NCBI GenBank assembly: GCA_009776375.1 | Contig: WRNW01000006.1 | Span: forward strand, 1 to 36,043 | Source of the DNA: Candidatus Saccharimonadota bacterium | Lineage (GTDB): Bacteria; Patescibacteriota; Saccharimonadia; Saccharimonadales; Saccharimonadaceae | Length of the DNA: 36,043 bases | Direction: 5' to 3' | Part shown: piece by piece, positions 1 through 36,043 of the stretch | How the letters are laid out: each line of letters starts with the position of its first letter | Numbering within the stretch: the first letter of the stretch is position 1 | Translations under genes and position numbers: made by a program | The notes under the pieces: model-generated | What the model was told of the DNA's origin: nothing | Databases searched by the model: none | Seen by the model: only the letters and a program-made list of their open reading frames with translations

Positions 1-157
1 GTTTGATGGCGACCGCGAGTTCGCGTTGACTTTTAGCGCTCAGGCCGGTGCGGGCACGAGCATCGATTTGGCCATAGCTGTCGACGTAATGTCGCAAAGT
101 TTCGACGTCCTTGTAGTCGAAATAGCGTGGTGAAATTTTCTTGGTTTTCTTGATCAT
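1..157 (-). CDS. rpsR: 30S ribosomal protein S18 (partial, N-terminal 52 residues)
   Basis: The first 52 codons of a minus-strand gene that leaves the window at base 1. The translation begins [19 protein letters not shown] and continues with [20 protein letters not shown], the conserved body of S18, the 30S platform protein that pairs with S6. The ATG at 157-155 has a GGAG ribosome binding site just upstream and lies 20 bp after ssb. The order rpsF-ssb-rpsR is a classical bacterial operon and supports the call. Only the C-terminal end is missing. Confidence 0.95.
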
Positions 158-177
158 ATAAGTTACTCTCCTCTTTC

Positions 178-630
178 TTAGAATGGTATATCCGTTAAAT
201 CGATCGGCTCGTCGCTAACGTCGTCGATTGGTGCTTCGTCCGCATCGTCCGACTTTTTCGATTTAGTAGTAGTCGTCGATGCGCTGCTAGCGCCACCGCG
301 GCCGTCGCTGATGAAGCTAAATTCTTCGACGATGACTTCGATACTACTACGTTTCTTGCCGGTGTCTTTATCGTCCCATGACCGCTGTTGCAGACGACCG
401 CTAACGAGCAGCTGTCGACCTTTGCCAACATATTTAGCAATAGTTTCGCCGCGTGGACCCCAGGCGGTACAGTTGATAAACGAAGTTTCCTCTTGACGCT
501 GGCCGTTGGCGTCGTTCCAAGTTCGATTGACCGCGATGCTAAAACTAGTCACGCTCTGGCCCGACGGTGTAGTCCGCGTTTCCGGATCGGCCGTTAAATT
601 GCCGAGTAAGATTACTTTACAAAATGCCAT
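178..630 (-). CDS. ssb: Single-stranded DNA-binding protein SSB
   Basis: 150-residue SSB that coats single-stranded DNA during replication and repair. Residues 1-110 form the OB fold (start [19 protein letters not shown], then the typical [10 protein letters not shown] strand and [14 protein letters not shown]). A Ser/Thr/Lys-rich linker follows, and the acidic tail ends in DLTDIPF, the usual protein-interaction tip. The ATG is preceded by a strong GGGAGGG ribosome binding site in the 17-bp gap after rpsF. It sits between rpsF and rpsR, as in many bacteria, and is probably co-transcribed from the promoter upstream of rpsF. Confidence 0.96.
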
Positions 631-647
631 GATATTCCCTCCCCTAA

Positions 648-1028
648 TTATTCTTCTTCAGTTTCCGTCTTTTTGTCATCGTCGCTGTCGCGGGATTTTT
701 CTTCGGCCAAAACCGCTTTGACTCTTGGATCGACCTTGGTCAATAAATAGCGGATAATTTCGCTAGTAATGTTCAAAGTTTCGCTAATTTTATTCGGTGC
801 GGCAGCTGGCAAATCGAGTGTATACACCCGATAAATCGCGTGCGTTTCGCCGGCAATGTTATACGCTAATTTTTGACGACCCCAATCGTCTTCGGCGGTG
901 ACTTTTCCACCTGCGTCGGCGATGATCTTAGCGACATTCTTTAGCGGCGCTTCCATCTTGGACTCGAGCTCCGGTCGAAACAACACGACGAGTTCGTATT
1001 CACTCACATTAATAGTTTCTTTTGGCAC
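648..1028 (-). CDS. rpsF: 30S ribosomal protein S6
   Basis: 126-residue S6, partner of S18 on the 30S platform. The fold is recognisable from YELVVLFRPELE near the N-terminus, WGRQKLAYNI, the HAIYRVYTLDLPA strand and the final ITSEIIRYLLTKVDPR. A charged tail rich in Asp, Glu and Lys extends the protein, as in many S6 proteins. The start is GTG at 1028-1026, fixed by an AGGAGG ribosome binding site six bases upstream. It is first in the rpsF-ssb-rpsR operon. Its 5' leader carries a hairpin that could be an S6:S18 autoregulatory site. Confidence 0.95.
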   Translation of the reverse strand: MPKETINVSEYELVVLFRPELESKMEAPLKNVAKIIADAGGKVTAEDDWGRQKLAYNIAGETHAIYRVYTLDLPAAAPNKISETLNITSEIIRYLLTKVDPRVKAVLAEEKSRDSDDDKKTETEEE

Positions 1029-1051
1029 CTAATGACCTCCTTTGGATTATA

Positions 1052-1077
1052 CCCAACCACTTAGGCCAACGGTTGGG
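1052..1077 (-). promoter_or_regulatory. rpsF leader hairpin, candidate S6:S18 autoregulatory element
   Basis: A 7-bp perfect inverted repeat (CCCAACC / GGTTGGG) with a 12-nt loop lies in the predicted rpsF leader, about 24 nt before the GTG start. On the mRNA strand the 5' arm runs into ACCGTTGG, so a CCG is placed next to the stem. S6:S18 complexes are known in other bacteria to bind a CCG-containing hairpin in rpsF leaders. The match here is by position and general form only. A TATAAT directly follows the hairpin (1051-1046) and could instead be a second -10 box. Confidence 0.4.
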
Positions 1078-1096
1078 AGGTTAATATTACCCTGTG

Positions 1097-1125
1097 ATTT
1101 TACCAGATTAACCCGAACTTTGCAA
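1097..1125 (-). promoter_or_regulatory. Promoter of the rpsF-ssb-rpsR operon
   Basis: Minus-strand -35 TTGCAA (1125-1120), 17-bp spacer, -10 TAAAAT (1102-1097). Predicted transcription start is near 1090, giving a leader of about 60 nt that includes the hairpin at 1077-1052. The -35 lies just past the stop codon of the upstream gene. Confidence 0.7.
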
Positions 1126-1127
1126 AT

Positions 1128-1799
1128 CTAGCGAATCGACCCCAGGCCAGTATCGTAATTATCGCGATAAACTGAATTTTGGACTGCTTTTTTGGCATCG
1201 TCGATAATCGCTTGGCTGCCCGGAATTTGGGCTTTGAACAGACTGACTACATTGGTGAACAAGCCCGCAAAATTACCGTTTAATTTATCACAAGTCGTGG
1301 TCCAGAGTTTGGTCGCCAAGTTTTCAGTCACGTTGCCCTGTTCGTCGGTGACGTATTCAAAAACTTCAAAGAAAATCAGTTGGCCAGTCGCACAAATACC
1401 CTGGTTTGGTGCATCATTCGGAGTTTCCTTCATAAAACCCGCTCGATTGAGCGCCGCCAAGAAATCGTGAAAAGCGATCACTGTGTTGCCTAGGCGTTCG
1501 TCGCGAATGACTGATCCATCATAGCCGCGATAGGTCGTAATCCGCCGTTGACCAACCGAAATCGTCATGACGATCGAGTAATGATTTTCGCTCGCGTTGA
1601 CCGGGCCGCGGACACTCATCCGCACCGCCATTTGATCGTTCGGTTCGTTGAGCAGTTTTTGGCCAGCGCTGACTTCTTTGGGATTTGATTCACCACCAAA
1701 CAACAGCTGGCCCACCCAGGAAATCCCCAAAACCACCACTGCTACCACCACGATAATCAGGAGCGCCGTACCTAGTTTAGTCGGTTGCCCGCGTTGCAT
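1128..1799 (-). CDS. Hypothetical membrane-anchored extracytoplasmic protein
   Basis: 223 residues, function not recognised. Residues 11-34 are a single hydrophobic helix (LGTALLIIVVVAVVVLGISW) after a short basic N-terminus, so the rest should be outside the membrane as a type II anchored domain. The outer part has two cysteines (in ICATG and TTTCDKLNG) that could form a disulfide. A consensus promoter lies just upstream. The gene ends three bases before the rpsF promoter, so it appears to be a separate transcription unit. It may be a lineage-specific cell-envelope protein. Confidence 0.8.
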   Translation of the reverse strand: MQRGQPTKLGTALLIIVVVAVVVLGISWVGQLLFGGESNPKEVSAGQKLLNEPNDQMAVRMSVRGPVNASENHYSIVMTISVGQRRITTYRGYDGSVIRDERLGNTVIAFHDFLAALNRAGFMKETPNDAPNQGICATGQLIFFEVFEYVTDEQGNVTENLATKLWTTTCDKLNGNFAGLFTNVVSLFKAQIPGSQAIIDDAKKAVQNSVYRDNYDTGLGSIR

Positions 1800-1809
1800 G
1801 ATAGTGTTT

Positions 1810-1838
1810 ATCTTAGCACAAAAGGTTTATCTTTACAA
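1810..1838 (-). promoter_or_regulatory. Promoter of the membrane-anchored protein gene
   Basis: Minus-strand -35 TTGTAA (1838-1833), exactly 17 bp, -10 TAAGAT (1815-1810), which is preceded by TGC as an extended -10. The start codon at 1799 is 10 bp beyond the -10, so the leader is only a few bases long. Confidence 0.65.
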
Positions 1839-1855
1839 AAAGCCTCTTGCAGCCA

Positions 1856-1937
1856 TTGACAGCCATCGCGCTAATTGATACAATAATGCTCGAGAACTCC
1901 GCGTGGTTTATATACCACAAGGGCGGGGTTTTTATTT
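1856..1937 (+). ncRNA. Candidate tiny RNA: promoter followed directly by a terminator
   Basis: On the plus strand, TTGACA (1856-1861), 17 bp and TACAAT (1879-1884) make a near-perfect promoter. From the expected start near 1891 there is no ORF. The sequence instead folds into a hairpin: ACTCCGC (1896-1902) pairs with GCGGGGT (1923-1929), with an inner GTGG/CCAC stem. It ends in a T-run at 1929-1933 and 1935-1938. The product would be about 45 nt. The T-run overlaps the stop codon of the convergent nuclease-like gene, so the RNA would be antisense to that mRNA's 3' end. Expression is inferred only. Confidence 0.45.
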
Positions 1938-2363
1938 TGTGTCGGGAAAAACAGACATGAAATACTTCTTACCTGAACGTAATTCTTGCTTAACTTGGAC
2001 GTAAAAACGTTCGCCTGCACTAGTAACTCCAGCAAATCTATGAACCAGTTCATTACGGCCATTTGGATTAGGCAGTGTTTCGGGCGAATTAGTGGAGTGT
2101 CGCAGTAGGTCAATTGCGCAATTAAAAAATTGCAGTCGACGTTTTTGACTATACATCGGTTGTTGATGCAAATGCACCCAAAATAGTTTGAGGAATATCT
2201 TGTCTTTTTTGAAATAGGCGCTGCGAATATAGGCATCTCTTTTGGTAAGATTGGCTATCTTTTTATAGGCTAACCTGACATCATGAGCAATCTCTTTGTA
2301 GCTCGAACCAGTTACTTTATTAGTTTTTGTTTGGTAGGCAATGATATCCTTACTGACTAGCAT
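1932..2363 (-). CDS. Possible BECR-fold (RelE/barnase-like) nuclease domain protein
   Basis: 143 residues, small and basic. The C-terminal part reads HRFAGVTSAGERFYVQVKQE, then GKKYFMSVFP. This strand-rich pattern resembles the phage-Barnase-EndoU-ColicinE5/D-RelE-like (PBECR) nuclease domains. Earlier residues are helical and Lys/Arg-rich (YFKKDKIFLKLFWVHLHQQP), with conserved-looking His and Arg that could be catalytic. No immunity or antitoxin gene is adjacent on the same strand. A candidate tiny RNA converges on its 3' end. The family assignment is from pattern memory and is tentative; it could be an unrelated small RNA-binding protein. Confidence 0.5.
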   Translation of the reverse strand: MLVSKDIIAYQTKTNKVTGSSYKEIAHDVRLAYKKIANLTKRDAYIRSAYFKKDKIFLKLFWVHLHQQPMYSQKRRLQFFNCAIDLLRHSTNSPETLPNPNGRNELVHRFAGVTSAGERFYVQVKQELRSGKKYFMSVFPDTK

Positions 2364-2412
2364 GGCTACATTCTAACATAAGTCTATACGGTTGTCCCCC
2401 ATAAGCGCAGCG

Positions 2413-4881
2413 CTATAGCTCTGCCCAATTTTTGCCTGATTTAATATCAACTTTGAGCCGCACTCCCAAATTCGGATGGATATTTTCCATAATGTGTTTT
2501 AGTTTTTCCCCGACTGCCCTAGCGTCCGCCGGCGCGCATTCGACCAAAATACTATCGTGAATTTGCAGAATCTGTTCAGCCCGGACACCACAAAACTCAT
2601 CGAGGCTAGATTTTTCATCATTATTCGAGGAAACAGGAGTAGCGGAACGAGGCGCATTTGACATGCGTCGAGTGAGCAACGCATCTGTTGACGAAGAAGA
2701 ATGTGAAAAAGCAGTCTCGACTTTGAGCATGGCCATTTTCATCAAATCCGCCTCAGTCCCTTGAATCGGCATGTTGGCGGCAGCGCGTTTAGCAGCTTCG
2801 CGAATCACGAAATTCGCCGATTTAACGTCCGGTGTCAAGCGACGACGACCAAACAAAGTTTCGACGTAACCCTCAGTTTTGGCCTTATCAATCGTCGCGT
2901 CGATAAAATCGCGAATCGGCTGGCGAACGCGGAAATAACGAGCGATGAATTCTTGGGCTTTTTTAAAATCCATGCCAGTCGCTGCCGCCAGTCCGTGCGG
3001 ACTCATCCCATATAAAACACCAAAGTTAATAATTTTGGCGTGGCGTCGCATCTCCGGTGTGACGTCGTCAAAGGCCACCCCGTAGGCTTCGGCCGCGGTT
3101 TTGGTGTGAATATCAACGCGGTCATCCTCGAAATCCTCGATCAAATTCGTGTCGCCGCTGAGCGCCGCCGCTAGCCGTAGCTCGAACTGCGAATAATCGG
3201 CGCTGACCAAAACTTTCCCATCGCTCGCCACAAACGCCCGGCGAATTTCGCGCCCGAGTTCGGTCCGAATCGGAATGTTTTGTAAATTCGGATTGCTCGA
3301 CGATAAACGTCCTGTCGCCGTGACGTCTTGCCGAAAATCGGTGTGCAATTTGCCGTCCGTCGCCACTAAATTCGGTAGCGCATCAACATAAGTATTTTTG
3401 AGTTTAAGGATTTCACGTATCTCAGTAATTCGATCGATAATCGGATGCTGGCCGCGTAGTTTATCGAGTTCCGCTTTGCCGGTCGAAAAGTAACCGCGCA
3501 CCGATTTTTTGATACCAGTTGTTGGTAATTTCAGCTCTCGAAACAGCGCGTCCGACAGTTGCGGTGCTGAACTAATGTTAAATTCATAACCGACAGTTTC
3601 CCAGATTGTCTGTTCCAGTTTGGCGATTTTTTTGGCAAATTCTCGGCTCTGGCTAGCCAAGATCTCAGTGTCAATTTTGACGCCGCGGGCTTCGATTTTT
3701 GCTAGCAAATTCTGCATCGGAAAGTCGAGTTCGCGCGCTAATTCCGCTAATTTTGGCATGGCGTTCAAGGTTTTTGCCTGATTTGTCGCGACGATTTTTA
3801 ATTGATCGAGATTGGCGACTTTTTCCACCCGCCCGAGCAAAAATCCAGCAATCCGGGTGTCGAATTTAATTTCTGGCAAAGGTTTATCTTCGGCTAGCAA
3901 TTTCTCGGCCAAAACTTTACCATCGTTGACGATAATTCGACCGTCGCTCTCGGTAAAGAATAATCCCGGCACGTCCTCGAATTCCGGCTCGGATGTGACC
4001 GTATCATCACGCATATATTCCGGCAATCGGCGTAGCAGCGACGTGAATTCCAACTTTTCGAGCTCGGTGCGCAATTTCGCGACATCTAATTTTTGCACAT
4101 CGACCGCCGCGAGATCGAGTTTTAATGGTGCATCGCACCAAATCCGCGCTAGCTCGCGCGACATATAGGCTGAATCTTTGCCGGATTCCAACTTTGCCCG
4201 CCAGGCCGGTTTGATCTTGTCCAAGTTATCGTAAATCGCCTCGAGTGACCCGTATTCTTGGAGCAGCGTGATCGCCGTTTTTTCGCCAATGCCCGGCACA
4301 CCGGGGATGTTGTCCGAATTGTCGCCCTTGAGCGATTTGAGATCGAGAAATTGCTCGACTTTTAATCCATATTTTTTCTCAAAAGCCGCCACGTCGAACT
4401 TTTCCAGATTCGCCAAACCTTTTTTGAGAGCATAGAGTTCAGTATCGCTATCAACCACCTGGAGCATGTCGAGGTCCGAACTAATCATGATCGTGTGAAT
4501 CCCCTGCTTGTTCGCCTGCTCGCTCAGGGTCCCCATAATGTCGTCCGCCTCGTAATCGTCGAGCTCGAGCAGCGGCCAGCCAAAAGCGTCGAGCAGATTT
4601 TTCAGTAGCGGAATCTGCGCATAAAAATCCGGCGGCGCCGGGTGGCGGTTGGCCTTGTACTCGGGGTAAATTTTCACGCGGCGGCGAATATTGGTTTTCG
4701 ATTTGTCCCAAGCCACCGCCACATAATCCGGCTCGATTTTACGTAGCAACTCGAGCGCCATCGCCGCAAAACCATAAACCCCACCGGTTGGCGTCCCATC
4801 GCGCAGACTGAGAGAAGGCATCGCGTAATAACTGCGATAAAAAATCGACTTGCCATCAATCAGCGCGAATTTCTTGGTCAT
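2413..4881 (-). CDS. polA: DNA polymerase I with in-frame palindromic insertion
   Basis: 822-residue DNA polymerase I for gap filling and primer removal. Residues 1-290 are a complete 5'-3' exonuclease (LELDDYEADDIMGTLSE, ISSDLDMLQ, GDNSDNIPGVPGIGEKTA). The middle region (about 300-400) is much shorter than a proofreading domain, so 3'-5' exonuclease activity is probably absent. The polymerase domain has motif A (SADYSQFELRLAA), motif B (RRHAKIINFGVLYG) and motif C (ILQIHDSILVE). About 39 Ser/Arg/Asn-rich residues (roughly 725-763), encoded by a palindrome, are inserted in the loop before motif C. A TGA-TACAAT box ends 6 bp before the ATG, so the mRNA is probably leaderless. Confidence 0.95.
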   Translation of the reverse strand: MTKKFALIDGKSIFYRSYYAMPSLSLRDGTPTGGVYGFAAMALELLRKIEPDYVAVAWDKSKTNIRRRVKIYPEYKANRHPAPPDFYAQIPLLKNLLDAFGWPLLELDDYEADDIMGTLSEQANKQGIHTIMISSDLDMLQVVDSDTELYALKKGLANLEKFDVAAFEKKYGLKVEQFLDLKSLKGDNSDNIPGVPGIGEKTAITLLQEYGSLEAIYDNLDKIKPAWRAKLESGKDSAYMSRELARIWCDAPLKLDLAAVDVQKLDVAKLRTELEKLEFTSLLRRLPEYMRDDTVTSEPEFEDVPGLFFTESDGRIIVNDGKVLAEKLLAEDKPLPEIKFDTRIAGFLLGRVEKVANLDQLKIVATNQAKTLNAMPKLAELARELDFPMQNLLAKIEARGVKIDTEILASQSREFAKKIAKLEQTIWETVGYEFNISSAPQLSDALFRELKLPTTGIKKSVRGYFSTGKAELDKLRGQHPIIDRITEIREILKLKNTYVDALPNLVATDGKLHTDFRQDVTATGRLSSSNPNLQNIPIRTELGREIRRAFVASDGKVLVSADYSQFELRLAAALSGDTNLIEDFEDDRVDIHTKTAAEAYGVAFDDVTPEMRRHAKIINFGVLYGMSPHGLAAATGMDFKKAQEFIARYFRVRQPIRDFIDATIDKAKTEGYVETLFGRRRLTPDVKSANFVIREAAKRAAANMPIQGTEADLMKMAMLKVETAFSHSSSSTDALLTRRMSNAPRSATPVSSNNDEKSSLDEFCGVRAEQILQIHDSILVECAPADARAVGEKLKHIMENIHPNLGVRLKVDIKSGKNWAEL
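2611..2710. repeat. Palindromic element inside polA
   Basis: A roughly 100-bp imperfect palindrome centred at 2660. The core is a 6-bp stem, GCGCAT (2652-2657) and ATGCGT (2663-2668, one mismatch), around the loop TTGAC. Outer parts also pair: TTTTCAT and ATGTGAAAA at the ends, TTCG/CGAA, and AACAG/CTGTT. It is translated in frame as about 33 low-complexity residues at a place where other PolA proteins have a short surface loop. The core is nearly identical to the centre of the element at 11289-11412. Confidence 0.75.
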
Positions 4882-4887
4882 CTATCT

Positions 4888-4893
4888 ATTGTA
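4888..4893 (-). promoter_or_regulatory. Leaderless polA promoter (-10 box)
   Basis: TACAAT preceded by TGA (extended -10), ending 6 bp before the polA ATG at 4881. The usual 7-nt offset places the transcript start on the ATG itself. No good -35 is seen. There is no ribosome binding site. Confidence 0.55.
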
Positions 4894-4899
4894 TCACGT

Positions 4900-4977
4900 C
4901 TGACAGATCAAAATTTTCAGACTACAATGTGACCGTCCCGACACCGTTAGCTGTGTTTTTTGTGGCGGTGGTTTTTA
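4900..4977 (+). ncRNA. Candidate tiny RNA, divergent from polA
   Basis: Plus-strand -35 CTGACA (4900-4905), 17-bp spacer, -10 TACAAT (4923-4928). From the expected start near 4935 there is no coding sequence. A hairpin with stem CACCG (4942-4946) and CGGTG (4966-4970) is followed by GTTTTT (4971-4976). The predicted RNA is about 40 nt. Its T-run overlaps the stop codon of the convergent kinase gene. The stem is short with a long T-rich loop, so it is weaker than the candidate at 1856-1937. Confidence 0.35.
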
Positions 4978-5550
4978 AATTACACTTTCAATAATTTGAT
5001 CTAGTTGTCGGTAGAGTTCGTCGAAGCTGCCGTTATTCATAACATAGAAATCGGCGAAGGCAATCGGTCCGCCCTTTTCGAGATTTTCAATCTCAGCCAC
5101 TTCGCGCCGAATGATTTCCTCCATTGTGTACTGACGTTTTTTGTCCTTCCGCTCGAGAGCGCGCTGGCGACGTAATTTTTTGGAAACGATTATCGCGATA
5201 GTGATAATCTCGTCGCCGAATTCCTGACGGAGGAACTTTTCCTCAGTCCAACTATAGAGGCCATCCAGCACGACGACCTTCGCGCCGTTCGCTAGCAATT
5301 CGCGGGCTTTGGTGGCCGCTCGCTTGGCGAGAACCGCTGGACCTTCTTTGGCGCGCATGTCTTCGCGAACAAAAATCTCGTCCTTGACAATATCTAGACC
5401 ACGTTTGGCAACTTCCTCATAAACCATACCGCCAAAATAAACGCTCGGCCAATCAAATTTTTTAGTCAAGTGTTCGACGGACACGCCTTTGCCAGCGCCC
5501 ATCATACCAACCAAGGCGATAATTTTCGGAGGGTTATTGGAGATATTCAT
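4975..5550 (-). CDS. P-loop kinase, UPF0200/dephospho-CoA-kinase-like
   Basis: 191-residue nucleotide kinase-like ATPase. The N-terminus holds the P-loop GMMGAGKG (residues 15-22). [14 protein letters not shown] strand provides the Walker B-like aspartate. The later region [17 protein letters not shown] resembles the arginine-rich lid of adenylate/CoA kinases. The overall form fits the UPF0200 group of adenylate kinase-like proteins found mainly in archaea and in CPR genomes; the substrate is unknown. The ATG lies inside the 3' end of rpoD (17-bp overlap), so translation is coupled to the sigma factor. A true dephospho-CoA kinase is the main alternative. Confidence 0.7.
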
Positions 5551-6631
5551 AGAGTTTCCTAGTATCCTTGTTTTTACGAAGTTTGTTCAGAGCTTTGGCC
5601 TCAATCTGGCGAATTCGTTCGCGCGTCACTGCGAATTCGACACCGACTTCTTCGAGGGTGTGCGGTCGACCGCCATCTAGGCCAAAACGCATTTTGATGA
5701 TCTTTCTCTCGCGATCGTTGAGGCCATTGACCACATTCAGCACCTGTTCGCGCAGGAGTTCGGTGCTGGCGGCTTCTTCGGGTTTGATAGCTGAATCATC
5801 TTCGACAAAATTACCAAGTTCCGAGCTGTCATCGTCATCACTGCCACCGATTGTCGCGTCGAGACTTTGGATTTCTTGTTTGATTTTAAAGACATATTTG
5901 ATTTTTTCCGGTGTGTCGTCCATCGCCTCGGCCAGTTCGTCGATGGAAGGTTCGCGGTTGAGTTCCTGGGTTAGACGTCGTTGGACACGGAGTAGTTTAT
6001 TAATCGTTTCGACCATATGGACCGGGATGCGGATGGTCCGGGCTTGATCGGCGATAGCGCGAGTGATCGCCTGGCGGATCCACCAGGTCGCATAAGTGCT
6101 AAATTTGAAACCCTTATCCGGATCGAATTTTTCAACCGCGCGCATCAGGCCGGTGTTGCCTTCTTGGATGAGATCGAGAAAATCTAGGCCGCGGTTGCTG
6201 TAGCGTTTGGCGATCGATACGACGAGGCGCATGTTGGCCTCGGCCATGGCATCCTTTGGCGTTTTTAGTTTCTTGATTTTAATGCGTAATTTGTCGCGCT
6301 GACGTCGTAGTTCGGTTTTCTTGTCCGTGGTTAAATCCGGTTTTTTGAGTCGTTCGTTTAGTTTGATCAGTTTTTCTTCTGCTCGAGCTAATGGTTCGAC
6401 ATTCTCAACGATTTTGGCCGCGAGTTCGTTTTCTTCATCCTGGGTGAGGAGCGGAATTCGCCCAATTTCACGCAAATAAACCCGCACTGAATCGTCAGTC
6501 ATTTCTTCTAAATCGCTCGGTTCGATAACGGCGTCATCAGCCAGGTCTTCGTCGTCCAGATCTTCGATGTCTGGCTCTTCGACAAAATCCAACTCGTCAT
6601 TCATTAGCGAATCGTCGGTATCATCACTCAT
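5534..6631 (-). CDS. rpoD: Primary RNA polymerase sigma factor (sigma-70/SigA)
   Basis: Principal sigma factor that directs RNA polymerase to -35/-10 promoters. An acidic N-terminal stretch replaces region 1.1. Region 1.2 is [20 protein letters not shown]. Region 2 contains [37 protein letters not shown] and the -10-binding [14 protein letters not shown]. Region 3 contains [13 protein letters not shown], and region 4 the helix-turn-helix [21 protein letters not shown]. The ATG at 6631 is preferred over an upstream GTG at 6649 because it matches MSDD-type acidic starts and sits correctly behind the promoter. TTGACA/TATAAT-like boxes seen across this window fit such a sigma factor. Confidence 0.95.
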
Positions 6632-6639
6632 TAGAGAAT

Positions 6640-6667
6640 ATTGTAGCACAGAGGTTTGAAAAGTAAA
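6640..6667 (-). promoter_or_regulatory. Leaderless rpoD promoter
   Basis: Minus-strand -35 TTTACT (6667-6662), 16-bp spacer, -10 TACAAT (6645-6640) preceded by TGC (extended -10). The ATG at 6631 is 8 bp beyond the -10, so the transcript should start one or two bases before the ATG. No Shine-Dalgarno sequence is present. Confidence 0.6.
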
Positions 6668-6685
6668 TCCCCGGCAAGAAAAAGC

Positions 6686-6713
6686 TTGTATCTGATAATG
6701 CTTGTGCTATAAT
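6686..6713 (+). promoter_or_regulatory. Promoter of the repeat-rich surface protein
   Basis: Plus-strand -35 TTGTAT (6686-6691), 16-bp spacer, -10 TATAAT (6708-6713), preceded by TGC as an extended -10. Transcription should start near 6720, about 23 nt before the ATG at 6743. It faces away from the rpoD promoter. Confidence 0.7.
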
Positions 6714-6742
6714 GGAGTTGACGTAAATAAAGTACGGTAGTT

Positions 6743-9031
6743 ATGAAGTTTATCGTCAAGTCGAAAATAACTGGTTCTCGTCTGCGTCGTGTTATCGAGC
6801 GCAGTGGTGTGGTTTTTGTGCTGGTCTTGTTTTTGCTTAGTTTTGGTGCTGTTTTTGGTGATATCCTTGGGCCACATAGCGTGAGTGCCCTAACCGCTGT
6901 TGATCCGTTAACTATTGCGGCCTGTGGTGGTAATCCAGAATGTTTTGCTTTTACGATTGATACGCGATTGGTAGCTACCGGCGTAACAACTGGTACGGCA
7001 ACGACGTTTTCTATTCCAGTGTCCGGCATCGTCGGTGGTTCTAGTAACACTTATAGCTGGCTGGTCGACTGGGGTGATGGTAGTGCTGTCCAGTCTGTCG
7101 TCAGTAGTGGTACTAGTCACGATTACGCGACCACTGGCGGCGCGGGGCAATACCAAATTACCATCCGACCCAACGGCGCCGCTACAATGGGGTGGATGAA
7201 TGCTTTTGGCTTCTCTAGCGGACCATCATCATCATCGGGAGCTAATACCGATGCTAACAAATACATGTTTCGCTCTATCGACACACCCTTCACCAATCTT
7301 ATGAAAACTGAGGGTGCTATTTATCGTTTTGCTAATGTGTTCTACAATACCCGCAACGCTACGGGTATTCCAGATAACCTTTTTGCTAATATTTCGACTA
7401 CTGGCACTACGAATTTTAGCTATATGTTTTTGAATACTTTCGCTGGTCTGGGACGTAATTCGACGACTGTGACTATTCCTACGGACCTCTTTGATTTTCT
7501 TGATACTAGTAGCGGCACGAATTTCAGCGGCATGTTCAGCGGTACTTTTTCTAGTGCAGGCTCGGGCTCTTTGTGCAATAACACTTTCGGCTATGCTTCT
7601 ACCATTGCTAGTATTCCAGTCGGTTTGTTTGATCCGATTGACACTAGAAACGGTACGGATTTTAGCAATATGTTCGATAGTACTTTCAGCTGTTATGCTT
7701 ATCGATCCACAACAGGTACAATCCCCGCGGGTCTGTTTGATTCGATTAATACCAGTAATGGTACTGGTTTTGGCGCCATGTTCTACCGGACATTTAGCAA
7801 CTACGCTCGTAGTTCAACAGTTGGCACGATCCCGGCTGGTTTATTTGATTCGATTGATACTAGTAATGGCACAAGTTTCTACACTTCTCTCTCTGGAGGT
7901 ATGTTTTACGGAACTTTCAGTGCTTACGCTTACAACTCGACTATTGGTACTATTCCTGCTGGTTTGTTTGATTCGATTAACACTAGTAACGGCGTGAACC
8001 TCCAGAGTATGTTTAATTATACCTTTTCTAATTATGCCAATAGCTCCACTTCTGGTACTATTCCTGCTGGTTTGTTTGATTCTATTGACACCGGTAGCGG
8101 TATAAACTTCGAAAACATGTTCAGCGGTACTTTTAGTAGGTATGCCTATTATTCAACAATTGGCACTATACCAGCTGGTTTATTTGATTCGATTAATACC
8201 AGCAATGGTACTTATTTTAGGGACATGTTTAACAGTACTTTCTCCTACTACGCTTATAATTCAACAGTTGGTACTATTCCTCTTGGTCTGTTCGACTTTC
8301 TTGATACCAATAGTGGTGATACCAGTAATAGTCTGACGTTCAGCTATATGTTTAACGGCACTTTCAATGCTTACGCTATTCGCACGGCCAGGTTTATAGT
8401 TGGTGGTTCGGTTGTCGATACTCAAACTTTTGCGGCGGGACCATACAGTATGAAGAATACTTCTACTGATAACACCCCTAGCACCAACCCGGTCGTTAAC
8501 GCGGGTGATGTGGTTGTACCAACCTATGATTCCGTGGTTCGGACTATTGCGGCGCCGACTGGCGCGTACGCGGGTTATGATTGGTATCGAACAGATGGCA
8601 CATCGTGTGCGGCGCTGGTTCCGACGCCAAATTGTGGCGCGCAGACGACTGACAAGTTGGTTAGTTTTCCGAACACTAGCGAATGGGTTCCGGAAACTTC
8701 GACCGAATATAGCAATGTAACTTTTTATGGTGTGGCGTCGAGCATGCCGGTAACCGTGACATTTGATTCTAATGACGGTTCGGTGGTGGCGGATCAAACT
8801 ATCAACGCGGGTAGTGTCATAGATCGACCGATTGATCCCATCAAGGCAGGCTATACTTTTGCGGGATGGTTCGTCGACCCCGCGCTCACGACGCTTTGGA
8901 ATTTCGCGACTGATATCATTAATGAGGACATAATTCTCTATGCTGATTGGACGTTGATACCAGTTCCACCCGGACCAATCACACCGATCATCCCGGGTGT
9001 GCCGAACGTCGGTGTCGGTTTATTTGAATAA
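6743..9031 (+). CDS. Secreted surface protein with PKD-like, DUF285-type and Flg_new repeats
   Basis: 762 residues. A basic N-terminus and a hydrophobic helix (about 24-45, GVVFVLVLFLLSFGAVFG) make a signal peptide or anchor. A PKD-like segment (YSWLVDWGDGS, SHDY) follows. Residues about 205-550 hold eight or nine repeats of roughly 36-45 residues with the pattern TIPxGLFDxIDTxxGxxFxxMFxxTFS, resembling DUF285/BspA-type surface repeats. Near the C-terminus VTFDSNDGS to YTFAGWFVDP is a Listeria-Bacteroides (Flg_new) repeat. The tail is Pro/Gly-rich and there is no LPXTG. Such proteins are thought to mediate adhesion. In CPR epibionts host attachment is plausible but not shown here. It overlaps natB tail-to-tail by 12 bp. 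Confidence 0.85.
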   Translation: MKFIVKSKITGSRLRRVIERSGVVFVLVLFLLSFGAVFGDILGPHSVSALTAVDPLTIAACGGNPECFAFTIDTRLVATGVTTGTATTFSIPVSGIVGGSSNTYSWLVDWGDGSAVQSVVSSGTSHDYATTGGAGQYQITIRPNGAATMGWMNAFGFSSGPSSSSGANTDANKYMFRSIDTPFTNLMKTEGAIYRFANVFYNTRNATGIPDNLFANISTTGTTNFSYMFLNTFAGLGRNSTTVTIPTDLFDFLDTSSGTNFSGMFSGTFSSAGSGSLCNNTFGYASTIASIPVGLFDPIDTRNGTDFSNMFDSTFSCYAYRSTTGTIPAGLFDSINTSNGTGFGAMFYRTFSNYARSSTVGTIPAGLFDSIDTSNGTSFYTSLSGGMFYGTFSAYAYNSTIGTIPAGLFDSINTSNGVNLQSMFNYTFSNYANSSTSGTIPAGLFDSIDTGSGINFENMFSGTFSRYAYYSTIGTIPAGLFDSINTSNGTYFRDMFNSTFSYYAYNSTVGTIPLGLFDFLDTNSGDTSNSLTFSYMFNGTFNAYAIRTARFIVGGSVVDTQTFAAGPYSMKNTSTDNTPSTNPVVNAGDVVVPTYDSVVRTIAAPTGAYAGYDWYRTDGTSCAALVPTPNCGAQTTDKLVSFPNTSEWVPETSTEYSNVTFYGVASSMPVTVTFDSNDGSVVADQTINAGSVIDRPIDPIKAGYTFAGWFVDPALTTLWNFATDIINEDIILYADWTLIPVPPGPITPIIPGVPNVGVGLFE
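7360..8390 (+). repeat. Tandem coding repeats of the surface protein
   Basis: Eight or nine repeat units with starts near 7363, 7471, 7611, 7717, 7827, 7948, 8057, 8163 and 8271. Neighbouring units share up to about 20 identical bases around a Gly-Leu-Phe-Asp codon block (for example 7948 and 8057). The high DNA identity suggests recent duplication and allows recombinational change in copy number. Confidence 0.8.
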
Positions 9032-10327
9032 TCCTTTGAGCGATAATTTCTTGCTATATTCGACCGCACCGGTTTGAAACAGTCGCGCGGCGACAGTAAA
9101 GACGATCACCGCGGTGACGGCGAGAACCGCGATACCACCGATCGTTTCGCCGAGACTGAGGTTGCCAACCGCATTACGCAGCATCAGTGGCAGTGGCGCG
9201 GTGAACGGGAAAAGTGTCATAAAGGAAATCGCCGAATTGGCTGCATCGGTAATCATCATCGGCGCGACATATAGCGGTCCGATGATCAAAAGTATCGGCA
9301 CTGCGAAAAAGTTGTTGGCTTCTTTGGCGGTCGGCATGGCGGCACCAATCGCCACGAGCAGTCCGCTAAATAGGAGCAGCGACGCTGCGAAAATAGTGAA
9401 ACTCACCGCGATGCGTGACCAATCGAGCGGTATCTGCGACAAATCGAATGATGGTAGGTTCAAGTTATTCCTGAGCGCAAAATAGGCGATTACCACTAGT
9501 GATAAAATCACCGCGACCTGGATCAAAATCATTGTTAGAAACGCGAAAATCTTGCCGATAATCAACGTTCGCGCCCGAATCGTTGTCAGGATCATTTCGC
9601 TGACGCGATTTTCTTTTTCCTCGACCACGGCGTTAATCATTTGTCCGCCAAATGTCACCATGATTAGGAAAAACAGTACCAAGAAAACTCCTGGTGCAAT
9701 CATTTCCATCATCGGATTATAATTTTCGCCATCCTGATAAGTTTGGACATCATAGTCAATTTGACCAGTCAAAATCGCCACGATTTCCGGACTGGTTTCG
9801 GTCAACGCCGAATTTTGCAGCAGCGCCTGGGCAACGCTCTGGTATTTGAAATTCTCAAAAATCCCGACGTTTTTGGCGTAGATTTCGACTCTGTTCTTGG
9901 TTAGATCCTGGGGATAATAAAAGTAGGCGTCCGTTTCGCCCGTTTTGACTTTGGCCAGGCCGTCTTCTTTCTTCGCGATTTCATGTGCGTCGATTTGTTT
10001 GATCATCTCCGACGAAATCGTGCCGCTATCGTCCGTCAACGCGATTGAAAATTTTTCTTTTGCCAGATCGGCGAGAGTCGATTCGCTCTGGCTGCCCGCC
10101 CAAAAAGTCAGTCCGTAAACGCCCGCGATGAGTAGCGGAAAAGCCAACATGCTCAACCAGAACGTCTTTTTCTTCAATGCTCTAACGACCTCGAATCGAT
10201 AAACTGTCGCGAAATTGTGACCGAAAAAGCGCTGACGCTTATGGGACAAACCTACGGTTTTTCCTAATCGCTGTCCGGGCAAAAAACGCGGTTTTCGCTC
10301 GGGCTGCTCTTTTCCCTTGTCACTCAT
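9020..10327 (-). CDS. ABC-2 type exporter permease (NatB-like)
   Basis: 435-residue membrane subunit of an ABC exporter. A basic cytosolic N-terminus leads to a first TM near residues 39-62 (FWLSMLAFPLLIAGVYGL). A roughly 150-residue extracytoplasmic loop follows, then about five TM helices (for example GVFLVLFFLIMVTFGGQM, FAFLTMILIQVAVILSLVVI, FFAVPILLIIGPLYVAPMM). The loop segment VVEEKENRVSEMILTT after the second TM is typical of NatB/ABC-2 permeases that work with NatA ATPases in sodium or toxic-compound efflux. It is downstream of the ATPase gene, separated by a 163-bp palindrome. Its substrate cannot be told from sequence. Confidence 0.88.
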   Translation of the reverse strand: MSDKGKEQPERKPRFLPGQRLGKTVGLSHKRQRFFGHNFATVYRFEVVRALKKKTFWLSMLAFPLLIAGVYGLTFWAGSQSESTLADLAKEKFSIALTDDSGTISSEMIKQIDAHEIAKKEDGLAKVKTGETDAYFYYPQDLTKNRVEIYAKNVGIFENFKYQSVAQALLQNSALTETSPEIVAILTGQIDYDVQTYQDGENYNPMMEMIAPGVFLVLFFLIMVTFGGQMINAVVEEKENRVSEMILTTIRARTLIIGKIFAFLTMILIQVAVILSLVVIAYFALRNNLNLPSFDLSQIPLDWSRIAVSFTIFAASLLLFSGLLVAIGAAMPTAKEANNFFAVPILLIIGPLYVAPMMITDAANSAISFMTLFPFTAPLPLMLRNAVGNLSLGETIGGIAVLAVTAVIVFTVAARLFQTGAVEYSKKLSLKGLFK

Positions 10328-10353
10328 TTCTAGAAACCTCCTTCTGACGATTG

Positions 10354-10516
10354 ATCCGAAACTAATCTTTTTTGCGAACCCTCCGATTTTCCGAAAGTTT
10401 CTCTTTGATTAAAATTTTCGAAAGCACGAATACATGGAGTGTGATTCGGAAATTTTAGAAACAGAAACTTTGACGCGAAAATCGGTCGGGTGAGACAAGG
10501 AAGATTAGTTTTGGAT
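10354..10516. repeat. Large imperfect palindrome between natA and natB
   Basis: A 163-bp hyphenated palindrome centred near 10435 fills nearly all of the 192-bp gap between the two transporter genes. The outer arms at 10354-10369 and 10501-10516 match at 15 of 16 positions. Further arms pair at 10383-10391 with 10477-10485 (CCGATTTTC) and at 10394-10402 with 10463-10471. As RNA it would form one long hairpin between the two cistrons and could stabilise or separate their expression. A 67-codon ORF across it (10330-10533) is judged fortuitous. Confidence 0.75.
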
Positions 10517-10519
10517 AAG

Positions 10520-11251
10520 TTACTCATCTTCATTTTCTCCTTTGTAAATCTTGACGAAAATGTCCTCTAGCGTTCGACCGCCGTATTTTTTGCGCACGCT
10601 AGCGAGCGAGCCGTATTCTTTGGCGCCGCCGTCCTTTAGCAGCAGAATCCGATTGCAAAGTTTTTCAACATCGCTCATTTGATGCGACACCATCATGATC
10701 GTCGCGCCGCGCTTTTGACAATCCAGAATCATACTCAGGAGCAACCGCCGATTGACCGGATCGAAACCTTTGGTCGGTTCGTCGAGGATCAGCAGCTCAG
10801 GATTGTCCATGATGGTGATGCCGAGTTGAACTTTTTGTTGCATCCCGCCGGACAGTTTGTCGATGCGCATTCTGGCGCAATCGGCTAGGTCAACTTTGGT
10901 TAAATAATCTAAGGAAAACTCGCGGGCAGCCGCGCGTGACATACCTTTTAGCTGGCCAAAATACATCATCGTGTCGATGACAGTTTCTTTCTTGTACAGA
11001 CCACGCTCCTCGGGCAGATAACCGATTTTGGTACCGCTCGCGACATCATATGGTCGGCCGTTGATCAAGAGTTCCCCACCGGTCGGTTCATAAATCCCCA
11101 GTAGTGCCCGCAGCGTCGTCGTTTTACCGCTGCCGTTGGAACCAAGGAAACCAAAAGTTTCACCCGCATGAACCTCGAACGACAAATCGCGAATGACTTC
11201 TTTGCTACCAAAACACATCCGAAAATTCTTGACCTCGATGATATTCGTCAT
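10520..11251 (-). CDS. ABC transporter ATP-binding protein (NatA-like)
   Basis: 243-residue ABC ATPase that powers the adjacent permease. Walker A is GSNGSGKTT, the signature is LSGGMQQKVQ, Walker B is LLILDEPTKGFDPV, and the switch histidine lies in MVSHQMSDVE. The C-terminal EYGSLASVRKKYGG extension is usual in NatA/ABC-2 ATPases. The ATG at 11251 (MTNIIEVKN) is chosen over the more upstream codon at 11272. A TGC-TAAAAT box (11268-11263) lies 11 bp before it, giving a leader of only about 5 nt. It is the promoter-proximal gene of the natA-natB unit. Confidence 0.9.
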   Translation of the reverse strand: MTNIIEVKNFRMCFGSKEVIRDLSFEVHAGETFGFLGSNGSGKTTTLRALLGIYEPTGGELLINGRPYDVASGTKIGYLPEERGLYKKETVIDTMMYFGQLKGMSRAAAREFSLDYLTKVDLADCARMRIDKLSGGMQQKVQLGITIMDNPELLILDEPTKGFDPVNRRLLLSMILDCQKRGATIMMVSHQMSDVEKLCNRILLLKDGGAKEYGSLASVRKKYGGRTLEDIFVKIYKGENEDE

Positions 11252-11262
11252 ACCTAGGGACA

Positions 11263-11268
11263 ATTTTA
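11263..11268 (-). promoter_or_regulatory. natA promoter (-10 box)
   Basis: Minus-strand TAAAAT preceded by TGC (extended -10), placing the expected start about 5 nt before the natA ATG at 11251. No clear -35; a T-rich tract separates it from the palindrome at the ackA 3' end. Confidence 0.45.
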
Positions 11269-11288
11269 GCATGAAAAGAAAAAGCTGA

Positions 11289-11412
11289 CCAGGCTTGATG
11301 CGTTTAGATGAAATTCCAGGCGAAATCGAGGAACGAGCAAGGCGTATTTGACATACGTCGAGCGAGTACCGGAGATTTCAACGCCGAAGTTCGCTCAACG
11401 CGTTAAGCCTGG
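11289..11412. repeat. Palindromic element over the 3' end of ackA
   Basis: A 124-bp imperfect palindrome centred exactly at 11350. The ends are CCAGGCTT (11289-11296) and AAGCCTGG (11405-11412), with many further paired blocks inward. The core is GCGTAT, loop TTGAC, ATACGT. This equals the polA core except for a C-to-T and a matching G-to-A change, so base pairing is kept. The last ten or so codons of ackA lie within it. On the minus strand it is followed by GCTTTTTCTTTT, so it may also serve as the ackA terminator. Confidence 0.75.
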
Positions 11413-12577
11413 CCGTATCCTCGGCGATCATTAGCTCTTCGTTGGTACGGATGACAACGACCGTTGGTGCGCCGTCGGGCGAAATGATGCCTTCCTCTTC
11501 GCGCATTTTTTTGTTCAGTTCTGGATCAAGTTTGTAATCGAAAACCGCCAAATGTTTGATAATATTTTCGCGAAATTCAATGCCGCGTTCGCCAGCGCCG
11601 CCAGTTAGAATCAAGGCGTCAACGCGCGGCAGAGCGACCATCATCGCGGCGATATGTTTGGCAATACTATAAGTCAAAATGTCGAGAGCCAGCGCGGCGT
11701 TTTCGTCGCCCTCGGCCGCGGCGGTTTCTAATTCGCGCTGGTCAGACGACAGACCAGATAGCCCGAGCAAGCCACTTTCCTTATTCAAGATCGACAGGAT
11801 TTCGTCGGCTGATTTATCTAACTTTTTCATCATGAACGGCACGATCGCCGGATCGACGCTGCCGGAACGGGTGCCCATGACTACGCCCTCGAGTGGCGTG
11901 AAACCCATTGACGTATCGACGCTTTGGCCATTAAGGACAGCCGCAACGCTGATGCCGTTACCGAGATGCGCAATAATGAAAGCAGATTTCTTTAATGGGA
12001 TCCCGAGCATTTTCGCCGCCGCTCGCGCCACAAACCGATAACTTGTACCGTGCGCGCCATAACGTCGCACACCGTACTTTTCGTACCACTCCGTCGGCAC
12101 AGTGTAACGATAAGCCCGCGGTGGCATGGTTTGATGAAAAGCCGTATCAAAAACCGCCACTTGCGGCAAATTGGGCATGATTTTAGTTATCGCTCGAATG
12201 CCAGCGATCTGGGCGGGATTGTGCAGCGGCGCATAGACGGTTGCTGCCTCAATCGCCGCCATCACTTGATCGTCGATGATGACCGAATCCTTGATTTTCT
12301 CGCCGCCGTTGACCACGCGATGACCGACAGCCTTGATAGTACTTTTCAAACCCCGCTCGTCTAATTCATCAAAAATCCGTCGCATGGCGGTTTCAAAATC
12401 CGCGCCCGGAATTTTTTCAGTGGTCGATTGGCCATCATATTTGATTGTGATTCGCGCGATCGGTGAACCGATTTCTTCGGCGATGCCTTTGATAATTACT
12501 TCTTTTGAAGTGATATCGAACAGTTGAAATTTGATCGACGAGCTGCCGCTATTAATGACCAAGATGTTTTTACTCAT
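11378..12577 (-). CDS. ackA: Acetate kinase
   Basis: 399-residue acetate kinase, which interconverts acetyl phosphate and ADP with acetate and ATP. In a fermentative CPR cell it would give substrate-level ATP. Motifs are the N-terminal NSGSSSIKFQLF, HRVVNGG, VFDTAFHQTMP, RRYGAHGTSYRFV, HLGNGISVAAV and GTRSGSVDPAI, all in order and at normal length. A GGAG ribosome binding site precedes the ATG. It lies 10 bp after vapC, so it may be read from the vapBC promoter. The last residues (RLNALSELRR) come from a palindromic element that overlaps the gene end. Confidence 0.96.
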   Translation of the reverse strand: MSKNILVINSGSSSIKFQLFDITSKEVIIKGIAEEIGSPIARITIKYDGQSTTEKIPGADFETAMRRIFDELDERGLKSTIKAVGHRVVNGGEKIKDSVIIDDQVMAAIEAATVYAPLHNPAQIAGIRAITKIMPNLPQVAVFDTAFHQTMPPRAYRYTVPTEWYEKYGVRRYGAHGTSYRFVARAAAKMLGIPLKKSAFIIAHLGNGISVAAVLNGQSVDTSMGFTPLEGVVMGTRSGSVDPAIVPFMMKKLDKSADEILSILNKESGLLGLSGLSSDQRELETAAAEGDENAALALDILTYSIAKHIAAMMVALPRVDALILTGGAGERGIEFRENIIKHLAVFDYKLDPELNKKMREEEGIISPDGAPTVVVIRTNEELMIAEDTARLNALSELRR

Positions 12578-12587
12578 AACTTACTCC

Positions 12588-12989
12588 TTATAACAGCTTG
12601 ACCGATTGATGTTGGGCAGCTAGTTTTTTATCGAAAGTGTATAGCGGCACGGCCTCGCTCAACTGAGCCATCGTTGACAAATAGCAATCTTCGAATGACA
12701 GCGCTGGATGATCGATGTAAACCGCACAGGTAGTCAAAATCGCCTCTTCGTTGCAGACAATTTCCCGCAATTGCACCAAATATGTTACCATTTCGGTAAT
12801 TTGTGGACGTGTTTTATGGTAATGAGCGGACAAGGCGTGCACGTATTCAATAAAGGCGGTGTCCTGAACTAGAAATTTCTTGCCGGCTGAACCGAATATC
12901 AATTCCGTAGCTCGTTGATATTGCGCAGGGAGATCATTCAAAGTAAAACGTAGCAGCACGTTCGTGTCTAGTGATTCTCGGTTCATCAT
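12588..12989 (-). CDS. vapC: PIN-domain ribonuclease toxin (VapC-like)
   Basis: 133-residue PIN-domain protein, probably an RNase toxin. The first acidic residue is in SLDTNVLLRF, a middle glutamate lies in FIEYVHAL, and the later acidic cluster is LSFEDCYLS followed by LYTFDKKLA, which is the usual PIN arrangement. The start overlaps the end of the antitoxin gene by 4 bp. It forms a toxin-antitoxin pair with the AbrB-type protein upstream. The targets of VapC toxins are commonly tRNA or rRNA; the target here is unknown. Confidence 0.88.
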   Translation of the reverse strand: MMNRESLDTNVLLRFTLNDLPAQYQRATELIFGSAGKKFLVQDTAFIEYVHALSAHYHKTRPQITEMVTYLVQLREIVCNEEAILTTCAVYIDHPALSFEDCYLSTMAQLSEAVPLYTFDKKLAAQHQSVKLL

Positions 12990-13231
12990 ACCCTCGGTTT
13001 CCTGGTACTGTAAAAGGCGCTGGCGTCAGTGAGCGGCGCTATCCTCTTTTCTTTGACTTGTTTTGTCCATTCTGCAACCAGTTCATCATGGGATTTCACC
13101 GGTGTAATAGTGATTGAGTTGGCCTTGGCACTGACCAAGACCTGTCGTCCGGAATGTAGCCTAAATAATTCCCGAATTTTCACCGGGAGTGTTAATTGTC
13201 CTTTACTCGAAACTGTGGCCGTGTATGTCAT
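12986..13231 (-). CDS. vapB: AbrB/SpoVT-type antitoxin (VapB-like)
   Basis: 81 residues. The N-terminal half is a swapped-hairpin AbrB DNA-binding domain (ATVSSKGQLTLPVKIRELFR, then GRQVLVSAKANSITITP). The C-terminal tail (from about residue 50, with AEWTKQVKEKRI) would bind and block the PIN toxin. It is first in the vapB-vapC-ackA series and has an AAAGGA ribosome binding site. Three 18-bp-spaced direct repeats cover its promoter, as expected for autoregulation by a dimeric VapB-VapC complex. Confidence 0.88.
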   Translation of the reverse strand: MTYTATVSSKGQLTLPVKIRELFRLHSGRQVLVSAKANSITITPVKSHDELVAEWTKQVKEKRIAPLTDASAFYSTRKPRV

Positions 13232-13261
13232 GTGCTAGTCCTTTCGTTATTGTATAGTAAG

Positions 13262-13320
13262 AGTCTAGCAAATCGCTTTACATTTGTCAAATGCTTTACA
13301 TTTTTTAAGTGCTTTACATT
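13262..13320 (-). promoter_or_regulatory. vapBC promoter with three direct-repeat operators
   Basis: Minus-strand -35 TTGACA (13290-13285), 17-bp spacer, -10 TAGACT (13267-13262). GCTTTACATT occurs three times, at 13275-13284, 13293-13302 and 13311-13320, exactly 18 bp apart. One copy is in the promoter spacer and the others lie upstream, the last touching the dnaG stop codon. This is a likely operator array for VapB. A second possible -10, TACAAT, lies near 13245. Confidence 0.7.
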
Positions 13321-15256
13321 ATTCGTGATCAGTTTTGCGGCCGTCCCAGACTATGAATAAACCACCAAAATCATCGCGCGAGGAAGTTTTTTCGAGCAGG
13401 TTGAGATCGCGTTTGAGGCCGTTGACTGCGCCGTTAAGGATTTCGACGCGCTCGCTATTTTCACCATCCAAAGCTACCGCCAGCTCGGCGCTGAGACTTT
13501 CAAATTTGCTGCGGAGTTTTAGTTTTTCCAACTCAACCATGTTCGCGAGCAACAAGATTCGCTCGTCCGTGTCGCCGCCCAGTTCCTGTGATGCGATGAT
13601 TTCTAGTTCAGCCATTTTGTCCGCCATTTCGCCGGAAATTTCGATTTTTTCACCCAATAGATAATATTTCAACTTCGCAAAAGTTTCGGTCAAGTACTCG
13701 TCACGCAGATTATTTAGGATGGTTCGCAAACGCTGGGTTTTGAGCGCGATTGCAAAAATTTGATTCAGGAAATATTGTTCATCACGACGTGAATATTCGC
13801 GACGTGGTGTTTTGATTTCGCGCATAATTTTTCGTGGTTTTTTATCTGTAACAAACGAATACATTTTTTGTTCAAGGACGTGCAAACTGGCGCCCGTTAG
13901 TTCGCTCAACTGTTTTAGATAAAATTCGATTTCGACTGCGTCGCGGAGATTGCGAATTAGTTTTAATGCCTGGCTAGTCAAGGTTTTTTTACCATCCGCC
14001 GTGGTTAAATCTTCGCGCGCGGCGTATTGATTAATCACCCACTCGACAGCTGGTACATGTTGTTTGATCGCGGCACGCCATCTGTCGATATTTTTTTGAA
14101 TGAGCTCATCGGGATCCTTCGCTTCATTAAACGAAATCACCGAAAGTTTTAATTCCAATGGTTCGGCCAGAGCAATCGCTCGTTCGGTTGCCGCTAACCC
14201 TGCGCGATCACCGTCGAAACATAGTCGGACATTGTGGCTCAGGCGTGATAAACTTTTTAAATGATCGCGGGTCAAGGCCGTCCCCGCACAAGCCACCACA
14301 TTTTTTACCCCGGCCTGGTGCGAACTAATCACGTCCAAATTTCCTTCGACTAAAACTGTAAAATCTTCCTGGCGAATGGCGTTTTTGGCAAAGTTTAATC
14401 CGAAAACTTGGCGGCTTTTGTCATACAAAATCGTCGCTGGCGTATTCAAATATTTTGGCTCGCCATCTCCGATAATTCGCCCGGTAAAACCAACAATTTG
14501 ACCCTGACCATCACGCAACGGAATCATCATCCTTGAACGAAACATCTCGCCACCGCGACCGCCGATCAAACCAGCCGCGCGGATTTCTGGTTCGCTAAAA
14601 CCTCTTTTTAATAAAAGTTGTTTAAGGTTGACACGCGATCTGGGACGACCTTCTTCTGAATCCTCTCCACGAAAATGCGTCAATGGAGCCGCCGGAGCGA
14701 CAGGGTCCCCCATAGATGGGGATGTCGCGCCGCGCGGATCGCTTGACGCATTACGGGATGAAGAAGAAGGTCGTCCCAGATCGCTATCTCCTGGCGCATA
14801 ACCAATTCCCCACTCCATGACGGTTTCGCGCGATAGTTTTCGCCCGTTCGATATGTAATTTGAGGCTTCCTTTGACTTGACCATTTCGCGTTGGAAATAA
14901 TTCATCGCCAGATTGTTCATTGTGATAATTCGCTCTTTGCGTTTAGCGAGATCGCGCGGCGCTCGTTCGTCGTATTGACCGAGATCCACACCGGCTTTTC
15001 GGGCCAAGAGTTCCAAGGCACCGCGAAAATCTAAACCTTCAACCTCCATGACGAAACTAAAGACATCACCGCCCTTGTTAGAGGAAAAATCATGCCAAAT
15101 ATCCCGCTCGGGCGTGACGAAAAATGACGGAGTTTTCTCATTGGTGAACGGCGACAGCCCACGCCAATAGCGACCAGAACGTTTGAGCTGAACATATTCG
15201 CCAATCACGTCCTCGATGGCCAGCCGCGCCCGCACCTCTTCCTTTGCGTCTTGCAT
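13319..15256 (-). CDS. dnaG: DNA primase with zinc ligands lost and a palindromic insertion
   Basis: 645-residue primase that makes RNA primers at replication forks. The N-terminal domain keeps the zinc-finger framework (GLSPFTNEKTPSFFVTPER, IWHDFSSNKGGDVFSF), but the usual Cys/His ligands are Ser, Thr, Asp and Ser. The RNA polymerase core follows, with TOPRIM motifs VLVEGNLDVISSHQAG and CFDGDRAGLAATERAI. The C-terminal 180 residues are helical and would bind the helicase. Residues about 158-208 are a 50-codon insertion encoded by a palindrome, placed between GYAPGDS and RVNLKQLLLKRGFSE, which would otherwise be continuous. A TAAAAT ends 6 bp before the ATG, suggesting a leaderless mRNA. Confidence 0.95.
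   Translation of the reverse strand: MQDAKEEVRARLAIEDVIGEYVQLKRSGRYWRGLSPFTNEKTPSFFVTPERDIWHDFSSNKGGDVFSFVMEVEGLDFRGALELLARKAGVDLGQYDERAPRDLAKRKERIITMNNLAMNYFQREMVKSKEASNYISNGRKLSRETVMEWGIGYAPGDSDLGRPSSSSRNASSDPRGATSPSMGDPVAPAAPLTHFRGEDSEEGRPRSRVNLKQLLLKRGFSEPEIRAAGLIGGRGGEMFRSRMMIPLRDGQGQIVGFTGRIIGDGEPKYLNTPATILYDKSRQVFGLNFAKNAIRQEDFTVLVEGNLDVISSHQAGVKNVVACAGTALTRDHLKSLSRLSHNVRLCFDGDRAGLAATERAIALAEPLELKLSVISFNEAKDPDELIQKNIDRWRAAIKQHVPAVEWVINQYAAREDLTTADGKKTLTSQALKLIRNLRDAVEIEFYLKQLSELTGASLHVLEQKMYSFVTDKKPRKIMREIKTPRREYSRRDEQYFLNQIFAIALKTQRLRTILNNLRDEYLTETFAKLKYYLLGEKIEISGEMADKMAELEIIASQELGGDTDERILLLANMVELEKLKLRSKFESLSAELAVALDGENSERVEILNGAVNGLKRDLNLLEKTSSRDDFGGLFIVWDGRKTDHE
14635..14784. repeat. 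Palindromic element inside dnaG (23-bp perfect terminal inverted repeats)
   Basis: A 150-bp hyphenated palindrome, exactly 50 codons. The outer arms 14635-14657 and 14762-14784 are perfect 23-bp inverted repeats starting GCGATCTGGGACGACC. Nested inside are AATGCGTCAA (14674-14683) with TTGACGCATT (14743-14752), then GCGACA (14697-14702) with TGTCGC (14723-14728), and a small CCCCA/TGGGG tip. The translated part is Ser/Pro/Arg/Gly-rich and without hydrophobic core. Its position in a loop of an essential protein implies that it is tolerated in frame. Confidence 0.85.
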
Positions 15257-15262
15257 AGCTCT

Positions 15263-15268
15263 ATTTTA
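15263..15268 (-). promoter_or_regulatory. Leaderless dnaG promoter (-10 box)
   Basis: Minus-strand TAAAAT ending 6 bp before the dnaG ATG at 15256. The expected transcript start coincides with the ATG and there is no ribosome binding site. No convincing -35. The remaining gap up to 15377 holds only a small AT-rich inverted repeat (TAACGAT/ATCGTTA near 15318-15338). Confidence 0.45.
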
Positions 15269-15377
15269 CTACGAGGTGAGAGAAAAAAGAACTTCATGTT
15301 GTTTTCGAACGAGGAGTAACGATCAAGCTATCGTTAGCAAGCTCTAGTGTTTTTATTTTATCTATGATCCAATAATT

Positions 15378-15860
15378 TTATATATCCCAGTAAACATAGC
15401 AGAGTTTAACGATATAATCTGCAGCCGCCACGGCAGATTGCGCTACATGCAATTCTTCGAGTGCGAAACTGCTGACGTCATCTCCCAATTCAGCAGTAAT
15501 AGCTATGCTGGCAACTGCGCCCGCCCGCTGTTCAGCTCGTTTCTTGTCCGCCAAAATGATTTTCATAATGTCGCCAAAATGTTCGACCAAAAAGCCTCTT
15601 TCTTCGTACTTGTGTTTCATTCCAGTTGGATCTGCCCTGTATGTATTGACATATTCACTGGCCCTAGACATAATGCGTTCTTGACAGGCAATATCATCGA
15701 GTTGCTTACGAGAGTGTTTAGCACCTTTGGCATTACTTTTCATTGCCTGTTGGATTGCGTGGTAATCTGTTTCAACTGTTTCAAACACCGCTATTTCCGC
15801 TTCATTAAATTGCCCTTTTTCCGCCGATAAAGTACTAAGATTATCAGTTAGTCTTTTCAT
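15378..15860 (-). CDS. Hypothetical helical protein, last gene of the argS-like operon
   Basis: 160 residues, not recognised. It is mostly helical and charged, with a central segment YVNTYRADPTGMKHKYEERG and an Ala-rich C-terminal half (KKRAEQRAGAVASIAITAEL). There is no signal peptide or TM helix, so it should be cytosolic. The start codon overlaps the end of the racemase gene by 17 bp, indicating translational coupling. It is the fifth and last gene of the operon, and no strong terminator is seen after it. Confidence 0.65.
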   Translation of the reverse strand: MKRLTDNLSTLSAEKGQFNEAEIAVFETVETDYHAIQQAMKSNAKGAKHSRKQLDDIACQERIMSRASEYVNTYRADPTGMKHKYEERGFLVEHFGDIMKIILADKKRAEQRAGAVASIAITAELGDDVSSFALEELHVAQSAVAAADYIVKLCYVYWDI

Positions 15861-16581
15861 GTATCAGTCCTCCCTCCATATATCTATCAACCAAACAACT
15901 CGCCAGGATTCGATTAGCATCAATTAGGTTATTCTCATATTTTGAACGACTATTTTTGCTGATGCTATCAAAAGCAATCGGCAATTCGGTGCAACCCAAA
16001 ATGAATCGACTGACACCAGTCTTAGCCATTTCATAAATCACTTGATGAAGAAATCGAGCCGCTTGCTTTTCCCGATGTGCCATCACTAGATCAATAGTTT
16101 TGTCTAGCAGTTTTTGTTGTTGATCGTTGGCTTCGGTAAAGGCCACCCCATGTCGATCCAAATAATTATGATAAAGTTTTTGGTCCCGAGTGCCGCGCGA
16201 TGACAGCAAACCAAAAGTCGCATTTGGCGCTGCCTTCTTAGCCACTTTGGCGACTTCGTCAATCAAGTTAATCACCTGCGTGTCGCGCTGTGGTTTTAGA
16301 TCGTTATAGTAAATGTGAGCGGTATTACAGGCGATACCGATAATATTTGCACCCCAAGTTTCGAGCTGTTTCACCATTTCAACAACACCGTCATGGAAAG
16401 CCGGACTATCATTCGCCAGCGCATCCACACCGATACCATGGTTAAACATGATGACATCGGGATATTCTTCGTCCTGGTGTGCACCATATTTTTCCGCCGC
16501 ATAGTCGTAGATTTTCTTCAAGACGTCAAATCCCGCCAGCGGTCCGATGCCCGAAACCAGGCCTATGGTTTTATTCTGCAA
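15844..16581 (-). CDS. Aspartate/glutamate racemase family protein
   Basis: Cytosolic PLP-independent racemase-family enzyme of about 245 residues. After the start, TIGLVSGIGPLAGFDV is the N-terminal loop. The two catalytic cysteines are present in GIACNTAHIYY and ILGCTELPI, so it should be an active racemase or related isomerase. The start is uncertain. A longer frame begins at 16668, but it would overlap the previous gene by 98 bp. TTG at 16581 (or GTG at 16584) lies just after AGGAGG, the best ribosome binding site here, and leaves an 11-bp overlap. Substrate could be Asp, Glu or another amino acid. It acts with the M20 and ArgRS-like genes upstream. Confidence 0.85.
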   Translation of the reverse strand: MQNKTIGLVSGIGPLAGFDVLKKIYDYAAEKYGAHQDEEYPDVIMFNHGIGVDALANDSPAFHDGVVEMVKQLETWGANIIGIACNTAHIYYNDLKPQRDTQVINLIDEVAKVAKKAAPNATFGLLSSRGTRDQKLYHNYLDRHGVAFTEANDQQQKLLDKTIDLVMAHREKQAARFLHQVIYEMAKTGVSRFILGCTELPIAFDSISKNSRSKYENNLIDANRILASCLVDRYMEGGLIHEKTN

Positions 16582-17488
16582 CACGGCCCTCCTCATTTTC
16601 GAGTTGTTTGTTAATTGGTTTTCTGAGCGTATGACTGGCGCCCTGCCTATGGTCATAGTTAATATCACCCTTCGAAAATAGATTAAATAATGGAACCACT
16701 CTGATATTTAGAAATTCCTTGAGAATATCCCTCATGCTACGCTGTTGGCCTCTGTAGCTCATGCCATTTTGAGAATAGCGTGGTAAGATATTGACAATGC
16801 CGTCTCCAATAAATTGCAATTTCACCAATGATAAAGCGGCATCCAATAAGGCACAGCTTGCCTGACCTGTTTGATCATCTTTATCGAATGTAAACAGTTC
16901 CACGTTATGTCTTGCAAGCAGGATTGTTTTCTCATCACCGGTGGCTACTTCTACAGTCAGACCTCTTGATACGAGATTTTCGCAGATTTCTTGGGCTAGA
17001 GGAAACATCTCTTTTTCTAATACGATATGTTCTGGATTATAGCCTAATCCATTAATTGAATGTATTAGACTATGTATTTTGGATAAGTCAGCCTCTGATT
17101 CTGAGTGATAATCATCTATAAAAAGTACGTCTGTCGCCATGATTCCGGCTCGACCCAGCCTGGATCTAAGCTCCTGCGCAAGTAAAATCTCTTTTTTTAG
17201 CTCCTCTACTACTAACTCACTTTCGAAAGTCTCGTCTAGATAAATATGAGCAGATTCAATAGCCACTCGACCAATCTCAGCGTTTGATATTCTTTCAACC
17301 AATTTGTCTATTTCCTGACTGTGTTCGACAAGTGGCGACGACAATACTCCTTGCCAAGTTTCTTGCATAACATTCTCTGATAGCGTTGCCAAAGTATTAT
17401 GAAGTCTCTCCTCAAACGTTTGAGGCGTAAACCTCATAATTACCTTGTCACTCTGCTCAGCATTCCCGGGAAAGCTTTGCCTAGCCAT
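16571..17488 (-). CDS. Conserved-context hypothetical protein of the argS-like operon
   Basis: 305 residues, function not recognised. Residues 1-110 are helical (ERLHNTLATLSENVMQETW). The middle looks like an alternating alpha/beta domain with ATDVLFIDDYHSESEADLSK, HIVLEKEMFPLAQEICENL and VEVATGDEKTILLARHNVEL, possibly a Rossmann-like nucleotide- or substrate-binding fold. The Asp-Asp-Tyr-His segment could be catalytic or metal-binding. No TM or signal peptide. The ATG overlaps the end of the M20 gene by 8 bp, and its own end overlaps the racemase, so the four genes should be made in fixed ratio. Confidence 0.7.
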   Translation of the reverse strand: MARQSFPGNAEQSDKVIMRFTPQTFEERLHNTLATLSENVMQETWQGVLSSPLVEHSQEIDKLVERISNAEIGRVAIESAHIYLDETFESELVVEELKKEILLAQELRSRLGRAGIMATDVLFIDDYHSESEADLSKIHSLIHSINGLGYNPEHIVLEKEMFPLAQEICENLVSRGLTVEVATGDEKTILLARHNVELFTFDKDDQTGQASCALLDAALSLVKLQFIGDGIVNILPRYSQNGMSYRGQQRSMRDILKEFLNIRVVPLFNLFSKGDINYDHRQGASHTLRKPINKQLENEEGRVAE

Positions 17489-18698
17489 TTTCCATCACCT
17501 TCTCAAATAAGAATTTATACATTTGGACAGCTCCCAGGACAGACTGGATTGATATTTCTTCATTGGGTTTATGTGCCATTGATAATTCCCCTGGTCCCAT
17601 GGTGACACCCTCGAGGCCAGCATTACGTAGGATAAATCCCTCATCACCGCCATTGAATCCAGCTACAGGCTGGCCGGTCGCTTTTTCGGAGATCTTAGCA
17701 ATTTTTGAATCAAGACTAGTCATTGACCCGCCCTCATCGCTGAGAACTTCCAATGTCACGCACTCTCCTTCTTCAAGTTGATATCCGTTGAGGATTAAAT
17801 CTGCCACCTCTCTAATCCTTTGTTCATGCACCCCAGGTATTGGCAGCGTCCTCATATCTACTGAAAAACTAGCGCTTTTTGGCGTTGAGGAATAGTTGTC
17901 TGTTTTCACAACGCCAGCCGAAATTTGGATCGTTGAGTGAGGTGGATCAAAAATCCTAGCTTCTTCGTCACTTGAGCTACCCAGTTTTAGGTTTCTGGCG
18001 TATTGATTAATGTTACTACCAACACCCATTGCGACCGCTAGCGCATTTTGCACATTATCAGAGACGTGGCCAGGATGATCAACCTCTATGCGATAATTAG
18101 CTAACCAACGACCCTTTTGCGCAACCATCGCACGTATTTTGCCGTTCTTTTCCGTAGGTTCACCGACTACAAATATGCCAGATTCGATAACGCTTACGGC
18201 CCCTAGCTGGCCAATAGCTAATTTAGCGCCACGATATGATAAGTCTTGCTCGGCCGCCTCTTCATCGTATGTAAAAATAATGCTTATCCTTTTATTTGTC
18301 TTCTCAAGCTCTCCACTGATTGAATTAGCAGCTAAGAGCATCGCTACACCGCTGCCGTGTGTGTCGCAAACACCTCTGCCTAACCAGGTATTGCCCTGCT
18401 CGCACAACTCCCATGGGTTTGTCTGCCATTCGTCAATATTCACTCCGACAACGTCTGAATGGTTTAGTGCCGCTAAAACCTGTCTGCCGTCTGGATCGCC
18501 AAAATTAGCAACCAAAAGTGACTTGTTACTCGCATCCGGATCGGGAATTCTTATCATTTGGCAATTAAAACTTTGTAAATAGTCATCCACTGCATTAATA
18601 AAATCAAGGTTGCCTCCCCCGGGGCGTTGACTGTTGGAAACCATGATACCCATCAGCTCCCTGGCGTGCCCTAAATTCTTTTCTTGGTTGGTAGACAT
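17481..18698 (-). CDS. M20-family metallo-deacylase/peptidase (ArgE/DapE-like)
   Basis: 405-residue zinc amidohydrolase of the M20 family, close in form to N-acetylornithine deacetylase. The metal and catalytic motifs are complete: ALNHSDVVGV (H80, D82), GRGVCDTHGSG (D112), TYDEEAAE (catalytic Glu near 146-147), VVGEPTEKNG (E180) and SMAHKPNEEI (H376). The dimerisation domain KGRWLANYRIEVDHPGHVS lies between. Classical arginine biosynthesis is not expected in a CPR genome. The gene begins one base after the ArgRS-like gene, so a role on an arginine-like or N-acylated substrate is possible but unproven. Confidence 0.88.
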   Translation of the reverse strand: MSTNQEKNLGHARELMGIMVSNSQRPGGGNLDFINAVDDYLQSFNCQMIRIPDPDASNKSLLVANFGDPDGRQVLAALNHSDVVGVNIDEWQTNPWELCEQGNTWLGRGVCDTHGSGVAMLLAANSISGELEKTNKRISIIFTYDEEAAEQDLSYRGAKLAIGQLGAVSVIESGIFVVGEPTEKNGKIRAMVAQKGRWLANYRIEVDHPGHVSDNVQNALAVAMGVGSNINQYARNLKLGSSSDEEARIFDPPHSTIQISAGVVKTDNYSSTPKSASFSVDMRTLPIPGVHEQRIREVADLILNGYQLEEGECVTLEVLSDEGGSMTSLDSKIAKISEKATGQPVAGFNGGDEGFILRNAGLEGVTMGPGELSMAHKPNEEISIQSVLGAVQMYKFLFEKVMENG

Positions 18699-18699
18699 C

Positions 18700-20622
18700 T
18701 TATATTTCTCCTGGTAGTTCTATATGTAGCAGTCGTGCCGCATTCTCCATAACTTGCTTGGCAGCTTTTACGAGGTTGATACGGAACACTTTGGTATTTT
18801 CATCTGTTGCGCGAGACACTAGGCTGCTCTCATAGAAGGAATTAACGACCCTGGCAAGCTCTGTTAGGTACGCAGCAACCTTATGCGGACTAGCTTTGTC
18901 CGCAGCTTCTTTAACCACTACCGGAAACCACATCACTTCCGTCAGAATGTTTTTTTCTTGCGGCGAGATTTCTGCTGGAAGACTCACTAATCTATCAATA
19001 AAACTATCGTCATTCTCCTCAATCAATTTTCGCAACCTAGCATGTGTATATTGAATCTTTACAGATCCGCTATCAACAATTTTTTCAGCAATGTTAAAAT
19101 TAAATTCCATGTCTTTCTCGTAAGATTGCCTTAAGTCATCGAATATAAGAGCGCTAATACCAATAGCTTTCGCACGCGCTTCATCGCTCTCTGTCCATGC
19201 CGCACCGATATCAGCTCTCCGTTCTTGTATACCTCGACGTGCAGAATCTATTGCCGAATCCATCAGATCATCTAGCATCACGACCTGTCCTTCTCGACTT
19301 TTCATTTTTCTACCATCGACATTAAGGTGACCGAATGATATGTGTCTAACATCACTCAAGGCAAAGTAGCCAAGCTGTTTAGCCATGTTGAATAACTTTA
19401 TACAATGATCACCCTGTTCTTTACCAATTACGTAATAAACTTCATCGGCACCCAATTCGCAAGCCCGATAGCGAATCGCTGCCAGATCACGCGTTAAATA
19501 TACGCTCCCGCCGTTTGGCTTTTGTAGAATCTCTCCTTTCGGAAGATTGTCCTTGCCAAGCATGATTTTGTCATTCATATTGCCTTTACCGTCAATGAGG
19601 GTCTGCGACGGCAATATTATCGAATCATCTTCATCATACTTTAGAACACCTTGCTTAATCGCTTCTTGCAAAACATCTGTCATTTTATCTTCGTAGAAAC
19701 TTTCGCCTTGAATGGCATCGAATTCTATACCAAGTCTGCCATAGGTACCCGCGAATTCCTCTAAGCTCCATTCTCTAAATTGCTGCCAGAGTGCAGTCAG
19801 TTCCGTATCTCCTTCTTCCATTTTGCGCCATAACGTTCTGGCAGTCTCGACCATTTCTGGATTATCTTTACTTTCCTTGTTATATTCCCGATAAATTTCC
19901 AAGAGAGTGTTGGCAGGATTTTCAGCAATCATTTGCTGAAATAAGGGCGCATTCTCCTCCATATGCTTGAAATACATATAAAATATACCGCCAAATTGCG
20001 AGCCCCAGTCACCTATGTGATTGATGCCAAACGAGATATTACCAACAGCTTCTTGCAGGTTCATAAGACTTTGGCCAATGATTGTGGAGCGGAGATGTGC
20101 CACAGTCATTTTCTTAGCGATGTTCGGAGACGAATAATCAATAATAACAACTTTTGGATCGCCGTCCGAGGAAGTGCCATATTTTTCTCCCAAATCCAAG
20201 ACTTGATTTAGAATATCGGTGCCGATTGATTGTTCGTCAATACCAATATTAATGTATGGACCCACCTTGTCTGCTAGTTTAATGTGCTTCAAGGCGCCGA
20301 TGTCGGACAAGTCAAAGTTGTCCATCATCCCATTGTTGTGCACATTAATTGACAAGTCATACTTTTCACGATAATTACTATCCTTGATCTTTTCAGGCAC
20401 CATACCTTGGCCAGGAGAACGGTTGACAAGCCTGCTGATTTCGTTAATAAGCTCTGTTACTACATAAACACCGATTGGTGGTATGTTTTTCTCGACAAAT
20501 TGTCTCTTCTTGCGTTCTAATGCATTTTTAGTTTTTTCATCAACAGTTTTATTCAAGTCTACGAGAGAGAGAGAGAGAGAGAGAGAGAGGATCAGAGGGT
20601 TCAGTATTCGAATCCTCGACAA
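18700..20622 (-). CDS. Second arginyl-tRNA-synthetase-like protein with degenerate HIGH motif, possibly phase-variable
   Basis: About 640 residues from a TTG, class I ArgRS-like. The catalytic region reads SSPNIAKKMTVAHLRSTIIG, where ArgRS normally has HVGH, so the first His and the Gly of HIGH are replaced (TVAH). The KMSKS-like loop is GRKMKSREGQVV. NHIGDWGSQFG and the C-terminal tRNA-binding region ending VFRINLVKAAKQVMENAARL are present. A full canonical argS lies at 32898-34619. The best start signal, GAGGA plus ATG at 20647, is out of frame with this body because of the CT tract at 20563-20589. Only a TTG without a ribosome binding site (20622) is in frame. It may be in an OFF state, or the tract may be mis-assembled. 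Confidence 0.85.
   Translation of the reverse strand: MSRIRILNPLILSLSLSLSLVDLNKTVDEKTKNALERKKRQFVEKNIPPIGVYVVTELINEISRLVNRSPGQGMVPEKIKDSNYREKYDLSINVHNNGMMDNFDLSDIGALKHIKLADKVGPYINIGIDEQSIGTDILNQVLDLGEKYGTSSDGDPKVVIIDYSSPNIAKKMTVAHLRSTIIGQSLMNLQEAVGNISFGINHIGDWGSQFGGIFYMYFKHMEENAPLFQQMIAENPANTLLEIYREYNKESKDNPEMVETARTLWRKMEEGDTELTALWQQFREWSLEEFAGTYGRLGIEFDAIQGESFYEDKMTDVLQEAIKQGVLKYDEDDSIILPSQTLIDGKGNMNDKIMLGKDNLPKGEILQKPNGGSVYLTRDLAAIRYRACELGADEVYYVIGKEQGDHCIKLFNMAKQLGYFALSDVRHISFGHLNVDGRKMKSREGQVVMLDDLMDSAIDSARRGIQERRADIGAAWTESDEARAKAIGISALIFDDLRQSYEKDMEFNFNIAEKIVDSGSVKIQYTHARLRKLIEENDDSFIDRLVSLPAEISPQEKNILTEVMWFPVVVKEAADKASPHKVAAYLTELARVVNSFYESSLVSRATDENTKVFRINLVKAAKQVMENAARLLHIELPGEI
20563..20589. 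repeat. GA/CT dinucleotide microsatellite in the start region of the argS-like gene
   Basis: Twenty-seven bases of strictly alternating G and A on the plus strand (13 units plus one base), read as CT in the gene and coding for Leu-Ser repeats. From the ATG at 20647 the frame after the tract gives Arg-Arg-Leu-Glu and then a stop at TAA. Gaining one unit or losing two would join that ATG to the ArgRS body. Tracts of this length are prone to slipped-strand mispairing. Confidence 0.9.
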
Positions 20623-20676
20623 TCTGACTAGTTAATAATTCTGGCATACAATCATTCCTCAAATCTTATGCTTCGT

Positions 20677-20705
20677 ATTGTAGCATCAGTATTTGATAAA
20701 ATCAA
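20677..20705 (-). promoter_or_regulatory. Promoter of the five-gene argS-like operon
   Basis: Minus-strand -35 TTGATT (20705-20700), 17-bp spacer, -10 TACAAT (20682-20677) preceded by TGC. Transcription should start near 20670. A GAGGA ribosome binding site (about 20660-20656) is followed after 8 bases by the ATG at 20647. Confidence 0.7.
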
Positions 20706-20765
20706 GACTTTATTATATAACCATGGACATGGGCAGTAAATTTGTTTAATACTCTACGCTTGTGG

Positions 20766-20771
20766 TAAAAT
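20766..20771 (+). promoter_or_regulatory. Leaderless promoter of the membrane protein at 20779
   Basis: Plus-strand TAAAAT preceded by TGG (extended -10); a weak -35, TTGTTT, lies 18 bp upstream at 20742-20747. The ATG at 20779 begins 8 bases after the box, so the transcript should start on the ATG. Confidence 0.5.
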
Positions 20772-20778
20772 TGTCGAT

Positions 20779-21375
20779 ATGAATCCGAACAATTCGCCAG
20801 TTGATCCTCGGGCTTATCTTGATTCCATTGCGGCCCAGCCGGTCAAGACGCGTTTTTTGTCGGGCAAGATGTTGGTGGTGGCTATCGGTGCGGCTATCGT
20901 CCTCGTTTTAGTGGTTGTTATCGCCATCATCGCGAGTAGTGCTCGTCAAGGAACGGCTGGTGATTTCCAGACTTTGGCTGTTCGCTTGGACAATTTGCAA
21001 ACCATCCTTAAATATGGTCAATCAAATCCTCTGCGTAACACGGTGACGACCAAAGTTGTCGCCGAAACTAACGTGATTGTTGCGTCGCGACGGAGCGAGC
21101 TGGAAAAAATTTACACTTGGCCCGAGATCACCTCTGTCACAGATTGCCAACCGTCCGAGACTGATTGTTTGTCGCCAGTGATTGCTGAGCTGGACGAAGC
21201 TAGGGCGCGCGGCAATTTGGACGACGCTTATGTGGCGGCGCTGCGCGATCAACTGCTCGCCGTTTGTAGTCAATTGGAAATTCTCTATGGTTCGGCAAAA
21301 ACTGATGCTGAGAAAGCGGTGCTCTCTCAAGCTTATACCGATTTCCAAGAATTAGCCGATCGTCTGCCGACCTAG
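20779..21375 (+). CDS. Hypothetical single-pass membrane protein
   Basis: 198 residues, not recognised. A 29-residue cytosolic start is followed by one strong TM helix (about 31-52, VVAIGAAIVLVLVVVIAIIA). The roughly 145-residue outer domain is predicted to be helical (LAVRLDNLQTILKYGQ, VIAELDEARARGNLDDAYV). Two cysteines in a TDCQPSETDCL segment could form a disulfide, and a third lies in LLAVCSQLE. It is one of three plus-strand genes in the window and diverges from the argS-like operon. In architecture it resembles the membrane-anchored protein at 1128-1799, though no clear sequence relation is seen. Confidence 0.8.
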   Translation: MNPNNSPVDPRAYLDSIAAQPVKTRFLSGKMLVVAIGAAIVLVLVVVIAIIASSARQGTAGDFQTLAVRLDNLQTILKYGQSNPLRNTVTTKVVAETNVIVASRRSELEKIYTWPEITSVTDCQPSETDCLSPVIAELDEARARGNLDDAYVAALRDQLLAVCSQLEILYGSAKTDAEKAVLSQAYTDFQELADRLPT

Positions 21376-21379
21376 AAGT

Positions 21380-21703
21380 TTATTTGTTAACTAATTCAAA
21401 ACTGTGTCGAATCAAATCGCGAACTTCGTCGTCGCTGAGTTGTCCGGTTAGCAAAATTGTATTCCAATGTTTTTTATTCAAGTGATAACCGGGTTGTACC
21501 GATTCATATTTTTCGCGGAGTGTTATCGCCAAGTTCGGATCGCATTTTAGACTGATCCTCAAGGGTTTTGACCCTTCGGCAATGAGCGCAAACATCTTGT
21601 CGTTGGCTGCCTTATACACCGCGACTGTCGCATCGAACGGATAATCTAGCCGCGCACCAGGCATCGATAGAATATACTTCTCGACTTCTTTATGACTTTG
21701 CAT
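21380..21703 (-). CDS. MmcQ/YjbR family protein
   Basis: 107 residues with the typical YjbR/CyaY-like pattern: EVEKYILSMPGARLDYPF at the start, KMFALIAEGSKPLRISLKCD in the middle, and PGYHLNKKHWNTILLTGQLS, where the HLNKKHWNT segment is the family hallmark. The biochemical role of the family is unknown; DNA or metabolite binding has been suggested. Its ATG overlaps the last base of orn, so it is the third gene of an ATPase-orn-yjbR series. It ends 4 bp from the convergent membrane protein gene. Confidence 0.88.
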   Translation of the reverse strand: MQSHKEVEKYILSMPGARLDYPFDATVAVYKAANDKMFALIAEGSKPLRISLKCDPNLAITLREKYESVQPGYHLNKKHWNTILLTGQLSDDEVRDLIRHSFELVNK

Positions 21704-22236
21704 TATTTAATTCTGCCTAGGTAGGTTTTTAATTCCGCGATCGATCCTTCGACATCATCGAGCGCGCGGTGAACTTCGGGTTTGTTAATTTTGGTGCGAA
21801 AATGATTTTCAAAAACGATTTTCCAGGCCGTCACATCGAGCAACCGATAATGCAATTTAGCGTCGAGCCGCGGCCACTCGCGCTCGATGAAACGCCGATC
21901 GTTCCAGACCGAATTCCCCGCTAGATAAATCGGTTGTTTTTTGTCGAAATTTTCTTTCAGGAAATCCAGCAATTCATTTTCAACCATCCGCCCTGGCCGT
22001 CCATCGCGCAAATTTTGTTCAAGCAGCGCCTCACGCACCGCCGAGTTTTCGTTCCAAAATTCGCCGACCATCCGACGTTGTGCGAATTTCGGGTTGACTT
22101 TGACCGCCGCCTGATAGCGTGCGACCTCGTTCAATTTCCAATCGGTCGCAATCGCAGCTACCTCAATAATCCGATCCTTAACAGGCTCCAACCCCGTCAT
22201 CTCGAGATCGATCCAGAGTAAACTTGCTTTTGTCAT
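21703..22236 (-). CDS. orn: Oligoribonuclease (DEDDh 3'-5' exoribonuclease)
   Basis: 177 residues, full length. Orn degrades 2-5-nt RNA fragments to mononucleotides and is usually essential where present. The DEDDh residues are in LLWIDLEMTGLEP (Asp, Glu), YLAGNSVWNDRRFIEREWP (Asp) and HRALDDVEGSIAEL (His, Asp). The NSVWNDRRF block is specific to Orn rather than to other DEDDh exonucleases. Its start overlaps the ATPase gene by 4 bp and its end overlaps yjbR by one base, so the three are probably co-transcribed from the promoter at 23454-23482. Confidence 0.95.
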   Translation of the reverse strand: MTKASLLWIDLEMTGLEPVKDRIIEVAAIATDWKLNEVARYQAAVKVNPKFAQRRMVGEFWNENSAVREALLEQNLRDGRPGRMVENELLDFLKENFDKKQPIYLAGNSVWNDRRFIEREWPRLDAKLHYRLLDVTAWKIVFENHFRTKINKPEVHRALDDVEGSIAELKTYLGRIK

Positions 22237-23447
22237 ACGCCTCCTTCCAAGAGGAAATCGACCACGTTAACTTTTTTGACACCATTGTAATCTTGTGTCG
22301 GTTCGATATCCATGGTTAATAAGTATTTTGGGTTGTGATCCTTGATTTGCATCAAAGATGCTAGTTCACGCCCCAGAGTTTCTTCGCCACGCGCAGTATA
22401 CGCCACTTGGTAATACGTCACATTACCATCAAAATTACGTGTCATAAAATCCACTTCACCGCTGCCACTTTTACCAACAAAAATCGCTAACCCGCGCTTT
22501 TTTAATTCCAAAAATACAACATTCTCCAAAATTCGCCCAATGTCCTGCGACACATCACGCTTTAATAGCGCACGCCGTAGACCGACATCGACGATATAAT
22601 ATTTCTTTTGAGTTCTTAGCAACTTTTTACCTTTGATATCGTAGTTCTCGATGGGATAAAGAATAAAACTATCAACTAAGGCGTTAATATATGTTTCGAC
22701 TGTTCGATTATCGATCGCGCGATTGTTGGCTTTCATCGTATCAGCAATTTTTTTATAAGTTGTCGTATTACCAATGTTATCAAAGACGAATTTAGTAATA
22801 TCAGTCACCCGCCCAGGATCACCAATGTTTTTACGACTGACAACGTCCTTTAATATTACGCTATTATAAATACCGAGGAGATAATCATCGATCATACTTG
22901 GTTCATCATGCTGTAATTTGCTAACATACGGAAAACCGCCGTAGGTCATGAAGTCGCTAAAACATCTTTGTTGGTCGGTCGCGTCTGCAAAAGTCGATAA
23001 ATACTCCGCGAATGATAGCGGCAACATTTGAATTTCGATATATCGTCCCGAGAGCAACGTCGCCAGTTCTGATGATAAAAAGTAAGCGTTTGAACCAGTG
23101 ATGTAGAGATCGACATTTTTATTGACAAATAATCCATCGGCTAGTTTTTCAAACTCAGGTATATTTTGGATCTCATCCAAAAAAACGTAAGTCTTATCGT
23201 GTTTAGATAGTTGAGCATCAATTTTGTTATAAATCTCACGCCAATCAAGTGATATGGTATTGGCCGGATCTTCAAAATTTATCGAGATTATTTGATTTTC
23301 GTTAACGTTTTGATTGGCAAGTAATTCGTCCTGAAATAGTTGCAGCAATGTTGATTTGCCCGAGCGGCGAATGCCGGTGATGACCTTGATGAGATCGGTG
23401 TCTTTGGCCTTCCGGAGTTGTTGTAGGTAAAATTCGCGTTTGATCAT
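22233..23447 (-). CDS. AAA_14/DUF4143-type P-loop ATPase
   Basis: 404 residues from the ATG at 23447. Walker A is GIRRSGKSTLLQLF near the N-terminus, Walker B is YVFLDEIQNIPEFE, and the motif LYITGSNAYFLSSELATLLSGRY is a hallmark of this family. The C-terminal half is a DUF4143 domain with a restriction-endonuclease-like segment (LENVVFLELKKRG, GSGEVDFM, YYQVAYT). These ATPases are common in CPR, archaea and anaerobes; their job is unclear, although roles in DNA or defence processes have been suggested. The ATG at 23447 is preferred over an ORF start at 23495 because a promoter ends 6 bp before it. Confidence 0.9.
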   Translation of the reverse strand: MIKREFYLQQLRKAKDTDLIKVITGIRRSGKSTLLQLFQDELLANQNVNENQIISINFEDPANTISLDWREIYNKIDAQLSKHDKTYVFLDEIQNIPEFEKLADGLFVNKNVDLYITGSNAYFLSSELATLLSGRYIEIQMLPLSFAEYLSTFADATDQQRCFSDFMTYGGFPYVSKLQHDEPSMIDDYLLGIYNSVILKDVVSRKNIGDPGRVTDITKFVFDNIGNTTTYKKIADTMKANNRAIDNRTVETYINALVDSFILYPIENYDIKGKKLLRTQKKYYIVDVGLRRALLKRDVSQDIGRILENVVFLELKKRGLAIFVGKSGSGEVDFMTRNFDGNVTYYQVAYTARGEETLGRELASLMQIKDHNPKYLLTMDIEPTQDYNGVKKVNVVDFLLEGGV

Positions 23448-23453
23448 AAATAC

Positions 23454-23482
23454 ATTGTATTCCAATCTTTTGCAAAAGTCAA
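23454..23482 (-). promoter_or_regulatory. Leaderless promoter of the ATPase-orn-yjbR unit
   Basis: Minus-strand -35 TTGACT (23482-23477), 17 bp, -10 TACAAT (23459-23454). The ATG at 23447 starts 6 bp after the -10, so the transcript should begin on the start codon. The rest of the gap to 23599 holds two copies of TTTGTCGTGATA-like sequence near 23534-23556 but no gene. Confidence 0.65.
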
Positions 23483-23599
23483 CACATGATTGCAATAGAA
23501 CGTATTAGATTGTGCCACCTCGCTGGCAATTTCGTGTCGTGATATTTGTCGTGATACTTAACAAAAGTGTGGCGAGTTTATAGCTAATCGATACTAGTG

Positions 23600-25465
23600 T
23601 TATACTGCATTTAGGTGTTCCTGTAATAAATCCGCCAACACTAATGGTAAGTCGGTTGCTTGTTTTGCCACCTGGGCATCGGGTGCGTAGGTGGTTAAAA
23701 CAGATTTCCCCTCCTCTGTGATGCCAACACCAACTACGATAACACCATCTGTACGGAGTTTTTCCAAATTTTCTTGAACCGTGGACGCATTGTTACTTTC
23801 GCCGTCGGTCATGACGATAACGATCTTTTTTAATTCGCCCGTTTTAATTTTTTCGCGTGTTTCATCGGTCAAATTATTATGTATTGCCGATAGGGAATCA
23901 TAGTCGTTCGTAGTACCTGTAGTTTTACTAATTGCAACCATCGCATCGATTCGTTCTTTTTCGGTTAGTTCTCGCGACATTGATTTAATTGGTGTACCAG
24001 CATTCGTGTCTCCGAATCGATAAATTTCCGAACTAATATCAAGTTGTTTATAGATATCGGTGCATGCGTCGTTGATGATGTTTTGGAAACGTTTTAGAGT
24101 TTCCATCAATAACACCGCCGCGACCAATTGTTCCTGGCGTTTCACACCGCCACCCCAACTCATCGAATCAGATCCGTCACAAACTAGCGTCAGCTCAATC
24201 TCGCCAGCCCTTTTGTCAAGTTTTTCGCGCATTTCAGTATCTTCCCAAACTTTTGGCGTCATGTTTCCGGTATAGACCGACGCAATTAAATCAGCCGGAT
24301 CGACCAAATAATCACCCTCTTCCTGAGGATATTTGGGATGTGGTTTCGGTTTTTTACGATTTGCGATAATTCGATGGATCAATTCTTCTAGTTCATCGAC
24401 AATTTTTTTGTTAGTTTTGAGATTTTTGAGTTCGTTAACTGTTTTGGCTAAATCACGATATTTTTGTAAATCGTTTTTATCGACGCCTAATTTGTCCGCA
24501 TAGTTTTGATCGGCGTTTTCCAGTGGATCGATTGGTTCGCCGTGCGTTTCGCGATACTCGTTAAGTATTTGTTCCAAGTCCTCAGGCTGGAGCGGGCTGC
24601 CGACTTTTTGGTCGAGTTCATCGTAAAATTCCTTGAATACCTCGTTCGGATCAAGCGAGAACGAATCTTGACCATCGGAATCTTCACCACTCTGGCTAGT
24701 GTCAGATTGTTGGTCTTGTTGCTTGTTTCTCTCGTCTTCTAGATCTTGTTCCTTTAATTTTTCCATTAGTGGAACTAGGTAGTAATCCTGTAATTGCCAC
24801 CGTTCTTCTATGGACAAATTGGGATTGGTCATGATTTGCATGAACGGTTTACCAGCCTTGTTGTTCATAGCAAAAATCTCATCTACAGCCGCACGAACTT
24901 CTGAATCAACATTGCACGGTTGATCAGGCAACTGGTTTTCACGCAGCAAACATTCAGCAAATTGGATGTGACGCGGCACATGTTTTCCATTCAATGATGT
25001 CATTAAATCATTAGTTGGAAACAGGGATTTCTCATATATCTCATCACGTACATTGGCAAAACTTTCGTTGGTTTTGGTAATGACGTTACGATTCTCACGG
25101 ATATCCGCCACGCAATTATCGAGACTAGCAAATGCTCGATCGCGGCCAAATCGTTCTAGATATTGCTCGAACTGCGCTGGACCTCCTTGCCTACCAAGTA
25201 AACGTACCATTTCCTCGATATGAGATGTTTCATGCATGGTGCCAAAAACAGTGGCCCGCTCTGGCGATGAGAGATCTGGGTTATCATAAAACATGTCGCC
25301 AATGTAGAGCTCGCCTGTTTTCATATTGACCGCAAAACGACCATCGGGCGATGGTTTGACCGTTAAACTCCCACCAGCAATTGTTTCAAACAGTGCACGG
25401 TTATTTTCAAAAACGTCAACGCCGCTATGACCTTTTGTGTCTGGCCTAATATCTGGAGTACCCAT
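23600..25465 (-). CDS. vWA-domain protein with N-terminal HExxH (zincin-like) motif
   Basis: 621-residue partner of the MoxR ATPase. Residues 74-90 (FGTMHETSHIEEMVRLL) contain HETSH (78-82), a candidate zinc-peptidase motif, with a conserved-looking NCVADIRENR helix downstream. A Gln/Asp/Ser-rich linker (about 240-270) and helical acidic region follow. The C-terminal vWA domain has a MIDAS motif, LVCDGSDSMSWGG (near 435), and IVMTDGESNN (near 550). CobT-like and MoxR-linked vWA proteins work with MoxR AAA ATPases. The ATG is 4 bp after the RT stop, so it is coupled to the DGR reverse transcriptase. Whether the HExxH site is an active protease is not known. Confidence 0.85.
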   Translation of the reverse strand: MGTPDIRPDTKGHSGVDVFENNRALFETIAGGSLTVKPSPDGRFAVNMKTGELYIGDMFYDNPDLSSPERATVFGTMHETSHIEEMVRLLGRQGGPAQFEQYLERFGRDRAFASLDNCVADIRENRNVITKTNESFANVRDEIYEKSLFPTNDLMTSLNGKHVPRHIQFAECLLRENQLPDQPCNVDSEVRAAVDEIFAMNNKAGKPFMQIMTNPNLSIEERWQLQDYYLVPLMEKLKEQDLEDERNKQQDQQSDTSQSGEDSDGQDSFSLDPNEVFKEFYDELDQKVGSPLQPEDLEQILNEYRETHGEPIDPLENADQNYADKLGVDKNDLQKYRDLAKTVNELKNLKTNKKIVDELEELIHRIIANRKKPKPHPKYPQEEGDYLVDPADLIASVYTGNMTPKVWEDTEMREKLDKRAGEIELTLVCDGSDSMSWGGGVKRQEQLVAAVLLMETLKRFQNIINDACTDIYKQLDISSEIYRFGDTNAGTPIKSMSRELTEKERIDAMVAISKTTGTTNDYDSLSAIHNNLTDETREKIKTGELKKIVIVMTDGESNNASTVQENLEKLRTDGVIVVGVGITEEGKSVLTTYAPDAQVAKQATDLPLVLADLLQEHLNAV

Positions 25466-25469
25466 GATG

Positions 25470-26441
25470 CTAAATATTATATAACAATTGTATGATCAAA
25501 TTATAAGAATTACCAAAATTTAACAGTCCGACAATAGATGATAGATTATTTTGACTGAGATTTTTAGTAATACGTCGACGAGTCTTGGGACGAATTACGC
25601 GATAATCTAGATAATTTACCCAACCCAAGAAGTCAGTCCCCGCATTTATAGTCTGAATAAAGATTTTATCCTGATGTAGATTCATTATTAACCGTGATTC
25701 TAAAAAGAGTGTTATGCGTTCTTGATACCAACCTAATTTTTCCGCATCTGCATCTAAAATTACGAAATCATCAACATAACGAATGTAATATTTGGCGCGC
25801 AATTTGTGTTTAATGAACTGGTCGAGTTCATTTAAATAAATGTTAATGAGTAGTTGCGAAGTCACATTACCCAGCGGCAAACCACACGGTTGGCTATTGA
25901 TCCGAAAACTGTCTATAATCTCATTCAAAACTGCTAGTAATTTTGGATCAGCAATCCGCCGAGCAAGAATCTGTTTTAGAACGTGATGATCCACCGTATC
26001 AAAACATTTTCGAATATCACATTTTAGAGTATAACATTGCCGTTGGTTCTTGTTTGATACGCGTCGTGCGAAGTCCCGATAACGATTTAGTGCGCGATGT
26101 AAACCTTTACCAACACGACATGAGTAGACGTCAAAAATAAATTTGCGATCAAAGTAGTCGTAGAGAGCAGCATAAACCGCGTGATGAACGATACGATCAC
26201 CAACCGTGGCCTTGTGGATTATGCGATATTTTGGGTCATGGATAATAAATCGCTGATATGTGCCGTGCCGATATGCGCCCGACAATAACTGGGCACTCAA
26301 ATCCGCCAAACTCGAAAAAGTATGCATCGCAAAATCCGCAACTTCGGGTTTATTTGTTTTACCGCGTCGGAAACTCTCCCAACTCTTTAATAAGTTTTCC
26401 ACCGAGAAAACTGTTGTGTGATCTGGTATACTGTTCTTCAT
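25470..26441 (-). CDS. Diversity-generating retroelement reverse transcriptase
   Basis: About 323 residues from the ATG at 26441. RT motifs in order are HKATVGDRIVHHAVYAALYD, the catalytic LKCDIRKCFDTVDHH, GLPLGNVTSQLLINIYLNEL and the catalytic YIRYVDDFVIL, then the thumb-side MNLHQDKIFIQ and DFLGW. The motif LGNVTSQ fits the [I/V/L]GxxxSQ signature of DGR RTs rather than the QGxxxSP of group II introns. With Avd it would copy the TR RNA with adenine-specific errors and home the cDNA into the VR. The upstream in-frame codon at 26489 is rejected because it overlaps avd. It is followed closely by the vWA gene. Confidence 0.93.
   Translation of the reverse strand: MKNSIPDHTTVFSVENLLKSWESFRRGKTNKPEVADFAMHTFSSLADLSAQLLSGAYRHGTYQRFIIHDPKYRIIHKATVGDRIVHHAVYAALYDYFDRKFIFDVYSCRVGKGLHRALNRYRDFARRVSNKNQRQCYTLKCDIRKCFDTVDHHVLKQILARRIADPKLLAVLNEIIDSFRINSQPCGLPLGNVTSQLLINIYLNELDQFIKHKLRAKYYIRYVDDFVILDADAEKLGWYQERITLFLESRLIMNLHQDKIFIQTINAGTDFLGWVNYLDYRVIRPKTRRRITKNLSQNNLSSIVGLLNFGNSYNLIIQLLYNI
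26427..26432 (+). promoter_or_regulatory. avd promoter (extended -10)
   Basis: TATACT preceded by TGG on the plus strand. The expected start near 26439-26440 is only 3-4 nt before the avd ATG at 26443, so the mRNA has almost no leader. It lies within the first codons of the RT gene on the other strand. Confidence 0.45.
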
Positions 26442-26442
26442 T

Positions 26443-26820
26443 ATGACTATAAACCCTTCATCAACACCAAAATTGTCTGGTATCGCCATGAAGATTTTAG
26501 CAGGTTACAAGAAATGGCATACTCTTTCACGTCATGTCCCAAAAATTCACCGCTATTCACTGGGCGTTAAAATCGATGATTGCTTTGCGGGCTTGGTTGA
26601 ATTGGTAGCCATGGCGCAGTTTTCTGATGTGGAGCTGAGACGTAAATACCTGACCGCAGCAATTGCTAAAAATGATTGCCTGAAATTCATGCTCTATACA
26701 CTATATGAAATAGAGGGAATCGATGAAAAATCTTTCGTTGCCTTATCATCAGACATAGAAGAAGTTGGCAAAATGCTTTATGGTTGGAAGAATAAAATCG
26801 AGACCACAATAAAATCATAA
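26443..26820 (+). CDS. avd: DGR accessory variability determinant (Avd-like four-helix protein)
   Basis: 125 residues with the Avd/23S-rRNA-IVP-like four-helix pattern: YKKWHTLSRHVPKIHRYSLG, then KIDDCFAGLVELVAMAQFS, RRKYLTAAIAKNDCLKFML and the C-terminal EEVGKMLYGWKNKIE. In other DGRs a basic Avd pentamer binds the RT and the TR RNA and is needed for mutagenic copying. Unusually, it lies on the plus strand, opposite to RT, TR and target. Its ATG is one base from the RT ATG, and its stop is 4 bp before the TR. A second in-frame ATG (residue 16) is an alternative start. Confidence 0.88.
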   Translation: MTINPSSTPKLSGIAMKILAGYKKWHTLSRHVPKIHRYSLGVKIDDCFAGLVELVAMAQFSDVELRRKYLTAAIAKNDCLKFMLYTLYEIEGIDEKSFVALSSDIEEVGKMLYGWKNKIETTIKS

Positions 26821-26824
26821 AAGA

Positions 26825-26953
26825 TCAGGTGTCAAACACGAGCCAACGATCATTCGCATTCCCGTCGTCCCTCAACCAGTTCCTGTTCCGGTTGAACTCA
26901 GAACCATTCCACTGGGCGTAAGGCACGTTCCAGTTGCCGTCCGAATCGCAAAC
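26825..26953 (-). repeat. DGR template repeat (TR)
   Basis: 129 bp matching the VR at 27265-27394. On the coding strand it is rich in AAC and AAT codons (Asn), the usual targets for adenine mutagenesis, for example GNWNVPYAQWNGSEFNRNRN. Compared with the VR, 18 adenines are changed in about 15 codons, while nearly all other positions agree. The differences at the stop-proximal end (TTTGACACC here, TTTGAGACT in VR) are non-adenine and mark the IMH*/IMH boundary. An open frame across it (26825-27121) only mirrors the target gene's frame. Between TR and VR there is no other gene. Confidence 0.95.
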
Positions 26954-27198
26954 TCGCGCAATCCGACCATCTGGTTGATCATCCACAAAGCTACCTGGTA
27001 GAATCGTGGCGAACTTTATCATTTTTCCTAGGCATCTATAATGCACCAGTCGGTTGCGCAGACTTGATCTTTTATTGATAAAGAAAAGAAAACCACGCTG
27101 TGAATTAAAATATCGCACCACATTCTAGATTTTCCCGTCTCACAGCAGTGATGTATGGGATTTATCCGCTACATTTATATTCACTGTCTGCGATATTC

Positions 27199-27227
27199 AT
27201 CATATATTTTTTCCGTAGCAAAGTCAA
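27199..27227 (-). promoter_or_regulatory. Candidate promoter for the TR RNA
   Basis: Minus-strand -35 TTGACT (27227-27222), exactly 17 bp, -10 TATGAT (27204-27199). The start near 27192 would yield an RNA that passes through the TR and on through the antisense of avd into the RT gene, which would give a TR-RT transcript. Confidence 0.6.
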
Positions 27228-27264
27228 AAAGTCAACCGCCATGACAAATTTTCAATGACAAAAA

Positions 27265-27394
27265 TCAAGTCTCAAACACGAGCCAACGATCATCCGCATC
27301 CCCGCCGACCCCCAACCAGCCCCAGTACCGGTCGAACTCAGAACCAGGCCCCCCGGGCGAAAGGCACGAACCAGTAGCCGTCCGAAGCGCAAAC
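27265..27394 (-). repeat. DGR variable repeat (VR), with +1 frameshift
   Basis: 130 bp, one more than the TR. It encodes the C-terminus of the MoxR ATPase. Adenine-only substitutions turn TR Asn codons into Tyr, Phe, Asp and Gly, among others. A run of six C (27349-27354, plus strand) replaces a TR stretch with fewer bases and shifts the frame, so translation stops at 27338 (TGA). With the single base removed the frame continues through SEFDRYWGWLG and DDRWLVFET to the stop at 27265, matching the TR frame end. Confidence 0.95.
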
Positions 27395-29617
27395 CACCGA
27401 ACCTGGAAAATGATACCAATTTCCATCCTGGAGTCCAAATTTCGTGACAAGATTTTGATCAAGTGTGTTAATCTTCTCGATAATATATTGTTCTAAACGA
27501 AAATCTGGTAATTGATATCTTTGATTTTTTAGCCAATCCATGATTTCGTGAACCTTGGCTGATGTTTTCCCCATCTTTTGTTTGATATCGTCATTTGATA
27601 AAACTTGAAGTTTTTTGAATTGCTCGGATAGGGGGATGCTATCAATATCGGGATTGGTGGTATATTCGCCAAATTCCGTTGTATCAAGATTAGCAGCCAG
27701 CGCGGCATGATCAGTTGCTCTCGGCGATACCGAATCGTGTCGCAGATTAGCCTTGTTTAGCCAACTGATAGTTTCTAACCAGGATTCTAGTTCCGCGATA
27801 GTTGTCGCTGCTTCTGGTGATTCGGTTCCAGTAGCTGTATCGGACACAAACTCCTTGGTATCCTCAGACGCTTTTTTGTCACGCGCACCCATCGGGTCGA
27901 ACGCAGCAATTTGGCCAATGTTAAATATTTCAGTCATACGTGAAGCAGCAATCTTCTCTTCTTTATTTTTTTCGTCTGTAATAGTCAACCCACTCAAGAC
28001 TCCGTCCGACAGATGCAACTCTTGTTCAGTTTTGGTTGTGAGTAAGCCTTTAATCGCTAGAATTTTTGCAGCTAATTCTCGATCAGATAATGGATATGTT
28101 TCAAAATTCAATGCCACTTGTAATCGATCGTCCAAATACTCTACAAATGATAGGTTTTTGTCTTCGCCCTTTGCGTCTTCGCCCAATAATTGCTTCTGTT
28201 GCCAGCCTTCCAAAATATTTGCGATCGTTCCTTGGGTAAACACCAAGTATTGGAGCGACGGTTTATTGCTACCAACGTCCACCGTGCCAGTAAGCTGAGC
28301 AACTTCATCAGTCATAGTTCCGATATAAGCAGTTTGAATATCAGTAAATGCTTCGAGTAGTTTCGGTATCGTTACAGTTAGATCATATTTGGACATCTTG
28401 ATTTGGCCATGCTCGTTCATTAATCGACTCAGCGCAATATCATAGGCTTCTTCCCCTGGTGTATAATCAATTTTCAGGTTATTTTGCTCAAACTCACGAG
28501 CAATTTCTGGTGGTAGCTCTTGGCGTTCGGGATTTTTCTCTGACTTTAGATTAGCGGTCAGGATGATTTGAAATCCAGGTTGAATAACCACATTGCCGTT
28601 GCCCGGTATATTAATCGTATCGCCCGGGCGAGCGTTGAGAAGTCCTTTGATAAAAACCATCTGTTCCGATGGTAACGCTGTGAATTCATCAAAAATCACC
28701 GCTTTGCCTTCCTGGATCGCTTTGGTTAATGGTCCAGCAATTTCAACGGTTCTGAATGCACCTGATTCGGTTGGTTCAATGCCAGTTTTACCCCAGATTT
28801 GGCTTTCGCGAGTCTGTGGACTACAATAAATCATTTCCGCCTCCTGCCCAGTAAATTCTTCGGCAGCATAGCGCGCCAACGACGTTTTACCTGTACCAGT
28901 TGGTCCGTGGAGAAACATTGGCCGACCCGATAACATCTTTTCGCCAATTTGGTTAATAATTGTGCGTGACGACGGTACCATCGCGATATGACCAGATTTT
29001 GTTAGGTCATTTCTATATGATTCTAACTGCGCCGCTTTATAAATCACTGGCGTCGTTTCCGAGATCTTATCTAGTTCTTTACTAGTAGTATTTTTGGCTA
29101 TGATAGTTTTTTCTAATTTGCCAAATAGAATCGGACGCGCTAATTCGCTCGCCTGCGTTAATTGTAATGCAGTTTTGAGTATGGAGTCGTCCAGGACAGC
29201 TTTACTTATGAATTTTCTGTAGACTCGTTTAAACGCTGGGTAATCTAGACCATAATATTCATTTAGCTTGTCTTTATATTGCTGTTTAGTCACCTCGTTC
29301 CATTCGGTAGTCTTCCTATCGGTATCATAAGTATCGCGAAGTTTTAGCTGCTGGCCCAAACTGGCTATAAGCTCATCCGCAGTAATGATACCAGCCGCAA
29401 TTTCTGGAAAAGTTGCTTCTAGTTTCTCATTGAACAACGTATCGTAGGCTACTGCATCTTCGTCTGTCGCGAGTTCGAATTCACCAAGCTGGTTCTGAAG
29501 CCGCTCGTACTCCCTCATCGCACTCCTAGTTGCCCGCGTTAGCAAGGACAATCCAAACGCAGACGACACTTTTTCTTGCTCGGGCATTTCGGCTTCGTTC
29601 ATAACAGTACTAATCAT
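27338..29617 (-). CDS. MoxR-like AAA ATPase carrying the DGR variable region at its C-terminus (frameshifted)
   Basis: About 759 residues as encoded, or about 790 if the VR frameshift is corrected. A helical N-terminal region (1-220) precedes an AAA module with Walker A FLHGPTGTGKTSLARYA (near 240), Walker B AVIFDEFTALP (near 310), sensor-1 region FQIILTANLKS and an arginine-finger region ERQELPPEIAREFEQ. A helical lid, an acidic linker and a C-terminal variable domain (VVCASDGYWFVPFA) follow. MoxR proteins remodel targets together with vWA partners; here the C-terminus would choose the target and is diversified by the DGR. The ATG at 29617 is preferred to a TTG at 29641, which lies inside the promoter. 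Confidence 0.9.
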   Translation of the reverse strand: MISTVMNEAEMPEQEKVSSAFGLSLLTRATRSAMREYERLQNQLGEFELATDEDAVAYDTLFNEKLEATFPEIAAGIITADELIASLGQQLKLRDTYDTDRKTTEWNEVTKQQYKDKLNEYYGLDYPAFKRVYRKFISKAVLDDSILKTALQLTQASELARPILFGKLEKTIIAKNTTSKELDKISETTPVIYKAAQLESYRNDLTKSGHIAMVPSSRTIINQIGEKMLSGRPMFLHGPTGTGKTSLARYAAEEFTGQEAEMIYCSPQTRESQIWGKTGIEPTESGAFRTVEIAGPLTKAIQEGKAVIFDEFTALPSEQMVFIKGLLNARPGDTINIPGNGNVVIQPGFQIILTANLKSEKNPERQELPPEIAREFEQNNLKIDYTPGEEAYDIALSRLMNEHGQIKMSKYDLTVTIPKLLEAFTDIQTAYIGTMTDEVAQLTGTVDVGSNKPSLQYLVFTQGTIANILEGWQQKQLLGEDAKGEDKNLSFVEYLDDRLQVALNFETYPLSDRELAAKILAIKGLLTTKTEQELHLSDGVLSGLTITDEKNKEEKIAASRMTEIFNIGQIAAFDPMGARDKKASEDTKEFVSDTATGTESPEAATTIAELESWLETISWLNKANLRHDSVSPRATDHAALAANLDTTEFGEYTTNPDIDSIPLSEQFKKLQVLSNDDIKQKMGKTSAKVHEIMDWLKNQRYQLPDFRLEQYIIEKINTLDQNLVTKFGLQDGNWYHFPGSVVCASDGYWFVPFARGAWF

Positions 29618-29640
29618 AACAGATTTTACGCTGTGCGACA

Positions 29641-29646
29641 ATTATA
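29641..29646 (-). promoter_or_regulatory. -10 box of the MoxR/VR gene
   Basis: Perfect TATAAT on the minus strand, giving a start near 29634, about 17 nt before the ATG at 29617. No clear -35. The box overlaps the stop codon of the NYN remnant, so the promoter seems to have been created at that junction. Confidence 0.5.
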
Positions 29647-29776
29647 TGATGCTTTTGATGTCGAGTGCGTAGAGCTCTTGCTTGTCGCTGATAAGACCTT
29701 TGGCTATCAATACTTCCGCAGCCTTATAGAGAAAGTTCTGCCCGTCGATATAAATGATTGTTTTCACGGCAACCAT
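29642..29776 (-). pseudogene. N-terminal remnant of a NYN-domain (DUF88/LabA-like) protein
   Basis: A 44-residue frame, MVAVKTIIYIDGQNFLYKAA followed by EVLIAKGLISDKQEL and ending ALDIKSII. TIIYIDGQNFLY is the typical first strand and active-site aspartate of NYN/DUF88 nucleases, which are normally about 150 residues or more. The frame ends at a TAA inside the promoter of the MoxR gene, so the rest is missing. It looks like a gene cut off when the DGR/MoxR block arrived. No remaining part was found elsewhere in the window. It could alternatively be a real micropeptide. Confidence 0.6.
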
Positions 29777-29785
29777 TCTATCACT

Positions 29786-29869
29786 TTTACATCAAAAAAC
29801 ACTCGGCGGGGACGAACCCAGACCGAGGTGCTGTGTTAGTAGTGTAGCAAAATCGCTGGTTAGTGTCAA
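29786..29869 (-). ncRNA. Candidate tiny RNA, or nrdJ terminator with an upstream promoter
   Basis: Minus-strand TTGACA (29869-29864), 17-bp spacer and TACACT (29846-29841) form a strong promoter just after nrdJ. The transcript from about 29834 contains only a hairpin, CACCTCGG pairing with CCGAGTG around an inner GGG-TTCGT-CCC stem, and ends in TTTTTT (29792-29787). It would be about 45 nt. The hairpin also serves as the intrinsic terminator of nrdJ. It could alternatively be an attenuator in the leader of the NYN remnant. Confidence 0.5.
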
Positions 29870-29914
29870 TTATGCCTTAACCATGTAATTATTGATACAG
29901 CGTGATTCAACATT

Positions 29915-32788
29915 TTAGCTACAGCCACTGGTCGTGCCGCAAAGTTCGCAGATGTGGCAGCTCCCGGCTGGGCGCATTTTGACGCCACAGTTCATACAGA
30001 TCGGAGCGTCGTTTTCGCCTACGTTCACCAGTTCAGCTGTGGAATGTGCCGTTGATGAACCGACTTTGACTTCGATCGGGTCGCCGACTTTTTCTAGTTT
30101 TTCTGGTGCGTCATCGACTTTCATTTCCAGTTTTCCGGCGCCGTCCTCGTCACTACCAGAATTATCACTCAAATTTTTGTCAGATTCCAGCGGTGCCGGT
30201 GTGTATTCGCCAGTTTCGATCGCTCGCACGCGTTCTTCGGTCGTGTAAATGCCGTAACTAGCGCGGGTATCGAATGGTAAGTAATCCAGCGCCAAGCGTC
30301 GGAAAATATAGTCGACCGGACTTTGGGCGAAACGCACGTCCGGATCGTTGGTCATGCCGGCCGGATCAAAACGAGTGTTGATATATTTTTTGACATAAGT
30401 TTCCAGCGGCACCCCGTATTGCAAACCAATCGAAATCGCTACTGAAAAAGCGTCCATCAATCCCGCCAGAGTCGAACCTTGCTTGCTAACGTTGACAAAA
30501 ATTTCGCCTACGCCGTCATCCGGATACGAACCAGCGATCAAGTAGCCCTCCGCTCCTGCTACTTCGAATTTATAAGTCCTGGCCGGTCGAATATCCGGTA
30601 ATTTGTGTCGCACCGCGTGGCGTTCCTCGATCGGACTCTCTTCGACTTTAGCGTCGTCCTTTTTCTTGGCATCCGACAGCGGTTGACCAACTTTACAATT
30701 ATCGCGGTAAATCGCGATGGCTTTTAATCCCATCTTCCAACCTTGCATGTAGATTTCCTCGACGTCCTCGATGGTCGCCGATTCTGGCATATTGACGGTT
30801 TTAGAGATCGCACCGGATAAGAAAGGTTGGACCGCTGCCATCATTCGCAGATGTCCCATCGGTTCGATCGAACGCTCGCCGACCGCGCAATCGAACACGG
30901 CGTAATCCTCGATTTTCAGCTCTGGCGCACCAATGACGTTGCCATGATCCATGACGAAAGCCTCGATTTTTTCGATTTGCTGAGAATCGTAACCTAACGT
31001 CTTCAGCGCTCTCGGGACGGTGCGATTGATTTGCTGGATTGAATTCCCAACAGCGGTTTTGTTAAATTTAATCAAGGCAAAGTCCGGCTCAATTCCGCTC
31101 GTATCACAATCCATCATAAAACTAATCGTGCCGGTCGGCGCCAGCAATGTGACCTGGGAGTTACGCCAACCATGTTCTGCACCAAGCTTGAGCGCATTTT
31201 CCCATTCGCGATTGGCCGCAAAAATGATGTCTTCGGCATTGATCGGTAAATCTTGATCGACAATTTCATCAGTCTTTTGCAAGGAAGCTTGCGCATGATG
31301 TTGCAATACCGTCGTCATAGCATCGCGATTTTTGGCAAAATCATAAAACGCGCCGACTGAACCGGCCAGTTCCGCGCTCCGACGATAAGCCGCCGCCGAC
31401 ATTAGCGAAGTAATCGCCGCCGCAATATCCTGTCCTTCCTGGGAATCGTACGGCAAACCAATCGCCATTAGCAGCGCGCCGAGATTCGCAAAACCGAGGC
31501 CCAATTGTCGAAACTTGCGCGTATTTTCACTAATTAATTCGGTCGGAAAATCACCAAAGGTGATGCTCAGATCCATCGCCGTAAAGATAATTTCAACGGC
31601 CGTGACAAACTTTTCATAATCGAATTTATTATCGTCGGTCAAGAATTTTAGTAGATTAATCGATGCTAAATTGCATGAACTATTATCGATCGACATATAT
31701 TCTGAACAAGGATTGCTCGCGGTGATTTTGCCCTCGGCCGGGATAGTGTGCCAAGCATTAATCGTGTCGTCGTATTGCAGACCCGGATCAGCACAAGCCC
31801 AAGCCGCATCAGCAATTTGGCGCCACAATCCGCGCGCATCAACCGTTTCAACAACTTCACCGGTCAAACGCGCCCTGAGTGCGAACGGTGCGCCCGCCTC
31901 GACCGCGTGCATAAATTCGTCGGACACGCGAACGGTGTTATTAGCATTCTGAAATTGCACCGAGGTAATATCCTCGCTACCCATTTGCATGTCGTAACCA
32001 GCGTCCGCCAGCACTTGAATTTTCTTTTGCTCTTTGGCTTTGACATTGATGAACGCTTCGATATCAGGATGATCAACGTCGAGGATAACCATTTTGGCGG
32101 CTTGCCGGGTTGCACCGCCCTGTCGAATTGTTCCCGCCGAAGCATCGGCACCGCGCATGAACGACACCGGGCCGCTCGCATGACCACCAGTGCTGAGACC
32201 TTCTTTGCTACCGCGAATTCTCGACAAATTCACCCCTGTACCCGAACCGCGCTTGAAAATCCGCCCTTCTTCCGTATACCAATTGAGGATCGCCTCCATA
32301 CTGTCTTCGACACCGAGGATGAAACAGGCGCTGACTTGTTGCGGTGCATCGGTGCCGACATTAAACCAAACCGGTGAATTGAAAGAAAATACTTGATGCA
32401 GGAGCATCCATTTTAGTTCTTGCGCAAAAATCGTGGCGTCTTGGTCGCTAGCAAAATAATTATCTTTTTTTCCTTGGGCAACATATTTATTAACCACACG
32501 ATCGATTAATTGTTTAAGGGAATTTTCGCGTTTTGGCGAATCCATGCGTCCACGAAAGTATTTGCTCGTGACAATTTGCGTGGCATTGATGCTCCAAAAG
32601 TCCGGAAATTCGACGTCTTTTTGCTCGAAAGTGACACTGCCATCGCGCCAATTGGTCATCACCACATCGCGTTTTTCCCATTTGATCTCCGTGTACGGAT
32701 CAACGTCCGGTTTTGAAAAAACGTGACCGAACCGCAGTTTCTTGTCATTAGTTCGTTGCGTACTTAATACCTTACCCCGCTGAGCCAT
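29915..32788 (-). CDS. nrdJ: Adenosylcobalamin-dependent (class II) ribonucleotide reductase
   Basis: 957 residues. It reduces ribonucleotides to deoxyribonucleotides using a B12-generated thiyl radical and needs no oxygen. Recognised segments are FSFNSPVWFNVG, VSACFILGVEDSMEAI, GRIFKRGSGTGVNLSRIRG, NPCSEYMSIDNSSCNLASIN (substrate-site region with active-site Cys) and LLAPTGTISFMMDCDTSGIE. The C-terminus holds CMNCGVKM and CHICELCGTTSGC, a zinc-ribbon/redox tail typical of long NrdJ. No NrdB is needed. Two NrdR-like boxes cover its promoter. A GGGGGT ribosome binding site precedes the ATG. It would depend on imported cobalamin, as no B12 genes are seen here. Confidence 0.96.
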   Translation of the reverse strand: MAQRGKVLSTQRTNDKKLRFGHVFSKPDVDPYTEIKWEKRDVVMTNWRDGSVTFEQKDVEFPDFWSINATQIVTSKYFRGRMDSPKRENSLKQLIDRVVNKYVAQGKKDNYFASDQDATIFAQELKWMLLHQVFSFNSPVWFNVGTDAPQQVSACFILGVEDSMEAILNWYTEEGRIFKRGSGTGVNLSRIRGSKEGLSTGGHASGPVSFMRGADASAGTIRQGGATRQAAKMVILDVDHPDIEAFINVKAKEQKKIQVLADAGYDMQMGSEDITSVQFQNANNTVRVSDEFMHAVEAGAPFALRARLTGEVVETVDARGLWRQIADAAWACADPGLQYDDTINAWHTIPAEGKITASNPCSEYMSIDNSSCNLASINLLKFLTDDNKFDYEKFVTAVEIIFTAMDLSITFGDFPTELISENTRKFRQLGLGFANLGALLMAIGLPYDSQEGQDIAAAITSLMSAAAYRRSAELAGSVGAFYDFAKNRDAMTTVLQHHAQASLQKTDEIVDQDLPINAEDIIFAANREWENALKLGAEHGWRNSQVTLLAPTGTISFMMDCDTSGIEPDFALIKFNKTAVGNSIQQINRTVPRALKTLGYDSQQIEKIEAFVMDHGNVIGAPELKIEDYAVFDCAVGERSIEPMGHLRMMAAVQPFLSGAISKTVNMPESATIEDVEEIYMQGWKMGLKAIAIYRDNCKVGQPLSDAKKKDDAKVEESPIEERHAVRHKLPDIRPARTYKFEVAGAEGYLIAGSYPDDGVGEIFVNVSKQGSTLAGLMDAFSVAISIGLQYGVPLETYVKKYINTRFDPAGMTNDPDVRFAQSPVDYIFRRLALDYLPFDTRASYGIYTTEERVRAIETGEYTPAPLESDKNLSDNSGSDEDGAGKLEMKVDDAPEKLEKVGDPIEVKVGSSTAHSTAELVNVGENDAPICMNCGVKMRPAGSCHICELCGTTSGCS

Positions 32789-32832
32789 GATTACCCCCTT
32801 AAACTCTTTTATTTATTTGTCGTGCTGCCCAA

Positions 32833-32881
32833 ACACTACATCTAGTATATCACGCGAATTTTAAAACGCTATATGTAGTTT
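32833..32881 (-). promoter_or_regulatory. nrdJ promoter with two NrdR-like boxes
   Basis: Two 16-bp sequences resemble the NrdR box consensus ACACwATATATwGTGT: ACACTACATCTAGTAT (32833-32848) and ACGCTATATGTAGTTT (32866-32881), with centres 33 bp apart (about three helical turns). The minus-strand -10 TATACT, preceded by TGA (32849-32844), overlaps the first box, which fits repression when dATP is high. NrdR itself is not in the window. Confidence 0.65.
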
Positions 32882-32897
32882 TTACAACATAGAACGA

Positions 32898-34619
32898 TTA
32901 CATTTTCTCTGGTGCAGTAATCCCAAGAACGTTGAGTTCGCTGCGGAGGATTTCTGCATAGGCCGCGACTAATTGTGTACGGATTTTGGCCCGTGGGTCG
33001 CCCTCGACACGCGAGTTTTCGTAGAATCGATTGAATGTTTGCCCCAATTCGTATAAATAAGTACAGATTAAATGTGGTGCTAGCTCATCGACCGCCGCCG
33101 CGAAGACTTCGGGCCATTCGGTCAATTTGACCATCAATGAACGCTCGTGTTCGTCAAAATCGGTTGCGGTAATCGTTGTTTCCAAGTCGACTTTGCGCAA
33201 AATCGAGCGCGCTCGAGCGTGTGAGTATTGCAAGTACGATCCGCTATTCCCAGTCATATTAACCGATTCATGCGGTTCAAAAATCAGATCAGCACCGAGA
33301 CGATTTTTAAGGAAGGCATATTTGATCGCGCCGAGCGTAGTCGCGTCGTCAGCTCTCCCTTGAGCTTTCCTATATTCATCCGCTACGAGATCGAGTACAT
33401 CGACTGCCCGGAGGAAATTGCCTTTTCGACTACTCATCTTTTCGGCGCCAGCTAGTTTGACCTGTCCGTGCGGAATGTGCAACGTGCGCCGGGCCACCGT
33501 TGGTTCGAATTGTTCGAGACTTTTGAGGACAACTTTCATGTAATCAATAATGTCATTACCGGTGATAATTATTGATCTATCAAAGTGGTAATCCTGCCAT
33601 TTGAGCAGATTCGTCCCGATGTCTTTCGTTTCATAAGTTGGTAATCCCTCGCTATTGACGAAAACCCGGGTGTGCAAACCATACTTTTCACCGTCAAAGA
33701 TTATTGCACCATTAGATTTCGTGTACACTTCAGGGTGTGCCAAAACGGTTTTTAGGCCGATTTTTGCGCCCGCACTTTCGGGATAATATTTTTCGAATTG
33801 GCTACCGATTTTCTCATAAAAAGCGTCAAAGTAAGCATAGCTCCACTCTCGACAAGTCCAGTAAATTTTCGCGAACGGTGATTCGATTTCGTTCTCCTCA
33901 TGCAGAGCATAGATTTTCTGATTATTTTCAACAATCGCCGCTTGGGCCACCGGATCGTCCTCGTAGGCACGGGTTCCCTCCACATAACATCGGGCCATGA
34001 ATTCGATCCTTTGATCCAAAGGTAACAGATCCCCCGCATCTGGCGAAAATAACATTTTCTGAACCAATAACGCATCTTCTGGCGCCGCAGAACCGAGCGA
34101 GAACTCCTTTTCCATAGCCCACATCGTTTTGGCGACATGTAGCCCGACATCACCGCCGAAATTGACGCGGTGGACTGTGCCGCCAGCCGCCTCGATTAGA
34201 TTGGAAATCGCATCGCCGACCACGCTGGTGTAGAGATGGCCAACATGCAAAACTTTGAATGGATTAGGGTCAGAATATTCGGTGACGACAACTTTGTCCT
34301 GATACAAGTTCGACCGACCATAATCCGGTGTCGCCAGCATTTCGCCCAACTCGCGCGCCAAATAAGCGTCCGCGAGACGCAGGTTGATAAAACCCGCCCC
34401 GGCGACTTCAACACTGGTAAAAATGTCTTGTTTCTTTAACTCTGTGGAAATTTTTTCACCAATCTCGCGCGGATTTTTGTTCAAATCTTTCGCCAAAATT
34501 AGCGCTACGTTGGTCGCTAGATCGCCAAATTTCGCCTCGGGTCGCGACAAACTAACCGTCTGGTCAAAACCGAACAAACTTTTGACCGTCTCGCTGATAA
34601 TTCTCGCAATTTTCTCCAT
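32898..34619 (-). CDS. argS: Arginyl-tRNA synthetase (canonical copy)
   Basis: 573-residue class I synthetase that charges tRNA-Arg. Intact HIGH motif in NPFKVLHVGHLYTSVVGDA and intact KMSKS in GAEKMSSRKGNFLRAVDV. The N-terminal Add-1 domain (KFGDLATNVALILAKDLNK) and the C-terminal anticodon-binding domain (LYELGQTFNRFYENSRV) are present. It starts 18 bp after pyrH and probably shares its transcript. Since both signature motifs are complete here, this is the likely housekeeping ArgRS, in contrast to the copy at 18700-20622, from which it differs strongly in sequence. Confidence 0.96.
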   Translation of the reverse strand: MEKIARIISETVKSLFGFDQTVSLSRPEAKFGDLATNVALILAKDLNKNPREIGEKISTELKKQDIFTSVEVAGAGFINLRLADAYLARELGEMLATPDYGRSNLYQDKVVVTEYSDPNPFKVLHVGHLYTSVVGDAISNLIEAAGGTVHRVNFGGDVGLHVAKTMWAMEKEFSLGSAAPEDALLVQKMLFSPDAGDLLPLDQRIEFMARCYVEGTRAYEDDPVAQAAIVENNQKIYALHEENEIESPFAKIYWTCREWSYAYFDAFYEKIGSQFEKYYPESAGAKIGLKTVLAHPEVYTKSNGAIIFDGEKYGLHTRVFVNSEGLPTYETKDIGTNLLKWQDYHFDRSIIITGNDIIDYMKVVLKSLEQFEPTVARRTLHIPHGQVKLAGAEKMSSRKGNFLRAVDVLDLVADEYRKAQGRADDATTLGAIKYAFLKNRLGADLIFEPHESVNMTGNSGSYLQYSHARARSILRKVDLETTITATDFDEHERSLMVKLTEWPEVFAAAVDELAPHLICTYLYELGQTFNRFYENSRVEGDPRAKIRTQLVAAYAEILRSELNVLGITAPEKM

Positions 34620-34637
34620 ACGAATATTCTACCAGAT

Positions 34638-35336
34638 TTATTCAATCCGCGTGCCGATCGCCTTGCCCTCGGCGATTTTGGCGATGTTGTCTTCCTTTAA
34701 CAGCTCAAACACGACGACCGGCATGTGAAAGTCCGCCGCCAGCCCCAGTGCCGCTTTGTCCATAACGCGAATGTTCGGGTTGGAAACCGCTTCGGATAGC
34801 GACATTTTGCTGAGTTTTTTGGCTTCGGGATTTTTGTCCGGATCTTCGTCAAAGACGCCCTCGACCTTGGTGGCTTTGAGCACCAGATCGCAGTCTAACT
34901 CCAACGCTAGCGACACTGCCGCCGAATCGCTGGTCACGTACGGTCGACCCGTGCCGCCGCCAACGATTAACACATCGCCCCTAGCCAGATGCGACAGAGC
35001 CCGACGATGGGTGTATTGATCGACCACTTGGTCAGCCTGGATGGTGCTCAGGACCACCGCCCGCACCCCGGCCGAATTAAAGACGTCGCCTAGCGCCAGC
35101 GCATTGATGACGATCGCCAACATGCCCATGTTGTCGGCGGTGACTTGTCGAATATTTTCGCCCGCAAAATAGTTGCCACGCACAAAATTCCCCGCCCCGA
35201 CCGTGATAATGATTTCCGCACCGGCGTCTTGGGCTTTGTGGACTTCCGCGGCGATCCATTTGGCCCGTTCGATGTCAAAGCCACGCGAATGATTCCCAGC
35301 CAGTTGTTCACCGCTCAGTTTTAAAAGTAGCCGCAT
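34638..35336 (-). CDS. pyrH: Uridylate kinase
   Basis: 232-residue bacterial UMP kinase of the amino-acid kinase fold, which makes UDP from UMP with ATP. Motifs are LLLKLSGEQLAG at the start, IIITVGAGNFVRG, TADNMGMLAIVINALAL, LIVGGGTGRPYVTSDSAAV and KATKVEGVFDEDPDKNP. The usual GNPFFTTD segment is GRPYVTSD here, a modest variation. A GGGAG ribosome binding site precedes the ATG, and a consensus promoter lies 31 bp upstream. It is the first gene of a pyrH-argS unit. Confidence 0.96.
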   Translation of the reverse strand: MRLLLKLSGEQLAGNHSRGFDIERAKWIAAEVHKAQDAGAEIIITVGAGNFVRGNYFAGENIRQVTADNMGMLAIVINALALGDVFNSAGVRAVVLSTIQADQVVDQYTHRRALSHLARGDVLIVGGGTGRPYVTSDSAAVSLALELDCDLVLKATKVEGVFDEDPDKNPEAKKLSKMSLSEAVSNPNIRVMDKAALGLAADFHMPVVVFELLKEDNIAKIAEGKAIGTRIE

Positions 35337-35366
35337 ATTCTCCCTTCGATGCTTAATGTCGTCAGT

Positions 35367-35395
35367 ATTTTACAATTTTTGGGTTAATTACTCAA
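35367..35395 (-). promoter_or_regulatory. pyrH-argS promoter
   Basis: Minus-strand -35 TTGAGT (35395-35390), 17-bp spacer, -10 TAAAAT (35372-35367), preceded by TTG. The leader would be about 24 nt and ends in GGGAGAAT before the ATG. Confidence 0.6.
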
Positions 35396-35401
35396 GTCAA
35401 C

Positions 35402-36043
35402 CTAGCACATTAGTTGCAAGGCACTTTTCGCAATATCATAAAATCCGGTTAATTTTAAACCATAGTCTATGTGCTCCTCACTGATTCCGTTTTTGTAAAG
35501 TTTACCTACCAATAATCCTAATTCTTGCGCAGCAACTGCGCGATATTCTTGTCGGTCTTGTTCATCCGGAAAAAAACGTCTACGACGTCCACCCTTGTTT
35601 TCTCTAGAATCCTTATTGCCCTCCGAAAAAACAAAAGCTTTTAAAAAATCAGCCACATGATGTTTATAATATTGGCCGATATTAACTTTGGTATTTAGAT
35701 TGTTGTGGTTAAAGTCAACAAAGTTAAATCCGGATACTAACTGATAAATTGTATTGGGTGCACTGATGTCTGGCCGAATACATGAATCCATCAAAATTGA
35801 TAAAAATGTATCAACAACATCGTTATAATAAGCTTCCGGTCCTTGTAACCTTTCTCGAACTTTATCTACAGGTTTGCTGTAGCCGTACAAATCATTGAGT
35901 CGTAGTCCAGCTGCGTGCGTTACAAAGACATAGTCACGTTTTTTCTCTCTGTCTTTGCGATAAACATTGTCTACCCCCCCCCCATCGCTTGCCCTAGCAA
36001 AACCGACCACCGGTGCAACCTTTTTACCATTTTCGAAAAGCCT
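35402..36043 (-). CDS. Unknown protein with a poly-G tract (5' end outside the window)
   Basis: At least 213 codons open to the window edge; a GTG at 36010 is possible but the same frame continues upstream (LFENGKKVAPVVGFARASD). Not recognised. The N-terminal part contains VVGFARASDGGGVDNVYRKD and THAAGLRLNDLYGYSKPVDK, and the C-terminal half is helical with a basic stretch (ENKGGRRRRFFPDEQDRQ). No TM helix is visible. Ten consecutive G on the coding strand (35983-35974) encode Gly-Gly-Gly and make the frame liable to slippage. The tract is in frame in this sequence. Confidence 0.6.
   Translation of the reverse strand, partial: RLFENGKKVAPVVGFARASDGGGVDNVYRKDREKKRDYVFVTHAAGLRLNDLYGYSKPVDKVRERLQGPEAYYNDVVDTFLSILMDSCIRPDISAPNTIYQLVSGFNFVDFNHNNLNTKVNIGQYYKHHVADFLKAFVFSEGNKDSRENKGGRRRRFFPDEQDRQEYRAVAAQELGLLVGKLYKNGISEEHIDYGLKLTGFYDIAKSALQLMC
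35974..35983. repeat. Homopolymer tract of ten C (plus strand) inside a coding region
   Basis: Ten consecutive C on the plus strand, read as GAT followed by a G-run and GTA GAC in the gene. Loss or gain of one base would shift the frame within a few dozen codons of the probable start. Poly-G/C tracts of 8-12 are typical contingency loci in small bacterial genomes. Confidence 0.75.

Follow-up and report, generated by a model that had tools for sequence, protein, structure and literature searches.

Locus-specific inverted arms around in-frame palindromic elements of Saccharibacteria

Two palindromes in a 36,043-nucleotide stretch of Candidatus Saccharimonadota DNA (the window), one within polA and one at ackA, very probably belong to a mobile family of palindromic elements found in frame in genes. 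What is new here is that, in most copies, the conserved core is surrounded by inverted arms that are specific to the locus. We propose, with somewhat less than even confidence, that such transposase-less elements spread through CPR bacteria by target copying and self-primed snap-back synthesis, the inverted flank being the scar of this process.

The polA gene (DNA polymerase I, 822 aa) lies on the minus strand at 2413–4881, and its ORF runs uninterrupted across the element, whose core GGCGCATTTGACATGCGTCGAG was read at 2652–2673. The palindrome had been placed at 2611–2710 but is longer: the polA-type element of family 2 (model R2), arms included, covers 2600–2720 on the minus strand in the sense frame of polA, with the R2 core match at 2608–2713. 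Two other species of the same genus have MLKVEKEMSHICQQILQIHDS and MLRVEDEMGDICEQILQIHDS at this site, and relative to these the PolA of the window has 39 extra residues, approximately SSSTDALLTRRMSNAPRSATPVSSNNDEKSSLDEFCGVR, corresponding to a net insertion of 117 nt at 2581–2697 on the minus strand (approximately residues 729–767; boundaries ± ~20 nt). Comparison with Taq polymerase places the insert shortly upstream of catalytic motif C, between Taq residues ~768 and ~777; the original prediction had put about 33 codons before motif C, a length too short against same-genus PolA. The alignment that had been suggested as a check reveals that the inserted residues are missing at this site from every other PolA compared (25+ relatives), and other PolAs carry independent insertions at different sites. 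The plus strand of the polA element, folded as DNA, gives z = -2.96.

The second copy occupies 11291–11410 on the minus strand, with its core GGCGTATTTGACATACGTCGAG read at 11342–11363 and an R2 match at 11297–11403 (E 1.6e-20, from a covariance model that includes this copy among its five). An element had been expected at ackA and is present, but it overlaps the stop codon of this gene (acetate kinase, 11378–12577, minus strand; name taken from the original prediction, reading frame checked) rather than lying within it. The two copies are 73% identical over 55 aligned nt, and their cores are, as had been stated, related by paired complementary changes. Both cores are also palindrome centers, with local arm scores of 16 (polA) and 19 (ackA) compared to a maximum of 14 in the mononucleotide-shuffled window. 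When the core was searched for across the window's own genome, the exact 19-base core was found only at polA and ackA, and family copies are plentiful in the class; five further matches with two mismatches, including those in rpoB-, nrdR- and murE-like genes, were rejected as unrelated or random sequence.

An exact scan for CTCGACGYATGTCAAATRCG in one genome per species (84,980 species) returned two contigs, both from Candidatus Saccharibacteria of roe deer jejunum. By our own estimate about two matches would be expected by chance in a collection of this size, but the two contigs returned both carry full elements: one is in frame in PolA at another site, the other in frame in an IleS that contains a further copy. 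The covariance model R2, built from five copies including those at polA and ackA, detects over 150 copies outside this genome. Copies occur in 64 of the 295 family genomes (24 of 61 genera), up to 13 per genome, and in 128 of 393 genomes of the class (69 of 153 genera); these are mostly draft assemblies, and because some copies lie at contig ends the copy numbers are lower bounds. The load of the window's genome is sparse, with 2 copies. Most genomes have none, and copies lie at unrelated places in unrelated genes. Hosts assigned by NCBIfam are ArgS, ValS, DnaG, RmlD, Tgt, GltX, PheT, NrdG, LepA, RfbB, PyrG, a ParB/Noc-like protein, MurE, FtsW and MurG, joined by PolA and IleS by reading (the names PolA, IleS, ackA and the window's dnaG are based on sequence reading with PDB or orthologue matches). 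Viral contigs searched for the family 2 core gave no match, nor did a search of Rfam. Beyond the taxonomic family, R2 relatives are more diverged and mostly outside long ORFs, and these non-coding repeats are possibly the ancestral form. Ahead of many of the R2-like repeats there (L236–L255) lies a short stem rich in G+C (CTGCC.GCCGGC..GCCGGC).

The strongest palindrome of the window, which had gone unmentioned in the original prediction, is a 150-bp element in dnaG (DNA primase, 13319–15256, minus strand) with a fold z of -10.5. This family 1 element lies in frame at 14635–14784 on the minus strand (model R1, core 14650–14768), the dnaG ORF is uninterrupted across it, and its 29-nt outer arms are 93% complementary. 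Its palindrome score of 36 (center 14710) is followed by 32 for an intergenic palindrome centered at 10435, both above those of the ackA and polA copies. DnaG orthologues in genomes G001, G002 and G005 are without the insert, reading GYAPEDSRLRKLL, GYAPEKSQLKQLL and GYAPESPTLKNLL. BLAST with the dnaG element finds 98% identity in pcrA of the same genome and 89–92% identity in another genus. The R1 model finds 24 places in 11 of 295 family genomes, several of them at contig ends, and the hosts by NCBIfam are YchF, PcrA, TsaD, RlmD, a RluA-family synthase, ValS, a NifS/IscS-like desulfurase, ObgE, a RsuA-like synthase, Tgt, MnmA and exodeoxyribonuclease I. At least three reading frames are used by family 1 copies. 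Phage and plasmid collections searched for family 1 gave no match. A kinship between families 1 and 2 through common TTGACGCAT-like strings was considered and rejected, as the two are not alignable by eye. In the window's genome (G000), a tsaD-like gene close to a contig end also contains part of a family 1 element, in frame (C14:23254, L020).

Other palindromes were observed. The second strongest of the window, at 10347–10515, is AT-rich and intergenic between two ABC-transporter-like genes; it is not reported by R1 or R2 searches of the window and is possibly a third family. In related genomes, five or more further palindromic inserts, all in frame, occupy one ArgS loop (after VRAKKIL; L172, L186, L190, L192 and L195; fold z -4.6 to -7.7), which suggests that there are many undescribed families. 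PcrA of G001 (L199) contains another palindromic insert of ~55 codons (z = -3.5) in the loop that holds the family 1 element in PcrA of G000, and this locus also has an R1 match at 3576–3709 (E 5e-7). Elsewhere in the window, a surface-type ORF at 6743–9031 contains 108-nt repeats (TIPAGLFDSIxTSNGxxFxxMFxxTFSxYAxxS), and the region 25470–27394 is a probable diversity-generating retroelement. It consists of a reverse transcriptase ORF (25470–26489, minus strand), a template-like repeat beyond it (26820–26953) and a variable-like repeat (27260–27394) at the 3' end of the ORF at 27338–29641; 18 of the 22 mismatches between the repeats fall on template A.

To evaluate the arms, we reverse-complemented the 3' flanks of all copies and compared the 5' flank of each copy with its own 3' flank and with those of the others. 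Starting 35 nt from the loop, where the nearest signal is partly core covariation, the own match of 94 of 100 R2 copies exceeds those to other loci (p <= 0.05), and for 76 it is the best of all; from 45 nt these numbers are 57 and 28, and the excess is gone by 55–60 nt. For R1, 18 of 19 copies are best in their row at 50 nt from the center, with the signal gone by ~75 nt. Because the excess extends beyond the core, the arms belong to the locus. The signal is weaker for R2 matches outside the family (own score 8.0 vs 5.9; 7 of 24 best in row). Where the ancestry is readable, native host sequence forms one arm and an inverted copy of it the other; the native arm was identified in proteins conserved enough to read it: PolA (GTLAxQA side), RfbB, PyrG, DnaG, ArgS and ackA. 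RfbB, for example, reads HISTDEVFGSLAPKG-[element]-YFTEKSPY, and AGTCTTGCACCTAAGGGCTCA recurs inverted as TGAGCCCTTATCTGCAAGACT. At ackA the arms are the native 3' coding end CAGGCTTAACGCGTTGAGCGAACTTCGGCGTTGAAATC and a decayed inverted copy at ~11291–11328, identical in 30 of 41 aligned columns, a match equaled by 0 of 5000 shuffles. Part of the arm in dnaG and pcrA has no clear native match. In reversed R2 copies (L114 in ArgS and L103 in PolA) the native arm lies on the 3' side of the gene, so polarity in family 2 seems to follow the element; in family 1 it does not follow orientation, as in both dnaG and ychF the arm towards the 5' end of the gene looks native while their elements differ in orientation.

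We propose that a non-autonomous mobile palindromic element with a core of ~80–110 nt enters variable loops of conserved proteins in Saccharibacteria, where it would be translated as a hydrophilic Ser/Ala/Thr-rich peptide tolerated by the host protein, and that its arms originate by snap-back; taken as a whole, we give this account an even chance of being right. A target strand that has been cut or has stalled would be extended from its 3' end, with the palindromic element as template. The new strand would then fold back and self-prime snap-back synthesis on the flank directly upstream, adding ~15–35 nt of inverted flank before rejoining to the far side, to give the product N5 - element - inverse(n5) - N3. 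The enzymes may be those of host replication or repair. The snap-back step itself is tentative, and we would place it a little short of even.

The main rival is that a single insertion, or ordinary MITE transposition, was followed by template switching within the palindrome that homogenized the arms outward. Such switching would likewise yield inverted arms after insertion, in the PolA copies L131 and L139 the match is in each case to the copy's own variant flank, and template-switch repair of quasi-palindromes has been invoked for the coding palindromes of Nematomorpha mitochondria (PMC6649704). However, homogenization should overwrite one side, yet in RfbB and PolA native residues are retained on both sides, with the inverted arm as a net addition. 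It also fits poorly with the old ackA and polA copies, which are decayed rather than kept perfect, and we consider this explanation fairly unlikely.

The hairpin with its short loop also recalls a REP-like element moved as single-stranded DNA by a RAYT/Y1 (IS200-like) transposase, and G000 and G001 each encode one Y1_Tnp protein. Inverted flank copies are unexpected from the IS200/IS605 mechanism. PF01797 is absent from 41 of the 46 genomes scanned, most carriers included, while control genomes were positive; the copy-rich genomes G316, G320, G304, G297, G280, G262, G311 and G315 are all without it. Judged by eye, there is no terminal GTAG tag, and a CGTC is present beside the central stem of the element, partly paired. 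Movement by such a transposase is improbable.

The use of reading frames bears on whether the element is instead a functional RNA or DNA signal (a terminator or a replication or recombination site), or is bypassed in translation, rather than being a selfish insertion. Sorted by position, the 102 distinct R2 copies comprise 57 within ORFs of 150 or more codons and 45 outside long ORFs; the latter, together with the strong hairpin, would suit a signal. However, 46 of the 57 in-ORF copies use one frame and orientation, encoding approximately SSADALLTRRMSNTSRSATPASS / SSADALLTRRMSNTSRSATPASSHS, and by our own reading two other frames of the R2 consensus are likewise open but little used. This strict use of one open frame points to translation, and we infer that it fits translation better than bypass or excision. 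The lack of an Rfam match, the unrelated positions and genes, and the many genomes without copies also argue against a signal, making this explanation quite doubtful. The palindrome has been maintained: across the 102 distinct rows 92% of cells pair and 24 of 27 pairs have two-sided changes, counts that lean towards the structure to which the alignment was fitted. The covariation score is 0.618 vs 0.163 in shuffled controls, a comparison inflated by relatedness, and at most 0.081 in slid controls, which retain relatedness. As a kind, Rickettsia palindromic elements (RPEs) combine a dispersed palindrome of ~100–150 bp with an in-frame conserved peptide, and both features are present here. The original reading of an RPE-like in-frame insertion is supported by the empty sites, the other insertion sites and genes, the covariation and the one conserved coding frame. 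Finally, fold-back chimeras of assembly or amplification give inverted repeats, nearly all the genomes are drafts and several R1 matches lie at contig ends, but many genomes, some of them single-contig, carry the same element at different sites, with frames that resume exactly and arms that show old compensatory divergence, which makes an artifact extremely improbable.

Protein-coding palindromes were formerly regarded as a peculiarity of Rickettsia. RPEs and Wolbachia palindromic elements are 100–150 bp long; a genome holds several families of them, inserted in frame into conserved genes unrelated to one another (PMC3767692, PMC10969869), and a 2024 review considered the same process elsewhere as merely conceivable (PMC10969869). 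The Saccharibacteria elements resemble them in palindrome size, several families per genome, in-frame position, exposed inserts and the lack of a known mobilizer, but occur in another phylum, and the accounts of RPEs in PMC3767692 and PMC10969869 describe no locus-specific inverted flank copies. The Saccharibacteria elements work like RPEs, a likeness of behavior that makes no claim of sequence homology. Intragenic REPs, GTAG- or CGTC-tagged, are also palindromic, dispersed and sometimes in frame, as in uvrA and uvrB, the CGTC repeats lacking a dedicated transposase (PMC3733652). Their units are 20–40 bp with an unpaired tag and tail, often as dimers, whereas here there is a single hairpin of ~80–120 nt with target-derived arms. 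In-frame palindromes as such are thus not new, given RPEs and in-frame REPs (PMC3767692, PMC10969869, PMC3733652). Mitochondria of Nematomorpha and Magnusiomyces also have long inverted repeats within protein genes (PMC6649704). The Nematomorpha palindromes, unlike the Saccharibacteria elements, are not known to be copies of a single dispersed sequence, and Magnusiomyces byps go untranslated through bypassing, against which the frame bias argues here. MITEs carry IS-matching terminal inverted repeats and are usually flanked by direct duplications of the target. In Saccharibacteria the outer arms vary per locus, and on inspection by eye of the empty sites no direct target-site duplication stands out; nor, with Y1_Tnp as the autonomous relative searched for, were IS-type terminal repeats recognized. 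Bacterial MITEs are otherwise similar in being short, non-autonomous and dispersed, with occasional in-frame fusions (PMC10969869). A search of open-access journal papers combining palindromic elements with CPR, Patescibacteria or Saccharibacteria found no description.

Genes of replication, repair, translation and cell-wall synthesis thus harbor several families of in-frame palindromes across a class of ultra-small CPR bacteria. Their inverted arms provide a testable signature of how palindromes multiply without a transposase, a question that dates from the discovery of RPEs, and the same snap-back mode, if true, might account for RPEs and other palindromes without a mobilizer. The elements also show how essential enzymes gain new loops.

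Follow-up and report, generated by a model that had tools for sequence, protein, structure and literature searches.

Introduction

To our knowledge, mobile palindromes that encode protein segments have been described mainly in Rickettsia and Wolbachia, and their mode of movement has yet to be settled. The Rickettsia palindromic elements (RPE) are described in passages of PMC3767692 as palindromes of 100–150 bp that lie within open reading frames and leave the frame unbroken; the same passages also place them in the genes for DNA polymerase III alpha and tRNA ribosyltransferase-isomerase. In the mitochondria of Nematomorpha, perfect inverted repeats occur in protein genes, and template switching has been proposed for them in sections of PMC6649704, which also mention bypassed palindromes reported for yeast mitochondria. 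Parts of PMC3733652 deal with REPs, dispersed hairpins that in some cases occur within genes of replication and repair, and with MITEs, short non-autonomous repeats of similar length. As far as titles and abstract openings tell, no such coding palindromic elements have been reported in the literature for Saccharibacteria, Patescibacteria, or the Candidate Phyla Radiation.

Here, we report that a palindrome in the primase gene dnaG of a Saccharibacteria genome (G000) is one copy of a dispersed mobile element of Saccharibacteria. Below, the window denotes the whole stretch of DNA analysed, 36,043 nucleotides in length.

Results

The palindrome in dnaG

The features of the locus are as follows (window positions).

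13319..15256, minus strand: host gene dnaG, 645 aa (open reading frame, Pfam domains, and alignment to 2au3)
14635..14784: whole palindromic insert as given in the preliminary description, 150 bp (arm pairing and folding)
14654..14765, plus strand: conserved 112-bp element core, model R1, orientation A (cmsearch 132.7 bits, E 1.8e-40; 98% identity to the pcrA copy)
14635..14653: left site-specific outer arm, 19 bp, not common to other copies
14766..14784: right site-specific outer arm, perfect reverse complement of the left arm
14674..14692: inner stem, left half
14734..14752: inner stem, right half

Over 23 bp, the two ends of the insert (14635-14657 and 14762-14784) are reverse complements of each other without a mismatch. 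When extended by the next pairs, the outer arms reach 29 nt with 93% pairing, and the inner arms (14674-14692/14734-14752) pair at 84%. Folded as RNA, as the preliminary description had proposed, the 150-nt insert reached -99.7 kcal/mol, far below the mean of -52.1 for 200 shuffles (z -12; 0 shuffles equal). The own genome was sampled as the window plus 20 stretches (428,043 bases, 58% of 732,928), and among the 10,630 160-nt windows of this sample the palindrome was the top fold (z -6.0). No other inverted repeat so long at the same identity was found across the window, where Rfam at the gathering score returned 0 families. Thus, the 150-bp palindrome with perfect 23-bp ends, in frame in dnaG, was borne out in its coordinates, pairing, and folding.

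The Pfam domains recognized in DnaG are the zinc ribbon, Toprim, DnaB_bind, and DNAG_N, the last in two parts. Among primases of solved structure, the best match (2au3) aligned through GYAP and resumed past the insert. Excising exactly 50 codons yielded GYAPGDSRVNLKQLLLKRGFS, 21 residues, whereas this segment measures 19 residues in each of the five nearest relatives; the exact edges of the insertion are therefore uncertain by a few codons. Comparison across related genomes, also suggested earlier, found the site empty in all 23 other DnaGs of the family that could be read, in agreement with a recent insertion. Because the only dnaG found in the own genome is the insert-bearing copy, we infer that the insert would be translated and that DnaG function is kept.

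Other features of the window were observed as well: an inverted repeat between two open reading frames (10354-10516, 21-nt arms at 86%), a possible diversity-generating retroelement in which a reverse transcriptase (RVT_1) adjoins a bAvd-like protein (25470-26820), and two arginyl-tRNA-synthetase-type genes within 16 kb (18700-20622 and 32898-34619). Elsewhere in the genome, a strong palindrome lies inside prmC (L226 13841-14000, G000:C8), and a RAYT-type Y1 transposase gene (L145, G000:C2:6550-6777), located between genes read as recA and ruvB, is flanked by TTGCAGGACC palindromes.

Distribution of the element

In the own genome, BLAST matched the inner part of the palindrome to the helicase gene pcrA (98% identity); valS holds a further copy at 77%, and tsaD, at a contig end, a fragment. 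Over 41 genomes, comprising the own genome and its relatives, matches occurred in four. A covariance model, R1, was built from the core alignment of 10 copies. Scanning the family with it gave 24 matches, 19 complete and five cut by contig ends, and showed that 11 of 295 genomes carry the element. In an order-wide draw, R1 matched five of 392 genomes, all within the own family, and no copies were found outside it. An exact-pattern scan of a one-genome-per-species collection, which would miss divergent relatives of the element, returned eight loci, only in records titled Candidatus Saccharibacteria or Nomurabacteria. Core length was 112–136 bp in 18 of the 19 complete copies (112 bp in dnaG) and 103 bp in the remaining one. 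The carriers apparently come from arthropod guts; some isolates, Emb289 and Nc150 among them, are presumably termite samples, judging by their names. A virus, phage, or plasmid source was rejected, as the exact pattern had no match in viral_contigs and blastn had none in phages and plasmids.

Host genes and reading frame

All but one of the complete copies (18 of 19) are in frame and free of stops, and all of these lie in conserved genes. The complete coding copies by genome are listed below.

G000: dnaG, pcrA, valS
G001: tsaD, ychF, tgt
G008: rlmD-like, rluA-family, ychF, mnmA
G022: tsaD
G005: tsaD
G059: obgE
G047: class-V aminotransferase
G100: pseudouridine synthase
G057: FemAB
G098: exonuclease I
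G004: uvrD-type helicase

Host families were confirmed by profiles for 16 of the 18 copies; for tsaD of G022 and ychF of G001, the names come from reading the sequence and from homology searches. By our reading of the profile hits, 16 of the 18 hosts act in replication or in tRNA/rRNA modification or are ribosome-linked. Seven coding copies are oriented one way and 11 the other, and the two orientations give unrelated peptides. An intein, an intron, or a protein domain was rejected as an identity for the element, because it is read in either direction, and the resulting peptides are unrelated. The Ser/Pro/Arg-rich composition of the DnaG insert, described earlier as a feature of the peptide, is, with the element read in both orientations, better regarded as a by-product.

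The sole intergenic complete copy (L055 in G057, between genes read as radA-like and PIN-type) is also the only complete copy with stops in all six frames. Open frames in the coding copies and closed frames in this one match what translation acting as a filter on coding copies would produce, and the open frames suggest that the coding copies would be translated. It is conceivable that the ribosome skips the hairpin (translational bypassing), or that it is excised from the mRNA, giving DnaG without the extra loop: the long perfect stem brings both host ends together, and the bypassed palindromes of yeast mitochondria, mentioned in a part of PMC6649704, are a precedent. Skipping would not require an open frame, yet all 18 of the 18 complete coding copies are in frame and stop-free, and the stops of L055 also argue against it; we regard this explanation as extremely unlikely.

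Recent movement within genomes

In the own genome, the cores in dnaG and pcrA are 98.2% identical, with 2 differences in 112 bp. Similarly, the tsaD and ychF cores of G001 are 98.3% identical, and the cores of three gene copies in G008 are 95–97% identical. Pairs of cores from different genomes peak at 92%, below the closest within-genome pairs in three genomes, and the tree of copies agrees with the closeness within genomes. Since separate genes of a single genome carry near-identical cores, the element has moved recently. The remaining within-genome pairs are 61–80% identical; therefore, each genome also holds older copies. Insertion sites vary even between genomes of the same genus, and one such genome (G002) had no R1 match.

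The question of what moves the element leads to the Y1 tyrosine transposases (RAYT) of the carrier genomes, which could mobilise it as a REP/REPIN-like hairpin. Genes matching PF01797 were found in 8 of 11 carriers and in 42 of 284 non-carriers (Fisher 4.5e-5, presuming the same 295-genome draw and ignoring kinship), or, by genus, in 6 of 8 versus 12 of 53 (p 0.006). Within a same-genus trio, G000 and G001 have both the element and a RAYT, and G002 has neither. However, the RAYT genes that were read carry their own, different flanking palindromes, such as TTGCAGGACC... in G000, and the element model had no match at 10 RAYT loci. In addition, the carriers G004, G005, and G059 had no PF01797 match, and the variable part of the element is its ends, which argues against a RAYT/REP reading. 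The association could stem from habitat and kinship. As it is an association only, with other palindromes and no element copy beside the RAYT genes, RAYT was not retained as the mover, and we consider this route unlikely.

Conservation of the hairpin

RNAalifold analysis of 10 copies gave 36 pairs, 14 of them with double changes, and this covariation was not reproduced by shuffling and sliding controls. In an alignment of 22 rows (A2), in which the rows were fitted to the model, one copy is present twice (reverse strand), and two rows are cut at contig ends, double changes occurred in 28 of 35 pairs. They amounted to 121 cells, which count sequences and not events, versus 38 in shuffles. The covariation across copies shows a genuine hairpin that is under constraint, in line with the preliminary description, which named recent origin or selection for a DNA/RNA cruciform. 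G-U pairs accounted for 24 of about 711 paired cells in A2, with 10 in one pair, and many of the double changes were from C-G to A-U or G-C without an intermediate. The rarity of G-U together with the double changes fits a putative stem repair at the DNA level, with one arm copied from the other; template switching of this kind is described in sections of PMC8794818.

Such strong conservation of structure, in hosts of which 16 of 18 belong to replication, tRNA/rRNA modification, or ribosome-linked genes, could also be expected if the palindrome were kept for a function, such as RNA stability or host-gene regulation, and were not selfish DNA. Against this, the sites vary between same-genus genomes, G002 is without a match, both orientations are present, and the scarce G-U pairs point to DNA rather than RNA, so that we judge a retained function to be very unlikely.

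Site-specific outer arms

In the 20 nt beyond the core, the left and right sides were complementary at a mean of 15.5/20 positions within a site (19 sites), while the same test between sites gave a mean of 8.8/20 and a maximum of 13 (342 pairs). The sequences flanking the core in different copies are unrelated to one another; for example, the dnaG and pcrA copies each have perfect arms, 19 and 22 bp long, that do not resemble those of the other copy. Eight empty sites in relatives contain inverted repeats of ≤7 bp, compared with 23 in the filled dnaG. Because the arms pair only within a site and the empty sites are without the repeat, one arm would be a reverse-complement copy of the other, probably produced at the time of insertion or shortly afterwards. 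The "terminal inverted repeats" of the preliminary description thus exist as a perfect 23-bp pairing, but they lie mostly outside the element family, since they differ at every site.

Poor arms (11–12/20) were observed in four of the 19 complete copies, which may reflect age or mean that arms are not obligatory, and in several copies the pairing is interrupted by 1–2 nt where the A/T-rich core end joins the arm. Imperfect arms might be taken to suggest that slow selection built the arms, or that the element inserted into inverted repeats already in place, and that no copying was involved. This is contradicted by cores that are 98% identical and have wholly different, unrelated perfect arms, from which it follows that arms would arise with insertion and not by slow selection, and by empty sites without a notable inverted repeat. 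We therefore find an origin of the arms without copying highly improbable.

Homologues point to the left arm (sense) as native at ychF of G008 and to the right one at tsaD of G022 and G001; at pcrA of G000 the native arm is probably the left. For dnaG, homologue evidence was split, and both sides are arguable. Thus, no consistent native side was found among the sites with homologue comparison. A direct repeat of 5–6 bp is readable by eye at pcrA and valS of G000, and none is clear at dnaG.

Other palindromic inserts

The preliminary description had also suggested a common family for the dnaG insert and an insert in polA. The latter amounts to about 40 residues relative to Taq polymerase, between residues 721 and 768 (window 2581-2718, minus strand), and folds weakly better than shuffles (z -2.0). 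With filters off, R1 had no match in it up to E 10, and the common family was not supported.

Several hosts have further palindromes. Long palindromic inserts with unrelated cores occupy the same loops as the present element in valS of G002 and G001 and in pcrA of G001 (L192, L194, and L121). In mnmA of G000, an unrelated palindromic insert (L230 14961-15120, G000:C12) was found at the loop that carries the present element in G008; by eye, its peptide resembles part of a reverse-strand open reading frame in the ychF insert of G001 (L010). Such hot spots suggest that these loops tolerate insertion and that a general process generates coding palindromes in these bacteria. Another dispersed repeat is represented by peptides of the VIASKAKQS / VIARSEATKQS type, which are in frame in ychF, rluA-family, rlmD-like, and EF-type GTPase genes (L102, L103, L009, L006, and L221 11401-11560). 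A stringent search for coding palindromes found 0 in 400 kb of the control genome G009 versus 2 in 428 kb of G000; with one strong coding window in G009 by folding (z -4.9), its use as a palindrome-free contrast holds only partly.

Discussion

We consider it probable that the element is a selfish mobile palindrome, that its coding copies are translated and tolerated as a loop, and that its outer arms arise when the flank is copied by fold-back. The element would copy itself within a genome, and copies landing in conserved genes would survive only if the frame stays open; surviving coding copies would be transcribed, and their translation would add a loop of about 40–50 residues to the protein. 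At or just after insertion, the strand with the new hairpin would fold back, and a polymerase would copy the adjacent host flank in reverse complement, a template-switch event that may be termed "inverted target duplication." Later repair of the stem could proceed by the same fold-back copying. More tentatively, the element may represent a class of mobile hairpins that consist of the core only and build their own terminal inverted repeats by reverse-complement copying of the target flank, with the fold-back as part of insertion. The recent copies, the empty sites, and the arms peculiar to each site, now seen in a second and distant lineage, offer a testable signature and show a route by which streamlined genomes would gain new protein segments in essential enzymes.

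Comparison with known systems sets the present element apart from several of them. MITEs have a direct target-site duplication and fixed terminal inverted repeats, whereas the terminal repeats here change with each site. It resembles the REP/REPIN-RAYT system in being a dispersed hairpin and in its co-occurrence with RAYT genes. However, REPs flank the RAYT gene with the same repeat and have conserved ends with a GTAG/CGTC tetranucleotide tag; here, other palindromes flank the RAYTs, and the ends of the element are site-specific and without such a tag. With the coding palindromes of Nematomorpha it shares perfect inverted repeats inside protein genes; the sections of PMC6649704 describe no dispersed core common to those palindromes, whereas here a single core has spread and local sequence is confined to the outer arms. 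In palindromes made by template switching, an arm is the reverse complement of its native neighbour; here, pairing is within the site and the empty sites are without arms, the native side having been read at few sites.

The element works like RPE, to which we liken it by size, frame, and host genes, not by sequence, and on the basis of passages on RPE. Both are palindromic repeats of about 100–150 bp (here, cores of 103–136 bp, and 150 bp with the arms in dnaG), both are inserted in frame and stop-free in open reading frames (here, 18 of 19 complete copies), and both have replication and tRNA-modification genes among their hosts. Unlike RPE, the present element is hosted by Saccharibacteria and not by Rickettsiales, with its eight exact-pattern loci only in records titled Saccharibacteria or Nomurabacteria. 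Site-specific paired arms, on which the RPE passages of PMC3767692 contain no description, are the new point that it adds to what those passages report of RPE.

What the first reader, a model, noticed from the sequence alone, without database searches (positions are those of the whole stretch)
23600..29617. Diversity-generating retroelement that diversifies the C-terminus of a MoxR AAA ATPase paired with a vWA protein
Seen: RT with LGNVTSQ and YVDDF, an Avd-like protein, a 129-bp TR and a 130-bp VR in which 18 substitutions all fall on TR adenines. The VR is the C-terminal end of a MoxR-type ATPase, and the vWA gene follows the RT by 4 bp. Known: DGRs usually diversify ligand-binding lectin-like domains, and MoxR ATPases act with vWA partners. 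Inference: the retroelement retargets an ATP-driven remodelling machine inside the cell. This would be an adaptable intracellular recognition or conflict system rather than a surface adhesin. It may relate to MoxR-vWA conflict systems described from comparative genomics.
Basis: partly seen in the sequence, partly recalled or inferred. Interest (0 to 1): 0.88.

Follow-up and report, generated by a model that had tools for sequence, protein, structure and literature searches.

The report
Self-mutating sensor tail on bacterial ATPase
A tiny-genome CPR bacterium carries a gene-mutating retroelement that randomises the tail of an ATP-driven MoxR protein encoded beside its peptidase-like vWA partner; the same gene set recurs in distantly related CPR bacteria, so it is a conserved system that may let these cells recognise ever-changing targets inside the cell.

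Summary
On the minus strand lie a MoxR-type AAA ATPase whose C-terminus is a VR, a TR, a DGR-type RT and a vWA protein; Avd lies antisense. Eighteen TR adenines are changed in the VR core. The order MoxR-VR / TR / antisense Avd / RT / vWA recurs in Yonathbacteria, Nomurabacteria and other CPR genomes. Over six loci, 86 of 102 TR/VR substitutions fall on adenines. DGR genes adjoin 13 of 19 homologous vWA loci. The vWA proteins carry a conserved HExxH motif, or in two loci a transglutaminase-like domain, so they look like peptidase-vWA effectors; NorQ/NorD are the nearest solved structures. One locus has lost its RT but kept the fused module intact. DGR-diversified MoxR-vWA systems are known from multicellular bacteria, and AAA-CLec targets are reported from CPR. 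New here are the VR on the MoxR itself, the peptidase-vWA partner, the CPR-type RT, and the absence of a VMAP. Use as an intracellular recognition or conflict system is plausible but untested.

The parts
27338..29641 (-). MoxR-like AAA+ ATPase ORF (767 aa as assembled; ends prematurely inside the VR). Walker A GPTGTGKT, Walker B VIFDEF
   Evidence: PF07728 AAA_5 E=5.7e-15; best solved relatives of its family profile are NorQ, E=3.4e-05; motifs
27268..27571 (-). C-terminal variable module of the MoxR (about 100 aa when read through the frameshift)
   Evidence: Profile of MoxR C-termini hits VR-bearing targets of other CPR DGRs (L078 E=8.9e-11, L100 2.1e-09, L081 2.7e-08) among 5347 ORFs; translation through the shift
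27260..27394 (-). Variable repeat (VR)
27347..27354 (-). T>G plus 1-nt insertion in a G-run (C-run on + strand) that frameshifts the VR; premature TGA at 27338-27340
26832..26954 (-). Template repeat (TR); 3' edge differs from the VR at three C positions, as expected of IMH*/IMH (that reading is from general DGR knowledge)
26443..26820 (+). Avd accessory protein, antisense to the TR-RT unit; its ATG (26443) lies head-to-head with the likely RT ATG (26441)
   Evidence: PF22296 E=7.3e-11, NF033474 E=1.2e-10 though below its cut-off, phrog_3206 E=1.3e-13; same antisense placement in nearly all CPR DGRs examined
25470..26489 (-). DGR reverse transcriptase (LGNVTSQ, YVDD); likely start 26441
   Evidence: PF00078 E=2.6e-20; phrog_1423 E=2.9e-94; groups with CPR DGR RTs
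23600..25465 (-). vWA protein with N-terminal HExxH domain (predicted zincin-type metallopeptidase) and C-terminal MIDAS vWA
   Evidence: PF00092 E=3e-11; AlphaFold2 mean pLDDT 77; best solved match NorD vWA in the NorQ-NorD complex, E=1.3e-06
25220..25234 (-). HETSH (HExxH) motif; H78, E79 and H82 invariant in the first alignment
   Evidence: motif table over all vWA homologues
24164..24178 (-). MIDAS motif DGSDS (DxSxS)
   Evidence: D430 and S434 invariant; S432 also; present in all full vWA homologues, with T for the first S in L053/L054

Best explanation
This is a compact, apparently mobile CPR cassette: a diversity-generating retroelement whose hypervariable module has been fused to the C-terminus of a MoxR-type AAA+ ATPase that works with a dedicated peptidase-vWA protein. 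Shown by sequence: RT, TR, VR and Avd are all present; substitutions concentrate on TR adenines; the VR encodes the end of the MoxR; the order is conserved across CPR lineages. Inferred: TR RNA is copied with errors at A and homes into the 3' end of the MoxR gene, so cells of a population carry MoxR rings with different C-terminal recognition surfaces. The module acts as a changeable ligand- or substrate-binding head. When it binds its target inside the cell, the MoxR ring uses ATP to act on its vWA partner, as NorQ does on NorD. In the vWA protein this activates, or delivers the target to, the N-terminal peptidase (HExxH zincin-like; transglutaminase-like in two homologous loci). The likeliest use is recognition of fast-changing foreign proteins (phage or other mobile elements, or host-cell factors) with a proteolytic output.
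For: Same order and orientation (MoxR-VR / TR / antisense Avd / RT / vWA) in Yonathbacteria L115 and Nomurabacteria L116 and in L141, L142 and L151; partial in L051, L143 and L150; vWA moved upstream in L140. Pooled over six MoxR-VR loci, 86 of 102 substitutions at TR adenines against 23% adenine, P about 1e-38. DGR RT next to 13 of 19 vWA homologues found by vWA search, against roughly 1% expected: P=2.7e-21, and 2.5e-13 even at a 5% background. In the RT tree WIN, L115, L116, L140 and L141 group together (SH-aLRT 88) inside the CPR RTs, and the vWA and MoxR trees join WIN, L115, L116, L139, L140 and L142 with support 100/100, as expected of a cassette inherited largely as a unit. MoxR family nearest NorQ and vWA nearest NorD and midasin MIDAS, a known ring-plus-vWA pair. 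HExxH kept in 15 vWA homologues (window included) and HExxxH in five others; Transglut_core in L056 and L151 (E=3.8e-08, 2.3e-16). L139 lost the RT (70-aa remnant) but keeps an intact in-frame module on its MoxR, so the module is useful as such. No hydrophobic segments.
Against: The assembled VR of this genome is out of frame, and so is that of L115 (+1 G, near the very end); either assembly errors or null alleles. No reads, so variation within a population is not shown. The peptidase assignment rests on a motif, three preceding strands and a helix in a model; Pfam finds no peptidase in the window protein. The C-type lectin fold of the module was not detected by Pfam, PDB profile search or profile comparison, and its AlphaFold model is poor (pLDDT 39). 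No known defence gene neighbours were recognised and PADLOC gave only generic hits. The vWA profile used for most of the 13/19 count was built from DGR-linked members, so that proportion is biased upwards.
Confidence: 0.6

Rival explanations
1. Substrate-specificity or quality-control machine: MoxR-vWA acts as an insertase or chaperone (like NorQD, RavA-ViaA, CobNST) on the cell's own proteins, and the DGR varies which clients it handles; there is no conflict role.
For: Closest solved relatives are NorQ/NorD and midasin, which are assembly machines. MoxR-vWA pairs of the same family without a DGR in view exist (L052, L055, L110, L144, L145).
Against: Random hypermutation is hard to reconcile with fixed native clients; patchy presence (13 of 384 genomes; 7 of 380) is unlike housekeeping; the peptidase-type domain on the vWA is swapped between unrelated folds.
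Confidence: 0.2
2. Host or partner interaction: the variable MoxR tail is exported or acts at the cell surface in attachment to host cells, as suggested for CPR DGRs in general.
For: CPR bacteria are mostly episymbionts, and earlier authors proposed host interaction for CPR DGRs (reported in PMC10907252).
Against: Neither MoxR nor vWA has a hydrophobic segment or signal-like stretch; an ATP-dependent AAA+ ring needs cytosolic ATP.
Confidence: 0.1
3. A decaying or accidental association: the DGR inserted next to a MoxR-vWA pair, its VR module was fused by chance, and the window copy is now dead (frameshifted VR).
For: VR frameshift here and in L115; RT remnant in L139.
Against: Identical gene order at 35-44% protein identity in several CPR lineages; RT, Avd and MoxR reading frames are otherwise intact; L140 and L141 have in-frame VRs with adenine-specific changes.
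Confidence: 0.1

Closest known systems
VMAP and related MoxR-vWA ternary conflict systems with DGRs (Kaur et al. 2020, PMC7159879; Dore et al. 2024, PMC10907252)
   Same: MoxR ATPase + vWA protein + DGR-diversified C-terminal domain; peptidase domains (including rare metallo- and transglutaminase-like ones) among the effectors; cytoplasmic in most cases
   Different: There the variable domain is on the vWA or a separate target, with a VMAP third component and clade 5 RTs of multicellular bacteria. Here the VR is on the MoxR, the peptidase-like domain is on the vWA, no VMAP, CPR-type RT with antisense Avd, and the VMAP-MoxR N-terminal motifs are absent
CPR AAA ATPase-CLec DGR targets (Paul et al. 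2017, as reported in PMC10907252; original not held)
   Same: [quoted passage not shown] quite possibly the same or an overlapping set of genes
   Different: As far as the held literature shows, no vWA partner or MoxR subtype is mentioned. In my sample of 47 other CPR DGR targets none carries an AAA domain by Pfam; PMC8144416 says that clade 2 CPR targets typically lack recognisable domains
NorQ-NorD, RavA-ViaA and midasin (MoxR/dynein-clade AAA+ with vWA/MIDAS partner)
   Same: Ring ATPase with vWA partner; NorQ, NorD and midasin MIDAS are among the best solved-structure matches
   Different: No DGR, no variable tail and, from general knowledge, no peptidase-type domain on the vWA partner
Classical phage DGRs (BPP-1 type, Vibrio phage VP58.5, Bacillus phage BalMu-1)
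   Same: RT, Avd, TR/VR with adenine mutagenesis
   Different: The protein next to the DGR in VP58.5 and BalMu-1 is a SUMF1-type protein and Avd is in the same orientation as the RT; RT about 33-38% identical

Membership tests
Diversity-generating retroelement | RT of DGR type (SQ motif in domain 4, YxDD) | tested here: met
   LGNVTSQ, YVDD; phrog_1423 E=2.9e-94; tree with CPR DGR RTs
Diversity-generating retroelement | TR/VR pair with substitutions at TR adenines | tested here: met
   19/24 in the window alignment, P=4e-9; 86/102 over six loci
Diversity-generating retroelement | Avd-type accessory protein | tested here: met
Diversity-generating retroelement | VR at the 3' end of an open target gene | tested here: inconclusive
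   Met in L139 (RT lost), L140 and L141; in the window the VR is frameshifted
Diversity-generating retroelement | VR diversity in a population | not testable with these tools
   No reads. Assembly gaps (N-runs) fall in the VR of L116 and L151, which is only suggestive
VMAP ternary conflict system | MoxR ATPase + vWA protein | tested here: met
   conserved pairing
VMAP ternary conflict system | N-terminal WxhapG and PsWRxa motifs in the MoxR protein | tested here: not met
   pattern search over 19 MoxR homologues: WxhapG once (L139), PsWRxa never; neither in the window
VMAP ternary conflict system | VMAP third protein | tested here: not met
   Window neighbours are an AAA_14/DUF4143 ATPase and a ribonucleotide reductase-like protein (reading of the sequence); no gene next to the cassette was seen to recur in L115 or L116. 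No VMAP profile was run as such
[quoted passage not shown]
   VR lies in the MoxR gene
MoxR clade of AAA+ | Similarity to MoxR proteins rather than other AAA+ | tested here: met
   AAA_5; NorQ best in PDB; the helix-2 insert was not checked structurally
C-type lectin fold of DGR targets | CLec/FGE domain containing the VR | tested here: inconclusive
   Homologous to other CPR VR modules; no Pfam, PDB or profile link to CLec; poor model
Zincin metallopeptidase | HExxH in a helix, after a beta-sheet, with a third metal ligand | tested here: inconclusive
   HExxH conserved; lies in helix 68-91 after three strands in the model; third ligand (perhaps D121) and activity not tested

The most novel reading that the evidence does not exclude
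CPR bacteria carry a self-contained, ATP-driven, continually re-aimed proteolytic recognition system: a DGR hypermutates the recognition tail of a MoxR ring, which switches on or feeds a vWA-linked peptidase whose catalytic domain is exchanged between loci (zincin or transglutaminase-like). It would be a coupling of DGR and MoxR-vWA separate from the VMAP systems of multicellular bacteria, and a form of adaptive recognition in cells with genomes of about 1 Mb or less.
Probability: 0.4. Interest if true: 0.82.

Novelty: new variant of a known kind. Interest (0 to 1): 0.62.

Why it matters
DGR targets of CPR bacteria typically lack recognisable domains (PMC8144416), so what their DGRs do is an open question. 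Here the variable module sits on a protein of readable biochemistry, with a conserved partner and a plausible enzymatic output, in cassettes spread over several CPR lineages. It gives a testable handle on CPR DGR function and suggests that coupling targeted hypermutation to MoxR-vWA machines was not confined to multicellular bacteria, the setting on which the current interpretation (defence of multicellular forms) rests.

Tried and rejected
Considered and rejected: (a) chance similarity of TR and VR (P=4e-9; same pattern in relatives); (b) membership in VMAP systems (motifs and third gene absent; VR on the other protein); (c) a phage-borne element: vWA and MoxR alignments found no relative in 2.9 million viral contigs; (d) a second VR in the genome: none; (e) non-standard code or designed frameshift in the VR: no support; an assembly error or null allele is likelier. 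Led nowhere: a 7-row vWA alignment was too diverse for the contig scans; the AlphaFold model of the MoxR tail (pLDDT 39); CLec recognition; comparison of VR against flank divergence among L147-L149 showed no clear excess in the VR, so it neither shows nor excludes recent activity there; Rfam and tRNA scans empty. The excess of VR frameshifts in MoxR targets (2 of 6 against 1 of 50, Fisher P=0.03) is too small a sample to build on. Paul 2017 and Wu 2018 were not held.
Full report
WHAT IS THERE. The window is one contig of a 733-kb, 85%-complete genome. Read on the minus strand, the locus is: MoxR-like ATPase (29641-27338), VR at its 3' end (27394-27260), TR (26954-26832), RT (26489-25470) and vWA protein (25465-23600). 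Avd is on the plus strand (26443-26820), antisense to the rest. Family assignments: AAA_5 E=5.7e-15, RVT_1 E=2.6e-20, VWA E=3e-11, bAvd E=7.3e-11; the RT and Avd match phage DGR families at E=2.9e-94 and 1.3e-13. The RT has the LGNVTSQ and YVDD motifs. The TR matches nothing else in the genome except the VR, and there is no second DGR RT.

TR/VR. In the core, 18 TR adenines are replaced in the VR. One T>G change and one inserted base are also present, and three C changes lie at the 3' edge. Over the slightly longer alignment 19 of 24 substitutions are at adenines, P=4e-9. Whether this is an assembly error in a hypervariable site or a real null allele cannot be told without reads.

RELATIVES. 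A search with the vWA protein in 380 genomes of the phylum found six other genomes; in three of them a DGR RT lies a few kilobases away. A scan of GTDB genome contigs with a vWA alignment gave four loci. Candidatus Yonathbacteria (L115) and Candidatus Nomurabacteria (L116) have exactly the window's order and orientation, with the VR at the end of the MoxR gene. L117 is the same contig as L051, where the sequence ends before the target. A profile search in 384 genomes of the class of L115 gave 12 more genomes, and a search of 49 genomes in the class of G527 one more. Among these, L141, L142 and L151 have the full order; L143 and L150 have the Avd-RT-vWA part on short contigs; L140 has the vWA moved upstream of the MoxR; L139 keeps MoxR with an in-frame module and the vWA but only a 70-aa RT remnant; in L147, L148 and L149 the DGR has two or three separate small VR proteins around a MoxR-vWA pair or its vWA (the MoxR is not in view in L149); in L053 and L054 a MoxR-vWA pair lies next to a DGR, whose target in L054 is a different protein. 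Pairs without a DGR in view: L052, L055, L056, L110, L144, L145, L146.

STATISTICS. Over six MoxR-VR loci, 86 of 102 TR/VR substitutions fall on TR adenines, which make up 23% of positions (P about 1e-38). DGR RT genes (one a remnant) adjoin 13 of 19 vWA homologues found without asking for a DGR. The background is roughly 1% (my estimate from 103 of 380 genomes with RTs), P=2.7e-21, and 2.5e-13 if the background were 5%. The profile behind most of these hits was built from DGR-linked members, so the proportion is biased upwards, although six of the 19 hits show no DGR.

TREES. In the vWA tree the window joins L115, L116, L139, L140 and L142 at 100/100; in the MoxR tree the same six group at 100/100. 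In the RT tree WIN, L115, L116, L140 and L141 group together (SH-aLRT 88) within a CPR RT group that excludes three phage RTs, while L142, L143, L150, L151 and L051 fall elsewhere among CPR RTs (short search, long branches). Reading: a cassette mostly inherited as a unit, moving among CPR lineages, with some RT exchange or repeated recruitment.

THE MODULE. The last ~100 residues of the MoxR proteins are homologous to the VR-bearing ends of other CPR DGR targets: a profile of four MoxR tails finds L078 (8.9e-11), L100 (2.1e-09), L081 (2.7e-08), L102 and L068, and apart from such targets only short ORFs on the TR or VR side, among 5347 ORFs. So a standard CPR variable module has been fused to a MoxR. 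None of 47 other CPR targets has an AAA domain by Pfam. Whether the module has the C-type lectin fold could not be shown.

THE PARTNER. The vWA domain has an intact MIDAS, and its best solved match is the NorD vWA domain in the NorQ-NorD complex, with midasin MIDAS domains also among the best; the MoxR family profile's only PDB hits are NorQ. The N-terminal half carries an HExxH motif, invariant in the first seven sequences aligned (L110 carries one extra residue, HEIAAH) and found in 15 homologues including the window, with HExxxH in five others. In the model (pLDDT 77) it sits in a helix after three strands. In L151, a DGR-linked locus, and L056 this region is instead a transglutaminase-like domain (E=2.3e-16, 3.8e-08). 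A catalytic-type domain that changes while MoxR, vWA and in L151 the DGR stay is what one expects of an effector; that is inference.

MECHANISM. Shown: anatomy, adenine-directed substitution, conservation of the cassette, pairing of MoxR with a peptidase-like vWA protein, retention of the module after RT loss in L139. Inferred: hexameric ring, ligand binding by the module, ATP-driven action on the vWA protein, peptidase output, and the nature of the targets. No hydrophobic segments are present, so a cytosolic role is favoured.

KNOWN OR NEW. DGR-linked MoxR-vWA systems were described by Kaur et al. 2020 (PMC7159879) and extended by Dore et al. 2024 (PMC10907252) in cyanobacteria, Gammaproteobacteria and others; there the variable domain is on the vWA or a separate target and a VMAP protein is usual. 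Dore et al. cite Paul et al. 2017 for AAA-CLec targets as the commonest architecture in CPR; that paper was not held, so overlap with the present loci is likely but unchecked. Roux et al. 2021 (PMC8144416) state that CPR clade 2 targets typically lack recognisable domains. Searches for papers joining Patescibacteria DGRs with von Willebrand or NTPase terms found none in the held library. The present system is therefore a new variant of a known kind: VR on the MoxR itself, peptidase-type vWA partner, no VMAP, CPR-type RT with antisense Avd.

Noticed in passing
L051-L109: In nearly all CPR DGRs examined Avd is antisense to the RT and convergent with the TR, so an Avd transcript could run into the TR antisense; phage DGRs VP58.5 and BalMu-1 have Avd in the RT orientation.
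   Followed up: partly
window 27349-27354 and L115 2375-2492: Two of six MoxR VRs are frameshifted by one base within G-runs, against about 1 of 50 other CPR VRs; a small sample, perhaps assembly, perhaps real off-states.
   Followed up: partly
L147, L148, L149: A DGR with two or three VR proteins of about 270-280 aa flanking MoxR and vWA genes in close relatives; VR not fused to MoxR.
   Followed up: partly
L139 122-688: A second, module-only protein (189 aa), whose end is 82% identical in DNA to the end of the MoxR gene, in the locus that lost its RT.
   Followed up: partly
window 18700-20622 and 32898-34619: Two different arginyl-tRNA synthetases within one 36-kb window; the first lies next to an M20 peptidase and near an Asp/Glu-type (cysteate-racemase-like) racemase gene.
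   Followed up: partly
window 6743-9031: Repetitive protein of 762 aa with a Listeria-Bacteroides repeat (Flg_new) near its C-terminus, a likely surface protein.
   Followed up: no
L116 6317-6369, L151 14038-14048: Assembly gaps (N-runs) fall inside the VR of the MoxR gene, as might happen if the site is hypervariable in the sampled population.
   Followed up: partly
L062, L067, L075 (and L054, L070): A distinct family of long CPR DGR targets (626-711 aa where complete) sharing an LELCPAExGP C-terminal module; no Pfam domain in the one scanned singly (L062).
   Followed up: no
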